A stretch of DNA of 64,000 nucleotides from Streptomyces sp. NBC_00820. GTDB lineage: Bacteria > Actinomycetota > Actinomycetes > Streptomycetales > Streptomycetaceae. Numbering within the stretch: the stretch's first letter is position 1; each line of letters starts with the position of its first letter. Below are positions 1-64,000 of the stretch, piece after piece. The stretch spans positions 6,436,001 through 6,500,000 of the forward strand of contig NZ_CP108882.1 of assembly GCF_036347055.1 (NCBI RefSeq). Reading direction: 5' to 3'. Below the pieces are notes generated by a model. That model was not told the origin of the DNA. It saw nothing but the letters and a program-made list of their open reading frames with translations, and did no database searches. Position numbers and translations under genes: made by a program.

Positions 1-174
1 GATCCGGCCGCACGCCGAGGCACCGCACCGGACGCCGCGGCCTGATCCACGAAGACCGAAGAGACACCCCCTGGCCCCGGGAATGGAGGGGCGGGGAGCG
101 GGTGCCGGGGGCGACACGTCTTCCGTGCGCATGGTTCGGCCGTCGCCGAAACGACCGGCGCCTAGCGTGGCCGT
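1..174. other. window edge and upstream region
   Basis: No complete gene lies here. On the + strand, frame 1 stays open from the window edge to a TGA at 43-45, so the end of a preceding gene is possible, but 14 codons are too few to identify. The remainder is the upstream region of the gene starting at 175. Confidence 0.4.
135..168 (+). promoter_or_regulatory. candidate promoter with palindrome for the PEP-mutase-like gene
   Basis: A perfect inverted repeat TTCGGC-CGTC-GCCGAA spans 135-150. A -10-like hexamer TAGCGT is at 163-168, six bases before the ATG at 175. No Shine-Dalgarno sequence lies before that ATG, so transcription probably starts at or next to it and the mRNA is leaderless. The palindrome overlaps the expected -35 region and could be an operator. 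No convincing -35 hexamer is visible. Confidence 0.4.
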
Positions 175-963
175 ATGACCGCAGAGCCCGCCGTGACGTC
201 GTTCGCCGCCCTTCACCACCGGGACGGGGAGCCCCTGCTGCTGCCCAACGCCTGGGACCACGCCTCGGCCGCCGCCCTCGCGGCCAGGGGCTTTCCCGCG
301 ATCGGTACGACGAGCCTGGCCGCGGCGGCGGCGGAAGGCCTGCCCGACGGGCAGGGCGCGACCCGCGCCCAGACCCTGCGCCTGGCCGGCGTCCTCGGTT
401 CGGGCCCGTATCTGCTCTCTGTGGACGCGGAGGGCGGCTTCAGCGACGATCCGGATGAAGTGGCCGAGCTGGCGGGCGAGTTGTGGTCCGCGGGGGCCGT
501 GGGGATCAACCTGGAGGACGGGCTGGGGCCGGTCCGCCGGCACGCCGCGAAGATCGCCGCGGTGAAGGCGGCGGTGCCGGGTCTGTTCGTGAACGCCCGT
601 ACCGACACGTACTGGTCGGGTGAGGGCGACGAGACGGAGACCCTGCGGCGCCTGGACGCCTACCAACAGGCCGGAGCCGACGGGATGTTCGTCCCGGGGG
701 TGACCGATCCGGGCCGGATCGAGGCCCTCGTGCGGAGCGTCGGCACCCCGCTCAACATCCTCTACTCGCCCGCCGGACCCACCGTGCCCCAGCTCGCCGC
801 CCTCGGGGTCCGCCGCGTCAGCCTCGGCTCGCTGCTCTACCGAAGGGCGCTCGGCGCGGCCCTGGACGCGGTGTCCGACATCGCGGCCGGGCATGCCCCG
901 GGAGGTACGACACCGGCCTACGACGAGGTGTGCGCGCTGCGACGCCGGGGCTCGTCTTCCTGA
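175..963 (+). CDS. isocitrate lyase/PEP mutase family protein
   Basis: A 262-residue protein of the isocitrate lyase/phosphoenolpyruvate mutase superfamily, which makes or breaks C-C or C-P bonds next to a carboxylate using Mg2+. Family marks are NAWDHASA near residue 24, the VDAEGGF metal-site strand near 83, GINLEDG near 110 and NARTDTYW near 140. The length fits the small single-domain branch (oxaloacetate decarboxylase or 2-methylisocitrate lyase-like). The KKCGH-type lyase loop is not visible, so true isocitrate lyase activity is unlikely and the substrate is unknown. The ATG at 175 lacks a Shine-Dalgarno sequence and is probably leaderless. It stands alone, tail to tail with a TetR gene 20 bp away. 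Confidence 0.85.
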   Translation: MTAEPAVTSFAALHHRDGEPLLLPNAWDHASAAALAARGFPAIGTTSLAAAAAEGLPDGQGATRAQTLRLAGVLGSGPYLLSVDAEGGFSDDPDEVAELAGELWSAGAVGINLEDGLGPVRRHAAKIAAVKAAVPGLFVNARTDTYWSGEGDETETLRRLDAYQQAGADGMFVPGVTDPGRIEALVRSVGTPLNILYSPAGPTVPQLAALGVRRVSLGSLLYRRALGAALDAVSDIAAGHAPGGTTPAYDEVCALRRRGSSS

Positions 964-983
964 TCGGGCCGGCTCCGGCGGTG

Positions 984-1568
984 CTACTCGCCGGCGCTCT
1001 TCTCCCGGGGCCAGTGTTCGAGGGTGAGGTGCAGTGCGGCGACCGCCTTGTCCCAGGAGGCCTGTACGTCCCGGGCCGCGCCGAAGCCGCCGGTGGACTC
1101 CAGGGCGCAGTAGCCGTGGAAGGTACTGCGCAGCAGGCGCACGGCGTCGGTGAGGTCGGGTTCGTCGAGTCCGTAGGCGCGCAGCATGCCGTAGGTGATG
1201 TCGGCCGTGCGGCGCATGGCGGGGGAGCCGGCGATCAGGGTCTGGTCGATGCGGATCTGGGTGGCCGCGTACCGGCCGGGGTGCTCCAGGGCGTAGGACC
1301 GGTAGGCGCCGGCGAACGCGGCCAGCGCGTCCTTGCCCGCACGCCCGGCGACCGCCGCCGCGATCCGGTCGATCAGTTCGCCGCCCGCGTGCAGGGCGAG
1401 CCGGGTGCGCAGGTCGCCGAGGTTGCGGACGTGGGAGTACAGGCTCGCGTCCTTCACGCCGAAGCGCCGGGCCAGCGCGGAGAGGGTGACGTTCTCGAAG
1501 CCCACCTCGTCGGCGAGTTCGGCGGCGGCCGCGACCAGCCGTTCGACGGTGAGACCCGCTCGGGCCAT
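984..1568 (-). CDS. TetR/AcrR family transcriptional regulator
   Basis: A 194-residue TetR-type repressor. Residues 1-55 form the DNA-binding domain, with a recognition segment around LSALARRFGVKDASLYSHV. The C-terminal half, with the AFAGAYRSYALEHPGRY segment, resembles the WHG ligand-binding domain of this family. The ATG has an excellent Shine-Dalgarno (AAGGAGG, about 1575-1581). The nearest divergent target is the ArsR/MFS operon at 1710, but such regulators often also control themselves; a candidate operator lies at 1582-1600. The ligand is unknown. Confidence 0.9.
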   Translation of the reverse strand: MARAGLTVERLVAAAAELADEVGFENVTLSALARRFGVKDASLYSHVRNLGDLRTRLALHAGGELIDRIAAAVAGRAGKDALAAFAGAYRSYALEHPGRYAATQIRIDQTLIAGSPAMRRTADITYGMLRAYGLDEPDLTDAVRLLRSTFHGYCALESTGGFGAARDVQASWDKAVAALHLTLEHWPREKSAGE

Positions 1569-1581
1569 GGGTCACCTCCTT

Positions 1582-1602
1582 GGATTCCTCGGGGAAATCC
1601 TA
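1582..1602 (-). promoter_or_regulatory. candidate TetR operator and -10 element
   Basis: On the minus strand a -10 hexamer TAGGAT (1597-1602) is followed by an inverted repeat with arms GGATT and AATCC (1582-1600, 9-nt spacer). The repeat covers the -10 and the presumed start site, between the -10 and the Shine-Dalgarno of the TetR gene. This arrangement fits autorepression. No good -35 is visible. Confidence 0.4.
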
Positions 1603-1666
1603 GGAGGCCCAGGAAGCTCAGGAGGTGCCCGGGCGGGGAGTCCGTGTGCGATGACGCTTTCAGGTC

Positions 1667-1708
1667 TGAGAGTTGACTCTCACACTTTCTGGGAGAACAC
1701 TCTCACAC
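1667..1708 (+). promoter_or_regulatory. operator-like repeats and promoter of the ArsR-MFS operon
   Basis: A palindrome TGAGAGT-TG-ACTCTCA spans 1667-1682, and the 10-mer ACTCTCACAC occurs at 1676-1685 and again at 1699-1708. A TTGACT hexamer (1673-1678) lies inside the palindrome. A -10 spaced by 17 bp would sit at 1696-1701, so transcription would begin at the ATG at 1710. No Shine-Dalgarno is near that ATG. This suggests a leaderless, self-regulated promoter. Confidence 0.45.
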
Positions 1709-1709
1709 C

Positions 1710-2335
1710 ATGGAATCGGGAAACCGCTTCGGAGACCTGGAACTCGACGACCCCAAGGCCATGCGGGCCCTCGCCCACCCCGTGCGGCTCGCCGTCCTGG
1801 AACGGCTTCAGCGGTACGGCCCCGCCACCGCCACCCAGCTGTCCCCGCACGTCGGCGCCACCCCGTCCGTCACCAGCTGGCACCTGCGCCACCTCGCGGG
1901 CTTCGGGCTGGTGCGGGACGCGGAGGCGGCGGCGGACCGGCGGGAGCGGCGCTGGGAGGCGGTGGCGCGCGGTTTCCGCTTCGAGCCGCCGGACGACGAG
2001 GACGGGCGGGCGGCGGCCCGGGCGCTGTCCGGCGAGATGTTCGCGCGCACCGCCGGACTTCCGCTGCGCTGGCTGACCGAGACCGAGCCCCACCTGGAAC
2101 CCGAGTGGCTCCGGGCGATGAACGCGGCCAACACGCGGATCGTCGTGACGGCGGAGGAACTCGCGGGGCTGCGCGAGGCGATGGAGGAACTCCTCGCGCC
2201 GTACGTCACTCGCGACCGCGTCGAGCGTCCTGAGGGCAGCCGGGGCGTGCGCATGCTGCTGTACGCACTCCCCGAAGGACCCGAAGGACCCGAAGGACCC
2301 GAAGGACCCGAAGGACCGGACGGGGAGGCGGGGGC

Positions 2336-2339
<4 letters not shown>
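1710..2339 (+). CDS. ArsR-type winged-helix transcriptional regulator
   Basis: A 209-residue regulator with an N-terminal winged helix (residues 12-80; AMRALAHPVRLAVLERL then the recognition helix TPSVTSWHLRHL) of the HTH_20/ArsR-like class often paired with MFS exporters in streptomycetes. It lacks the ELCVCDL metal-binding helix of classical ArsR, so a small-molecule effector is more likely than a metal. The middle part (WLTETEPHLEPEWLRAMNAAN) is typical of this subgroup. The C-terminus ends in a collagen-like EGP repeat encoded by five 9-bp units. Its TGA overlaps the GTG of the MFS gene by 4 nt, so the two are translationally coupled. Confidence 0.88.
2271..2315 (+). repeat. 9-bp tandem repeat, five units, in the ArsR tail
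   Basis: The unit CCCGAAGGA is repeated five times exactly and encodes Pro-Glu-Gly five times near the end of the regulator. It is in frame, so copy-number change would alter tail length without breaking the gene or its overlap with the MFS start. Confidence 0.95.
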
Positions 2340-6716
<4,377 letters not shown>

Positions 6717-6758
6717 TCAGGGACGCGGCCGCCCGGGCCGTGTGTCGATGGTGACCGC

Positions 6759-6799
6759 AGTCGCCCTCGGGACGCAACAGCGGCGATCCGAGGGCGACT
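6759..6799 (-). terminator. hairpin between aldO and lacZ
   Basis: A perfect 12-bp stem (6759-6770 with 6788-6799, 17-nt loop) lies just downstream of the alditol oxidase stop on the minus strand. There is no T-run, as is common for Streptomyces terminators. It suggests that lacZ is transcribed separately from aldO or is attenuated. Confidence 0.6.
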
Positions 6800-6813
6800 T
6801 CACGCCAGTCGCC

Positions 6814-10086
<3,273 letters not shown>

Positions 10087-10090
<4 letters not shown>

Positions 10091-10629
10091 CTCTGCGGCT
10101 CCTGCGGTGTTCCGGGACCTGCCGCCGCCGGTGGCCCGGGTGGCTTGTCCGGGGCGTCGGCCCCGGGACCGGGTGTCGTCGGACGGGGGATCGTGGTGCC
10201 CGTGAACGACGTCTCCGAGAAGTAGAGTTCGGTGATCGTGGGATGCCAGGCGAGATGGTCGAGGTGGTACTTCCGGAGCGCCGGGCTGAGCCGGAACATC
10301 TGGCCCACGTAGTCGGCCCACGCCTGCCGGTCGGCCTCGGTGATGCCCTCGCGCCGGTGCCAGATCCATTCGAAGACGTCCAGCATGAGTTCGGCGACCG
10401 CCTGGACGCGGTTGGAGTTCGGATCGCCCTCGGTCAGCTCTTTGCCGTCGTAGAAGTACGGGCGCACCTCCGGGTGTTCCACGAACACCCGGTTGACCTC
10501 CATGAACAGGTCCGTCCCCGCGTGGTACGAGGTGGTCTCGTGCGTCTTCGCCGACACGCGGGTCGCCATCCAGGCGGCGATCACCGAAACGAGGACCGCC
10601 ACAAATGAAATCGCGTCCGAGGCGTCCAC
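10087..10629 (-). CDS. membrane-anchored hypothetical protein
   Basis: I do not recognise a named family. The 180-residue protein has one N-terminal membrane segment (about residues 6-22, AISFVAVLVSVIAAWMATRV) and a soluble domain with MEVNRVFVEHPEVRPYFYDGKEL and ELMLDVFEWIWHRREGI. Such segments are seen in hypothetical proteins of about this size with one N-terminal anchor. A Pro/Gly-rich tail ends it. GTG 10629 is preferred because GGGGGAG lies 9 nt upstream. It overlaps the dioxygenase gene by 4 nt, so the two are co-translated and the pair may act at the membrane. Confidence 0.75.
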
Positions 10630-10795
10630 TGTCTCCGACTCCCCCTGGCCGTTTCGGTCGGCGGCCGGCACCGGGCGGGCCGCCGAACATCTCATGCCTC
10701 GTCAGAATGTCAATGATCACGGGAGCGCACAAGACCGGTTCCGTCGCCCGGGACGCGCCAGGCGCCGTGAGCCGGGCGGGACTTCGGGACAGTCC

Positions 10796-12190
10796 TCAGT
10801 ACCGCCACCGGGTGGCGCGGACCACTTCTTCCGGGGACTGTCCGTCGAAGAGCGCGGCCTCCGCCCGTCGTACCGCGAGCACCGCCTCGAACAGACCGTC
10901 TCCCATGGCCCGGCGCAGCGTCCGGGACGCCTCGTAGTGCCCGATGGCCTCCGGCAGCGTCGACGGCAGCCTCCGTACCCCCCCTTCCGCGAGGGTCTCG
11001 GCGGAGGCGGTGGCGGGATCGGAGGTGAACTCGGGCGGCAGCCGCAGCCCCGCACCGACACCAGCCAGCCCGGCAGCGATCACGGATCCGACCACCAGAT
11101 AGGGGTTCGCGGCCAGGTCGAAGCACTTGACCTCCGCGTTGGCCGCGGTGCCGCGCTGGTGCGGCATGCCCGTGACGAACCGGACCGCCGCCTCCCGGTT
11201 CTCCCAGCCCCAGCACTGGTAGGCGCCCGCCCACCGGGAAGGGGCCAGCCGCAGATAACTGGCGGGCGTGGGGCAGCCGATGGCCGTGAGCGCGGGCAGC
11301 GCCTCGAGGATTCCGGCGAGGAAGGCCTCTCCGGTCCGGGTCATGCCGCGGGGGCCTTCGCCGCCCTGGAGGAGGTTACGGCCGTCCGCCCAGACGCTGA
11401 GGTGCAGATGGCCGCCGTTTCCCGTGCCCGCGAGGTCGGTCAGCGGGGCGAAGGAGGGGCGCAGCCCGTGCCGCAGGGAGGCCGCCCGCACCGTGTGCCG
11501 GACGAGGACCGCGCTGTCGGCCGCGCCGAGCGGGTCCTCCGCTGCGGTGGACACCTCGAACTGCCCGGCCGCGTACTCGGGATGGATCTGCAGGACGTCG
11601 ATGTCCTGCGCGGTGAGCGCGTCGCAGACCGCCAGCAGATAGGCGTCCGCCTCCAGGAGCCGTGTCATGCCGTAAGCGGGTGCGCCGCCGGGGTCCGGCG
11701 CCTGCCCGAGGGCCGCGCCTTCGCCGGACCGCGGACGCTCGGGGGCCACCGTCCACTCCGTCTCGAAGCCCATACGGATGCCGAGCCCGGCATCCGTGGC
11801 CTGCCGCGTCTGGCGCGCGGCGAAGGACCGCTGGCAGCCCGGGTGCACGGTGCCGTCCTGGGTGTGCCGGTCGGCCGGTGCCCAGGCCCAACCGGGCTGC
11901 GCGGCCAGCGGGGTGAGCCGGTCCAGGTCGGGCATCAGCCGGAGGTCTCCGACGGGGCCGCTCCGCGACGGGGATTCGGCGTGGGAGTCGTCCACCAGGA
12001 AGGTGTCGAAGACCGGGGCCATCCCGATGCCCCACTCCGCCGCCTCGGGCAGGCGGTGCAGGGGCACGCCCTTGACCCGGCTGATGCCCGCGTTGTCGAC
12101 CCAGCTCACCGCGACGGCGCGGACCCCTTGTCCGGACAGCTTCTCCACGGCCTGTTGCGCCTGCGTCGCGTCGAAGCGTTCAGCTGCCAT
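10796..12190 (-). CDS. glutamine synthetase family protein (GlnA-like ligase)
   Basis: A 464-residue GS-fold ATP-dependent gamma-glutamyl ligase. It has a short beta-grasp domain (residues 1-110) and the catalytic barrel with metal and Glu ligands in IRMGFETEWT and EYAAGQFEVST, the NGGHLHLSVW strand, and the ATP/glutamate Arg cluster PSRWAGAYQCWGWENREAAVRF. It differs from housekeeping GlnA: no adenylylation loop of the NLYDLP type is seen. It therefore fits the GlnA3/GlnA4 group that glutamylates amines, or a FluG-like enzyme. A strong Shine-Dalgarno (AGGAGG then GGAG) precedes ATG 12190. It is divergent from a radical SAM gene, with a tandem repeat between them. Confidence 0.85.
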   Translation of the reverse strand: MAAERFDATQAQQAVEKLSGQGVRAVAVSWVDNAGISRVKGVPLHRLPEAAEWGIGMAPVFDTFLVDDSHAESPSRSGPVGDLRLMPDLDRLTPLAAQPGWAWAPADRHTQDGTVHPGCQRSFAARQTRQATDAGLGIRMGFETEWTVAPERPRSGEGAALGQAPDPGGAPAYGMTRLLEADAYLLAVCDALTAQDIDVLQIHPEYAAGQFEVSTAAEDPLGAADSAVLVRHTVRAASLRHGLRPSFAPLTDLAGTGNGGHLHLSVWADGRNLLQGGEGPRGMTRTGEAFLAGILEALPALTAIGCPTPASYLRLAPSRWAGAYQCWGWENREAAVRFVTGMPHQRGTAANAEVKCFDLAANPYLVVGSVIAAGLAGVGAGLRLPPEFTSDPATASAETLAEGGVRRLPSTLPEAIGHYEASRTLRRAMGDGLFEAVLAVRRAEAALFDGQSPEEVVRATRWRY

Positions 12191-12346
12191 GGCGTCTCCT
12201 CCGCCTCCTGCCCCGGTCGGGCGGGACCTGCCCATGCTGGGCCATCGGTGGCCGGAGCGGAAGATCGCCGGTGCGGTCCGCCGGGTTCCTGCCGCACGGC
12301 CGTGTGCGGCAAGCCCGCGCCGGGGGCTTTCGGCGCCGGGTGACCG

Positions 12347-12442
12347 CGTCGCCCCATACGGCACGGCGCGCGCCACGAGGGGACCCGGTACGAGCGTCGT
12401 CCCGCACGGCACAGCGCGCGCCACGAGGGGACCCGGTACGGC
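12347..12442. repeat. 48-bp tandem repeat, two units
   Basis: Units at 12347-12394 and 12395-12442 match at 42 of 48 positions and include a 20-bp identical core (CCACGAGGGGACCCGGTACG). They occupy the 312-bp gap (12191-12502) between the divergent glutamine-synthetase-like and radical SAM genes, 60 bp before the radical SAM start. No other gene-like content was found in this gap. A repeated regulator site or a recent duplication is possible. Confidence 0.9.
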
Positions 12443-12502
12443 GGACACCCGCTCGGGGGCATACCGTGAGGACTCGAACGCCGAGCCGGGAGGAGAGACG
12501 GG

Positions 12503-13822
12503 ATGGGCAGCCGCACCGCGCTGGTCGAGGATCTGATGGAGCGTTTCCCGCATGTGCCGCGGGAAGCCGTCTTCAAGGAGGATCTGCTCCGGGGCGGCGT
12601 CGCGTTCGACCCGTCCGCGCTCAGTGACAACGAGAACGGCGAGGTCAAGCCGAAGTCGTACTTCATCTTCTCCTTCGACCACGGCACCCTGCCCGAGCTG
12701 GGCGAGGCCGCGCTGCGCCGGCCGCCGGAGGAGATCATCCTCACCGGCGGCCCGTACGGCCTGCGCCGTACGGTGGTCTCCGTTCGGGTGAATCCCGCCT
12801 CGCCGTACCGGGTCGCCGCCGACGACGAGGGGCAGCTCGGCCTCTACCTCGACGGCAAGCGGATCGCCGACGTCGGCGTGCCGCCCATGCCGGAGTACTA
12901 CCGGCACACCCTGTCCAACGGGAAGTCCGTCATGGAGGTCGCCCCCACCATCCAGTGGGGCTACCTGATCTACCTGACCGTCTTCCGGGTCTGCCAGTAC
13001 TTCGGCGCCAAGGAGGAGTGCCAGTACTGCGACATCAACCACAACTGGCGCCAGCACAAGGCGGCGGGGCGGCCCTACACCGGGGTGAAGGACGTCGAGG
13101 AGGTCCTCGAAGCCCTGGAGATCATCGACCGGTACGACACCCAGAAGGCGTCCACCGCCTACACGCTGACCGGCGGCGCGATCACCAAGACGGTCGCGGG
13201 CCGGGACGAGGCCGACTTCTACGGCCACTACGCCAAGGCCATCGAGGAGCGTTTCCCGGGCCGCTGGATCGGCAAGGTCGTCGCGCAGGCGCTGCCGAAG
13301 GCGGACGTGCAGCGGTTCAAGGACTACGGCGTGCAGATCTACCACCCCAACTTCGAGGTGTGGGACCGCCGGCTGTTCGAGCTGTACTGCCCCGGCAAGG
13401 AGCGCTACGTCGGCCGCGACGAGTGGCACAAGCGGATCCTCGACTCGGCGGAGATCTTCGGCGCCCGCAACGTCATCCCCAACTTCGTCGCGGGCGTGGA
13501 GATGGCCGAGCCGTTCGGCTTCACCACCGTCGACGAGGCCATCGCCTCCACCACGGAGGGCCTGCGCTTCTTCATGTCGCAGGGCATCACGCCCCGCTTC
13601 ACCACCTGGTGCCCCGAGCCCACCACCCCGCTGGGCAAGGCCAACCCCCAGGGCGCGCCGCTGGAGTACCACATCCGGCTGCTGGAGGCCTACCGCGCCA
13701 CCATGGACGAGTTCGGCCTGACCTCGCCGCCCGGCTACGGCGAACCCGGCCCCGGACGCGCGGTGTTCTCGGTCAGCTCCTTCATGGACAGCCTGCCCGC
13801 GGTGGAGCCGGTGGAGGCCTGA
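12503..13822 (+). CDS. radical SAM protein with CX8CX2C motif
   Basis: A 439-residue radical SAM enzyme. The [4Fe-4S] ligands are Cys164, Cys173 and Cys176 (CQYFGAKEECQYC), a CX8CX2C spacing instead of CX3CX2C. Aromatic Tyr175 precedes the last Cys, and LTGGAIT fits the SAM-binding GGE-like motif. The first ~145 residues form an extra N-terminal domain. The barrel continues with GKVVAQALPKAD, YGVQIYHPNFEVWD and NVIPNFVAGVEMAEPFG, a biotin synthase/ThiH-like path. I cannot name the reaction. The ATG has AGGAGAG 5 nt upstream. It is divergent from a glutamyl ligase gene, suggesting shared amine or nitrogen metabolism. Confidence 0.85.
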   Translation: MGSRTALVEDLMERFPHVPREAVFKEDLLRGGVAFDPSALSDNENGEVKPKSYFIFSFDHGTLPELGEAALRRPPEEIILTGGPYGLRRTVVSVRVNPASPYRVAADDEGQLGLYLDGKRIADVGVPPMPEYYRHTLSNGKSVMEVAPTIQWGYLIYLTVFRVCQYFGAKEECQYCDINHNWRQHKAAGRPYTGVKDVEEVLEALEIIDRYDTQKASTAYTLTGGAITKTVAGRDEADFYGHYAKAIEERFPGRWIGKVVAQALPKADVQRFKDYGVQIYHPNFEVWDRRLFELYCPGKERYVGRDEWHKRILDSAEIFGARNVIPNFVAGVEMAEPFGFTTVDEAIASTTEGLRFFMSQGITPRFTTWCPEPTTPLGKANPQGAPLEYHIRLLEAYRATMDEFGLTSPPGYGEPGPGRAVFSVSSFMDSLPAVEPVEA

Positions 13823-14056
13823 ACCCCGCTCGGTCGGCGGCGCGTTGAACGCGTGAGCGCCCGTATCCGTACTCCACGGCGGAGTTGTGGGTCCGGGGCG
13901 GGCGCCATCACGCCGTGCGACGGCCGGGTCACTGGATTCGGATGAGTCGCTTGTCAGTTGTGTCGAGGGCGTGAAAGGCTCCTTCTCTCCGCGAGGTTTC
14001 CTTCAACTCCATCTCGTCTCTCGTGAGTTGACCTCGCTCGTGGATGCAGGAGTCTC

Positions 14057-15553
14057 ATGCCCGACCTGCCGACCCCCCAGGACGCCACCGAGGCCACGCT
14101 GTTCTCCGAGTGCTGGGACGCGGTCCTCTCGTACGCCGATCTGTGCACCGCCGGTTCCCAGAAGGCGCCCCAGCTGGCGAACGAGGCGTTCACGCTCGGC
14201 ATGCGGGAGCTGCGCGCCGCGGGAGCGCCCGGGCACGGCACGGTACGGCCGGCCGCCCGGCTGCCGGTGATCGCGGAGCTACTCACCGCCGTACGCGACA
14301 CCGCCGCCGCCTGGGAGACCGGTGGCCAGGGCCACCGGCTCGACCCCGAACTGCGGCTCTGGCTCAACTCCGGCAACGCGGCCCGCTACGCCGGCCCGCC
14401 CCTGCAGCGCCCGGTCGCGCTGCGCGGCCTGCGGGACATGCAGGACACGGACGCCTCGCTGCTGTGGCTCGCCGAGGTGGAGGCGCTGCCGCTGCCCACC
14501 GTCGCCCGCCGCCTCGGCCTGGACACCGGGACCGTCGCCGACGAACTCGACCAGGTCCGCGTGCTGTTCAGGGACCGCTGCCACCGCGCCCACCTCGACA
14601 GCCCGATGGACGCGCAGTGCCGCAGCTACGCCCGCCTGCTGGACGCGGTCACCCGCTCGCCCTCCGCCGACACCCCCGAGGACCTGTCCCGCCACCTCGC
14701 CACCTGCGTGCGGTGTGCCGAGGCCGCCGCCTGTCTGCGCCTGCACGGAGGCGCCCTGCCCGCCGCCCTGGCCGGCGGTGTCATCGGCTGGGGCGGCCTC
14801 GCCTACCTGGAACGCCGGCGCCGCGCCACCGAGGTCCGCCTCGGCGTGGGCCGGCCGAGCGCGGCCGGCACCGGCGACCTGGAGGAGGGCACCGGCCGCA
14901 GCCGCGTCCTGCGCAACGGCCTGCTCGCCGCCGCGGTCCTGCTGTCCGCCCTGGCGCTCGGCGTGTCACTGATGCCGTTCGGCGACTCCACCGGCGGCAG
15001 CGCGGCCGCCCACGACGACCGTCAGCCGGTCGCCGACCCCGCCGGCTCCCGCACCGCCCGCGAGCCGGCCCCCTCGTCGGCGCCCTCCGCCGCCGCGTCG
15101 GAACACACCGCCCCGGTCACCGACTCCCCGTCCGCGACCGCGGCCAGGAGCGGCACCCGCCGCAGGAGCCTTGCCCCCTCACCCCCGGGTACCTCCCAGG
15201 CCACCCCCGCCGCCCCGCGCACGACGCCGCCCGCCACCACCACCTGCGAGGTCGCCTACGACGTCGTCGACCAGTGGGCCGACGGCTTCCAGGCCACCGT
15301 CACCTTCACCGCCGGCACCGCCCTCACCGACTGGCACGTCGACTGGACCTACCGGGACGGCCAGCGGGTCAGCCAGATGTGGGACGCGCGCGCCCACCAG
15401 AACGGCTCCCACGTCACCGCCTCCGCCACCGGCTACAACAAGGACGTCACCGCGCACTCCCCGGTCACCTTCGGCTTCGTCGGCTCCTCACAGGGCGAGA
15501 ACCCGGCCCCGTCCGCCTTCACCCTCAACGGGGCTCCCTGCGCCGCGGGCTGA
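14057..15553 (+). CDS. sigma-like/zinc-finger membrane protein with extracellular CBM2
   Basis: A 498-residue fusion. Residues ~10-180 are helical, ending in a sigma region 4-like HTH (LPTVARRLGLDTGTVADELD). Residues 213-220 carry HX3CX2C (His213, Cys217, Cys220), the zinc motif of anti-sigma factors. One membrane span lies at about 286-305, then a Ser/Pro/Thr-rich linker to ~395. Residues 397-498 are a family 2 carbohydrate-binding module with the usual disulfide pair Cys397/Cys495 and tryptophans. The C-terminus should be outside the cell, so it looks like a one-protein carbohydrate sensor. An AGGAG lies 4-5 nt before the ATG. The 234 bp before it show no gene. Confidence 0.8.
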   Translation: MPDLPTPQDATEATLFSECWDAVLSYADLCTAGSQKAPQLANEAFTLGMRELRAAGAPGHGTVRPAARLPVIAELLTAVRDTAAAWETGGQGHRLDPELRLWLNSGNAARYAGPPLQRPVALRGLRDMQDTDASLLWLAEVEALPLPTVARRLGLDTGTVADELDQVRVLFRDRCHRAHLDSPMDAQCRSYARLLDAVTRSPSADTPEDLSRHLATCVRCAEAAACLRLHGGALPAALAGGVIGWGGLAYLERRRRATEVRLGVGRPSAAGTGDLEEGTGRSRVLRNGLLAAAVLLSALALGVSLMPFGDSTGGSAAAHDDRQPVADPAGSRTAREPAPSSAPSAAASEHTAPVTDSPSATAARSGTRRRSLAPSPPGTSQATPAAPRTTPPATTTCEVAYDVVDQWADGFQATVTFTAGTALTDWHVDWTYRDGQRVSQMWDARAHQNGSHVTASATGYNKDVTAHSPVTFGFVGSSQGENPAPSAFTLNGAPCAAG

Positions 15554-15588
15554 CACCCCGTACACGGGGGCGGCGCACCTCCTTGCCG

Positions 15589-18465
15589 TCACGCCTCGTG
15601 TCCGGCGGCCGTGGCGGGAGCGCCGGGGCCGGCCGCTGCCGCGTTCAGGCGGGCGGAGAACCCCCGAGCCGTCCAGGCGGGGCGGGCGGCGCTCGGGCGC
15701 AGAGCCGCCGAGATCACGTCGGCGAGCGGCTGGGAGACCCCGTGCGCGGCGAGGACGCCGGGGGCCTCGACGGCGGCACCGTGGTACGGCGGATCCTCAC
15801 CGGTGAGCAGCCAATGGGCCACGGCGGCAAGGGAGTACAGGTCGCAGGCCGGCACCCGGCGGGCGTCGCCGTCGCGGATCTCGGGCGCCACGTAGGGCGA
15901 CGGGAAGCGCGAGAAGAGCTGGGAGACCGAGGCGGTGGACGCCTGGGGCACACGCATCCACTCGAGCATGGACACCTTGTAGTACGGCTCGTCCGGGGGT
16001 GAACCGGGCGGCGGCGTACACCGGTAGGCGGAGTCCGGGGAGAGGTCCCGCAGGATGACGTCGCCGGCGTGCAGCTCGGCCACCGCGGCCGCGAGTCCGG
16101 CGACGACCTCCGCGGCCCGGGCGGCGGGCAGGGGAGCGGGAAGCCGTCGTACCGGGTCGTCGTGTTCCCAGACGTAGGCGATGAGCAGGTGCGGTTCGAC
16201 CTCGGAGGTGTCCCTGGGCAGTTCCACCGGCCGGAAGACGCGGCGGGCCAGCGCCGGCCGGGTGCCCAGCAGCCGCGCCACCTCGTGCGTGCGGCCGCTC
16301 AGCGCGCGGCGCAGGCGGACGGCCTCGGCGCGGGGCAGGGTGGTCATGTTCTCGCCGATGATCCTGAGGTAGTGGGGCAGGCCGTTGGCCTCCGCCCGGA
16401 ACGCCTGCCAGCCGTCGCCGAGGGCGTGCGGGGACTCCAGACGGAAGCCCGAGAGGACCGGTGGGGTGGCGATCTCGCCGACCAGGCGTCGGAGACAGTC
16501 GGCGAACTCGGGTGGGCGGTGGTCGCCGGGCGCGATCCGGCGTACCCGTGCGAGCAGGTCGGCGGGGTTCTGGGCGACCAGTACCGCGGCGTCCGCGGAA
16601 CCGGGGTCGGCGAGCGCCGGCACGCGCGGGACGGCCAGCAGACAGGCGGTGCGTCCCGGCCAGCCGATCTGCCGCTTGAGGGCCGGGGCGAGTTCGCGCA
16701 GCAGCGGAAGCGGCGAATGACTGGTGTAGGCACGGGTCACGCCGGGTCCGGGCGGCCAGATCGCGGCCGCCGGGTCGAGGCCCTCGGGCAGCCGCCAGTT
16801 CTTGCACTCGACGGCGATCAGGACATCCCCGCGCAGGATCACGCAGTCCACGTCGGTCGGCCGGCCCCGTCGTTCGGCACGCGCGGCGACGATCACGGCG
16901 TCCGCCGGGTCGAGGCCCTTGGCCAGGACGTGGGCGACCGTCCGCTCCTGCTCCGTCTGGTACGGACCGAGCTGATAGAGGCGTGCCCCGCGCGCCGGCG
17001 AGGAGACCACGGCCGGCGGCCGAGGCTGATTCCCGGCCCGCGACGGCGCGACGGGGGAGGCAGGCGCGACGGCAGCGGCAGGAGCGGCGGGGGAGGCGGT
17101 GGCCGCGGCAGCGACAGGCGCGGCGGGCTCACCGGAGGCCGCCGCCGGTACTACCGCTGAGCCGTCGAGGAGCGCGAGCAGCGCGGTGGCGGTGGGGCGT
17201 TCCCCCTGGCGGCCGAGGCAGCGTTCCAGGGCACGGCGCCACACGCCGGGCACGTCCGCCGGGAGCCGGGGCAGGTCGGCCGGCGGATGCTCCCCGGCCC
17301 CGGGGCCGAGCAGCAGCGCCAGCGTGACGGTGGCCCAGGACCACAGGTCCGCCGCCTGTGGAGCCGTACGCTCCGCTCCCTCCCGGATCTCCGGCGCCAC
17401 GTGCGCGTCCCGCACGGCGGAGCGCAGGAGGTCCGTGCCGCCGCCCTGGCCGCCGATGCGCGCGTAGGCGGCGCCGATCAGGGTGACCGTCCGGCCGTCC
17501 TCGTCGGGGAAGACGAGCTCGGGCCTGATCGCCTGATGCACGACGTACCGGGCGTGCCGGTCGGCGATGGTGCGGAGCAGGGCCAGGGAGTGGCGCAGCG
17601 CCTCGTGCGCGGCCAGGCCGGTGTGCAGGAGGGCGCCGAGATCGGGGCCGGCCGGCAGCGGCAGGGGGACCACGAGACGGGTCCCGTTCTCCACGGTGAA
17701 CGGGGCGAGCACCGGGCCGGACGCCGACCGGTGGGCGACGTCGTGGTCGCGGCGCGCGCCGTAGCGGGTCTTGGTGTCGTTGGGCCCGATGACCAGGGCC
17801 ACCCGCTGGTCACGGCCGGCCGGATCGCTGTGGACGCCCTCGTGGACGACCCAGGTGTCCTGGTAGGTGAGCACCCGCCCGCGGTGGTAGCCGTTTTCGG
17901 GCCAGTTCCGCGTGCGGCGGCTGTGGAGACGGCGGCGCAGCTCCTCGGGGCCGGCCGTCGGACGCCGGCCCTGCGCCAGGCCGGCCAGCCAGGAGTCCAG
18001 CGCGCTCAGCGCCACCAGCGGGTGCCCGGGGTCCCGTTCCACCGCGGAGACGTCGACCTCGTCGTAGTGGACGACGACGCCCTGGGTGCCGATCCTGCGG
18101 CCCAGCTTCGTGTAGAGGACGGACTGCTTGTGCCGGATACGGGCGAGCGGGTTGGGCACGACGGTGCGCACCGCGCCCTGTTCGTGGTGCCAGTGGTAGG
18201 CCGCGTAGTGGCCCAGCACCCTGCCCGCCTCGGCGGGCAGCAGTTGCACGACGACGGCGGCGCCGGGCAGCAGCACCACCGCGTCGTCCTCCGTCGGGTA
18301 GGAGTACGACGCCTCCTCCCCGGCGGGCGAGTGGTGCGGCAGGACGATCCGGCCGGGCCGCGCGGACAGCGCCGCGCTGAGCCGGGCGGGCCAGCCGGAG
18401 CCCGCGGGGCCCGGCTTCGGTACCGGACGCGGTCCGGGGACGGGGCTGGAGGCGGGGGCGGTCAT
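15589..18465 (-). CDS. kinase-like/NERD/kinase-like protein
   Basis: A 958-residue protein. Residues 1-~230 are unassigned. Residues ~240-420 are kinase-like but degenerate: the catalytic loop reads VHQAIRPELV near 310 with no catalytic Asp. A low-complexity Ala/Pro linker (~440-490) follows. Residues ~495-680 are a NERD domain with PD-(D/E)XK residues Asp540, Glu553 and Lys555 (VDC and AVECKNW). Residues ~700-940 are a second kinase-like domain with Asp807 in ILRDLSPDS but no clear DFG. NERD plus kinase recalls PglW of the Pgl/BREX type 2 phage defence system. The ATG overlaps the stop of the giant upstream gene by 4 nt, so they form one operon. Confidence 0.8.
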   Translation of the reverse strand: MTAPASSPVPGPRPVPKPGPAGSGWPARLSAALSARPGRIVLPHHSPAGEEASYSYPTEDDAVVLLPGAAVVVQLLPAEAGRVLGHYAAYHWHHEQGAVRTVVPNPLARIRHKQSVLYTKLGRRIGTQGVVVHYDEVDVSAVERDPGHPLVALSALDSWLAGLAQGRRPTAGPEELRRRLHSRRTRNWPENGYHRGRVLTYQDTWVVHEGVHSDPAGRDQRVALVIGPNDTKTRYGARRDHDVAHRSASGPVLAPFTVENGTRLVVPLPLPAGPDLGALLHTGLAAHEALRHSLALLRTIADRHARYVVHQAIRPELVFPDEDGRTVTLIGAAYARIGGQGGGTDLLRSAVRDAHVAPEIREGAERTAPQAADLWSWATVTLALLLGPGAGEHPPADLPRLPADVPGVWRRALERCLGRQGERPTATALLALLDGSAVVPAAASGEPAAPVAAAATASPAAPAAAVAPASPVAPSRAGNQPRPPAVVSSPARGARLYQLGPYQTEQERTVAHVLAKGLDPADAVIVAARAERRGRPTDVDCVILRGDVLIAVECKNWRLPEGLDPAAAIWPPGPGVTRAYTSHSPLPLLRELAPALKRQIGWPGRTACLLAVPRVPALADPGSADAAVLVAQNPADLLARVRRIAPGDHRPPEFADCLRRLVGEIATPPVLSGFRLESPHALGDGWQAFRAEANGLPHYLRIIGENMTTLPRAEAVRLRRALSGRTHEVARLLGTRPALARRVFRPVELPRDTSEVEPHLLIAYVWEHDDPVRRLPAPLPAARAAEVVAGLAAAVAELHAGDVILRDLSPDSAYRCTPPPGSPPDEPYYKVSMLEWMRVPQASTASVSQLFSRFPSPYVAPEIRDGDARRVPACDLYSLAAVAHWLLTGEDPPYHGAAVEAPGVLAAHGVSQPLADVISAALRPSAARPAWTARGFSARLNAAAAGPGAPATAAGHEA

Positions 18466-21400
18466 GCGCGGGGGATCTCCCTCAGTGCGGCGGCCAGTTC
18501 CTCGGCGTTCTGGAAGCGGCGCTCGGGGCGTGCGAGCAGCGCCTTGCGCAGGAGACCCGCGAGCTGCCAGGACGTCTTGTCCTCGATGTGGTCGAACTCC
18601 ACGTCGACGATCTGCGGGTCCATGGCGCCGAGATCGCCGAGGGCCAGGTCGCTGAGCGTCCTGCGCCGGGGATGGACGAGCTTGAACAGGGTGGCGCCCA
18701 GGGAGTACGCGTCGTCCCGGGGCGAGACACCGGAGGGCCCCTGCGGGCTGCCCGCGTCGAACCGCCGCTCCTCGGGCGCGTAACGGGGGTCGAAGGCATG
18801 GTCGGTGAGGATCGGGCTGGGCTCGCCGCCGAGGTTTCCGCCGCCCCAGTCGAGGACGGTCACCCGCCCGTCGGGTGCCAGGACGAGGTTCTCCGGCTTG
18901 ACGTCCCCGTGGGTGAGCGCGCCCTCGCGGTAGGCGCGCGCGATGATGTCCGCCGCGTCGGTGATCCAGCGCACCGCCTGCTCCCAGACGTAAGGGAGCC
19001 GGTCCGCGTCGCGCATGACCTCGTCGAGGGTGCGGCCGTCGGTCCATTCGAAGACGAACCAGCGGCCGTCGACCACGGGGTGCTCCCGCAGCAGTTGGGG
19101 CGCGCTCTTGCCCACGCTCCGGTCCAGCGCCGCGAACCGGTCACGCAGCGCCGCGAGGACGGTCTCGTCGCGGTCGGGGTTGAGGAGCTTGGCGACGGCG
19201 CTGCGACCGCCCTTGAGGGTGACCCTGCGGGTGGCGGGGAACTCGTAGACCGTCTGCTCGCCCAGCGGCGCCCCCACGACGAACCCCGCGCCGCGCAGCG
19301 CCTCGGCGGGGTCGCCGGGCGGGTCGTCGGCCAGGTCCTCCGCCGTGTCCGGCACCGGGACGGGGGCGGGCCGGGCCGCCTCCCGGGCCTGTGCCTTGAG
19401 CCGCTGTCTGGCGTCCCGCTGCTTCAGCCAGATGTAGATCAGCATGTTCGACCACACCCAGTCGCTGTGGCCGTAGCGGCGGATGAGGCCGAGTTCCTTG
19501 ATCCGGTCCAGTCCGCGGTCGACCTCCGGACGGGTCGCCAGGTCGACCGTGTCGCCGTCGATGGTGGGTTCGTCGGGAGCCGTCTCGTTCTCCAGCAGGT
19601 AGGCGATCGCCTCCCCCACACCGGGCTCCCGCTCCATGTCCGAGAACGGCTTGCTGACCTCCGGCCGTTCGACCAGGGCCTGGGCGGCGGACTCGACGTC
19701 CTCGAGGGTGATGATGGAGGCCTTCCGGCCCGCCAGCAGCTTGGCCAGCTCCTCACCCATGCAGTGGACGTGGTACGGGTAGCCGCCGGTGTACTCCACC
19801 ACGCGCTCGACGACCGCCCGGTGCAGGAAGACGCCCTCGTCGAAGCCCCGCTCGAAGATCATCCGGGCCTGTTCCGGCTCCATGAACCCGACCGGGAACT
19901 CGCGGATCTCGTCGGTGAGGTTGCTCCCGTGCGGCACCAGCCGCGCCTTGAGGCTCTCGAAGCTGCAGGACCCCAGGGTCAGCAGCAGGAGCGGCATGTC
20001 GGGGTCGCTCGTCATGGCCCGCAGCTGGTCGCCGAGGTGGGCGATCGGCTGACCGGACTCGTGGACCCGGTCGAGCAGCGTCTGGAACTCGTCGATCATC
20101 AGGAGCAGACGCCAGCCGTCGAGGCCCTCCAGCCGTATGCCGGTCAGCCAGGTGCCGAACTCGTAGCCCGTGACGGGCAGCGTCCGGTCCCAGGACGCCC
20201 CGGGCCACGCCTTCTGCACGCCCCGGCAGATCTGGTCGGCGAGCCACTTCCACAGGGACACATTGTGCAGATGGCTCCAGCTCTCGCCGTTGACCTCCAC
20301 GGCCAGCACCCCGGGCAGCGGCCAGTCGGCCTGGTCCTCGGGGAGCGGGTGTGCCAGCAGCGAACGGGCCAGCGTGGTCTTGCCCACCTGCCGCGGACCG
20401 TGCAGGAACCGTACGGGAGCCGCCTGGCGGTTGCGGTAGTGGTGGCGCAGCTGGGTGAGTTCGGCCTCACGCGGCACCCGGATCCGCTGGTCGGCGGGGC
20501 TGCCGGCGGCGAACGCGTGCCCGGCGAGCTTCTCCGCCCAGCTACGGCGCTCGACCGGGAAGGGCAGGCTCAGCTTCTCCGCCTCGGCCGTGTCCGGGCG
20601 GTAGACCCAGAAGTCCAGTTCGACCCGGTCGACGCCGTACAGCTCGTCCACCCGGAAGACGACCTGTTGCCTGCGGCCCTGGGCCAGTTCCACCTCCGTG
20701 TACGGAGACCCGTTGCAGCCGATCCGTACGCGTCCCTCGTCCTCCTGCGGTTCCACGGTGAGGTGCACGTGCAGGGGGCCCTCGTCGTGGCACCACAGCT
20801 CCGACTCGGCCACCAGGAAGGCCGCGGCGATCCGCGGCGGCAGCAGGCGGCGGCCGGACTCCTCCCAGAGCCGGTAGGTGACCATGCTGACCCGCTGGGA
20901 GGCGTCGCGCAGCGGGCGGTCGCCGACCCGGCTGGTCAGCTTCCTGGCCTGCCGGCGCAGGACCATCAGGCGGGCGCGGCCCTCCTCGGTGCTGATGTCC
21001 TGGGCGAGCTGGTGGTACCAGACGTCCACCAGCTGATCGACGGTCGCCTGGTCCTGGCCGCCGGCGGCGACGGAGCGCACCGACTCCACGACCCGCTCCA
21101 GCCGGTGGGCCGCCTCCTGCCGGGCGTTGACGACGTCGGAGGCCTCGAAGGAGACCAGGTCCGCGTTGAGGTCGAACAGGAGGCTCTCCTGCGCCACTTC
21201 GTCACCGCGCAGGATCTCCAGCTCCCGGGTCCGCATCGGCAGGTCCAGATCCTGCTTGGTGGTCAGGGCCTCCTGGTGCAGGGCCGGGTCGCCGCTGCTG
21301 CGGGCCGCCTGGATCCACTCCTCGACGGCGGGCGCCAGCCGCGGACGCCCGGGGGCGTACGCCAGTTCATGGACGACCTCGCGGTAGGCCTGCGCGGCCT

Positions 21401-24400
21401 CGGCGCTCTCCCCGTCCTGCCAGAGCATCCGGGCCCACAGCCACCGTGCGTCCGGGGACACCGCGCGCCGCTGTTCCAGCAGGGTGCGCATCACCCGCAG
21501 CCGGCGGTGCGAGGGCTGGTCCCGCCCGAGTTCCGCCGAGCGCGCCTCCGCCAGCTTCTTGAGCGGGCCGGCGCCGAGGAGGCCCCGGACCAACTGGAGG
21601 TGGTCGGGGCGGCGCTCGCGCAGCGACGCCGCCACGATCTCGTTGACGTGCTGGATCGGCGGCATCAGGCTCCGGTACGCCTCCGCGACCAGTTCCTGGT
21701 CCCTGGCGTCCTGCCCCAGCAGCAGGGCGACCACGCCGAACATGCGCGCGAGGCCCGGCGGGCGGTCGGTGGCCACGGACAGCAGGGTGCGGCCCGCGGC
21801 GAGGGGGTCCCCCAGACTGTGCAGCTCGAGTCCGGCCTGCGCCAGCGGCAGGTCGGTACGGCCGAGGCCGAGATCCTCGTCGCGCATCCGGGCGATCTCC
21901 TCGATCGCCCCGGCCGGACCGCCGACGGCGTGGGCCAGCGCGACCCGCGGACGGATGAAGGAACTGCTGAACGCGAACCCGTCGACGAGTTGCCGGGCCA
22001 GGGCGTGTTCCTCGGTGTGCAGCAGGGCCAGCACCAGACCGGAGGCGACCACCTCGTTGCGCGGGTGGGCGTCGTAGGCCGTACGCCACGCGTCGGCCGC
22101 CTCGCGCCAGCGCTTCTCCTGCGCCGCGGTGAGGCCCGTGGTGAAGGCGGCGGCCGCGACCGGGCTCATCCGCATGAGGAGTTCGGGGCTGAGCGGCCCG
22201 GGCGCCGGCCGGACGAAGCGCTCGGCCTCCCCGGCCAGTCCCGCGATGAGGCGCTCGTAGTCGGCACGCAGCAGCAGGGTCTGCTGCTGGAACCGGGGGG
22301 TGCCCGGTTCGCTGCCGCGCAGTGCGTTGCGGAACGCGTCGCTGAGGCGGCGGTTCTCCCACTCCTCGGGCTTTGCCCGCAGCGGCGCGGCCGGGGACGG
22401 CTCCTGTACGGCGCCGAGCCCGGAGGTGTGCGGAGCGGCCCCGTGCGGAGCGGAACCGTCCGGAGCGCTGCCGTCCGCTGAGGAACCGTCCGGAGTGCTG
22501 CCGTCCGGGGCAGTGCCGTCCAGAGCACTGCCGTTCGGAGCGGAACCGTCCGGGGAAGGTCCCGAACCGGGAAGTACCGACCGGGCGATGACGGAGGCAC
22601 TGCTCGGGGTGAGCAGCCCGCGGGGCGACGGCCGGCCCACCAGCCGGAAGATCTCGTCCACGTCCGCCCTGTCCTCCGCCCCCAGCGCCGTCCAGCTGCT
22701 GATCTGTGCCTCGATCTCGAGCGTGTCCGCGGCCTGCTCCAGCAGGCCCAGCTGGGCGTACGCCGTCGCGATGTTCCAGGCCGCCATGGAACCGGTCCAG
22801 AGCCGGTCCGCGTACCTCCGGTACAGCTCCAGGGCCTCTTCGGCGCGGCCCGCGGTGACCAGGGTGCCGAGCGTGTGCGGGTAGGCCAGCACCTGTCCGG
22901 ACTCCAGCGCGGCGCACCAGAGGTCGGCGGCCGCTCCGGGGCCGCGCAACTGCTCCAGCTCCTGCGCCTCGTGGAGAGGGGCGGGACCGTCCTCCGGGCG
23001 GGACGGCAGCACCAGGTGCGAGCGGCGGGGCAGCAGCCGTACGGCCCGGCCGGGGTCGGGGCGCAGCGGCTGCGCGGGCAGCGGCGGGGTGGTCCGGGCG
23101 ACGAGCCGGTCGGCCTCCTCCTCCTGCCCGTTGCCACGCAGCAGCCCGACCAGCCGGTGCCGGATCCTGGGCCGCAGGGTCGGCTTGCACTGCTCGGCGA
23201 ACTCGGTCAGCAGCCGGATGGCCTCCCGGTGGTCCCCGGAGTCGTCGAGCGCCGAGGCGAGCCGCTCGACGAGTTTGGCGTCGCCCCCGGCCACCACCTG
23301 CTCGACGAGCCCGGCCGGGGCCTCCAGGTCCGGTTGCTCGGCGACCCGGTCGATCAGCAGGTCGAGCAGGGTCAGACAGACCCAGGGCGCCGTGCGTTCC
23401 AGCTGGCGGGCGACCGCCAGGACCGGCGACGGGCCCCGCTCGTCGAGCAGCTGCCGGGCCGGCTCCAGCAGCGAGGCCTTGTTCTGGCGGCCGTTCAGCG
23501 CCTGCTGGACGATGTGCTGTTCCGGCGTCGGGGCGGTGTGGCCGACGCCCGGCGCCCGCGGCCCGTTGGGTACGTGCGGGAGCCCGATCCGCCGGTCCAG
23601 CTGTGCGATCCAGTCGGCGGGGCCGCCCAGCGCGCCGGCCTGCCGCCGCATGTCCAGGGCGACGTTGGGCCGTCCGGCCGCGACCGCCACCAGACCGGCC
23701 TCGTAGCAGAGCCGCCAGTCGTCCTCGCCGAGTGCGCGCCGCTGGGAGACCAGGGCGAGCGCGTCGTCCAGCCGTCGGCTCTCGCGCCAGATCTTCATCA
23801 GCAGCAGCCGGCCCGGGGTGCGGGGCGCGGCCTCGACCAGGGCACGCAGCAGCCATTCGGCGTCCCGCAGCCGGCCGACCGTGAAGAGGCGCTTGGCGAG
23901 CGACTCGAAGTGCTGCACGGTGGTACTGCTGATGCGGGCGGGCGGCCGGGGGGCGGCCGAGGGACTGTGCGGGGACGGCGGCACCGGAATGCCGGCCGCG
24001 GCGAGGCGCTCGGCGACGAGCGGCCACACCGCCGGCGGCGGCTGGTCCCCGGTGCCGAGGGCCCTCTCCAGGTCGCGGGCGGCGCCCTCCGCGTCCCGCA
24101 GGAGTTCCCGCGCGCAGGCGCGGTTCCACAGCAGCCAGCCGGAGGCGTCGGCGGGCAGCAGGCTGTCGGCCCAGTCGCCGGCGAGGTCGGCGTCACCGGC
24201 CCGGCAGGCCCAGCCGACGGCGCACGCCGCGGCGGCCTGCGCGGCGGCACCGTGGGCGTCGGCGGCCCAGTCGGCGAAGCCCTGCGCGGCCTCCGACGGG
24301 TTCTCGATCCGGGTCAGCGCGGACAGGAGCCCCGCGGGCAGGCTGTCCGTGTCCAGTGCCAGCAGGTCCTCGTGCAGCAGGATGGGCGGCAGGCTCCCCG

Positions 24401-26717
24401 CGTCCGCGTGGGGCCGCGCCGTCGGCGAGAAGGGCGCGCTGTACGCCGCCGGAGCCTGCGCGGGCACCGAAGGCACGGCGACGGCGGGACGGGTGGGCGT
24501 GAGCCGGCGGTTCAGTTGCAGCAGGTGCTGCTCCGGAGCCCCGGACACGGCCAGCCGGTCCCGCAGTTCCGTCGCCCGGCGCATGTCACCGCTCTCGGCG
24601 GCCACCAGCGCGAGGTCGAACTGGAGCATCCAGTCGGCGGCGCCACGCGAGGTGATGCGGGACACGAACTGCTCGGCGTCGGCGAGCCGGTGCTCCTCCC
24701 GGTAGATCTTCATCAGCAGGGAGCGGCCGGGAGCCGTCGCGCTGACCTCGGTGAGTGCACCCAGGAGCAGCTCGGCGTCGGCCGTGCGCCCGCTCAGCCG
24801 CATCCGCTTGGCGGTGGCCTCGAACCGCTGTCGTACGAAGGCGTCGATCCGGGCGTCGGGGACCGGACCGTGCTTGAGGGGCGGGCGGAACGGGCAGGGG
24901 CGTCCTGCCGCCCGGAAGATGTCCAGCACCGGTTTCACGACGAGCTGGGGCGTGCTGTCGCCCAGCCTGACGACGCTTTCGAAGGCGGTGACGGCGCCGT
25001 CGATGTCGCCGAGCGCGGCGCGGGCGCATCCCTCGTTCCAGTACCGGGTCGCCGAGCCGCTGGCCTGCTCGGCGAGCCGCGCGTGCTGCTCCAGCGCGCG
25101 GTCGGGCTCCCCGCCGAACACGGACCATCCGATGGCGCACACGGCCGCGGCCCGCTGCGCCCGGCCCGATCCGTCGGCCGCCATCTCCTCGAACGCGGCG
25201 GCGGCCGCGCCGGCTCCGGCCGGCGCGCCCACCGCGGTCACCGCACCGGCTCCGATCACGCCGCGCAGGGCCCGCGGCAGCAACGGATGCCACGGTTCCT
25301 CCAGCAGCTCCGCGAGCAGCAGGATGGGCGGGACGGACACGGGCTCGCCGCTCGGTACGACGGCTGCTCCCCGCGGTCCGGTGCGGCGGGCACCGCCGAC
25401 GGCCGCCCCGTCGGGTGTCAGCCGCTGTGCCATCTCCTCGGCCATGGTGAGCAGTTGCTCGGCGGCCTCCTCGTCCTCGGTGCGCTCCGCGGTGTCCACC
25501 ACCGTCGCGAGACGGGCCAGTCCGGCGTTCGCGTCGCCGGTGCGCTCCTCGTCGTCGCCCTCGGCGCTCCCCGCGCCGCTCTTCGCCAGCTTGTCGCGCA
25601 GGGCGCGGGTCCGCTCCAGGCGTCTGCCCCGCGCGACCAGCGGGCGCGCCAGCTCGATGAGCGAGTCGACCTGTCCGGTCCACCCCTGTGCGACCTCCGC
25701 GCGGACCTCTTCGAGGAACTCGACCAGTTCGGGGCTCTCCGACATGTGCCGGGCGACGCCGTCGAGACGGCCCCGGACCGACGTCAGGTACGCCTGGGCC
25801 TCCGCGACCGCTCCGCCCTTACGGCCCGTCTCGGCGAGCGCGAGCGCGGGACGGACCGCCTCCGGCGCCTCCAGCAGGGACAGGCGTTCCTCGACCAGTT
25901 CGAGCACGGGGGCCGGGTCGAACGCCTCGCCGTCCTGCTCGACCAGGTCCAGCAGGACCATCGGCAGCAGACAGCGGGCCGCCTCGGACAGCTGGGCGAC
26001 GTCGTCGGCACCGAGGCGGAGCGGCTCGGGCGGCGGCGAGTCGCGGACGATGTCGGTGAGTTCCAGCACCTCCCGCATGCGGCCGGCGATCCGCGCCGTC
26101 GTCTCCACCGTCTGCTGATACCGGACCCCGCCCATCGTCAGGGGCTTCAGCAAGGCGCCGTTGACCGACTTGACGGCGTCGTCCGGCGTCCTGGTCAGCA
26201 GCAGGCAGGTGTCGGGGCCCTCCTCGGTGAACACCTGCAAGGGGCGCAGGAAGAGGTCCTTGCCCATCACGTGGTTGGCGGCGGCGGCCGCCTGGGCCTC
26301 CGACTCCAGCCTGCGCCACGCCTCGCGCAGCAGGCCTCCCTGGGCGGCCTGCAGGGCGGGCCGGCCTCGCGCGGACACGATGGTCTGCAGGGAGACCTTG
26401 AGGGGGTGGGGAAGGGTCTCGTCGCCGAGGAAGGTCCCGGTGGCGAACCGGCCGGTCCACGCGAAGTGCCAGAAGTCGAGGAGGGCGCCCACGCCTGAGG
26501 GGTCGTCCCCCGTGAAGGTCCGCGCCAGGGCGTCGACATGACCCACGGCGAGCGACTTCTCCGGTGCGACGGCGTGCGCGTGGAAGATCGCCTTGCGGGC
26601 GATCACGACCGCCACGGGGGCGGCCGCCGCCGCGACGTCCTGATGGAGTGCAGTGCCGGTCGCCAGCGATGTGGTGTAGCAGTCCACAGCCGTTGCCCAC
26701 TCGACAGCTTCACTCAC
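18462..26717 (-). CDS. giant TPR/AAA ATPase/Ser-Thr kinase protein
   Basis: A ~2751-residue multidomain protein. Residues 1-~450 are helical and unassigned. Two duplicated TPR-like modules follow (~460-735 and ~775-1043), then more helical repeats, a DGSAP linker (~1387-1425), and repeats again to ~1960. A beta-rich segment (~1980-2060) precedes a STAND-like AAA ATPase with Walker A GPRQVGKTT (Lys2113) and Walker B LLLMIDEFQ (Asp2209, Glu2210), then a winged-helix-like part. The C-terminal kinase (~2480-2751) keeps Lys2510, HGD Asp2605 and DWG Asp2623, so it looks active. GTG 26717 is preferred; TTG 26738 has no Shine-Dalgarno. It is the first gene of an operon with the NERD protein. Confidence 0.85.
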   Translation of the reverse strand: MSEAVEWATAVDCYTTSLATGTALHQDVAAAAAPVAVVIARKAIFHAHAVAPEKSLAVGHVDALARTFTGDDPSGVGALLDFWHFAWTGRFATGTFLGDETLPHPLKVSLQTIVSARGRPALQAAQGGLLREAWRRLESEAQAAAAANHVMGKDLFLRPLQVFTEEGPDTCLLLTRTPDDAVKSVNGALLKPLTMGGVRYQQTVETTARIAGRMREVLELTDIVRDSPPPEPLRLGADDVAQLSEAARCLLPMVLLDLVEQDGEAFDPAPVLELVEERLSLLEAPEAVRPALALAETGRKGGAVAEAQAYLTSVRGRLDGVARHMSESPELVEFLEEVRAEVAQGWTGQVDSLIELARPLVARGRRLERTRALRDKLAKSGAGSAEGDDEERTGDANAGLARLATVVDTAERTEDEEAAEQLLTMAEEMAQRLTPDGAAVGGARRTGPRGAAVVPSGEPVSVPPILLLAELLEEPWHPLLPRALRGVIGAGAVTAVGAPAGAGAAAAAFEEMAADGSGRAQRAAAVCAIGWSVFGGEPDRALEQHARLAEQASGSATRYWNEGCARAALGDIDGAVTAFESVVRLGDSTPQLVVKPVLDIFRAAGRPCPFRPPLKHGPVPDARIDAFVRQRFEATAKRMRLSGRTADAELLLGALTEVSATAPGRSLLMKIYREEHRLADAEQFVSRITSRGAADWMLQFDLALVAAESGDMRRATELRDRLAVSGAPEQHLLQLNRRLTPTRPAVAVPSVPAQAPAAYSAPFSPTARPHADAGSLPPILLHEDLLALDTDSLPAGLLSALTRIENPSEAAQGFADWAADAHGAAAQAAAACAVGWACRAGDADLAGDWADSLLPADASGWLLWNRACARELLRDAEGAARDLERALGTGDQPPPAVWPLVAERLAAAGIPVPPSPHSPSAAPRPPARISSTTVQHFESLAKRLFTVGRLRDAEWLLRALVEAAPRTPGRLLLMKIWRESRRLDDALALVSQRRALGEDDWRLCYEAGLVAVAAGRPNVALDMRRQAGALGGPADWIAQLDRRIGLPHVPNGPRAPGVGHTAPTPEQHIVQQALNGRQNKASLLEPARQLLDERGPSPVLAVARQLERTAPWVCLTLLDLLIDRVAEQPDLEAPAGLVEQVVAGGDAKLVERLASALDDSGDHREAIRLLTEFAEQCKPTLRPRIRHRLVGLLRGNGQEEEADRLVARTTPPLPAQPLRPDPGRAVRLLPRRSHLVLPSRPEDGPAPLHEAQELEQLRGPGAAADLWCAALESGQVLAYPHTLGTLVTAGRAEEALELYRRYADRLWTGSMAAWNIATAYAQLGLLEQAADTLEIEAQISSWTALGAEDRADVDEIFRLVGRPSPRGLLTPSSASVIARSVLPGSGPSPDGSAPNGSALDGTAPDGSTPDGSSADGSAPDGSAPHGAAPHTSGLGAVQEPSPAAPLRAKPEEWENRRLSDAFRNALRGSEPGTPRFQQQTLLLRADYERLIAGLAGEAERFVRPAPGPLSPELLMRMSPVAAAAFTTGLTAAQEKRWREAADAWRTAYDAHPRNEVVASGLVLALLHTEEHALARQLVDGFAFSSSFIRPRVALAHAVGGPAGAIEEIARMRDEDLGLGRTDLPLAQAGLELHSLGDPLAAGRTLLSVATDRPPGLARMFGVVALLLGQDARDQELVAEAYRSLMPPIQHVNEIVAASLRERRPDHLQLVRGLLGAGPLKKLAEARSAELGRDQPSHRRLRVMRTLLEQRRAVSPDARWLWARMLWQDGESAEAAQAYREVVHELAYAPGRPRLAPAVEEWIQAARSSGDPALHQEALTTKQDLDLPMRTRELEILRGDEVAQESLLFDLNADLVSFEASDVVNARQEAAHRLERVVESVRSVAAGGQDQATVDQLVDVWYHQLAQDISTEEGRARLMVLRRQARKLTSRVGDRPLRDASQRVSMVTYRLWEESGRRLLPPRIAAAFLVAESELWCHDEGPLHVHLTVEPQEDEGRVRIGCNGSPYTEVELAQGRRQQVVFRVDELYGVDRVELDFWVYRPDTAEAEKLSLPFPVERRSWAEKLAGHAFAAGSPADQRIRVPREAELTQLRHHYRNRQAAPVRFLHGPRQVGKTTLARSLLAHPLPEDQADWPLPGVLAVEVNGESWSHLHNVSLWKWLADQICRGVQKAWPGASWDRTLPVTGYEFGTWLTGIRLEGLDGWRLLLMIDEFQTLLDRVHESGQPIAHLGDQLRAMTSDPDMPLLLLTLGSCSFESLKARLVPHGSNLTDEIREFPVGFMEPEQARMIFERGFDEGVFLHRAVVERVVEYTGGYPYHVHCMGEELAKLLAGRKASIITLEDVESAAQALVERPEVSKPFSDMEREPGVGEAIAYLLENETAPDEPTIDGDTVDLATRPEVDRGLDRIKELGLIRRYGHSDWVWSNMLIYIWLKQRDARQRLKAQAREAARPAPVPVPDTAEDLADDPPGDPAEALRGAGFVVGAPLGEQTVYEFPATRRVTLKGGRSAVAKLLNPDRDETVLAALRDRFAALDRSVGKSAPQLLREHPVVDGRWFVFEWTDGRTLDEVMRDADRLPYVWEQAVRWITDAADIIARAYREGALTHGDVKPENLVLAPDGRVTVLDWGGGNLGGEPSPILTDHAFDPRYAPEERRFDAGSPQGPSGVSPRDDAYSLGATLFKLVHPRRRTLSDLALGDLGAMDPQIVDVEFDHIEDKTSWQLAGLLRKALLARPERRFQNAEELAAALREIPRA
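22446..22556 (-). repeat. degenerate 15-bp repeats encoding a DGSAP linker
   Basis: About seven imperfect 15-bp units encode Asp-Gly-Ser-Ala/Thr-Pro-like pentapeptides inside the giant kinase protein. They form a flexible linker between two helical-repeat regions. Confidence 0.85.
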
Positions 26718-26753
26718 CCGGCACCCCCGCACCAGCAACGAGTATCTGACGGA

Positions 26754-26770
26754 CAGACAAGTCCCGTCTG
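26754..26770. promoter_or_regulatory. small palindrome upstream of the giant kinase operon
   Basis: CAGAC-7 nt-GTCTG lies 37 bp before the GTG start of the kinase operon, in a stretch that is AT-richer than its surroundings. It could be part of the promoter or an operator. No firm -35/-10 pair was identified. Confidence 0.3.
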
Positions 26771-26976
26771 AAGAGGAAAAGTTGTGTCACCCCGGAATAC
26801 CTCAGGTTATCAGCCGGCACCGTTCTCATCCCTGCTCATGCCGGTGTCGGGTCACGTGCCGCGCCGGTGCCGCCGGCGGCCCGGCCGGGGCCTCGTACGC
26901 GCGTCGCGGTCCGTCCCGGCGCGCCGGGGAAAAAGGGTGGCGCGCGGACGCCGCCGGAGGTTACGGTCCTTTTCAT

Positions 26977-26997
26977 CCGGTGGCCGCGGGCCACCGG
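26977..26997 (+). other. strong stem-loop ahead of the small reading frame
   Basis: A perfect 9-bp stem (CCGGTGGCC with GGCCACCGG, loop GCG) lies 35 bp upstream of the 23-codon frame at 27032. It could be a leader hairpin or a terminator. The 26771-27031 region otherwise shows no gene. Confidence 0.55.
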
Positions 26998-27031
26998 AAC
27001 GATGCGTGTGTGATCCAGGAGGTGTTGACCG

Positions 27032-27103
27032 ATGACTGTCGCCGCGATGGGCGCTGCCCACATCCGGAAGTTCGTCAAGTCCACCTCCGTGGCCTCCGGC
27101 TGA
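27032..27103 (+). CDS. 23-residue small protein or leader peptide
   Basis: The frame MTVAAMGAAHIRKFVKSTS plus four residues has a perfect Shine-Dalgarno AGGAGGTG (27017-27024) 7 nt before its ATG. It ends 62 bp before the likely rsgA start and lies in the same direction. It is Lys/Arg-containing and not hydrophobic, so neither a signal peptide nor a clear toxin. It may be an rsgA leader peptide or an independent small protein. I do not recognise it. Confidence 0.5.
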   Translation: MTVAAMGAAHIRKFVKSTSVASG

Positions 27104-27165
27104 TCTCACCTCTCCATCCGCGCGCCACGCGCGACGCCGGGGGCACCTCTGTGAAGGGTCACCCC

Positions 27166-28323
27166 TTGTCTTCCTCCTCTGTTCCGAACCCGTCCTCCCT
27201 CCAGTCGCTCGCGCCCTATGGCTGGGACGCCGGCTGGGAGTCCGAGTTCACCCCCTACGCCGAGCAGGGTCTCCTGCCCGGCCGTGTCGTACGGGTCGAC
27301 CGCGGCCAGTGCGATGTGGTCACCGCCGAGGGTGTCGTCCGCGCCGACACCGAGTTCGTCGTGCCCCGCGACCCGATGAAGGTCGTGTGCACGGGCGACT
27401 GGGTCGCCGTCGACCCCGAGGGCGGCGATCCGCGGTACGTGCGGACGCTCCTGCCACGCCGCACCGCCTTCGTGCGGTCGACGTCGTCCAAGCGTTCCGA
27501 CGGCCAGGTGCTGGCCACCAACATTGACCACGTCGTCGTCTGCGTCTCGCTCGCGGCCGAACTCGACCTCGGGCGGATCGAGCGGTTCCTCGCGCTGGCG
27601 ATGTCCTGTTCGTCCGGCGACGCGCTGCTGCGCGGGCCGGGCTCCTCCCCGGAGTCCGCCGCACAGCCCGTGGTCGTCCTCACCAAGGCCGACCTCGTGC
27701 CCGACCCGGCGACCCTCGCCCACCTCGCGCAGGACGTGGAGACGAGCGCCCCCGGCGTGCCCGTGCTCCCCGTCAGCGCCCTGAACGGCGACGGCCTCGA
27801 CGTCCTGCGCGCCCTCACCGGCTCCGGTACGACCGTGCTGCTCGGCCAGTCCGGCGCGGGCAAGTCCACCCTCGCCAACTCCCTCACCGGCGAGGACGTC
27901 ATGGACGTACAGGCGGCCCGCGACGTCGACGGCAAGGGACGCCACACCACGACCACCCGCAACCTGCTCGTCCTGCCCGGCGGAGGCGTGCTCATCGACA
28001 CCCCCGGGCTGCGGGGCGTCGGCCTGTACGACGCCGGGAGCGGGGTCGGGCAGGTGTTCACCGAGATCGAGGAACTGGCCCGGCGGTGCCGGTTCCACGA
28101 CTGCGCGCACGAGTCCGAGCCCGGCTGCGCGGTGCTCTCCGCCCTGGAGAGCGGGGAGCTTGCGGTGCGGCGGCTGGAGAGCTACCGGAAGCTGACCCGG
28201 GAGAACCAGTGGATCGTCGCGAAGACCGACGCGCGGGTCCGTGCGGAGATCCGGCGGGACTGGAAGCGGAAGGGCGCCGAGGGGCGGGCGGCGATGCAGG
28301 CCAAGCGGGGGCGGTGGGCGTAG
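27166..28323 (+). CDS. rsgA: ribosome small subunit-dependent GTPase RsgA
   Basis: A 385-residue circularly permuted GTPase that acts late in 30S subunit maturation. An N-terminal OB-like domain (~20-95) precedes the G domain in permuted order: G4 TKADL (~178), G1 GQSGAGKST (~230), then the T-rich GRHTTTT switch and G3 DTPGLRG (~282). The zinc site CRFHDCAHESEPGC (~310-323) and the basic C-terminus follow. TTG 27166 is chosen because GAAGGG lies 7 nt upstream; GTG 27151 is the alternative. The frame is open further upstream but matches nothing in the family. A strong hairpin ends the transcript. Confidence 0.93.
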   Translation: MSSSSVPNPSSLQSLAPYGWDAGWESEFTPYAEQGLLPGRVVRVDRGQCDVVTAEGVVRADTEFVVPRDPMKVVCTGDWVAVDPEGGDPRYVRTLLPRRTAFVRSTSSKRSDGQVLATNIDHVVVCVSLAAELDLGRIERFLALAMSCSSGDALLRGPGSSPESAAQPVVVLTKADLVPDPATLAHLAQDVETSAPGVPVLPVSALNGDGLDVLRALTGSGTTVLLGQSGAGKSTLANSLTGEDVMDVQAARDVDGKGRHTTTTRNLLVLPGGGVLIDTPGLRGVGLYDAGSGVGQVFTEIEELARRCRFHDCAHESEPGCAVLSALESGELAVRRLESYRKLTRENQWIVAKTDARVRAEIRRDWKRKGAEGRAAMQAKRGRWA

Positions 28324-28338
28324 CCTCCCCGCGCCGCG

Positions 28339-28384
28339 CCGTGACGGGTGCCCGGGGGCTGCCGCTCCCGGGCACCCGTCACGG
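28339..28384 (+). terminator. rsgA terminator
   Basis: A perfect 18-bp inverted repeat (28339-28356 with 28367-28384, 10-nt loop) begins 15 bp after the rsgA stop. There is no T-run. Confidence 0.85.
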
Positions 28385-28394
28385 CCCCGCCCCG

Positions 28395-28483
28395 CCTGAC
28401 CTGACCCCGCCCGACCTGACCTCGCCTGATCTGACCCCGTCGGTCGTACGCCGGCCGCGCGTCGGTCGTACGCCGGCCGTACA
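28395..28483. repeat. adjacent 15-bp and 22-bp direct repeats
   Basis: Three near-identical 15-bp units (CCTGACCTGACCCCG type, 28395-28439) are followed by two 22-bp units starting TCGGTCGTACGCCGGCC (28440-28461, 28462-28483). They fill the gap between the rsgA terminator and the ada/alkA gene and could carry its promoter sites. Confidence 0.85.
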
Positions 28484-28545
28484 CCGACTGCACGTCCGAT
28501 TTCCGCCAGCCCGGATCGGCGGGTCGTCCGACACTGGAAAGCGTG

Positions 28546-29970
28546 ATGGACGAAGACAGCAGGTACGAGGCGGTGCGGAGCCGGGACGGGCGGTTCGACG
28601 GGGCCTTCTTCTTCGCTGTGCGGACCACCGGGATCTACTGCCGGCCCAGCTGCCCGGCGGTGACGCCGAAGCGGCGGAACGTGCGGTTCTTCCCGACGGC
28701 GGCCGCCGCGCAGGGCTCCGGATTCCGGGCCTGCCGGCGGTGCCGGCCGGACGCCGTGCCGGGGTCCGCGGACTGGAACGCGCGGGCGGACGTCGTCGGC
28801 CGGGCCATGCGGCTGATCGCCGACGGCGTCGTCGACCGCGAGGGCGTGGCCGGGCTGGCCTCCCGGCTCGGCTACAGCGCCCGGCAGGTGCAGCGGCAGC
28901 TCACCGCGGAACTCGGCGCCGGCCCGGTGGCGCTCGCCCGCGCCCAGCGGGCACACACCGCCCGCACGCTGCTGCAGACCACCGAGCTGCCCGTCACCGA
29001 GATCGCGTTCGCGGCCGGGTTCGGGAGCCTGCGCCAGTTCAACGACACCGTCCGGGAGGTGTACGCCTCCACACCGACCGAGGTACGCGCCGCCGCGCCC
29101 CGGGGCAGGGGCGCCCGCCGGGCCGCCCCGGGCGCCGGCATCCCGCTGCGGCTCGCCCACCGCGGGCCGTACCAGTCCGGCGCCGTCTTCGACCAGTTGG
29201 CACGGGAGGCCGTGCCCGGCGTCGAGGAGGTGAGCGGCGCCCCGGGTGCCCGCACCTACCGGCGCACCCTGCGGCTGCCGTACGGCACCGCGCTCGCCGC
29301 CGTCGACGAACGCGCGCGCGAGCCGAAGGCGGGCGGCGCCACGCATCCGGGCGGCTGGCTCGACGCGCGGCTGCACCTCACCGACCTCCGGGACCTGACC
29401 ACCGCCGTGCAGCGGCTGCGCAGGCTGTTCGATCTCGACGCCGACCCCTACGCGGTGGACGAGCGGCTCGCCGCCGACCCACGGCTCGCTCCGCTGGTCG
29501 CCGCCCGGCCCGGACTGCGCTCACCGGGCGCCGTCGACCCGCTGGAGCCCGCGGTACGGGCCCTGGTGGGGACGGAGGCCGCCCTGGACAGACTCGTACG
29601 GCGGTACGGCAAGGCACTCGACGCGCCGTCCGGGAGCCTCACCCATCTGTTCCCCGAGGCTTCCGCTCTCGCCGAGGCCGAGCCCGAGGGGCCCTTGGGC
29701 TCGCTGGCCGCCGCCCTCGCCGACGGGGCCGTACGACTGGACCCGGGGGCCGACCGGGACCAGGCCCAGCAGACGCTGCTCGCGCTGCCCGGCATGGACC
29801 CGGCCGTCGTCGCCGTACTGCGGGCGCGCGCCCTGGGCGACCCGGACGTCGCCCCGCCCGGGGCGGAGGTGCCCGAGGCGTGGCGGCCCTGGCGGTCGTA
29901 CGCCGTCCAGCACCTGCGGGTGGCGGGAACGGTGGGAACAGCGGGAACGGCGGGAATGCCGGGGGAGTGA
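28546..29970 (+). CDS. Ada/AraC/AlkA fusion, DNA alkylation repair regulator
   Basis: A 474-residue fusion. Residues 1-75 are the Ada N-terminal methyl-phosphotriester domain with Cys32, Cys36, Cys63 and Cys66 for zinc and methyl transfer. Residues 80-180 are an AraC HTH. Residues 190-300 are the AlkA N-domain, and 300-474 the HhH-GPD glycosylase. The glycosylase part looks degenerate: the usual GIGPWTA hairpin reads GMDPAVVA, and the segment that should carry the catalytic Asp reads PPGAEV with about 30 residues missing before RPWRSYAVQHL. It probably still senses methylation and activates the next gene. ATG 28546 (GTG 28543 possible) has GGAAAG upstream. The C-terminus has a GT/A repeat. 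Confidence 0.88.
   Translation: MDEDSRYEAVRSRDGRFDGAFFFAVRTTGIYCRPSCPAVTPKRRNVRFFPTAAAAQGSGFRACRRCRPDAVPGSADWNARADVVGRAMRLIADGVVDREGVAGLASRLGYSARQVQRQLTAELGAGPVALARAQRAHTARTLLQTTELPVTEIAFAAGFGSLRQFNDTVREVYASTPTEVRAAAPRGRGARRAAPGAGIPLRLAHRGPYQSGAVFDQLAREAVPGVEEVSGAPGARTYRRTLRLPYGTALAAVDERAREPKAGGATHPGGWLDARLHLTDLRDLTTAVQRLRRLFDLDADPYAVDERLAADPRLAPLVAARPGLRSPGAVDPLEPAVRALVGTEAALDRLVRRYGKALDAPSGSLTHLFPEASALAEAEPEGPLGSLAAALADGAVRLDPGADRDQAQQTLLALPGMDPAVVAVLRARALGDPDVAPPGAEVPEAWRPWRSYAVQHLRVAGTVGTAGTAGMPGE
29923..29958 (+). repeat. 9-bp repeat at the end of ada/alkA
   Basis: Four imperfect 9-bp units (GCGGGAACG type) encode an AGT/VGT-like tail just before the stop. Confidence 0.85.
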
Positions 29971-29984
29971 GGGAGGCGACGGAC

Positions 29985-30584
29985 ATGAGGGAGACTGCGA
30001 GAACCATGAACGCGATGGATGCGATGAATGCGATGAATGTGATGGGCGCGAGGGCGGCGACGGAGATGGCGGAAACGGTGGAGACGACGGAGACGGCGGG
30101 GGCCGTCTACTGGACGCACGTGGAGGCGCCGGTCGGGCCGTTGCTGCTCACCGCCGACGCGGACGGCGCGCTCACCTCGCTGTCCGTGCCCGGGCAGAAG
30201 GGCGGCCAAAGCGTCCAGGACGGCTGGCGGCACGATCCGGGCCCTTTCCGGGAGGCCGCGCGGCAGCTCGACGCCTACTTCGCCGGTGAACTCAAGGAAT
30301 TCCGGCTGCCGTTGCGCACCCACGGAACCGAGTTCCGGGAGCGGGTCTGGGACGCGCTGGACGCGGTGCCGTACGGCGCCACGAGCACCTACGGCGAGAT
30401 CGCCCGGCGTATCGGCGCCTCCCGGGCGGCCGTTCGGGCCGTGGGCGGGGCGATCGGCGCCAACCCCCTGCTCATCGTGCGGCCTTGCCACCGTGTCATC
30501 GGGGCCGACGGCTCGATGACCGGATACGCGGGGGGACTTGAGCGGAAGGTGTGGCTGCTCACCCTGGAGGGTGTGCTCGGCTGA
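29985..30584 (+). CDS. ogt: methylated-DNA-[protein]-cysteine S-methyltransferase
   Basis: A suicide repair protein that moves methyl groups from O6-methylguanine to its own Cys. The C-terminal domain shows the DNA-binding helix TSTYGEIARRIGASRAAVRAV and the active site RPCHRVIG; the N-terminal domain starts near VYWTHVEAPVGPLLL. It lies 14 bp after the ada/alkA gene, the expected inducible operon partner. ATG 29985 has GGGAGG 8 nt upstream and gives 199 residues, but the first ~38 residues are Met-rich repeat sequence. A later in-frame ATG (for example 30068) would give a normal-length enzyme. Confidence 0.88.
   Translation: MRETARTMNAMDAMNAMNVMGARAATEMAETVETTETAGAVYWTHVEAPVGPLLLTADADGALTSLSVPGQKGGQSVQDGWRHDPGPFREAARQLDAYFAGELKEFRLPLRTHGTEFRERVWDALDAVPYGATSTYGEIARRIGASRAAVRAVGGAIGANPLLIVRPCHRVIGADGSMTGYAGGLERKVWLLTLEGVLG
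30006..30050 (+). repeat. 9-bp repeat at the start of ogt
   Basis: Five units of ATGAATGCG type encode MNA-MDA-MNA-MNV-MGA. Each unit offers an in-frame ATG, so several translation starts are possible. Confidence 0.9.
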
Positions 30585-30610
30585 CCGGTTAGGCTCGTAC
30601 GAAGCGGACC

Positions 30611-30955
30611 TTGAGCCAGATTGCGAGCCGCACGGTGATACGAGATTTGTACAACGTCAGGCTGCGGCCCGCGGACGACGCTCCCTCGCCGCTGACCGAC
30701 GAGGAGGAACAGCGCTTCCGGGCGGTGCTGTTCAGCGAACTCGGCAATACGATCGCCGACCGGGGCTGGGCCCGTTTCCCGGCGTACACGCCCGAGGACC
30801 GCCGCCGGCTGGTCGAGGTCGCGCACCGGCTCACCGAGCACTGGGGCCGGCGGGTGATCGTCGAGGCCGAGGACCACTGCCGCCTCCTGCTCCGCCTCGC
30901 CGGAGCCGAAGTCGAAGCCGAAGCCGTCCCGGACGCGCTGCCCCGGCACCTCTGA
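30611..30955 (+). CDS. small conserved-type hypothetical protein
   Basis: A 114-residue acidic protein with no recognised domain. It is mostly helical (DEEEQRFRAVLFSELGNTIADRGWARFPAYT and EDRRRLVEVAHRLTEHWGRRV) and ends in a Glu/Ala-rich stretch. The start is uncertain: TTG 30611 or GTG 30635, neither with a clear Shine-Dalgarno; TAGGCT at 30590-30595 could be a -10 for a short-leader transcript. Codon bias supports it being real. It follows ogt by 26 bp and may be co-transcribed. Confidence 0.6.
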   Translation: MSQIASRTVIRDLYNVRLRPADDAPSPLTDEEEQRFRAVLFSELGNTIADRGWARFPAYTPEDRRRLVEVAHRLTEHWGRRVIVEAEDHCRLLLRLAGAEVEAEAVPDALPRHL

Positions 30956-31034
30956 GCCCGCCGGTACGGCACGTCGCGGCGCGCCGCACGCCAGGTGACG
31001 ACCGCCACCCAGCCCCCTGACTCCGGGTCCTGAA

Positions 31035-31086
31035 CCCACGCCCCGAGCCCACGCGCCGTGCCCACGCCCCGAGCCCGCGCGCCGGA
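31035..31086. repeat. 26-bp tandem repeat, two units
   Basis: Units at 31035-31060 and 31061-31086 match at 23 of 26 positions. They lie in the 306-bp gap (30956-31261) before the GDSL hydrolase gene, which otherwise holds only the ACGG tract. Confidence 0.85.
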
Positions 31087-31200
31087 CCCACGCCCAGATC
31101 CCCTTGTGTCACCCGCCCCCGTGCCCCGCTGGGCCGTGCGGGTGGACCCGCTGGTGACGTTCCGCTGTTGCGCGGCACCCGTGTGGCACGGTCACCTGCG

Positions 31201-31232
31201 ACGGACGGACGGACGGACGGACGGACGGACGG
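31201..31232. repeat. (ACGG)8 tetranucleotide tract
   Basis: Eight exact ACGG units lie 30 bp before the ATG of a secreted GDSL hydrolase. Such tracts are prone to slippage. Here they lie in the leader or promoter region, or in a coding extension if an upstream start is used. Confidence 0.95.
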
Positions 31233-31261
31233 GCCGGGCCACGGGAAGGGCGGACGCATAC

Positions 31262-32485
31262 ATGGCGCACAGCGGCAGGGCCGCAGGCATCCTGGCGACA
31301 CTCCTGCTCGCGACGGTGCCGGGTACGGCGTCGGCGGTGCCCGGGGCAGCGCCGCCCCGGCGTACGGCGGGCACCGCCCATGCCGCCGCGCGCTCGTGGG
31401 CCGGAAGCTGGGAGACCGCCCCCTCCGGTACCGCCGCCGCGCTCCCCGGTGCCGCCGTCAGGAACGTCGTCCATCTGAGCGCCGGCGGTGGCACCCTGCG
31501 CGTCCGGCTCAGCAACCGGCTCGGCAGTGCGCCTCTGCGGCTCGGCGCGGTCACGGTCGCCCTGCGGCGGGGGTCCGGTGCGGACGCCGTGCGCGGCACG
31601 ATGCGCACCGCCACCTTCCACGGCGCACGGACCGCCACCGTCGCACCGGGCCAGGACCTGCTGAGCGACCCGGTGCGGCTGGCCGTCCCGGCGGCGGCCG
31701 ACCTCCTGGTCACGGTGTTCACCCCGGACAACTCCGGACCCGCCACCTACCACCGCACCGCCCTGCAGACCAGCTACCTGGCGCGGGCCGGTGCCGGCCG
31801 GGCCGACGACCTGGGCGGTGGCGCGTACACGACGGCCATCAGCAACTGGTACTACGTCACCGGCGTCGACGTCCGCGGCACCGCGGCCGGCAGCGTGGTC
31901 GCCTTCGGGGACTCCCTCACCGACGGCGACGGCTCCACCCCCGAGGCCAACCACCGCTGGCCCGACCTGCTCGCCCAACGCCTGCGCGACCGCCTCCTCG
32001 GCGTCCTCAACGCGGGCATCTCCGGCAACCGCCTGCTGCGCGACAGCGGCGGACCGAGCGCCCTCGCCCGTCTGGACGCCGACGCACTGGACCGGGCCGG
32101 GGCCCGGTTCCTGGTCGTCCTGGAGGGCATCAACGACATCAAGGGCTCCCCGGACGCCCTCGACGCCGGCGCCTACGCGGACGCGTACCGCACCCTCGTC
32201 ACCCGCGCCCACGCCCGCGGCATCCGGGTCGTCGGAGTCACCCTGACCCCGTTCGGCGGTTACTCCGCCTACACGCCGGCCCGCGAGGCGGTCCGGCAGC
32301 GGGTCAACGAGCTCATCCGCACCGGCCGGATCTTCGACGCGGTCGCCGACGCCGACACCGCCGTACGCGACCCCGCCGACCCGCGACGCATCCTGCCCGC
32401 CTACGACCCCGGCGACCATCTGCACTTCAATGACAGGGGCATGCGGGCGGTGGCCGACGCCGTAGGCCACGCCCTGCCGCGCTGA
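31262..32485 (+). CDS. secreted SGNH/GDSL hydrolase
   Basis: A 407-residue exported esterase/lipase-type hydrolase. Residues 1-25 form a signal peptide (GILATLLLATVPGTASA, cut near AVPG). After a beta-rich N-terminal part, block I is AFGDSLTDGDG with Ser near 220. Block II Gly/Asn are in GISGNRLL, block III Asn is in EGINDIKG, and the Asp-x-x-His pair is in PGDHLHFNDRG. It resembles the Streptomyces GDSL lipases acting on carbohydrate or lipid esters outside the cell. The ATG is set by the signal peptide; an AAGGG lies 11 nt upstream. The frame is also open from 31058, through the ACGG tract. Confidence 0.88.
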   Translation: MAHSGRAAGILATLLLATVPGTASAVPGAAPPRRTAGTAHAAARSWAGSWETAPSGTAAALPGAAVRNVVHLSAGGGTLRVRLSNRLGSAPLRLGAVTVALRRGSGADAVRGTMRTATFHGARTATVAPGQDLLSDPVRLAVPAAADLLVTVFTPDNSGPATYHRTALQTSYLARAGAGRADDLGGGAYTTAISNWYYVTGVDVRGTAAGSVVAFGDSLTDGDGSTPEANHRWPDLLAQRLRDRLLGVLNAGISGNRLLRDSGGPSALARLDADALDRAGARFLVVLEGINDIKGSPDALDAGAYADAYRTLVTRAHARGIRVVGVTLTPFGGYSAYTPAREAVRQRVNELIRTGRIFDAVADADTAVRDPADPRRILPAYDPGDHLHFNDRGMRAVADAVGHALPR

Positions 32486-32552
32486 GCCCCAGCCCGCCGC
32501 TCCGGCCGCTCCGGCCGCGCCCGCCGCGCCGGCTCCACGGCACCGACCATCC

Positions 32553-33035
32553 TCACCCCCAGATCACCGCCCCCAGCCAGGCCCCCGCGATCAGCTGGCA
32601 GGCGAACAGTTCGGCCAGCACGCTGGAGCCGCCCGAGCGCATCACCGTGCGCAGGGCGGCCATGGCCTCGCCGTGCCGGCCGAGGCGGCGCCGCTCGTGC
32701 AGGTAGATGCCGGCCATGAAGCCCGGCAGGGCGCCCACCACCGGGAGCAGGAAGAAGCCGAGGAACGCGCCCGCCCCCGCGTACCCGGCCAGAGGGGGCG
32801 TGGCGCCGCTCTCGCGCAGCCGGCGCGGGGGCAGGGCCCAGCGGACCAGGAGGGACAGCAGCAGGACGACGGTGGCGCCCACCAGGACGGCCCAGGCGAC
32901 CGGCCGCGGGTCCTGCAGCGCCCACCACAGCACCCCGGCCCACACCAGCCACGACCCCGGCACCCCGGGCACCAGCACTCCGCACAGGCCGAGCACGATC
33001 ACCAGACCGACCAGCAGGAGTTCCCACACTCCCAT
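32553..33035 (-). CDS. DUF456 domain-containing membrane protein
   Basis: A 160-residue integral membrane protein with four or five spans. The repeated glycine-rich motifs GVLVPGVPGSWLVWAG and AFLGFFLLPVVGALPGFMAG are typical of DUF456. Its function is unknown. It lies 36 bp downstream of a minus-strand HTH gene and may be its operon partner. Confidence 0.85.
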   Translation of the reverse strand: MGVWELLLVGLVIVLGLCGVLVPGVPGSWLVWAGVLWWALQDPRPVAWAVLVGATVVLLLSLLVRWALPPRRLRESGATPPLAGYAGAGAFLGFFLLPVVGALPGFMAGIYLHERRRLGRHGEAMAALRTVMRSGGSSVLAELFACQLIAGAWLGAVIWG

Positions 33036-33071
33036 CTGCCCAGAGTGCAGGAGGCCGGGGCGGGCCGCAGG

Positions 33072-34061
33072 TCAGGAGCCGCCCCCACGGGAAACCCAGC
33101 CGCGTTCGTAGGCGTGCCAGCCCAGCTGGAGCCGGGTCGTCGCACCGGTCAGCACCATCAGCCGCCGCACCCGCCGCTGCACGGTCCTCAAGCCCATGCC
33201 GAGCTGTTTGGCCACGCTCGCGTCGGTCAGCCCGGCCAGCAGCAGCGACAGCACCTCCAGATCCGTGGCGTCGGGGCCGTCGGGCCGGTCCTCACTCACC
33301 CCGGCCGCGCCCAGCCTGAGCGGCAGCGCCTCGCGCCACACCGACTCGAACAGCCCGGCCAGCAGCTCCAGCAGCCCGCTCGCGTGGACCACCAGCGCGG
33401 CCGGCCCGGCCGTCCTCGACGTCAGCGGCACCATGGCGAGGGAGCGGTCGGCGATCACCAGCTTCGTCGGCACCCGGTCCGCCACCCGTACGCGCTCGTC
33501 CCGGCCGAGCGCCTCCGTCAGGCCGCTCAGCGCGTCCGGCAGGTCCAGCACCGCGCGTTCGACCACCACCCGGTAGCGGACCCCGCGCCCGGCCGCCTGC
33601 TCCTCCGCGTCGTTCTCCGCACCGGAGACCACCATCGGATCTCCGGTGACCAGCGCGCACACCTCCTCGGCGGCGCCCAGCTGGAGCTGCAGGAAGCGCT
33701 GCGTGACCGCCGACGCTCCGGTCACCACCTCCACCAGGTCGTGCACCTCGGGTTCGGCCGCCGCCGCCCGGTACTCCCGCGCGAGCAGCGCCGCCGCCAG
33801 CTCCGCCTTCTCCAGCTCGTGCCGCTGCTGGGTGAGCAGCGCGCCCAGCCCCACCCCGGGCGGCGCCGCGACCCAGCGGCCCGGCCGCGCCGGGGACTGG
33901 GCGGCCAGCCCCTGCCGCTCCAGCCTCCGCAACGCGCGCTCGGTGTCCGGCTCTGCCAGCGACAGGCGCCGCGCCAGATCCGCCACCTCGGCCGCGCCCA
34001 CGGACACCAGCGCCCGGTACGCCGCCTCGTGCGCCTCGTCCAGCCCTATCGCAGCCAGCAT
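33072..34061 (-). CDS. TrmB-like/LuxR-type transcriptional regulator
   Basis: A 329-residue regulator. The N-terminus is a TrmB-like winged helix (VADLARRLSLAEPDTERALRRLERQGL, ~25-55). The middle resembles the phospholipase D-like sensing fold of TrmB proteins. The C-terminus is a LuxR-type HTH (LLAGLTDASVAKQLGMGLRTVQRRVRRL, ~275-305). This layout is common among orphan streptomycete regulators. ATG 34061 has GGGAGGA upstream. The target is unknown. Confidence 0.85.
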   Translation of the reverse strand: MLAAIGLDEAHEAAYRALVSVGAAEVADLARRLSLAEPDTERALRRLERQGLAAQSPARPGRWVAAPPGVGLGALLTQQRHELEKAELAAALLAREYRAAAAEPEVHDLVEVVTGASAVTQRFLQLQLGAAEEVCALVTGDPMVVSGAENDAEEQAAGRGVRYRVVVERAVLDLPDALSGLTEALGRDERVRVADRVPTKLVIADRSLAMVPLTSRTAGPAALVVHASGLLELLAGLFESVWREALPLRLGAAGVSEDRPDGPDATDLEVLSLLLAGLTDASVAKQLGMGLRTVQRRVRRLMVLTGATTRLQLGWHAYERGWVSRGGGS

Positions 34062-34562
34062 CGACCTACGTTCCTCCCCTGAGAGCGGGCGACGGAGAGC
34101 CAGGCACCCGACGGCCGGCAATCCGGGCGGTGTGCCGTGGCGGGAACCGGCCACGGCGCGAACCCGCCGCCGGACATCATCGCCGCAGCGGCGGTGACTC
34201 TGCCAAGGTGGCTGCACCGCGGCACCCGCGACCGTGCTCGTGGACCGCGGCGGCGACGCCGGAAACCATCGCGATCCGGCCGTTCTGGCAGGCTCCCTCG
34301 GTGGGCCGGCCGCGAGAGACGGTGGCCTGGGCCCGGGCGTGCGTGAGGCACGCGAAGGGGAATCCGGGGCCGGGTCACTCCAGCCGTCGCCGGGCGGTTC
34401 TCCCCTGGGGGGTGGGGCCGTCCGGCGACCTCCGAGACGGCGGTTCCCCCTTTCGTACGACCGTTCGGCCTGTCCCTCGATACGCCGTTCGAGGGGGGTC
34501 GGCGTGCCGCAATTTCCCGATGCACCGTTTTCACGCGGCCCGTGCCGTGGACAATCAAGGGC
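34062..34562. other. 501-bp intergenic region
   Basis: I see no gene between the divergent HTH and PP2C-like genes. A palindrome CCCTCGA-8 nt-TCGAGGG at 34474-34495 is the only clear structure; it may be an operator for either gene. Confidence 0.5.
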
Positions 34563-36371
<1,809 letters not shown>

Positions 36372-36451
36372 GGAGGCGCGACCCCGGCCCCTGTGACTTG
36401 ATGGAACGGCAGGGGGGACTTCCGGGTCACCGAAGGGGCAGGACGGCAGCC

Positions 36452-38194
36452 ATGGCCAAGCAGAACGTCGCCGAGCAGTTCATCGACATCCTCGTCCGCG
36501 CGGGCGTCAAGCGGATGTACGGCGTCGTCGGGGACAGCCTCAACCCGGTCGTGGACGCGATCCGCCGCAACTCCGCCATCGACTGGGTCCATGTGCGCCA
36601 CGAGGAGACCGCCGCGTTCGCGGCCGGCGCCGAGGCCCAGATCACCGGCAAGCTGGCCGCCTGCGCCGGTTCCTGCGGCCCCGGCAACCTCCACCTCGTC
36701 AACGGCCTGTACGACGCCCACCGCTCCATGGCCCCGGTGCTCGCCCTCGCCTCCCACATCCCGTCCGGCGAGATCGGTCTCAGCTACTTCCAGGAGACCC
36801 ACCCGGACCGGCTGTTCCAGGAGTGCAGCCACTACAGCGAGATGATCTCCAACCCCCAGCAGATGCCCCGCCTGCTGCAGACCGCCATCCAGCACGCGAT
36901 CGGGCAGAGCGGCGTCTCCGTGGTCACGCTGCCCGGCGACGTCGCCGCCGAACCCGCCCCCGACACGTCCTTCGAGAGCGCGCTGGTCACCTCCCGGCCC
37001 AGTATCCGGCCCGGCGACGCCGAGATCGACCGGCTCGTCGAGCTGATCGACCGGGCCGGCAGGGTGACCCTGTTCTGCGGCAGCGGCACGGCCGGCGCGC
37101 ACGCCGAGGTCATGGAGTTCGCCGGGCGCATCAAGTCCCCCGTGGGACACGCCCTGCGCGGCAAGGAGTGGATCCAGTACGACAACCCCTACGACGTCGG
37201 CATGAGCGGTCTGCTCGGGTACGGCGCCGCCTACGAGGCCACCCACGAGTGCGACCTGCTGCTCCTGCTCGGCACCGACTTCCCCTACAACGCGTTCCTG
37301 CCGGACGACGTACGGATCGCGCAGATCGACGTGCGGCCCGAAGTCCTGGGACGACGCTGCCGGCTGGACCTCGCGGTGTGGGGCGACGTGCGCGAGACGC
37401 TGCGCTGTCTGATCCCTCGGGTGAAGGAGAAGACGGACCGGCGCTTCCTCGACCGGATGCTGAAGAAGCATGCCGACGCACTGGAGGGCGTGGTCCGCGC
37501 GTACACCCGCAAGGTGGAGAAGCACGTCCCGATCCACCCCGAGTACGTGGCCGCCGTCCTCGACGAAGTCGCCGACGACGACGCCGTGTTCACCGTCGAC
37601 ACCGGGATGTGCAACGTATGGGCCGCCCGGTACATCTCGCCCAACGGGCGCCGCCGGATTATCGGTTCCTTCACACACGGCTCGATGGCCAACGCGCTGC
37701 CCATGGCGATCGGCGCCCAGTTCACCGACCGGCACCGGCAGGTCATCTCCATGTCCGGCGACGGCGGGTTCACCATGCTGATGGGTGACTTCCTGACCCT
37801 CGTGCAGTGCGATCTGCCGGTCAAGGTCGTGCTGTTCAACAACTCCTCCCTCGGCATGGTCGAGTTGGAGATGCTGGTCGCGGGACTGCCCGCGTACGGC
37901 ACCACCGACGTCAACCCGGACTTCGCCGCCGTCGCCCGTGCCTGCGGCGTCTTCGGGGTACGGGTGGAGAAGCCGAAACACCTCGCCGGAGCTCTCAGGG
38001 ACGCCTTGCGCCACAAGGGTCCGGCCCTGGTGGACGTCGTCACCGACCCCAACGCGCTGTCGATCCCGCCGAAGATCAGCGCCGAGATGGTGACCGGGTT
38101 CGCGCTGTCCGCCTCGAAGATGGTGCTGGACGGCGGCGTCGGCCGCATGCTCCAGATGGCCCGCTCCAACCTGAGGAACGTGCCGAGGCCTTGA
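36452..38194 (+). CDS. poxB: thiamine-diphosphate-dependent pyruvate dehydrogenase/oxidase (PoxB type)
   Basis: A 580-residue TPP enzyme decarboxylating pyruvate to acetate, with electrons passed to quinone or oxygen via FAD. The N-terminal Pyr domain carries catalytic Glu in VRHEETAAFAAG (~52). The middle domain binds FAD, and the PP domain has the TPP motif GDGGFTMLMGDFLTLV ending in VLFNN (~430-470). The GSCGPGNLHLVNGLYDA segment is typical. The C-terminal tail is longer than in E. coli PoxB and lacks an obvious lipid-activated amphipathic helix. ATG 36452 is the family start. Confidence 0.92.
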   Translation: MAKQNVAEQFIDILVRAGVKRMYGVVGDSLNPVVDAIRRNSAIDWVHVRHEETAAFAAGAEAQITGKLAACAGSCGPGNLHLVNGLYDAHRSMAPVLALASHIPSGEIGLSYFQETHPDRLFQECSHYSEMISNPQQMPRLLQTAIQHAIGQSGVSVVTLPGDVAAEPAPDTSFESALVTSRPSIRPGDAEIDRLVELIDRAGRVTLFCGSGTAGAHAEVMEFAGRIKSPVGHALRGKEWIQYDNPYDVGMSGLLGYGAAYEATHECDLLLLLGTDFPYNAFLPDDVRIAQIDVRPEVLGRRCRLDLAVWGDVRETLRCLIPRVKEKTDRRFLDRMLKKHADALEGVVRAYTRKVEKHVPIHPEYVAAVLDEVADDDAVFTVDTGMCNVWAARYISPNGRRRIIGSFTHGSMANALPMAIGAQFTDRHRQVISMSGDGGFTMLMGDFLTLVQCDLPVKVVLFNNSSLGMVELEMLVAGLPAYGTTDVNPDFAAVARACGVFGVRVEKPKHLAGALRDALRHKGPALVDVVTDPNALSIPPKISAEMVTGFALSASKMVLDGGVGRMLQMARSNLRNVPRP

Positions 38195-38503
38195 GCCCGC
38201 CGGGGTCCCGCACGCGCCGGAGAAGGCTCCGCGTCCGTCGGGCCGGGCGGTGGTTTCCGGCCAGTTTCACACCGAGTGACGGACCGTCGGCAGCGCGTGT
38301 AGGACCGCCGCTTGCTGCGGCGATGGGGCGCACGTGACGTCGTACGGCCGCCCGGACCGGCCGGAGGCGGGGCCGGGCACGGCCGGGGCGCCCTGCCGGG
38401 GTGGCCGAACAGGCGGGCGTCGGCGGGTGGCCATGACTGGCCGGAGGCCCACTGGGCATGGATCCCCGTGAACGTGTTCGACCAGGAGGGGCAGGTCCGA
38501 AAC
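38195..38503. other. 309-bp intergenic region
   Basis: Between poxB and the ATPase gene I see no gene or clear terminator; only short GC-rich inverted repeats are present. Confidence 0.4.
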
Positions 38504-38992
38504 GTGTGGGCGGGGGCCATGACGAGGCAGGTGCGAGGGGGAGGTCCCGGGAGGGCCGGTGACTCCTCGGCGACGACGGGGGAACAGGCCGGGACCATCG
38601 CAGGACGCGCGCGCAGGCTCAGTCGTACCCTGGGCCGCGCGGACCTGGGGGCGGTCCCCGAGGCGCGCCGGGAACTGCGCGAACTGCTGCGGCACTGGGG
38701 CAGGCCGGGCCGCTCGGAGATAGCCGAACTGCTCACCAGTGAACTCGTCACCAACGCGCTCGTGCACACCGACCGCGACGCCGTCCTGACCGCCGTCCTC
38801 TCACCGGGCGGACTGCGCGTGGAGGTGAGGGACTTCGTCGCCCGCAGGCCGCGCCTGTGCGCCCCGGAGGCGAGCGACGGCACCCACGGCCGCGGCCTGG
38901 TCCTGGTGCAGAACCTCGCGGACGCCTGGGGGGTACGGCCGCACGGGGTGGGCAAGGCGGTGTGGTTCGAACTCGGCACCGAGGCCGCGTGA
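38504..38992 (+). CDS. RsbW/anti-sigma-type ATP-binding protein
   Basis: A 162-residue histidine-kinase-like ATPase (GHKL fold) of the anti-sigma factor RsbW type that abounds in Streptomyces. The N box is ELLTSELVTNALVHT (~75-90) and the G boxes are EVRDF and GRGLVLVQNLADAWGV. It probably binds a sigma factor or anti-anti-sigma partner, none of which is adjacent. Start options are GTG 38504 (GGGGCAGG 8 nt before) and ATG 38519. A strong terminator follows. Confidence 0.85.
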   Translation: MWAGAMTRQVRGGGPGRAGDSSATTGEQAGTIAGRARRLSRTLGRADLGAVPEARRELRELLRHWGRPGRSEIAELLTSELVTNALVHTDRDAVLTAVLSPGGLRVEVRDFVARRPRLCAPEASDGTHGRGLVLVQNLADAWGVRPHGVGKAVWFELGTEAA

Positions 38993-39011
38993 TTCGTACC
39001 GGGCACGCGCA

Positions 39012-39064
39012 CGGCGACGGGACGGGGGCGTGACTCACGCGGTCACGCCCCCGTCCCGTCGCCG
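39012..39064. terminator. bidirectional terminator
   Basis: A perfect 23-bp inverted repeat (39012-39034 with 39042-39064, 7-nt loop) lies between two converging genes. Confidence 0.9.
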
Positions 39065-39098
39065 AGCCGAAACCCTGGCCGAAGCCCGAGCCGAAGCC

Positions 39099-40136
39099 CT
39101 AGCCGAACTGCTGCTCGAGGTCCTTCAGCTTGCGCTCCAGTGAGTCGAGGCGCGGGAGGGCCATGGTGTCGTCCTCCGCGGTGAGGTCGACGGTCGCGGG
39201 CTCAGCGCCGTTGCGGACCGGCTGAAGGGAGGGCCGAGAGCGTACGGGCAACTGTTCCGCCGCCGGTATGACAGGCTCCGCGGTCGCCGGCGCCGCACCG
39301 CGCTCCACCGCCTGCACCTCGACCTGCCGGCCGCGCCCGACGAAGCCGCGGTGACCCCGGCTGATCGCCTTCAACTGGGCGCGGTCCAGACGCTGCTGGT
39401 CGCGCCGGCGCTGGCGCTCCTCCTCCTTCTGGCGCTGGTCGTCGCGGACCTCGTCGACCGCCTCGTCCAGACTTCGCACGTTCTCCAGCAGCATGAGCGA
39501 CCAGGCCCTGTAGGTCTCGCGGGGGGCCCGCAGCCAGCGGACTATGCGGATCTGCGGCAGCGGGCGCGGCACCAGACCCTGTTCGCGCAGCGCGGCCCGG
39601 CGGGTCTGCTTCAGCGCCCGGTCGAACAGGACGGCCGCCGACAGGGACATGCCGGAGAAGAACTGCGGCGCACCGTCGTGCCCCGCGCCCCGGGGTGCGT
39701 GCACCCAGTTGAACCACGCAGCCGCGGCGGCGAACAGCCACACGAGCATCCGGGAACCGAGGGCCGCGTCACCGTGGCTCGCCTCGCGCACCGCGAGGAC
39801 GGAACAGAACATGGCCGCGCCGTCCAGGCCGAACGGCACCAGGTACTGCCAGCCCCCGGTCAGCCCCAGGTTCTGCTCGCCGAAGCCGACCAGGCCGTGG
39901 AAGGACAGGGCGGCCGCCACCGCCGCACAACAGAACAGGAGCACGTAGGAGGCCGTGCCGTAGAAGGCTTCCTTGCGCCTGCGGCGCTCCTCGCTGCGTT
40001 CCCAGGAGTCGTCCGTGCTCGCGTTCTCCCTGGACGAGCGCTTGCCGCGCGCGAGTACCGCAACCGCCGCCAGCATGCCCAGGAGCAGCACGGCGCCCGG
40101 AAGCAGCCAGGTCAGCGATATGTCGGTCAATCTCAT
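39099..40136 (-). CDS. DUF2637 domain-containing membrane protein
   Basis: A 345-residue actinobacterial membrane protein. A first span is at ~8-28 (WLLPGAVLLLGMLAAVAVLA), and then DUF2637 has three spans from ~55 to ~150 (YVLLFCCAAVAAALSFHGL, YLVPFGLDGAAMFCSVLAV, MLVWLFAAAAAWFNWVHAP). The second half is cytoplasmic, with a charged coiled coil (RQKEEERQRRRDQQRL) and a C-terminal leucine-heptad helix. DUF2637 proteins occur near conjugation genes (SpdA-like), but this one stands alone. ATG 40136 has AAGGGA 7 nt upstream; ATG 40178 is an alternative. Confidence 0.82.
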   Translation of the reverse strand: MRLTDISLTWLLPGAVLLLGMLAAVAVLARGKRSSRENASTDDSWERSEERRRRKEAFYGTASYVLLFCCAAVAAALSFHGLVGFGEQNLGLTGGWQYLVPFGLDGAAMFCSVLAVREASHGDAALGSRMLVWLFAAAAAWFNWVHAPRGAGHDGAPQFFSGMSLSAAVLFDRALKQTRRAALREQGLVPRPLPQIRIVRWLRAPRETYRAWSLMLLENVRSLDEAVDEVRDDQRQKEEERQRRRDQQRLDRAQLKAISRGHRGFVGRGRQVEVQAVERGAAPATAEPVIPAAEQLPVRSRPSLQPVRNGAEPATVDLTAEDDTMALPRLDSLERKLKDLEQQFG

Positions 40137-40244
40137 CAGGGGGTCCCTTGCATTGGGATAGGGCGTAACGCCCGCCATAGTGGCCCACTCCGGACAGCCC
40201 TCAGGGGGTTTCGGGGCAAGAGGCCGCCAAGGAGGTGCAAGGGG

Positions 40245-40295
40245 ATGCCCGGGGCGGCGTTCTGGTCGAACTACCGCATGATGGGCGGGAATTGA
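40245..40295 (+). CDS. 16-residue small reading frame with perfect RBS
   Basis: MPGAAFWSNYRMMGGN starts 7 nt after AAGGAGGTG (40229-40237). The next genes on both sides are on the other strand, so it would be a stand-alone small protein or part of a small RNA. The 340-bp gap (40137-40475) holds nothing else gene-like. Function unknown. Confidence 0.3.
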   Translation: MPGAAFWSNYRMMGGN

Positions 40296-40313
40296 GTTCG
40301 AATAAGATTGACC

Positions 40314-40340
40314 GTACGGATGGTTCCGCCAAAAGTTCCC
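40314..40340 (-). promoter_or_regulatory. ECF-sigma-like promoter candidate
   Basis: On the minus strand GGAACT (40334-40339), a 15-bp spacer and CGTAC (40314-40318) resemble ECF-sigma promoters. It points to the DUF2637 gene, with a leader of about 130-170 nt. The same strand holds a second GGAAC within the spacer. Confidence 0.3.
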
Positions 40341-40475
40341 GCAATGTGTGGGGAAGTGGTGGCTTCCTTGCCCGGAGCGAGCGATCCCATCGCGATGATC
40401 TCGGTGGGCGCCGGGCTGTGCTCCTGGCTGCGCTCCCGGCTGTTCTCCGGATGGCGGCCCGGGCCTGATTGGCCC

Positions 40476-41321
40476 TCAGGCGGCTGCGGCCGTCGTCAGT
40501 TTGGCGATCCGGTCGGTGTCGCAGGTGCGCGGGCAGGTGACGCAGGTGTCCTCGGGGCGCACGGTGTAGAACATGCAGCAGCTGGCCCGGTCCCGGGTGG
40601 GCAGCGGCTCGCCGTCCGGACCCGTCAGCGCCCGGAACGCGGCCGAGCCGACGTACGGCCGGGTCGCCCCCGGCAGCAGCAGTTCCAGCTCCCGTACGGC
40701 CCGCCGCTCCTCCGTCTCCCCGAGCACGCCGGCGACGTACCAGAGCCCCTCCACGATCTCGTCGGTCACCATGCCCCACAGCGCCCGCCCGCGCCGCCGC
40801 ATCCGCGGCCCGAAGGCGGCGAGCAGCGGCTCCAGGTGCTCGGCGACGGCCGCCCGCACCTCGGTGCGCAGCGCCTCCTCGTCCGGTACGACGACGGCGC
40901 CGGGCAGGGTGGCCGCCGGGTCGTCCGGCAGGCAGGCGAAGGAGGCGGGGCGTACGGTCATGCGGCCGGCGGTGCGGTCGTACGCGACGTGCGCCGCGGG
41001 CAGCCGGGGCACCCGGCGGTGCAGGAACCAGGGGAGGGTGATCAGCAGGCAGGCCGGCCACGCGTAGCGGTGCAGGCCGAAGCTCGCGACGACGTCCGGG
41101 CGGGCCCGGCTGCCGTAGTCCCGCAGCACCTGCGCGTCGTCCCAGGCGAGGAAGGCGTCGAGGTGGGCGCCGCCCTTTGCCAGTCCGGCGCCGGTGACCC
41201 AGCCGCCGCCCTCGGGCAGCGGTTCCCGTGCAGCCGGGTCCAGGACCTCCACGGTCAGGCCGGGGTATGCCTCGGCCAGGCGGGCGTACGCGGTGGTGAG
41301 CGGCGAGGCCGCAGCGGGCAT
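40476..41321 (-). CDS. FhuF-like siderophore-iron reductase, (2Fe-2S)
   Basis: A 281-residue protein of the ferric siderophore reductase group. The C-terminus has the FhuF cluster motif CC-x10-C-x2-C (Cys248, Cys249, Cys260, Cys263), followed by a fifth Cys267. It likely releases iron from imported siderophores by reduction in the cytoplasm. The N-terminal ~240 residues are the FhuF-type binding domain. ATG 41321 gives the natural length. An excellent iron box upstream implies repression by DmdR/IdeR when iron is plentiful. No siderophore transporter is adjacent. Confidence 0.88.
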   Translation of the reverse strand: MPAAASPLTTAYARLAEAYPGLTVEVLDPAAREPLPEGGGWVTGAGLAKGGAHLDAFLAWDDAQVLRDYGSRARPDVVASFGLHRYAWPACLLITLPWFLHRRVPRLPAAHVAYDRTAGRMTVRPASFACLPDDPAATLPGAVVVPDEEALRTEVRAAVAEHLEPLLAAFGPRMRRRGRALWGMVTDEIVEGLWYVAGVLGETEERRAVRELELLLPGATRPYVGSAAFRALTGPDGEPLPTRDRASCCMFYTVRPEDTCVTCPRTCDTDRIAKLTTAAAA

Positions 41322-41358
41322 GGCGAGGTCACCGATCCTTGATCGCGGGCTGGAGCGC

Positions 41359-41377
41359 AAAGGTAAGCCTAACCTTA
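41359..41377 (-). promoter_or_regulatory. iron box (DmdR1/IdeR operator)
   Basis: The 19-mer AAAGGTAAGCCTAACCTTA fits the DtxR-family consensus TWAGGTTAGSCTAACCTWA at 17 of 19 positions. It lies 38 bp upstream of the fhuF-like start and overlaps the probable -10 region (TAAGGT on the minus strand). Confidence 0.88.
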
Positions 41378-41488
41378 GCCGTTCTTGAGAGAATTTGAAC
41401 TGCCGCCTTGTGCGCCTAAGGTGCTTGACGGACAAGTGACAATCCGCCGTCTCTGACCCCGACCGCCGACCAGCCGGAGGAGGATCCC

Positions 41489-42304
41489 GTGCCGCACGGC
41501 CCCTATGACTCCGCCGTGACGCGGGCCGCAGTTGCCCGGGTGCCGATGCAGCAGCGCTCCGCCGCTGCCACCGCCGCCGAGGCCGACGCCGTGGCCGTGG
41601 CCCGCGGCCGGGCCACCGGGGCGCCGGAGGTGCGCGGTGAGCACACGCACAGCGAGCCGCCGATGCCGCCGGTGAAGACCGTCGTGCAGCGCTCCTCGGT
41701 GCGCGGGCAGATCCTCGACGCGCTGCGTACGGCGCTGGTGTCGGGCGAACTGGTACCCGGCGAGGTCTACTCCGCGCCGGTCCTCGGCGACCGCTTCGGG
41801 GTGTCGGCCACGCCGGTGCGCGAGGCCATGCAGCAGCTCGCGATCGAGGGCGCCGTCGAGGTCGTTCCCAACCGCGGCTTCCGGGTCGTCGAGCGGGGCT
41901 CCCGCGAACTGGCCGAACTGGCCGAGGTGCGGGCGCTGATCGAGGTGCCGGTGATGCTGCGGCTGGCCCGCACCGTGCCCGCCGAGTGCTGGGCCGCGCT
42001 CCTTCCCCTCGCGGAGGAGACGGTACGCGCGGCGTCCTCCGGGTGCGCGGCCGTCTACGCGGAGTCCGACCGCGCCTTCCACCGGGCCGTGCTGGCCCTC
42101 TCCGGCAACGAGCAGCTCGTCCGGATCACGGAGGATCTGCACCGCCGTTCCCAGTGGCCGCTCGTCAGCGGTCCGGTCCTGCACGGCCGGGCGAACCTCG
42201 TGGCGGACGCGGCCGAACACACGGCGCTGCTCGAGGCGTTGATCGCGCGGGACCTGGACGTGGTGCGCGCGCTGGTGTCCGAGCACTTCGCCGGCGCGGC
42301 TTAG
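41489..42304 (+). CDS. GntR family transcriptional regulator (FCD type)
   Basis: A 271-residue regulator. A long N-terminal extension (~60 residues, Ala-rich) precedes the winged helix (VRGQILDALRTALVSGELVPG to LGDRFGVSATPVREAMQQLAIEGAVEV, ~70-125). An all-helical FCD effector domain follows, with Asp/His ligands such as ESDRAFHRAV and the final AEHTALLEALIARD. GTG 41489 has GGAGGAGGA close upstream. A TTGACG hexamer at 41425-41430 may be its -35. The effector is unknown. The usual metabolic neighbours are absent. Confidence 0.88.
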   Translation: MPHGPYDSAVTRAAVARVPMQQRSAAATAAEADAVAVARGRATGAPEVRGEHTHSEPPMPPVKTVVQRSSVRGQILDALRTALVSGELVPGEVYSAPVLGDRFGVSATPVREAMQQLAIEGAVEVVPNRGFRVVERGSRELAELAEVRALIEVPVMLRLARTVPAECWAALLPLAEETVRAASSGCAAVYAESDRAFHRAVLALSGNEQLVRITEDLHRRSQWPLVSGPVLHGRANLVADAAEHTALLEALIARDLDVVRALVSEHFAGAA

Positions 42305-42350
42305 AGGTTCTCAGTGCGGCCGGCTTCCGGGTGCGGGCTCGCTGTGGTTG

Positions 42351-42467
42351 GTCGCGCAGTTCCTCGCGCCCCTGGGGGTGGTCCCGCTGCTTGTCGTGCG
42401 GAGCCCTCGGTTACGGGACTCTTCCGGCGGACCTGTGCGCCCATAGGGGCGCGGGGAACTGCGCGAC
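42351..42467. repeat. long inverted repeat between convergent genes
   Basis: Arms 42351-42373 and 42445-42467 (23 nt, 22 matching, 71-nt loop) read AGGGGCGCGGGGAACTGCGC on one strand. From memory this element is dispersed in many Streptomyces chromosomes. It sits between two converging genes, so it may act as a bidirectional terminator. C-rich degenerate repeats follow to 42570. Confidence 0.75.
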
Positions 42468-42571
42468 GAGCCCCCACCGGACCGCACCGGCGATGATCCC
42501 GCACCCACCCGCAACCGCCCCGCCCCCACCCGCAACCGCCCCACCCCCGAACACCCCGCCCCCGCCCCGCA

Positions 42572-43354
42572 CTACGCGGTAGCCGCTCCCGCGGCCGGTG
42601 GGGTCAGTTGGTGGGCCAGCCAGGTGGGGACGCCGCCCAGGAGGCGGAAGAGGCGGCGCGCCTCCTCCCGGAGGCGGGACGCCTCCGGCTCGGACTCCGC
42701 GTCGGCCAGGGACGCCAGCGCGGGAGCCGTGCCCACCAGGTACCCCAACTCCTCACGGATGCGCAGGGATTCGGCGAAGCCGTGCCGGGCCTCGGCCAGT
42801 TCCCCGTCACGCAGGGCCAGTCCGGCGAGGTGGCGCCACGTGAAGGACAGCAGCAGCGGGTCGGGGTGGGTGGTGGCGCCGGCGTGGGCGCGGCGGTAGG
42901 CCGCGCGGGCCGCCTGCGGGGAACGCGCGAGGTTCTCGGCGATCAGCCCGCGCCGGAAGTCCAGCAGGGCCCGTCCCGCCGTCCCCGGAGGGATCAGCGC
43001 GGCCGCCCGCCCCAGCGCGGCCCGCGCCTCGTCGGCGCGGTCCCGCACCCCGTGCAGCGTGGCCGCGTAGGCGAGCTGGCCGCGCTCGCACGCGGCGGCC
43101 CCCCGCTCCTCGTCGGTGTGCGCCGCCGCCTCGGCCGTGCGCAGCGCGTCCTCCGCCTCCGCCCAGCCCCGCTCGGTGTACAGGCACCGCTCGACCATCA
43201 GCGTGGCCCGTTGCAGCGCGGTCGCCGGGGTGTCGTGCGGCAGGAGGGCCGCCGCGTCGGCCCAGCAGGCCCGCGAGCGCAACCGCCACACCGCGGTCTG
43301 GAGAGGATCGTCACCGGGGGTCGTTCCGTAACCAGACATGGCGGAATGCGCCAC
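42572..43354 (-). CDS. TPR-like hypothetical protein
   Basis: A 260-residue helical protein, likely several tetratricopeptide-type hairpins (TERGWAEAEDALRTAEAAA, DEARAALGRAAALIP, AYRRAHAGATTHPDP, EARHGFAESLRIREELG). No enzyme motif and no membrane segment are seen. GTG 43354 has GAGG 5 nt upstream; ATG 43339 is the alternative. It precedes pucR on the same strand by ~150 bp in the antisense order, without clear linkage. Confidence 0.75.
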   Translation of the reverse strand: MAHSAMSGYGTTPGDDPLQTAVWRLRSRACWADAAALLPHDTPATALQRATLMVERCLYTERGWAEAEDALRTAEAAAHTDEERGAAACERGQLAYAATLHGVRDRADEARAALGRAAALIPPGTAGRALLDFRRGLIAENLARSPQAARAAYRRAHAGATTHPDPLLLSFTWRHLAGLALRDGELAEARHGFAESLRIREELGYLVGTAPALASLADAESEPEASRLREEARRLFRLLGGVPTWLAHQLTPPAAGAATA

Positions 43355-43505
43355 GTTGCCCTCCCCGAGCACGCCGTCGAGCTGTTGAGTGGTGGCGGCA
43401 TTCCAGCACCAATGCCCGGCCCCGGCCAAGAGGGTGGGTGAAAGATTTCACAAAGTGGCGGGGCGGGGACGTGTCCGGGCCGGACCGCCCCGCACCCCGC
43501 TGACC

Positions 43506-45179
43506 TCAGCTCATGCGCAGTGCCAGGAAGAAATCGAGCTTGTCCTCCAGCCGTGAAAGGTCACGACCCGTCAACTGCTCGATGCGGCCCACCCGGTAGC
43601 GCAGCGTGTTGACGTGCAGGTGCAGCCGGGTGGCGCAGCGCGTCCAGGAGCCGTCGCACTCCAGGAACGCCTCCAGCGTCGGGATCAGCTCCGCGCGGTG
43701 GCGTCGGTCGTACTCCTTTAGCGGGTCCAGCAGGCGTGCCGTGAAGGCGCGGCGGACGTCGTCCGGGACGAACGGGAGCAGCAGCACGTGCGAGGCCAGC
43801 TCCTGGTGGCCGGCGGCGCAGACCCGGCCCGGGCGGGCCGCGGCGACCCGGCGGGCGTGCCGGGCCTCCTCCAGGGCGCCGCGCAGCCCCTCGGCGGAGT
43901 GCACGGCCGCGCTGACGCCGAGGGTGAGCCGCCCGTCGTCGGTCAGGCCCGCCGACAGCGGGTCCCGTACGGCCCGGAGCAGCGCGTCGGCGAGCAGGCC
44001 GGACTCCGAGCCGTCGTGCTCGGAGGAGACCGCGGGCAGCGGCACCAGGGCGACGGCCTCGTCGCCGGTGTGGGCGACGGCGATGCGGTCCGAGGGCTCC
44101 GGGCCCGTGGCCGTCGGGTCGACCAGGACCTCCTCCAGCAGCGACTGGGCGACCGGGCCGCCCTCGCCCTCGGCGCCGTCCCACTCGACGCGGGCCACGA
44201 CCACCTGCCAGTGCGGGGCCGCCCCGAGTCCGGGCAGCAGCACCGGCGCGGCCACCCGCAGGCGGGCGGCGATCTCGGCGGGCGCGGCGCCCGTCTGCAC
44301 CAGTTCCAGCACCTCCTGGGCGAGCCGGCGCCGTACCGTGCGCGCCGCGTCCCGGCGGTCCCGCTCGACGGCGATCAGCTGGGTGACGCCCTGGAGCAGG
44401 TCCATGCGCTCCTCGGGCCAGTCCCCGGCGTCCGCCTCGACGGCCAGCAGCCAGTCCGACAGGACCGTCTCGCGTATGTCCCGCTCCCCGCGCGGGGAGC
44501 GGCCGGAGGAGCGGACCGGGAAGAGGGAGTACGCCGTGCCGTCCAGCACGACCCGGTGGGGCGCGGGCCGGCCCTCACGGGTGGCCGAAAGGTGCTCCGC
44601 GGCGAGCCGCGCGCAGGTCTCGGCCGGCAGCTCCGGGCCCGCGACCTTGGAACCGGCGATCAGCCGGCCGGTCGGCGAGAGCACCCAGGCACGCAGGTCC
44701 AGGTCGGAGCCGAGCAGGTCCAGGACCACGTCCGGGCCGCCGCCCGCCGGACCCGCGGTCATCATCCGCCGGTGCCGGTCCACCACCGCCGCGAGGTCCC
44801 CGGCGCGCTCGCCGGACACCTGCCGTACGACGTGCTCGGTGATCGTCGCGAACGCAACCGACTCGTCCACCGCGAACAGCGGCAGCCGGTGCCGGGCGCA
44901 GGCCAGCACCAGGTCGTCCGGCACGTCGCTGAGCTCGGCCTCGCCGGCCGCCAGCGCGGCCACCCCGGCCTGCACCAGGATCCGTACGAACGCCTCGGAG
45001 TCGCCGGCGTCCCGGCGCCAGGCCAGGCCCGTCAGCACCAGCTCGCCGCCGGAGAGATAGCGGCTCGGGTCGCGCAGGTCGGTGGTCATGACACCGCGTA
45101 CCGCGCGGTCCAGTTCGTCCTCGCCGCCGAGCAGCCGCAGGCCCAGCGCGTCGGTGTCCAGCAGTGCGCGCAGCCGCAT
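43506..45179 (-). CDS. pucR: PucR family transcriptional regulator
   Basis: A 557-residue PucR-type regulator of purine catabolism. The N-terminal PucR domain covers ~10-125 (LRALLDTDALGLRLLGGEDELDRAVRGV and LFAVDESVAFATI). A GGDEF-like middle domain follows. The C-terminal PucR_HTH_30 motif (TLEAFLECDGSWTRCATRL then HVNTLRYRVGRIEQL) is at ~495-545. It is divergent from the xanthine dehydrogenase operon, its expected target. The ATG at 45179 has no strong Shine-Dalgarno. Confidence 0.9.
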   Translation of the reverse strand: MRLRALLDTDALGLRLLGGEDELDRAVRGVMTTDLRDPSRYLSGGELVLTGLAWRRDAGDSEAFVRILVQAGVAALAAGEAELSDVPDDLVLACARHRLPLFAVDESVAFATITEHVVRQVSGERAGDLAAVVDRHRRMMTAGPAGGGPDVVLDLLGSDLDLRAWVLSPTGRLIAGSKVAGPELPAETCARLAAEHLSATREGRPAPHRVVLDGTAYSLFPVRSSGRSPRGERDIRETVLSDWLLAVEADAGDWPEERMDLLQGVTQLIAVERDRRDAARTVRRRLAQEVLELVQTGAAPAEIAARLRVAAPVLLPGLGAAPHWQVVVARVEWDGAEGEGGPVAQSLLEEVLVDPTATGPEPSDRIAVAHTGDEAVALVPLPAVSSEHDGSESGLLADALLRAVRDPLSAGLTDDGRLTLGVSAAVHSAEGLRGALEEARHARRVAAARPGRVCAAGHQELASHVLLLPFVPDDVRRAFTARLLDPLKEYDRRHRAELIPTLEAFLECDGSWTRCATRLHLHVNTLRYRVGRIEQLTGRDLSRLEDKLDFFLALRMS

Positions 45180-45537
45180 CTCGTCGCCGCCGTTCTTTGT
45201 CTAGAAATCTACGATGAGTCTTGTCGGGTGACGGGGGGAGCGGTCCGGCGCAGGGGCGCGCGGGCCGTACTCCGGGTCGTCCGGCCGTGCCCTGCGTCTC
45301 CAGAGGAAACGTTTCCTGAGGAAAACGGAGAGGTTACCGATGACCTCCGTTCATACGAATCTACAAGATTACCGTTGTGGCCAGCCAACTCCTTCATGGT
45401 TTCGGTGACTGACCCTGCCGGAGTACGCGGCGGTGTACTGAGTCCGCGCCGCGTGAACAGGTCATGGACGAGCCGGGTCCGCAGGACGGGGATCGGCTCG
45501 GTCCGCACGGCCCACAACACGAAGAAGAGAGCCGGTC
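45180..45537. promoter_or_regulatory. pucR-xdh divergent control region with three palindromes
   Basis: This 358-bp gap has no gene but several palindromes: AGGAAACGTTTCCT (45304-45317, perfect), GAGGT-8 nt-ACCTC (45330-45347) and AATCT-ACA-AGATT (45358-45370). A partly similar AATCTAC-containing stretch occurs near 45206, next to the pucR start, with TAGATT as a possible pucR -10. The cluster fits a divergent promoter with regulator sites. Confidence 0.6.
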
Positions 45538-46440
45538 ATGGACTTCCTTCGCCCCGCCAGCTGGGAGGAGGCGCTCGCCGCGAAGGCCGAGCACCCCGCG
45601 GCTGTGCCGATCGCGGGTGGCACCGATGTGATGGTCGAGATCAACTTCGACCACCGCAGGCCCGAGTACCTGATGGACCTCGACCGCGTCGGCGATCTCC
45701 ACGAGTGGGAGGTGGGCGCCGACACCGTACGGCTGGGCGCGTCCGTGCCGTACACCAGGATCATGGAGCACCTCCGTGCCGAGCTGCCGGGCCTCGCGCT
45801 CGCCTCGCACACGGTCGCCTCCCCGCAGATCCGCAACCGCGGCGGCGTCGGCGGCAACCTCGGCACGGCCTCGCCCGCCGGCGACGCCCACCCCGCCCTG
45901 CTCGCCGCCGGCGCGGAGGTCGAGGCCGAGTCGGCGGCCCGCGGCATCCGGATGATCCCGATCGACGCGTTCTACACCGGCGTCAAGCGCAACGCGCTCC
46001 GGCCGGACGAACTGATCCGCGCCGTGCACATCAGGAAGGCCGACGGCCCGCAGCAGTTCTCCAAGGTCGGCACCCGCAACGCCATGGTCATCGCCGTCTG
46101 CGCCTTCGGCCTCGCGCTGCACCCGCAGACGCGCACCGTACGCACCGGCATCGGCTCGGCCGCGCCCACGCCGGTACGGGCCACGACCGCCGAGGAGTTC
46201 CTGAACGCTGCCCTGGAGGAGGGCGGCTTCTGGGACGGCGGTCAGACCCTCCCCCCGTCGGTCCTCAAGCAGTTCGCGGACCTGTGCTCCGCCGCCTGCA
46301 ACCCGATCGACGACGTACGCGGCACCGCGAGCTACCGCCGCCGCGCGGTCGGCGTCATGGCCCGCCGGACGCTCACCTGGACCTGGGAGTCCTACCGCGG
46401 CGGCCGCCGTGCCGCCTTTCCGGAAGGGGGCGCCGCCTGA
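45538..46440 (+). CDS. xanthine dehydrogenase FAD-binding subunit
   Basis: A 300-residue medium (CoxM/XdhB-type) subunit that passes electrons from the iron-sulfur clusters to FAD and NAD+. FAD contacts are seen in PIAGGTDVMVEI (~24-35) and ASPQIRNRGGVGGNLGTASP (~93-112). The C-terminal CO dehydrogenase flavoprotein domain ends it. The ATG has GAAGAAGAG upstream. It is the first gene of the operon and its TGA overlaps the next ATG by one base. Confidence 0.92.
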   Translation: MDFLRPASWEEALAAKAEHPAAVPIAGGTDVMVEINFDHRRPEYLMDLDRVGDLHEWEVGADTVRLGASVPYTRIMEHLRAELPGLALASHTVASPQIRNRGGVGGNLGTASPAGDAHPALLAAGAEVEAESAARGIRMIPIDAFYTGVKRNALRPDELIRAVHIRKADGPQQFSKVGTRNAMVIAVCAFGLALHPQTRTVRTGIGSAAPTPVRATTAEEFLNAALEEGGFWDGGQTLPPSVLKQFADLCSAACNPIDDVRGTASYRRRAVGVMARRTLTWTWESYRGGRRAAFPEGGAA

Positions 46441-47042
46441 TGCGCGTCAATCTCACCGTCAACGGACGCCCGCAGGAGGCCGACGACGTCTGGGAGGGCG
46501 AGTCCCTGCTGTACGTCCTGCGCGAACGTCTCGGCCTGCCCGGCTCCAAGAACGCCTGTGAACAGGGCGAGTGCGGATCCTGCACCGTCCGCCTGGACGG
46601 CGTACCGGTGTGCGCGTGCCTGGTCGCGGCCGGCCAGGCCGAGGGCCGCGAGGTCGTCACCGTCGAGGGCCTCGCGGAGTACGCCAGGCAGCGGTCCCAC
46701 GCGACCGACGGGACCGACGCGACCGACGCGCCCGGCACGTCACTCGGCGAGCCCGGCACGTCACTGGACGAGGCCAGGCGCTGGGAGGCCAGGCCGGCCG
46801 CCGAGGCGCCCGACGCCCTCTCCCCGGTCCAGCAGGCGTTCATCGACGCGGGCGCCGTCCAGTGCGGCTTCTGCACCCCGGGCCTGCTCGTCGCCGCCGA
46901 CGAGATGCTGGAGCGCACCCCCGACCCGACCGACGCGGACATCCGCGAGGCACTGTCGGGCAACCTGTGCCGCTGCACGGGCTACGAGAAGATCATGGAC
47001 GCGGTCCGCCTCGCGGCCGCCCGGCAGTCCGAGGGGGTCTGA
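46440..47042 (+). CDS. xanthine dehydrogenase iron-sulfur subunit
   Basis: A 200-residue small subunit carrying two [2Fe-2S] clusters. The plant-type cluster uses Cys40, Cys45, Cys48 and Cys60 (CEQGECGSC). The second uses QCGFCTPG and LCRCTGYEKI. Between them is an unusual linker of ~40 residues with TDGTDATDA and two PGTSL repeats, making it longer than the usual ~160 residues. The start overlaps the upstream stop (TGATG). Confidence 0.92.
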   Translation: MRVNLTVNGRPQEADDVWEGESLLYVLRERLGLPGSKNACEQGECGSCTVRLDGVPVCACLVAAGQAEGREVVTVEGLAEYARQRSHATDGTDATDAPGTSLGEPGTSLDEARRWEARPAAEAPDALSPVQQAFIDAGAVQCGFCTPGLLVAADEMLERTPDPTDADIREALSGNLCRCTGYEKIMDAVRLAAARQSEGV

Positions 47043-47043
47043 C

Positions 47044-49464
47044 ATGCCACCCCGCAGGCCCACCGCCGCTGCCGCCAGGGACCGCGCGCCCGCCGGCGCC
47101 CCCACGAAGATCACGCAGGGCTCCCGGACCAAGGGCGGCGTCGGCGAGTCCACGCTGCGCCCCGACGGCATCCTCAAGGTCACCGGCGAGTTCGCGTACG
47201 CGTCCGACATGTGGCACGAGGACATGCTGTGGGGCCAGATCCTGCGCTCCACCGTCGCGCACGCCGAGATCGTGTCGATCGACACGGCCGAGGCCCTCGC
47301 CCTCCCCGGCGTCCACGCCGTCATGACCTACGACGACCTGCCCACCGACGCGCGCACCTACGGACTGGAGATCCAGGACACCCCCGTCCTCGCCCACGGC
47401 AAGGTCCGCCACCACGGCGAACCCGTCGCCATCGTCGCCGCCGACCACCCGGAGACGGCCCGTCGCGCCGCCGCCAAGATCAGGGTCGAGTACCGGGAAC
47501 TGCCCGTCATCACCGACGAGGCCTCCGCGACCGCCCCGGACGCGGTCCTCGTCCACGAGCACCGCACCGATCACCACAGCCGTCACGTCCCGCACCCGAA
47601 CATCGTCCACCGCCAGCCGATCGTCCGCGGCGACGCGGCGGCGGCCGCCCGGCGGGCCGACGTGATCGTGACCGGCGAGTACACCTTCGGCATGCAGGAC
47701 CAGGCCTTCCTCGGCCCCGAATCCGGCCTCGCCGTCCCCGAGGAGGACGGCGGCGTCCACCTCTACATCGCCACCCAGTGGCTGCACGCCGACCTGCGCC
47801 AGATGGCGCCCGTCCTCGGCCTGCCCGAGGACAAGGTCCGCATGACCCTGTCGGGCGTCGGCGGAGCCTTCGGCGGCCGCGAGGACCTGTCGATGCAGAT
47901 CCACGCCTGCCTGCTCGCCCTGCGCACCGGCAAGCCCGTGAAGATCGTCTACAACCGCTTCGAGTCCTTCTTCGGACACGTGCACCGGCACCCGGCGAAG
48001 CTCACCTACGAGCACGGAGCCACCAGGGACGGCAAGCTCACGCACGTCAGGGCCCGCATCGTCCTGGACGGCGGCGCGTACGCGTCCTCCTCCCCGGCGG
48101 TGGTGGGCAACGCCGCCTCACTAGGGGTGGGACCGTACGTCGTCGACGACGTCGACATCGAGGCCCTCGCGCTCTACACCAACAACCCGCCCTGCGGCGC
48201 CATGCGCGGCTTCGGCGCGGTCCAGGCCTGCTTCGCCTACGAGGCGCAGATGGACAAGCTGGCGAAGCGCCTCGGCATGGACCCGGTGGAGTTCCGGCAG
48301 CGCAACGCGATGGAGCAGGGCAGCCTCCTGCCGACCGGACAACGGGTCGACTCCCCGGCCCCGGTCGCCGAACTCCTGCGCCGCGTCAGGGCGATGCCCC
48401 TGCCGCCCGAACGCCAGTGGGAGTCCAGCGAGGGCGCCGACGTACGGCAGCTGCCCGGCGGTCTGTCCAACACCACCCACGGCGAGGGCGTCGTACGGGG
48501 GATCGGCTACGCGGTCGGCATCAAGAACGTCGGCTTCTCCGAGGGCTTCGACGACTACTCCACCGCCAAGGTGCGCATGGAGGTGGTGGGCGGCGAACCC
48601 GTCGCCACCGTGCACACCGCGATGGCGGAGGTCGGCCAGGGCGGGGTCACCGTCCACGCACAGATCGCCCGTACCGAACTCGGCGTCTCCCAGGTGACCA
48701 TCCACCCCGCCGACACCCAGGTGGGCAGCGCCGGTTCGACCTCCGCCTCCCGGCAGACGTACGTCACCGGCGGCGCCGTACGGCACGCCTGCGAGCTGGT
48801 CCGCGAGCAGGTCCTGGAGCTGGGCCGGCGCCGGTTCGGCAGCTACCACCCCGCCTGGGCCACCGCCGAACTCCTGCTGGAGGGCGGCAAGGTCGTCACC
48901 GACGCGGGCGAGGTGCTCGCCGGCCTGGCGGACGTCCTCGGCGACGAGGCCGTCGAGGTCGAGGAGGAATGGCGGCACCGGCCGACCGAGCCCTTCGACC
49001 TGCGCACCGGCCAGGGCAACGGGCACGTCCAGTACTCCTTCGCCGCGCACCGCGCGGTCGTCGAGGTCGACACCGAACTCGGCCTGGTCAAGGTGATCGA
49101 ACTGGCCTGCGCCCAGGACGTCGGCAAGGCCCTCAACCCGCTCTCCGTCACCGGGCAGATCCAGGGCGGTACGACCCAGGGTCTGGGCATCGCCGTCATG
49201 GAGGAGATCGTCGTCGACCCGAAGACGGCGAAGGTGCGCAACCCGTCGTTCACGGACTACCTGATCCCGACCATCCTCGACACGCCGAGCATCCCCGTCG
49301 ACCTCCTCGAACTCGCCGACCACAACGCCCCGTACGGCCTGCGCGGCGTCGGCGAGGCCCCCACCCTGTCGTCCACACCGGCCGTCCTCGCGGCGATCCG
49401 GGACGCGACCGGGCTGGAGCTCGACCGTACGCCGGTACGGCCCGAACACCTCACGGGGCCATGA
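47044..49464 (+). CDS. xanthine dehydrogenase molybdopterin subunit
   Basis: An 806-residue large subunit that hydroxylates hypoxanthine and xanthine at the molybdenum cofactor. The a/b hammerhead domain is at ~45-150. Mo-pterin motifs follow: GVGGAFGGRE, the conserved Arg in GAMRGFGAVQ, and GVGEAPTLSS near the end, which holds the catalytic Glu. It starts 1 nt after the small-subunit stop. The complete set of three subunits plus XdhC and PucR argues for purine degradation over CO oxidation. Confidence 0.93.
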   Translation: MPPRRPTAAAARDRAPAGAPTKITQGSRTKGGVGESTLRPDGILKVTGEFAYASDMWHEDMLWGQILRSTVAHAEIVSIDTAEALALPGVHAVMTYDDLPTDARTYGLEIQDTPVLAHGKVRHHGEPVAIVAADHPETARRAAAKIRVEYRELPVITDEASATAPDAVLVHEHRTDHHSRHVPHPNIVHRQPIVRGDAAAAARRADVIVTGEYTFGMQDQAFLGPESGLAVPEEDGGVHLYIATQWLHADLRQMAPVLGLPEDKVRMTLSGVGGAFGGREDLSMQIHACLLALRTGKPVKIVYNRFESFFGHVHRHPAKLTYEHGATRDGKLTHVRARIVLDGGAYASSSPAVVGNAASLGVGPYVVDDVDIEALALYTNNPPCGAMRGFGAVQACFAYEAQMDKLAKRLGMDPVEFRQRNAMEQGSLLPTGQRVDSPAPVAELLRRVRAMPLPPERQWESSEGADVRQLPGGLSNTTHGEGVVRGIGYAVGIKNVGFSEGFDDYSTAKVRMEVVGGEPVATVHTAMAEVGQGGVTVHAQIARTELGVSQVTIHPADTQVGSAGSTSASRQTYVTGGAVRHACELVREQVLELGRRRFGSYHPAWATAELLLEGGKVVTDAGEVLAGLADVLGDEAVEVEEEWRHRPTEPFDLRTGQGNGHVQYSFAAHRAVVEVDTELGLVKVIELACAQDVGKALNPLSVTGQIQGGTTQGLGIAVMEEIVVDPKTAKVRNPSFTDYLIPTILDTPSIPVDLLELADHNAPYGLRGVGEAPTLSSTPAVLAAIRDATGLELDRTPVRPEHLTGP

Positions 49465-49582
49465 CCCTCCGGGGCCTCGGCCGGCGCACGTCCGGGGCCG
49501 TGACTCCCGCGCGCGTGCGGTGCGCGGGAGACGTCCCCCGCCGAACTCCCGCTGTCGCGCGATCCCGTGAGGAGGCCGAGAG

Positions 49583-50818
49583 ATGCTGGACATCGCCGAG
49601 GAACTGAACCGGTGGGCCGAGCAGGGCCGTGACTTCGCCGTCGCCACCGTGGTGGCCGTCGGCGGCAGCGCCCCGCACGGGCCCGGCGCCGCCCTCGCGG
49701 TGGACGCCGACGGCGCCGCCCTCGGCTCGGTCTCCGGCGGGTGCGTGGAGGGTGCCGTGTACGAGCTGTGCCGGCAGGCGCTCCAGGACGGCGAGACCGT
49801 GCTGGAGCGCTTCGGGTACAGCGACGCGGACGCCTTCGCCGTCGGCCTGACCTGCGGCGGCGTCATCGACGTCCTCGTCACGCCGGTCCGCGCGGCCGAC
49901 GCCGCCCGGCCGGTGCTCGCGGCGACGCTGTCGGCGGCCGCGCGGGGGGAGACGGCGGCGCTCGCGCGGATCGTGGCGGGCCCGGCCGAGCTGCTGGGCC
50001 GCGCCCTGCTCGTGCGCCGCGACGGCACCTCGGACAGCGCCTACGACGGCTCCCGCGACCGTTTCCCCCACGGCTCCCACAGTGCCCGTAGTGCGCACAG
50101 CTCACACGGCTCCTACGACGGCGGCTTCGGCGTCCACCCCGAGCTGGACCGGACCGTCGCCGCCGAGGCCGGTGCCTTCCTGGACGCGGGCCGCACCGGC
50201 ACCCTGGAGGTCGGTGAGCAGGGCGCGCGCTGCGGCTCCCCGCTCACCGTCCTGGTCGAGTCCTCCGTCCCCCCGCCCCGGATGATCGTGTTCGGCGCGA
50301 TCGACTTCGCGGCGGCCCTGGTCAGGGTGGGGAAGTTCCTCGGCCACCACGTCACGGTGTGCGACGCCCGCCCCGTGTTCGCCACCCGGGCCCGCTTCCC
50401 CGAGGCCGACGAGATCGTCGTCGACTGGCCGCACCGGTACCTGGAGCGCACCGAGACCGACGGCCGTACCGTCCTGTGCGTCCTCACCCACGACGCCAAG
50501 TTCGACGTACCGCTGCTGCGGCTGGCCCTGCGCCTGCCGGTCGCCTACGTCGGTGCGATGGGATCCCGGCGCACCCACCTCGACCGCTGCGAGCGCCTGC
50601 GCGAAGCCGGCGCCACCGAACTGGAGCTGGCCCGCCTGCGTTCCCCGATCGGCCTCGACCTCGGTGCCCGGACCCCGGAGGAGACGGCGCTGTCCATCGC
50701 GGCGGAGATCGTCGCCGACCGGCGGGGCGGGAGCGGGCTGTCGCTCACCGGGGCGCACACCCCGATCCACCGGGACACGGCCGCACGGCCGGCGGTCCGG
50801 ATCGGGTCGGTGGCCTGA
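49583..50818 (+). CDS. xdhC: XdhC family molybdenum cofactor insertion protein
   Basis: A 411-residue XdhC/CoxI protein that binds, sulfurates and delivers Moco to xanthine dehydrogenase. The N-terminal XdhC_CoxI domain (~10-75; SGGCVEGAVYELC) is followed by TCGGVIDVLVTP (~95). A C-terminal Rossmann domain runs from MIVFGAIDFAAALVRV (~235) to AYVGAMGSRRTHLDR. A His/Ser/Gly-rich low-complexity insert (~155-182) separates the halves. The ATG has a GAGGAGG upstream. It lies 118 bp after the large subunit. Confidence 0.9.
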   Translation: MLDIAEELNRWAEQGRDFAVATVVAVGGSAPHGPGAALAVDADGAALGSVSGGCVEGAVYELCRQALQDGETVLERFGYSDADAFAVGLTCGGVIDVLVTPVRAADAARPVLAATLSAAARGETAALARIVAGPAELLGRALLVRRDGTSDSAYDGSRDRFPHGSHSARSAHSSHGSYDGGFGVHPELDRTVAAEAGAFLDAGRTGTLEVGEQGARCGSPLTVLVESSVPPPRMIVFGAIDFAAALVRVGKFLGHHVTVCDARPVFATRARFPEADEIVVDWPHRYLERTETDGRTVLCVLTHDAKFDVPLLRLALRLPVAYVGAMGSRRTHLDRCERLREAGATELELARLRSPIGLDLGARTPEETALSIAAEIVADRRGGSGLSLTGAHTPIHRDTAARPAVRIGSVA

Positions 50819-50833
50819 GGCCGCCCGAGACCG

Positions 50834-50850
50834 CCTGAGGCGGCCTCAGG
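50834..50850 (+). terminator. short hairpin after xdhC
   Basis: CCTGAGG-CGG-CCTCAGG, a perfect 7-bp stem 16 bp after the xdhC stop. More CCTGAGG copies follow, so alternative stems can form. Confidence 0.5.
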
Positions 50851-51001
50851 GCACCTGAGGCCCCGCCGGGGCGCCCGAGGGTGCCCGAGGCGCCAGAGGC
50901 CGGAGGGGACGAGCCGGCGGGGGCAGGGAGCGGCGGCAGAGGGCCGCAGGGCGCCGAAAAGCGCTTGCCGCCCGCCGCCACCCCTGTGCTTGCATGGGCC
51001 C

Positions 51002-51643
51002 ATGGTGTCCACCGACCGGTTGTCGGCCTTCGCGGCCCTGTCCCTCCTGCTCATCGTGGTGCCCGGCCCCAGCGTGCTGTTCGTGGTCGGGCGGGCGCTG
51101 GCGCACGGGCGCCGGGCGGCGCTGACCACCGTCGTGGGCAACACGATCGGCGCCTACGTGCTCGTCGTGGCCGTGGCGCTCGGCATCGGATCGATCGTGG
51201 AGCGCTCGGTACTGGTCTTCACGGTGCTGAAGCTCGCCGGCGCCGCCTACCTGGTGTACCTCGGCGTGCGGGCATGGCGGCAACGCGGTTCGCTGCGGGC
51301 CGCGTTCGCGGAGTCCGGCGGCCCGGCGCACGGCGGCCTGCGCACGCTGGGGGAGGGGTTCGCGGTCGGCGTGGCCAACCCCAAGACGATGGTCTTCTTC
51401 GCCGCCGTCCTGCCCCAGTTCGTGAGCCGCGACCAGGGGCACGTCCCGGCCCAGATGCTGCTGCTCGGCCTGGTCTTCAACGCCATCGCCCTCGCCTCCG
51501 ACAGCGTCTGGGGGCTGGGCGCCTCGGCCGCCCGCGACTGGTTCGCCCGCTCGCCCCGGCGGCTCGCGGCCGTCGGCGGAGTGGGCGGACTGGCGATGGT
51601 CGGCCTGGGGGTGACGGTCGCGGTGACCGGCCGCAAGGACTGA
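51002..51643 (+). CDS. LysE family translocator
   Basis: A 213-residue inner-membrane exporter of the LysE/RhtB family with about six spans. It has PGPSVLFVVGRALAHGRRAAL (~20-40), YLVYLGVRAWR and GVANPKTMVFFAAVLPQFV. It probably exports an amino acid or analogue. No Shine-Dalgarno precedes ATG 51002, so the message may be leaderless; GTG 51005 is possible. Confidence 0.88.
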   Translation: MVSTDRLSAFAALSLLLIVVPGPSVLFVVGRALAHGRRAALTTVVGNTIGAYVLVVAVALGIGSIVERSVLVFTVLKLAGAAYLVYLGVRAWRQRGSLRAAFAESGGPAHGGLRTLGEGFAVGVANPKTMVFFAAVLPQFVSRDQGHVPAQMLLLGLVFNAIALASDSVWGLGASAARDWFARSPRRLAAVGGVGGLAMVGLGVTVAVTGRKD

Positions 51644-51686
51644 CCGGGTCCTTCGGCATCACCCGGCAGGGACCCGGCGCTCCGGC

Positions 51687-52127
51687 TCACTCCTTCCTGA
51701 GCAGCTGGTTCACCGCCCGCCCGAACACCGTGCGCGCCGTTCCCTCCACCACGCCGTCGAAGGCGCCGGGCAGGAAGCGGATCCGCAGGTCCTCCCGCCA
51801 CAGCACACGGGTACGGCCACCGGGCCCCGGCCTGACCTCGATCGCGGCCCAGCCCAGGACCACCCGGCCACGCTTCTCCAGGTGGCACAGCCCCGGCTCG
51901 CCGTCGGCCGGCGGATGCCAGAGCGTCACCTCCATCGGGTCCTCGAAGACGAACGGCCCGATGCCCGAGCGGGCCACGACACGGGTGCCCTCGCGGGTCG
52001 GCCCGGGGGTGAGCACGGTGACGTGGGTCAGCGGTACCACGTCACCGTGGCGGGGCCAGTCCGTGAGCCGCCGCCACGCCTCGTCGAGGGGGAGCGGCAC
52101 CGTACGTTCAAGCGTGAAGAGGGGCAC
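51687..52127 (-). CDS. SRPBCC (START-like) family protein
   Basis: A 146-residue polyketide cyclase/Bet v1-type ligand-binding protein. It begins with the typical edge strand LFTLERTVPLPLDEAWRRLTDW. A long helix with FDGVVEGTARTVFGRAVNQLL closes the cavity. The ligand is unknown. GTG 52127 has TACGAT six bases upstream as a likely -10, so it may be leaderless. Confidence 0.82.
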   Translation of the reverse strand: MPLFTLERTVPLPLDEAWRRLTDWPRHGDVVPLTHVTVLTPGPTREGTRVVARSGIGPFVFEDPMEVTLWHPPADGEPGLCHLEKRGRVVLGWAAIEVRPGPGGRTRVLWREDLRIRFLPGAFDGVVEGTARTVFGRAVNQLLRKE

Positions 52128-52200
52128 GGCACGATCGTAGGGAATCGTGGCCCGCCACCAGCGCGTTGGCCGCCGCCTCACCTGCCTGGCGGACAGTCCG

Positions 52201-52219
52201 CGGTACGACGTTCGTACCG
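52201..52219. promoter_or_regulatory. palindrome in the SRPBCC-phosphoribosyltransferase gap
   Basis: CGGTACGA-CGT-TCGTACCG is a perfect 8-bp inverted repeat within the 305-bp divergent gap (52128-52432). A locally AT-rich stretch at ~52293-52325 probably carries the promoter of the downstream genes. No gene lies in the gap. Confidence 0.45.
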
Positions 52220-52432
52220 TCGCTCGCCGACTCCGGGACGGCGGCTTCGCCGGGACTCCGGCCTCCCGGGCGCGAGGGGCACGGGCCGACAGCTATACAC
52301 GGTGTTCATAGTATGTGTGTACGAATCCTCGCCCTGGCTGCTCGCCCCCGGACCGGGTGAGCGCCGCGAGGCGGCGCCGTAGCACCATGGAGGTACGAAG
52401 GCGGAAAGGACCTCTGCGGAGAGGACGGGCCC

Positions 52433-53083
52433 ATGCGTTTCCGGGACCGCGCCGAGGCCGGCCGGGAACTCGCCGGCCTGCTCAAGGACCTGCACGACCG
52501 CGGGGAACTCCCCGACCCCGTCGTCCTGGCCCTGCCCCGCGGGGGGATCGCCGTCGCCGGGCCGGTCGCCCGCGCCCTCGGGGCCCCGCTCGACGTGCTC
52601 GTCGTCCGCAAGATCGGCGCTCCGCACCACGAGGAGTTCGCCGTCGGCGCGCTCGCCGCCGACGACCCGCCCCTCTTCGACCTCGCCACCCTCGCCCGTC
52701 TCGGCCTGACCGAGGGGCGGCTCGCCTCCGTGGTGGAGCGGGAGCGGCGGGAACTGCGGCGCCGCGAGCGCCGCTACCGGGGCGACCGCCCGCCCCTCGA
52801 CCTGACGGGCCGTACGGTGATCGTCGTCGACGACGGCCTCGCCACCGGCGCCACCGCCCGCGCCGCCCTGCGCCATGCGCGCCGTCGGCAGCCGGCCCGG
52901 CTCGTCCTCGCCGTCCCCGTAGGTGCCCCGGAGTCCGTCGCCCTGCTGGCCGCAGAGGCCGACATGGTGGTCTGTCCGCTCCGGCCGGCCGGTTTCTGCG
53001 CGGTCGGTCAGTGGTACGACGACTTCGCACAACTGACCGACGCGGAAGTGCTCGACGCGCTCGACGCGCCGCACACCGACTGA
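52433..53083 (+). CDS. phosphoribosyltransferase family protein
   Basis: A 216-residue type I PRTase-fold protein with the PRPP loop VIVVDDGLATGATARAA (~124-140). The early segment VVLALPRGGIAVAGPVARALGAPLDVLVVRKIG is typical of the branch often annotated as a putative phosphoribosyltransferase or stand-alone domain of erythromycin-esterase fusions. The substrate is unknown. It is followed 17 bp later by an F420 enzyme gene, likely in the same operon. Confidence 0.87.
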   Translation: MRFRDRAEAGRELAGLLKDLHDRGELPDPVVLALPRGGIAVAGPVARALGAPLDVLVVRKIGAPHHEEFAVGALAADDPPLFDLATLARLGLTEGRLASVVERERRELRRRERRYRGDRPPLDLTGRTVIVVDDGLATGATARAALRHARRRQPARLVLAVPVGAPESVALLAAEADMVVCPLRPAGFCAVGQWYDDFAQLTDAEVLDALDAPHTD

Positions 53084-53100
53084 GCCCCCAGGGAGTGCGC

Positions 53101-53679
53101 ATGCCCGCACTGAACGCGGCCGAGGCGCGCCGCCGCTTCACCACGGCGCGCGTGGCCCGCCTGGCCACGACCGACGCGACGGGCCGCCCCCATCAGGTCC
53201 CGGTCGTCTTCGCCCGGCACACCGAAGGCGGCACCGATCGCATCGTCACCGCGGTGGACCACAAGCCCAAGACGACCACCGACCTCAAGCGGCTCGCCAA
53301 CATCGCCGCCCACCCCTCGGTCTGCCTCCTCGCCGACGCCTACGACGAGGACTGGGACCAGCTGTGGTGGGCCCGCGTCGACGGCGAGGCATGTGTCCTC
53401 CCGCCGCCGCCGGCCCGGCCCGACCCGGCCGACGCGCCGGGCGAGGCCGAAGACGCGGGAGCACTGCCCCGCGACCCCGGCACGGCCGGCCCGGCCGACG
53501 AGGCCCGCCCGACCGACGCTGCCGACGCGGCCGTACGACACGCGTACGAGACCGCCGTCGAGGCCCTCCGGGCGAAGTACCCGCAGTACCGTGACCGTCC
53601 GCCGACCGGACCGGTCATCGCTGTCACCGTACGGCGGTGGACGGGATGGGAGGCGCGCCGGCCGGGCTCGGGCGGCTGA
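53101..53679 (+). CDS. PPOX-class F420-dependent oxidoreductase
   Basis: A 192-residue split-barrel protein of the TIGR03668 (Rv0121-like) PPOX group, expected to use F420 in redox reactions. Signature parts are ARVARLATTDATGRPHQVPVVF (~17-38), DHKPKTTTDLKRLANIAAHP and DEDWDQLWWARVDG. A Pro/Asp/Ala-rich insert (~100-140) breaks the barrel before the final strand. GGGAG lies 6 nt before the ATG. Confidence 0.87.
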   Translation: MPALNAAEARRRFTTARVARLATTDATGRPHQVPVVFARHTEGGTDRIVTAVDHKPKTTTDLKRLANIAAHPSVCLLADAYDEDWDQLWWARVDGEACVLPPPPARPDPADAPGEAEDAGALPRDPGTAGPADEARPTDAADAAVRHAYETAVEALRAKYPQYRDRPPTGPVIAVTVRRWTGWEARRPGSGG

Positions 53680-53803
53680 GCCCGGCGTCCGAGCCCGCGC
53701 GCTTTCGTCGGCGGACCCGACCCACAGGACAGGCCCCGGGAGGGGCGCTCGGAGGTCCGGTCCGGACCCCTCGGGCCGCCCCGCGCTCTTCAGCCCGCCC
53801 TCC

Positions 53804-54646
53804 TCAGCCCTGTCCCCAGAGCGCCCCCAGCCCTCGCCCCTGCGCGCGGCCCGCCTCCGCGGCCGGGCGGCGGGTGGCGGGGTCAAGGGGGTTGTCGCCG
53901 ATGGCCTCCAGCGATGCCTCGTCGGGGGCGACGACCGCCACCTCGGCGCCCCGGGCTCGGAGTTCCTCGATCGCGCGCTCCACGGGCCGTTCGCTGGGGA
54001 AGGGCTCGGTGACGCCCATCGGGACGACGACCAGCACCCGGTCGGCGCCGGCGGCGTAGTCGGCGTTCGCCATCGAGCGGACACCGCCGTCGACGTAGCG
54101 GCGGCCGTCGATGGAGACCGGGGGCCAGACGCCCGGCACGGCGCAGCTCGCGGCGACGGCGTCGACGAGCGGTACGCCGGAGTCCTTGTCGAAGACACGG
54201 GGCTCGCCGCTCCCGGCGTCGACGGCGACGACCTTCAGCGCGCGCCCCGGCCAGGTGCGCGACGGCAGCCGGGACTCGATCACCGCGAGGCGCTCCGGTT
54301 CGGAGACGGTACGGGCCGCCAGCGCCACGCGTCCTACCGCGCGCCGCATCTCCGGCACCGACGCGGCGGCGCCCAGTGCGGCGCCGATCTCCGCGGCGAA
54401 CTTCTCCAGGTCCATCTCGGCCATGATCTCGGCGGACTGCAGCGCGGGGTCCACCTGCCGGGCGTACAGCTCCTCCAGGCCGAGTCCGCTGCCCACCTGG
54501 GCCGCGACGGCCGCCCCCGCGGACGTACCCACCAGCAGACCGGCCCCGGTCACGTCCTGCCCGCCGTCGGCGAGCCCCGCCAGCAGTCCGGTGATCCAGG
54601 CGATCCCGCCCACACCGCCACCGCCCAGCACCAACGCCTCGCTCAT
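53804..54646 (-). CDS. patatin-like phospholipase family protein
   Basis: A 280-residue patatin-fold hydrolase with the oxyanion loop LGGGGVGG (~7-14), nucleophile Ser42 in GTSAG and catalytic Asp in YVDGGV (~185). It probably acts on lipids or other acyl esters in the cytoplasm; no signal peptide is seen. AAGGAG lies ~6 nt before ATG 54646. It is 86 bp downstream of corA on the same strand and may share its transcript. Confidence 0.9.
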   Translation of the reverse strand: MSEALVLGGGGVGGIAWITGLLAGLADGGQDVTGAGLLVGTSAGAAVAAQVGSGLGLEELYARQVDPALQSAEIMAEMDLEKFAAEIGAALGAAASVPEMRRAVGRVALAARTVSEPERLAVIESRLPSRTWPGRALKVVAVDAGSGEPRVFDKDSGVPLVDAVAASCAVPGVWPPVSIDGRRYVDGGVRSMANADYAAGADRVLVVVPMGVTEPFPSERPVERAIEELRARGAEVAVVAPDEASLEAIGDNPLDPATRRPAAEAGRAQGRGLGALWGQG

Positions 54647-54732
54647 ACACGCTCCTTGAAGTCCGTGAACCCGTCGACGGCCCTCCGGTGAGGACGCCGG
54701 ACCCGGCCGCGAGCGTTCCATCAGGGGTCCTG

Positions 54733-55905
54733 TCAGAGCCAGTCGCGGCGCTTGAAGACGAGGTACAGGGTCGTGCAGACGACGCCCATCAGCCCGATCG
54801 CGAACGGGTAGCCCAGCCACCAGTGCAGCTCCGGCATATGGGCGAAGTTCATGCCGTAGATGGTGCCGACGAGTGTCGGCGCGAACAGGATGGCCGCCCA
54901 GCTGGAGATCTTCTTGACCTCCTCGTTCTGCTCGAACCCCGCCTCCGCCAGCGCCCGCATCTCCGCGTTCTGCTGCTGGGTGACCAGCGTCGCGTTGACG
55001 GTGAGGATGTCGGTGAGTGCCTGGCGGAAGACGTCGACGCGTTCGCTGATGTGCGTGACGTGGTCGGCGACGTCCCGCAGGTAGCGCTGGAGTTCCTCGT
55101 CGGTCTCGTACTTGGCGAAGCCCGCCATCAGGCCGTGCAGCATGCCCACGAGCGGGCGGGTGGCCCGCTGGAACTCGACCGTCTCGCGGGAGAGTTCGTA
55201 GATGCGCCGGGAGACCTCGGGGTCGCCGCGGAAGACCTCGGTCTCGATCTCGTCGATGTCGTTCTGCACCCCGGCGACGACCGGCGCGTACCCGTCGACC
55301 ACCGCGTCGAGGATCGCGTACAGGACCGCCTCCGGACCCAGCGCCAGCAGTTCGGGGGAGTCCTCCATGCGGCGGCGGACCGCGGACAGGTCCGGGGCCG
55401 CGCCGTGCCGGACCGTGATGACGAAGTCGGGGCCCACGAAGACGTGCAGTTCCCCGAAGTCGACCTCCTCCGACGCGTCCAGGTAGCGGGCGGCGCGCAG
55501 GACCACGAACAGCGTGTCGCCGTACCTCTCCAGTTTCGGCCGCTGATGCGCCTCCATCGCGTCCTCGACCGCGAGCGGATGCAGGTCGAACTCGGCCGCC
55601 AGCGACAGGAGTTCGTCCTCCGTGGGGCGGGCGAGGCCGATCCACGCCATGCCGGCCGGCCGCTCGCGCAGCTCGCGGAAGGTCTCGGCGAGGCCGGCGG
55701 GGGAGGAGACGCGGACACCGTCCCGGTACAGGGCCGCCTGGACGACGCTCGCGGGCCCGGCCGGCTCCTCGGGCTGCCCCTGGGCCGCCCCGGGCTCGCC
55801 CGCCCCCGGCTGCGGTGACGCGGGGGCGCGGCGCCGGACCGGCCTCCGGCCGCCGTTCCTGCCGCCGTCGCGGCCGCCGTTCCTGCCGTCAGGACGCTCG
55901 GGCAT
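54733..55905 (-). CDS. corA: CorA family magnesium/cobalt transporter
   Basis: A 390-residue divalent cation channel protein that works as a pentamer. The signature YGMNFAHMPELHWW (~345-358) sits between the two C-terminal spans. The large N-terminal funnel domain with long helices (~60-310) precedes it. A Gly/Arg-rich prefix of ~50 residues (NGGRDGGRNGGRRPVRRR) is extra compared with other CorA proteins. ATG 55905 has GAGAGG 6 nt upstream. Confidence 0.92.
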   Translation of the reverse strand: MPERPDGRNGGRDGGRNGGRRPVRRRAPASPQPGAGEPGAAQGQPEEPAGPASVVQAALYRDGVRVSSPAGLAETFRELRERPAGMAWIGLARPTEDELLSLAAEFDLHPLAVEDAMEAHQRPKLERYGDTLFVVLRAARYLDASEEVDFGELHVFVGPDFVITVRHGAAPDLSAVRRRMEDSPELLALGPEAVLYAILDAVVDGYAPVVAGVQNDIDEIETEVFRGDPEVSRRIYELSRETVEFQRATRPLVGMLHGLMAGFAKYETDEELQRYLRDVADHVTHISERVDVFRQALTDILTVNATLVTQQQNAEMRALAEAGFEQNEEVKKISSWAAILFAPTLVGTIYGMNFAHMPELHWWLGYPFAIGLMGVVCTTLYLVFKRRDWL

Positions 55906-56061
55906 CGGCTGCCTCTCCGTCGAACCTGCGTACGCCGTGATCACGAAGCGGGGTACGTGCAGGATAGCGGCGGCCCGGCGCACCGGGGGGCGTGAAACGT
56001 ACGCGGGGAAGGCGCGTCGCACGCCCGTGAAGGACGCCGAGCGTGTGGAGATGGATAGGGA

Positions 56062-56096
56062 GGCGCTGCGGGCCGCTCGTGGTCGCTCGCAGCGCC
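56062..56096 (-). terminator. hairpin after the trypsin gene
   Basis: A perfect 9-bp stem (GGCGCTGCG with CGCAGCGCC, 17-nt loop) lies 43 bp past the protease stop on the minus strand. Confidence 0.6.
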
Positions 56097-56138
56097 CCCC
56101 TGGCTGTCACCCGAGGGAGGCTCGGGAAGTGTTCCGGG

Positions 56139-56930
56139 TCAGGAGTTGACCTGTGCGGTCACCAGGTCCGAGAAGGTGGTCAGCCGGGTGTAGACACCCG
56201 GGAAACCGGCCTCCGCGCACCCCTCTCCCCAGGAAGTGATCCCTGCCAGGGCGCCCCCGATGAGCAGGGGACCGCCGCTGTCGCCCTGGCAGGTGTCTAC
56301 GCCGCCGGACGTGTATCCGGCGCAAACCATGTCGGTCTGGACGAAGTCCGAACCGTAGGAGCTCTGGCAGCTCGAGTCGGACACGACCGGGACGGTCGCG
56401 GTCCGCAGCTGGTTGGAGGAGCTGCCGTTCTCCGATGTGGTGCCCCAGCCGAGGATCCGGGCCGTGGTGCCGGCCGCGTAGACGCCCGTCTGGGAGGAGG
56501 AGACGTACGACGCCGGCGTGTACGGCATCGACGTCGAAAGGGTCAGTACGGCCACGTCGTCGCCGTTGGTGGCGTCGGTGTAGTCAGGGTTGATCCAGAT
56601 CTTGCTGACCCGGCTCACGGTGCCGTTGGTGCCGTTGAGGTAGGTGCGGCCGCCGACCACGCGGACACTCCCGGTCGACTCGCCGACCATGCAGTGCGCG
56701 GCCGTCACGACCTTCTTGGCCGCGACCAGGGTGCCACCGCAAAACTGGTTACCGGAGGCGTCCGTGATCTGCATCATGAACGGGTACGCGGTCGTGGTCG
56801 TGGTGGTACCGCCCACGATGGGCTGGGGGGCGGCGCTCGCGGTGGGGGCGACGAGCAGCGCGGTCGTGGCCGCCGCGGCGGCGGCCGCCACGGTCATGGC
56901 GGTCTTTCTGGCACCTCTGAGCCCGAACAT
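56139..56930 (-). CDS. secreted trypsin-like serine protease
   Basis: A 263-residue preproenzyme of the S1 (chymotrypsin) family close to Streptomyces trypsins. The signal peptide ends near ASA (~33), and a very short propeptide (APQP) precedes the mature IVGG N-terminus at Ile38. The triad is His79 (TAAHC), Asp125 (GDDVAVL) and Ser218 (GDSGGP). Asp212, six residues before the Ser, predicts cleavage after Arg/Lys. Six Cys can form three disulfides. GAGGAG precedes the ATG. A likely promoter with a CCCCCTAGGGGG box lies upstream, next to an LAL regulator gene. Confidence 0.93.
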   Translation of the reverse strand: MFGLRGARKTAMTVAAAAAAATTALLVAPTASAAPQPIVGGTTTTTTAYPFMMQITDASGNQFCGGTLVAAKKVVTAAHCMVGESTGSVRVVGGRTYLNGTNGTVSRVSKIWINPDYTDATNGDDVAVLTLSTSMPYTPASYVSSSQTGVYAAGTTARILGWGTTSENGSSSNQLRTATVPVVSDSSCQSSYGSDFVQTDMVCAGYTSGGVDTCQGDSGGPLLIGGALAGITSWGEGCAEAGFPGVYTRLTTFSDLVTAQVNS

Positions 56931-57033
56931 GAGTCTCCTCAGTGAGGGTTGCCGGTGGGGTTCGCACGGGTGTGGGGGGTAGAGCACGGGGCGGCGGACC
57001 GACCCCGTGTGCCCGGGCGAGCGGCACGCCCTT

Positions 57034-57083
57034 ACGCTAGGACCCGGAACTCCCGCCTCCCAATGAGGGAACCCCCTAGGGGG
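57034..57083 (-). promoter_or_regulatory. trypsin promoter with CCCCCTAGGGGG palindrome
   Basis: On the minus strand TTGGGA (57058-57063), an 18-bp spacer and TAGCGT (57034-57039) form a possible promoter with a leader of about 96 nt. A perfect 12-bp palindrome (57072-57083) lies 8 bp upstream of the -35. This is the usual position for an activator site, with a weak -35 as expected for activated promoters. Confidence 0.5.
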
Positions 57084-57131
57084 GCAGGGGAGGGAAAACC
57101 CTCGGTCCGGCTCAGTTAACCGGGGGCGGGG

Positions 57132-60026
57132 TCACTTCGCTCGGCGACCTGCCGCCAATCGGACGATGTCCACCCGCGACCGGATCCCCAGCTTGCGGTA
57201 GACCCGGGTCAGGGTCGCCTCCACCGTCTTGACACTGACGAACAGCCGGGCGGCTATCTCCCGGTTGGTGGCTCCCTCCATGACCAGCGCGGCGACCTGA
57301 CGCTCCATCGAGGCCAGCGGGGCCAGGGCGTCCAGCGCGTCCGGCACCTCGACGGCGGGTCCGGGCTCGGGCGTGGCACGGGCTTCGTCCACTTGGCGCA
57401 GCCACGGCAGCGCCCGGCAGCGCCGGAACAGCCGGGTGGCCTCGTCGTACGCCGCCGTCCGCCTGTTCCCGCTGTCCGTCCGCCTGCCGTCCCCGCCCTC
57501 GGCCGGCCCGATCCCGTCCTCCGCGCGGCCGCCGCCGTCCTCCGCGCGCCGGGCGCGCAGCCGGGCCAGGGCGAACGCGGCCCGCGCCTCCTCCAGGCCG
57601 TAGCCGAGCTTGGCGAGCCGGTCCTGAGCGGACGTCAGCTGGGCGACGGCGGCCTCCTGGTCGCCGCGGGCGGCCCGGACCAGGGCCTCGGCCCGGTCGA
57701 GGACGGCGAGCACGCTCTCCCGGCCGAGCCGGAGGGCGTGCTCGCGGCTGGCGTCGATGAGGTCCTGGGCCTCGGCCGGTTCACCGATACGGACCAGCGC
57801 CTCGGCGAGGTCACCGTGCCAGCGGCCGCGCGCCGGGTCGGTGATGCCGAGGTCCCGCTCCAGCCGGCGCACCCGGCGCAGCGAGCGGACCGTGCCCGAG
57901 GGATCGCCGGCCACCAACTGGGCGTAGCCGAGAGCGGCCAGGGCCCGGGACAGGTACATCTGGTCGCCGTCCTCCTCGGCGTGCTCCACCGCCTCCCGGG
58001 CCAGGGCCAGGGCACGGTCCACGTCCCCGCCCGAGGCCTCGGCCAGCGAGGTGAGCATCGCCGAGGCGGTCTCCCCGATCCCGGAGTCCCGGGCCAGCCG
58101 GAGGCTGTCGCGGGCCAGTTCCAGGGCGCGCCCGCAGTGCCCGGCGTGCAGCTCGGTCTCGGCCAGCCCGCGCAGGAAGTGCACCTCGCTCTCCACCGAG
58201 CCTCGCCGGCGCACCTCGCCCAGCAGCGCGGTCACCGTCGTCCGGGCCTCGCCCAGCTGGTCGCCCATGACCAGCCAGCGGAACCGGGCGCTGCCCGCGC
58301 CGTTGTGATGGCACGCCACCCGGGGATCCTGGGGCTCCTTCAGGGCACGCTTGATGGTGCGCGGGGCCTCCGGATGACCCATCAGGGTCTCCGTCTGCGC
58401 CTGGAAGGCCAGCGCGAGCAGCTCGGTGCGCCGGTCGGCGCCGCGCGCGGCGAGGTCGGCCGCGTGCGCGGCGGCCTCGCGGGCCTCGGTGAAGTCGCCC
58501 TCCACGATCAGCGCCCGCCAGGCCAGCTGGTAGTGCACGAGGGCCAGCAGCCGCGGGTCGTCCCCGGCGTCGGCGAGCGCCTGCGGGAAGACCGAGTCGA
58601 CCACGGCCATGGTGTGGCCCGCGGTGTCGATGACGATCATCCAGGCCCGCACCCGCTCGGCGGGCACACTCGACCGGCTGAGCACCTCGCGGGCGATGTC
58701 CCGGGCCAGATCGACCTCGCCCGCGGTGATCGCGTCCTCGGCGGCCTGGAGCCGGCGCTCCTCGGGACCGGGGCGGCTGTCGGCGGGGGTTCGCCGGGCC
58801 GCGAGCAGCCCCAGCTGGGCCGCCACCGACGGGGCGCCCCGGTCCCGGGCGAGGGTCGCGGCCCCGGCGAGCCGGGCCGCCACCTCCGGGTCGGTGCCGG
58901 CGGTGGCCAGGGCCAGGTGCCGGGCCCGTTCGATCGGGTCGGAGGCCGCGGTGGACAACGCGGCGTGCGCGGCCCGCCGTTCCGGCGCGGGCGCCTCCGC
59001 GTACAGCGCGGCGGAGATGAGCGGGTGCGCGAACCGTACGGCCGGGGCGTCCGGCTCGGTGGCGAGCAGCCCGAGTTCGGCGGCCTGGGCGCACTCGGCC
59101 TCGGCGTTCTCCCGGCCGGCCGCGTGCAGCAGCGCCGGGGTGGGCCGGGCGCCGGCGCTGGCCACCAGCAGGGTGCGGCGGGCCTCGACCGACAGCATGT
59201 CCAGCCGGCTGAGCACCAGCGCGCGCAGCGAGGTCGGCACCGGCAGCGGCTCGCCCGGCCGGGGCGGGGTGGGGCTGTCGGCGAGGGCGCGGCCGAGTTC
59301 CAGGGCGAACAGCGGGTTGCCGCCGCTGGTGCGGTGGATCTCGCGGACGGTGGAGCGGGGCAGGCCGCCGTGACCGCGGTGGTCGAGCAGCCGCGCCACC
59401 TGGGTGCGGTTCAGCGGGCCGAGGCGGACGGCGACGGTGCCCGGCGGGCAGGCGCGCAGGTGGCGGTCGTACTCCTGGCTCTGCGGTCCCTCCGTGCGGA
59501 CCGCGCACAGCAGTTGCACCGGGGTGCCCTCCAGGCGGCGGGCGGCGAAGCCGAGCAGTTCGGCGCTGGCCGGGTCCAGCCACTGCAGGTCGTCGGCGAC
59601 GACCAGCACCGGACCCCGGGCGGCGAGCGTGCGCAGCGCGGAGAGCACCGCCAGGCGCAGGGCGAGGCCGTCGCGCAGGAGGCTGGACTCGCCGCGGCCG
59701 GTCAGCGCCGACTCCAGGGCGGTGCGCTGGGCGACGGGCAGCCGCGGCGCGACCTCGTCGAGGACCAGGCCGAGGAGGTCGGCGAGGGCGAGGAAGGGGA
59801 GGTGCGATTCGGACTCCGTCGCGGAGCAGCGCAACACCGTGCGCGCCGTCGCGCCGTATTCCTCGGCCAATGCCCGCAGGACGGTCGATTTCCCAATTCC
59901 GGCGGGGCCGTGGAGCAGCACACTGCCCCCGGAGGCGATTTGCTCCCGTGCGCTCGCGAACAGCTCCTCGCGGCCGATGACCAGGTCGGGGCGGCATCGG
60001 GCAGGCTCCTGGAAGTCCCGTCGCAC
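57132..60026 (-). CDS. LAL-type LuxR family regulator
   Basis: A 964-residue large ATP-binding regulator of the LuxR family. Walker A is GPAGIGKST (Lys46) and Walker B is VLVVADDLQWLD (~130). The AAA/STAND core is followed by ~550 residues of TPR-like helices and a C-terminal LuxR HTH (ALVMEGATNREIAARLFVS and KTVEATLTRVYRKLG, ~905-945). GTG 60026 is chosen because GGGGAG lies 8 nt upstream; TTG 60062 has none. LAL proteins are ATP- and ligand-gated activators. The adjacent trypsin gene, transcribed in the same direction just downstream, is a plausible target. Confidence 0.9.
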   Translation of the reverse strand: MRRDFQEPARCRPDLVIGREELFASAREQIASGGSVLLHGPAGIGKSTVLRALAEEYGATARTVLRCSATESESHLPFLALADLLGLVLDEVAPRLPVAQRTALESALTGRGESSLLRDGLALRLAVLSALRTLAARGPVLVVADDLQWLDPASAELLGFAARRLEGTPVQLLCAVRTEGPQSQEYDRHLRACPPGTVAVRLGPLNRTQVARLLDHRGHGGLPRSTVREIHRTSGGNPLFALELGRALADSPTPPRPGEPLPVPTSLRALVLSRLDMLSVEARRTLLVASAGARPTPALLHAAGRENAEAECAQAAELGLLATEPDAPAVRFAHPLISAALYAEAPAPERRAAHAALSTAASDPIERARHLALATAGTDPEVAARLAGAATLARDRGAPSVAAQLGLLAARRTPADSRPGPEERRLQAAEDAITAGEVDLARDIAREVLSRSSVPAERVRAWMIVIDTAGHTMAVVDSVFPQALADAGDDPRLLALVHYQLAWRALIVEGDFTEAREAAAHAADLAARGADRRTELLALAFQAQTETLMGHPEAPRTIKRALKEPQDPRVACHHNGAGSARFRWLVMGDQLGEARTTVTALLGEVRRRGSVESEVHFLRGLAETELHAGHCGRALELARDSLRLARDSGIGETASAMLTSLAEASGGDVDRALALAREAVEHAEEDGDQMYLSRALAALGYAQLVAGDPSGTVRSLRRVRRLERDLGITDPARGRWHGDLAEALVRIGEPAEAQDLIDASREHALRLGRESVLAVLDRAEALVRAARGDQEAAVAQLTSAQDRLAKLGYGLEEARAAFALARLRARRAEDGGGRAEDGIGPAEGGDGRRTDSGNRRTAAYDEATRLFRRCRALPWLRQVDEARATPEPGPAVEVPDALDALAPLASMERQVAALVMEGATNREIAARLFVSVKTVEATLTRVYRKLGIRSRVDIVRLAAGRRAK

Positions 60027-60382
60027 GGTCACCGCTCCCCTCGTGTGTCGTGTTCGGGCCAAATTCTAGGCAACGATCCCTGAAATTCGGACGGAAGCCC
60101 TGGTGAGGGAAATAACAAACGGGCAAGGGGAATTCAAAGCGACGGCACGCGCGCGCCCGGGTTTCCGCGCGGTCGTCACCACCACAGCCGTCACCACAGC
60201 CGTCACCACAGCCGTCACCACGGTCGTCACCGCCACGGTCATCATCACCACGGTCGTCACCGCCTTGGCCGCCATCACCAGGTTGTCACCGCCACGACCG
60301 CCCCGACCGCTCTCGCCGCCCCGACCGCTCTCGCCGCCCCGACCGCCCTCGCGGCCCCGGCCGGTCCGGCGCACGGCCCCGG
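60027..60382. repeat. repeat-rich intergenic region
   Basis: No gene is assigned in this gap. It holds three exact and one diverged 12-bp units (ACCACAGCCGTC, 60181-60228), related GTCACC repeats to ~60290, and 18-bp CCCGACCGCTCTCGCCGC-type units around 60303-60350. The minus strand can be read as low-complexity Val/Thr and Gly/Arg/Glu repeats in a frame different from the neighbouring gene. Confidence 0.7.
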
Positions 60383-61219
60383 CTACGGCAGCAGCCCGGC
60401 CCGGCGTGCCGCGGTCACCGCCTCCCCTCGTGTGTGCGCGCCCAACTTGCGCATCGCCGAGCGCAGATACCCCTTCACCGTCTCCGGACGCAGCCCCAGC
60501 CGCTCGGCCACGACCGCGTTGGTGGCGCCCGCCGCCACCCAGGACAGCACGTCCAGCTCGCGCGGCGCCAGGCTCACGCCGACGGACGGCCCCGGCGCGG
60601 TCAGCAAACCGCAGGCCGCCAGCAGTTCGCCCCGCAGACCGGGATCGACGATCCGGGGCGCGAGCGCCCGCAGCGCCGCATGCGCCTCGCGCACCTGCTC
60701 CCACCCGGCCCCCGCGCCCCGGGGTCCGTCGGCCGGCTCCGGCCGGGCCGCCGCCAGCAGCCCCCGTGCCTCGTCCCGCACCAGCAGCGCCTGTTCCACG
60801 TCCCGCGCCGCCGCCACCGCGGCGTTCAGGGTCCGGTCGCCCAGCGGCTGGGCCGTGCGCAGCGCGCCGTAGAGCACCCCGCGCACCCGCCGCCGTACGA
60901 CCACCGGCACCGCCAGCACGGAACGGATGCCCTCGACGGCCACCGGAAGGTCGTACTCGTGACTGATCTGCCGCGAGTGCGAATAGTCCGTGACGGCGCA
61001 CGGACGGGCCAGCGCGACGGCCTTGCCGCCCAGCCCGCTGCCGGAGGTCACCGCGAGCGAGCGCAGGGCGGCGGTGGCCGTGCCGCTCAGTTCGCTGATG
61101 CGGATCCGCGGCCGGCCGGAGTCGATCAGCCCCCCGAACGCGACAGGAAGCCCCGTCGTCCGCCGCAGCCGGGCCAGCGCACCACCGAACTCCTCCGCGG
61201 CCACGGTCTCTGCTGCCAC
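60383..61219 (-). CDS. GAF/LuxR-type transcriptional regulator
   Basis: A 278-residue regulator. A GAF-like sensory domain covers ~10-150 (GTATAALRSLAVTSGSGLGGKAVALARP, HEYDLPVAVEGIRSVLAVPVVV). A LuxR HTH is at ~212-265 (LSWVAAGATNAVVAERLGLRPETVKGYLRSAMRKLG). This arrangement is common next to acyl-CoA synthetase and aromatic-acid genes. GTG 61219 has AAGGAG 7 nt upstream; GTG 61222 is one codon earlier. It is divergent from the two ligase genes and is the obvious candidate regulator. Confidence 0.88.
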   Translation of the reverse strand: MAAETVAAEEFGGALARLRRTTGLPVAFGGLIDSGRPRIRISELSGTATAALRSLAVTSGSGLGGKAVALARPCAVTDYSHSRQISHEYDLPVAVEGIRSVLAVPVVVRRRVRGVLYGALRTAQPLGDRTLNAAVAAARDVEQALLVRDEARGLLAAARPEPADGPRGAGAGWEQVREAHAALRALAPRIVDPGLRGELLAACGLLTAPGPSVGVSLAPRELDVLSWVAAGATNAVVAERLGLRPETVKGYLRSAMRKLGAHTRGEAVTAARRAGLLP

Positions 61220-61345
61220 CACATCGCTCCTTCGGCGCGGCCGTCCCGTTCGGTCCCACCGGGCCTGTCCTGCGGATCTCGCCGGGGCCGCGGGGCGAAG
61301 TCCGGCACAGTGGGTGGAGCCGGCCCGATCCGGAAGACAGGCCCT

Positions 61346-61361
61346 ACCCCCGTTCGGGGGT
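61346..61361 (+). promoter_or_regulatory. ACCCCCG-TT-CGGGGGT palindrome before the ligase operon
   Basis: A perfect 16-bp inverted repeat lies ~20-35 bp upstream of a -10-like TAGACG (61383-61388), at about -41 from the expected start. The -35 is poor, which fits an activator-dependent promoter. It resembles the box ahead of the trypsin gene. Confidence 0.5.
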
Positions 61362-61488
61362 GGTGAGACCCGCATCACGGATTAGACGATGCCAGAGAGC
61401 CGCCCGGCAATGGTCCGGAACCCGGGAGCGGGCCCAACCGGTCGAAAACAGGCCGGAGGCGACCGCGCCCATGAGCCAAGGAGGACGG

Positions 61489-63162
61489 ATGACCACGGCG
61501 ACGGAGGCGTTCCGCAGCGCCCGGGACTTCCTGCTGGAACACCGCGAGGACTATGCCACCGCCTACGGCGGCTTCCGCTGGCCGCGCCCCGGGCACTTCA
61601 ACTGGGCGCTGGACTGGTTCGACGTGATCGCCGCGGGCAACGACCGGACCGCGCTGCACATCGTCGAGGAGGACGGCGGCGAGACCCGGCTCTCCTTCGC
61701 CGAGCTGTCCGAGCGCTCGGACCGGGTCGCCAACCACCTGCGCGCCCGGGGCGTCGCGGCCGGCGACCGCGTCCTGGTCATGCTCGGCAACCAGGCGGAG
61801 CTGTGGGAGACCGCGCTGGCCGCGATGAAGCTGCGCGCCGTGGTCATCCCGGCGACCCCGCTGCTCGGGCCCGCGGACCTGCGTGACCGCGTCGAGCGGG
61901 GCCGGGTGAAGCACGTGATCGCACGGGCCGAGGACGCCGCCAAGTTCGCGGACGTGCCCGGTGCCTACACCCGTGTCGCGGTCGGCGGCCGGCTCCAGGA
62001 GGGCTGGGAGCCGTACGAGGACGCGTACACCGCCCCCGCCGGCTTCGTCCCGGACGGCCCCACCCTCGCCGACGACCCCCTGATGCTGTACTTCACCTCC
62101 GGTACGACCGCCCGCCCCAAGCTGGTCGAGCACACCCACACCTCGTACCCGGTCGGGCATCTGTCCACCATGTACTGGATCGGTCTCAAGCCCGGCGACG
62201 TGCACCTCAACATCTCCTCGCCCGGCTGGGCCAAGCACGCCTGGTCCAACCTGTTCGCCCCGTGGAACGCCGAGGCGACCGTCTTCCTCTTCAACTACAC
62301 GCGCTTCGACGCGGGCCGCCTGATGGCCGAGATGGACCGGGCCGGCGTCACCACGTTCTGCGCGCCGCCCACCGTCTGGCGCATGCTCATCCAGGCCGAC
62401 CTCACCCAGCTCGCCACCCCGCCCCGCGAGGCCGTCGCGGCCGGCGAACCGCTCAACCCCGAGGTCATCGAGCAGGTCCGCCGGGCCTGGGACGTCACCA
62501 TCCGGGACGGCTTCGGGCAGACCGAGACCGCCGTGCAGGTCTCCAACAGCCCCGGCCAGCCGCTGAAGACCGGCTCCATGGGCCGGCCCAGCCCCGGCTT
62601 CCGTGTGGAACTCCTCGACCCGGTCACCGGCGCGCCCGGCGCCGACGAGGGCGAGATCGCCCTCGACCTGTCCGACCGCCCGGTGGGCCTGATGGCCGGC
62701 TACCACGGCGACCCCGACCGTACGGCGGAGGCGATGGCCGGCGGCTACTACCGCACCGGCGACATCGGCAGCCGGGACGAAGACGGCTATGTCGTCTATG
62801 TCGGGCGAGCGGATGACGTGTTCAAGGCCTCGGACTACAAGATCAGTCCGTTCGAGCTGGAGAGCGCCCTGCTGGAGCACGAGGCGGTCGCCGAGGCGGC
62901 CGTCGTGCCCGCACCCGACGCGGTGCGGCTGGCCGTGCCCAAGGCGTACGTCGTCCTCGCCGAGGGCTGGGAGCCCGGCCCCGGCACGGCGAAGGCCATC
63001 TTCGAGCACTCCCGCGAGACACTCGCCCCCTACAAGCGCATCCGCCGGCTGGAGTTCGGCGCGCTGCCCAAGACCATCTCCGGCAAGATCCGCCGCATCG
63101 AGCTGCGCGAGGCCACGGCGGCGGGCGCCGGCGACGAATACCGCGAGGAGGACTTCCGGTGA
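61489..63162 (+). CDS. AMP-binding acyl-CoA ligase
   Basis: A 557-residue adenylate-forming enzyme that activates a carboxylic acid to its CoA thioester. The motifs are A3 YFTSGTTARPKLVEH (~200), A5 DGFGQTETAV (~344), A7 YYRTGDIGSRDEDGY, A8 YVGRADDVFKASDYKISPFELE and A10 LPKTISGKIRR (Lys ~530). The sequence resembles the benzoate/medium-chain or acetoacetate-type ligases (BCL/MACS subgroup) more than acetyl-CoA synthetase. AAGGAGG precedes ATG 61489; ATG 61471 is possible. It overlaps the next ligase gene by 4 nt (GTGA). Confidence 0.9.
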   Translation: MTTATEAFRSARDFLLEHREDYATAYGGFRWPRPGHFNWALDWFDVIAAGNDRTALHIVEEDGGETRLSFAELSERSDRVANHLRARGVAAGDRVLVMLGNQAELWETALAAMKLRAVVIPATPLLGPADLRDRVERGRVKHVIARAEDAAKFADVPGAYTRVAVGGRLQEGWEPYEDAYTAPAGFVPDGPTLADDPLMLYFTSGTTARPKLVEHTHTSYPVGHLSTMYWIGLKPGDVHLNISSPGWAKHAWSNLFAPWNAEATVFLFNYTRFDAGRLMAEMDRAGVTTFCAPPTVWRMLIQADLTQLATPPREAVAAGEPLNPEVIEQVRRAWDVTIRDGFGQTETAVQVSNSPGQPLKTGSMGRPSPGFRVELLDPVTGAPGADEGEIALDLSDRPVGLMAGYHGDPDRTAEAMAGGYYRTGDIGSRDEDGYVVYVGRADDVFKASDYKISPFELESALLEHEAVAEAAVVPAPDAVRLAVPKAYVVLAEGWEPGPGTAKAIFEHSRETLAPYKRIRRLEFGALPKTISGKIRRIELREATAAGAGDEYREEDFR

Positions 63163-64000
63163 CCACGGAACCGTCGTACACGCACGGCACGGGCACCACC
63201 GCCCTGCTCGGCGACACCATCGGAGCCAACCTCGACCGGGCCGTGGCCGCGTGGCCCGGCCGTGAGGCCCTGGTCGACGTCCCCTCCGGGCGACGCTGGA
63301 CCTACTCCGAACTCTCCCGCGACGTCGACCAGTTGGCGTACGCGCTGCTCGCGAGCGGCATCGCCAAGGGCGACCGGGTGGGCATCTGGGCGGTCAACTG
63401 CGCGGAGTGGGTACTGGTCCAGTACGCCACCGCCCGCATCGGCGCCGTCATGGTCAACATCAACCCGGCCTACCGCACCCACGAGGTCGAGTACGTCCTC
63501 AACCAGGCCGGGATCTCCCTGCTGTTCGCCTCCGTCAGCCACAAGACGAGCGACTACCGGGCGATGATCGAGGAAGTCCGGGGCGCCTGCCCGCAGTTGC
63601 GGGAGGTCGTGTACATAGGAGATCCCGGCTGGGAGGGACTGCTCGGGCGCGGGACACCCGACCACTACGAGGAGTTCTGGACCCGCAGGAGCGAACTGTC
63701 CTGCGACGACCCCATCAACATCCAGTACACCTCGGGCACGACGGGCTTCCCCAAGGGGGCCACGCTCTCCCACCACAACATCCTCAACAACGGCTATTTC
63801 GTCGGTGAGTCGATCGCCTACACGGAGCAGGACCGGATCTGCATCCCGGTGCCCTTCTACCACTGCTTCGGCATGGTCATGGGCAACCTGGCGGCCACCT
63901 CGCACGGCGCCTGCATGGTCATCCCGGCCCCCTCCTTCGATCCGAAGGCCACGCTGGAGGCGGTCCAGCGGGAGCGGTGCACGTCCCTGTACGGCGTACC
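63159..64000 (+). CDS. AMP-binding acyl-CoA synthetase (partial, cut by window end)
   Basis: The first ~280 residues of a FadD-like ligase, open to the window edge. The A3 motif is [20 protein letters not shown] (~188-207) and the acyl-site segment is [14 protein letters not shown]. The GTG start overlaps the previous stop (GTGA) and has GAGGAGG upstream, so the two ligases are co-translated. Sequence features fit the medium/long-chain FadD group (acyl-CoA synthetase family 2). The remaining ~260 residues lie outside the window. Confidence 0.9.

Follow-up and report, generated by a model that had tools for sequence, protein, structure and literature searches.

A sparsely distributed pair of overlapping Streptomyces genes encoding a predicted STAND-type ATPase-kinase and a NERD-pseudokinase protein, with likeness to a split PglW/MAD6 module

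Two long genes, A and B, lie together on the minus strand of the 64,000-nucleotide window (the whole stretch of Streptomyces sp. NBC_00820 DNA that was analysed), and both reading frames described in an earlier note on this DNA were recovered there. The frame of A runs from a GTG codon at 26717 to 18462 with a single stop, at its end; alternative starts are a TTG 7 codons upstream and that of a database entry (P0014) 10 codons downstream. The four-nucleotide overlap that the earlier note had claimed between A and B is the sequence ATGA, and it can also be read in the copies from Streptomyces sp. DSM 110735 (L001) and Kitasatospora phosalacinea (L002). At 74% G+C, as here, long open frames arise easily (antisense frames of 1297 and 1207 residues occur too), so frame length alone is no proof of a gene; A and B are considered real because they have homologues (64-84% identity), falling for B into 11 clusters at 68-84% identity over 95-99% of its length and for A, searched with residues 1500-2751, into 10 clusters at 64-82% plus one at 27%. 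The genes and their predicted parts are as follows.

18462..26717 (-): gene A, encoding a 2751-residue repeat / STAND-type ATPase / Ser-Thr kinase protein, GTG start
15589..18465 (-): gene B, encoding a 958-residue NERD / pseudokinase protein, ATG start
18462..18465 (strand not assigned): ATGA overlap of the A stop and B start
20898..26717 (-): A residues 1-1940, repeat-rich, TPR-like N-terminal region, its extent inferred from TPR_19, duplications and a low-confidence model
24462..25355 (-): A residues 455-752, first copy of an internal duplication of about 300 residues
23568..24413 (-): A residues 769-1050, second copy of that duplication
20544..20819 (-): A residues 1967-2058, run of strands, possibly a beta-sandwich ahead of the ATPase (low-confidence model, mean pLDDT 41.7)
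19767..20471 (-): A residues 2083-2317, predicted STAND/ORC-type ATPase with Walker A GPRQVGKT and Walker B LLLMIDE
18474..19310 (-): A residues 2470-2748, PknB-like kinase with intact motifs (VAK lysine, HGDxKPxN, DWG)
17881..18393 (-): B residues 25-195, domain at the N terminus that may be a NERD in decay (weak; PglW alignment)
17146..17883 (-): B residues 195-440, putative pseudokinase 1 (HQ[A/S]IRPEL)
16471..16998 (-): B residues 490-665, NERD, with the PD-(D/E)xK-type motif D538/D540...E553-x-K555
15616..16464 (-): B residues 668-950, degenerate kinase fold 2

The N-terminal region of A carries a TPR_19 match at residues 1532-1579 (26.9 bits; Pfam cut-off 25) together with weaker TPR matches, the two duplication copies share 37% identity (E = 8e-51), and a low-confidence model places helices at the C-terminal end of the region. 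These repeats show roughly the same conservation as other parts of the protein and are not hypervariable, which makes them unlike a sensor engaged in an arms race. Walker A and Walker B motifs are kept in all 12 aligned sequences, and their occurrence intact in one chain with an above-cut-off TPR_19 match is consistent with a STAND ATPase; the profile matches of the domain itself, to ATPase_2 (27.7 bits, 2.9e-6) and AAA_16 (25.5 bits, 2.1e-5), fall below the Pfam cut-offs of 33.2 and 32.6, respectively. The C-terminal kinase, with a Pkinase match of 27.7 bits against a cut-off of 31.7, resembles PknB in a profile comparison (1.1e-16), and its motifs are present in 11 of 11 close sequences and broken in the 27% relative. 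AlphaFold models reached a mean pLDDT of 41.7 for residues 1880-2751 of A (3-row alignment) and 45.2 for B (12-row alignment), too low for a fold search.

The earlier note had described B as a NERD domain between two kinase-like folds, a layout that is retained with the amendment that both folds look like pseudokinases by motif reading. The first, where Pfam gives a weak kinase match at residues 284-387, lacks the catalytic Asp in 12 of 12 sequences; in the second the HRD Asp persists in 6 of 12, the Lys and Asn of HRDxKPxN are lost in all 12, and LEW or LDW stands where DFG would be. For NERD (PF08378) the whole protein scores 24.3 bits, over the Pfam cut-off of 22.1, and the fragment cut out alone 18.5 bits, below it; a precomputed NERD label is attached to all 11 B homologues, and no match at E ≤ 0.001 came from searching the whole genome in six frames for NERD. 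D538, D540, E553 and K555, which from knowledge of the PD-(D/E)xK fold we take to be the catalytic residues, are invariant in 12 of 12 sequences. The N-terminal domain of B aligns best to PglW, at the position of its NERD (E = 0.007, probability 5%), and in a poor AlphaFold model has a NERD-like order of strands and helices; a second NERD there, matching neither B's own NERD nor the Pfam family, stays a weak idea. Since the kinase folds of B look dead, B would comprise a NERD and pseudokinases, with A the sole source of active kinase.

Likeness to PglW, also proposed earlier, proved real by profile comparison and extends to MAD6. Residues 485-950 of B are colinear with the NERD and first kinase of MAD6 over 414 columns (E = 2.5e-11, probability 97.3%) and with those of PglW over 395 columns (E = 4.7e-11, 97.2%), and the A kinase aligns best with the second kinase of MAD6 (HCDIKPSN in that profile; E = 8.2e-18) and of PglW (E = 2.9e-9), all E-values being those of single comparisons; the profile members checked pass the NCBIfam cut-offs for MAD6 (2 of 2) and PglW (6 of 6). 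The A kinase is about as similar to PknB as to MAD6. Neither protein reaches the family cut-offs: against the NCBIfam MAD6 model (cut-off 460) B scores 99.4 bits and A 32.8, and against the PglW model (cut-off 990) B scores 25.7. MAD6 exceeds its cut-off in 8 of 199 genomes of the genus; all 199 match the model at E ≤ 1e-10, because it also catches ordinary kinases. No match in the genome studied here exceeds that cut-off, the best covering only model positions 299-480.

The pair resembles a PglW/MAD6 module divided between two proteins, with its kinase attached to a STAND sensor. MAD6, the kinase of the methylation-associated defence system (MADS), is one chain; the pair is two, adds a putative extra pseudokinase half in B and a STAND-type ATPase in A, and has no MADS partner gene beside it among the scanned ORFs. 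PglW, of BREX type 2 (phage growth limitation), bears its active kinase on the NERD chain, whereas here the intact kinase is on A and the NERD on B. PMC12839542 describes PglW as one chain that has DNA-binding modules and ends in an inactive STAND domain; in A, by contrast, the STAND-type motifs are intact and fused to repeats. According to the same source and PMC10853773, PglW and some DndF proteins carry NERD, inactive kinase and active kinase in that order, interpreted there as a sensor hub and suicide effector, and PMC4365076 reports that the PglW kinase is required for phage resistance. DndF variants, likened here by their description in PMC10853773, combine NERD with tandem inactive and active kinases, the same three modules as the pair, which has no Dnd gene near it in the ORFs scanned.

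A and B give partial PADLOC matches, confined to kinase parts or the P-loop. Those to the PD-T4-6 and MkoA (Mokosh) kinases lie mainly in kinase parts, with no common architecture seen beyond the kinase fold. STAND NTPases with repeat sensors in conflict systems, such as Avs and the VMAP systems, join repeats, a P-loop NTPase and an effector in one chain, as A does; in A the repeats stand ahead of the ATPase, and the effector would be an intact kinase presumably acting on a separate NERD protein. In actinobacterial VMAP systems disrupted kinase domains are usual, according to PMC7159879.

The pair is accessory. It occurs in 3 of 392 genomes of the same genus, and more widely in a few Streptomyces and Kitasatospora strains; it is thus not universal, as a housekeeping role foreseen by the earlier note as an objection would have it, although the sharing of one locus, the other half of that objection, does hold among the three genus carriers, where the pair lies between CBM2 and RsgA. 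In 18 relatives devoid of the pair this site is empty in 7 and holds other cargo in 3, and on a tree of 24 RsgA proteins (G003 left out) presence of the pair is scattered, with at least 3 changes. The two genes are co-inherited. The Kitasatospora copy sits at a different locus with different neighbours, and one Streptomyces bungoensis copy (L003) is a deletion remnant in which both genes are partly lost together. An apparent difference in the upstream flank of L001, suggested by ORF comparison, was rejected when comparison at the protein level showed RsgA there.

No known defence gene, and in agreement with the earlier note no PglX, PglY or PglZ, was found among 20 window ORFs scanned with Pfam and 10 with PADLOC (covering 28 of the 42 predicted ORFs; the 20 include at least two antisense frames without matches). 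A weak CARF-like PADLOC match of 30 bits occurs at 57132-60062, among the 10 window ORFs. The three occupied gaps at the site hold 25 predicted ORFs of other cargo; 8 of the 10 scanned with Pfam have a match, all metabolic, transport or regulatory and none to a defence family, and PADLOC marks 1 of 8, a MAD3/MAD8-like ATPase in one relative. A dedicated defence hotspot is not supported by these counts (0 of 10 and 1 of 8), and the location in a defence island that the earlier note had suggested looking for was not borne out, neither the neighbours nor most of the alternative cargo being defence genes in the ORFs scanned. Gene B was not found in the phage, plasmid and viral collections searched.

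The pair is a good candidate for a new immune system because it holds parts that two known bacterial anti-virus proteins carry in one chain. We judge it just slightly better than an even chance that A and B together make up an accessory conflict system of two proteins, directed most probably against phage, in which a PglW/MAD6 module has been split; phage defence is the likeliest role. In such a system B would bring the NERD-pseudokinase portion, preceded by an additional pseudokinase half, and A an active kinase joined to a STAND-type ATPase and its long repeats. At rest, the repeats of A would keep its ATPase off; a trigger arising from infection would lead the ATPase to bind ATP and oligomerise, and the C-terminal kinases, so clustered, might turn active and dock on the pseudokinases of B, phosphorylating B or switching it allosterically. 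The NERD thus set free would cut phage or cell DNA and end the infection or the cell. A stronger version, which we advance tentatively and think rather more likely wrong than right, has Streptomycetaceae possess a self-sufficient immune system: an NLR-like STAND receptor phosphorylates a separate nuclease restrained by pseudokinases, a kinase relay from innate sensor to effector built from a split and duplicated PglW/MAD6 module.

Counted against a defence reading were the lack of defence neighbours in the ORFs scanned, the mostly metabolic cargo, the conserved repeats and PknB likeness of A, the absence of B from the mobile-DNA collections searched, the partial PADLOC matches, the low-confidence models and the role of SmdA, a NERD protein that works in staphylococcal cell shape (PMC9040797). 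Several of these favour the main alternative, accessory signalling outside defence, in which A would sense a conserved internal ligand or stress and its kinase would act on B, whose NERD would bind or process DNA or nucleotides as part of a stress response, development or metabolism. Conserved repeats, identified neighbours and cargo that are mainly metabolic or regulatory, a single chromosomal site in three genus carriers and the SmdA precedent all suit it, but the very sparse distribution, repeated gain or loss and a decayed remnant speak against ordinary physiology, and the closest module relatives found sit in defence systems; we consider it unlikely, if the most serious competitor. A toxin-antitoxin or addiction-like unit, with the NERD kept harmless by A or by the pseudokinases of B and freed by loss or activation of A, would suit the tight overlap, the co-inheritance, the joint partial deletion in L003 and the toxicity of PglW suspected in Escherichia coli (PMC4365076). 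It is improbable, however, given that no copy of B appeared in the plasmid, phage and viral collections. We also know of no antitoxin that approaches a 2751-residue ATPase-kinase in size. Despite module kinship to PglW and MAD6, the idea that the pair is left over or broken off from a BREX type 2 or MADS locus and needs partners elsewhere in the genome is highly improbable: the same genome lacks an above-cut-off MAD6, no such genes accompany the pair at its two unrelated loci among the ORFs scanned, and the motifs of the pair are retained in relatives.

Defence by the split pair remains our preferred reading. Modules of NERD, inactive kinase and active kinase turn up repeatedly (BREX type 2, MADS, some DndF proteins), but as components of large systems in which it is difficult to single out what they do. 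Because A carries the active kinase and B the nuclease-like domain, the two-gene split makes kinase control of NERD and DNA cutting by NERD directly testable, for which two purified proteins and point mutants suffice. We found no description of STAND sensing coupled to phosphorylation of a nuclease partner in the literature searched; if protection against phage proves true, the pair would join the two.

The pair comprises two genes on the minus strand of the window:

18462-26717, minus strand: gene A, 2751 residues (repeats, STAND-type ATPase and Ser-Thr kinase)
15589-18465, minus strand: gene B, 958 residues (NERD domain and kinase-like folds)

The two sizes and the 4-nt overlap described in the earlier note were borne out; the overlap reads ATGA, and recurs unchanged in Streptomyces sp. 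DSM 110735 (locus L001) and Kitasatospora phosalacinea (locus L002). Interrogation of the protein database, in which each search scored only the approximately 8000 candidates sharing most words with the query, so that more distant relatives of A or B may be missed, retrieved 11 clusters of B homologues (identity 68-84%), every one labelled Streptomyces or Kitasatospora. A repeat search using the alignment of these homologues returned the same 11 clusters and one 523-residue entry, which corresponds to B over about 490 residues and then departs from frame. For A, searches retrieved its own entry, 10 close clusters (64-82%) and one distant relative at 27% (query residues 1500-2751). For seven of the 10 close clusters, the longest contig equals that of a B cluster in length, and in three of these seven the locus tags adjoin.

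Pfam identifies TPR_19 in A above cut-off (residues 1532-1579), and ATPase_2/AAA_16 (around 2083-2317) and Pkinase (2552-2685) below their cut-offs; the kinase profile of A covers the PknB domain (1.1e-16), and an internal duplication relates residues 455-752 to 769-1050 (37% identity). Both Walker motifs (A, GPRQVGKT; B, LLLMIDE) are conserved in all 12 aligned sequences, with minor flanking changes in the distant one, and the kinase motifs (VAK lysine, HGDxKPxN, DWG) are retained in all 11 close sequences. The distant relative, P0025 of Streptomyces sp. NPDC102451, is similar to A in length and combines intact Walker motifs with a broken kinase (HGDIRPEH, GWG).

The NERD domain of B scores 24.3 bits in the whole protein against a Pfam cut-off of 22.1, and 18.5 bits as a fragment; the NERD model found no match at E<=0.001 in a six-frame search of the strain's own genome. 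Across all 12 sequences, residues D538, D540, E553 and K555 never vary; the same holds for E505 and E507, which lie in the helix before these motif residues. Kinases are expected to carry the motifs HRDxKPxN and DFG. At the former position, kinase fold 1 of B has HQ[A/S]IRPEL in all 12 sequences and fold 2 has LR[D/E/H]LSPDS (Asp in six, Glu in one, His in five), with LEW (11) or LDW (one) at the DFG position; the folds are mutually related (E 1.3e-10). The layout first noticed, a NERD domain flanked by two kinase-like folds, thus stands, but with degenerate catalytic motifs in both folds we read these as putative pseudokinases.

Profiles of two phage-defence kinases, PglW (BREX type 2) and MAD6 (MADS), were made from 29 open frames: eight places over the MAD6 cut-off and 21 of 22 further places, one short frame being omitted. 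Eight members were checked (two of two passing the NCBIfam MAD6 cut-off, six of six that of PglW), the remainder being assigned by score pattern. With E-values that refer to single comparisons and shallow profiles for B, residues 485-950 of B aligned colinearly, from NERD through the first kinase, with MAD6 (414 columns, E 2.5e-11) and with PglW (395 columns, E 4.7e-11), in agreement with the likeness to PglW earlier seen in the combination of NERD and kinase. Fold 1 of B also matched the first kinase of MAD6 (E 7.8e-10) and, weakly, that of PglW (E 0.001). Fold 2 is closer to the first kinases of MAD6 and PglW (5e-10, 2.6e-8) than to their second (0.003, 0.06) or to the A kinase (1.3e-4), whereas the A kinase is closer to their second (8.2e-18, 2.9e-9) than to their first (4.9e-5, 0.002). 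Since any active kinase might prefer the second kinase, this preference is consistent with, and no proof of, descent of the A kinase from it. The A ATPase had no match to either profile. According to two reports (PMC12839542, PMC10853773), the order NERD, inactive kinase, active kinase recurs among PglW and certain DndF proteins, and PglW ends in an inactive STAND domain. Together with the profile alignments, this order suggests that the pair holds a similar module set, redistributed across two proteins. No description of such a pair was found in the titles, abstract openings and some passages of the open literature, a body without subscription papers and most preprints; neither protein passes any NCBIfam cut-off, and their PADLOC matches are partial. 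Known parts are joined here in an arrangement that is, as far as we know, new.

In a DNA-level search, which strongly diverged copies would escape, gene B matched in three of 392 Streptomyces genomes, its own included, contrary to the possibility raised in the earlier note that the pair is universal at one Streptomyces locus. Among 394 family genomes, the search returned its own copy, one full-length copy in another genus (at L002) and five short matches, 73-112 bases long. In the Streptomyces bungoensis type strain (L003, 8997-11005), residues 1-331 of A are joined to 603-938 of B and the middle is gone; this is a deletion remnant of the pair, an assembly fault being a possible alternative, and full-length A and B occur in other S. 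bungoensis entries.

All three carriers within the genus have the pair between a CBM2/radical SAM/ALO block and RsgA-Ada/AlkA; in K. phosalacinea, its closest genes bear GH115 C-terminal and carbonic anhydrase domains. The 20 kb upstream of RsgA in 18 pair-less relatives comprise an empty site in seven (CBM2 adjoining RsgA across about 250-750 bases), 6.9-10 kb of other genes in the gap in three, and neither CBM2 nor the radical SAM gene in eight. Because the three carriers require at least three changes, forced by well-supported branches, when placed on a phylogeny of 24 RsgA sequences, repeated gain or loss of the pair at one site is indicated. Identities between carriers (A 73-80%, B 75-82%) are like those of adjacent RsgA (77-81%); this similarity is compatible both with long-standing presence followed by losses and with separate gains. 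Alternative cargo of the gap is mainly metabolic, transport or regulatory; in one genome of the genus (G014, locus L088) it contains a MAD3/MAD8-like ATPase (3710-5368, minus strand; 123 and 56 bits).

Other features of the window were also recorded. A 976-residue ORF (57132-60062, minus strand) has a weak CARF-like PADLOC match (30 bits, residues 916-958). A 2OG-Fe dioxygenase gene adjoins a glutamine synthetase-like gene (9326-12200, minus strand); neither has a match in the stretches taken from relatives, which raises the possibility of a second local insertion. Directly upstream of rsgA, after a good-looking ribosome-binding site, lies a 23-codon ORF (MTVAAMGAAHIRKFVKSTSVASG; 27032-27103, plus strand), which may encode a conserved rsgA leader peptide: a pattern search found similar 22-23-residue ORFs before rsgA in 10 other genomes and no match in the remaining genomes, including G175. 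Rfam gave no match in the window.

Several observations count against an immune role. The defence-island location that was to be looked for did not emerge: Pfam, applied to 20 ORFs, and PADLOC, applied to 10, revealed no defence gene (of the 42 ORFs predicted, 14 lay outside these scans). The alternative cargo, the one MAD3/MAD8-like ATPase excepted, is mainly of other kinds; the A repeats are evenly conserved; gene B is absent from the phage, plasmid and viral collections searched; and one report (PMC9040797) has the NERD protein SmdA serving cell morphology and no NERD biochemistry studied as of 2022. In favour of such a role, the active kinase of PglW is required for phage resistance (PMC4365076). 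Defence by a relay in which the A kinase signals to B, whose NERD domain then acts, would have roughly an even chance. An immune role of some kind is nevertheless the likeliest reading of the pair, as suggested by its sparse and unstable presence, its isolation, and the kinship of its modules to phage-defence proteins.
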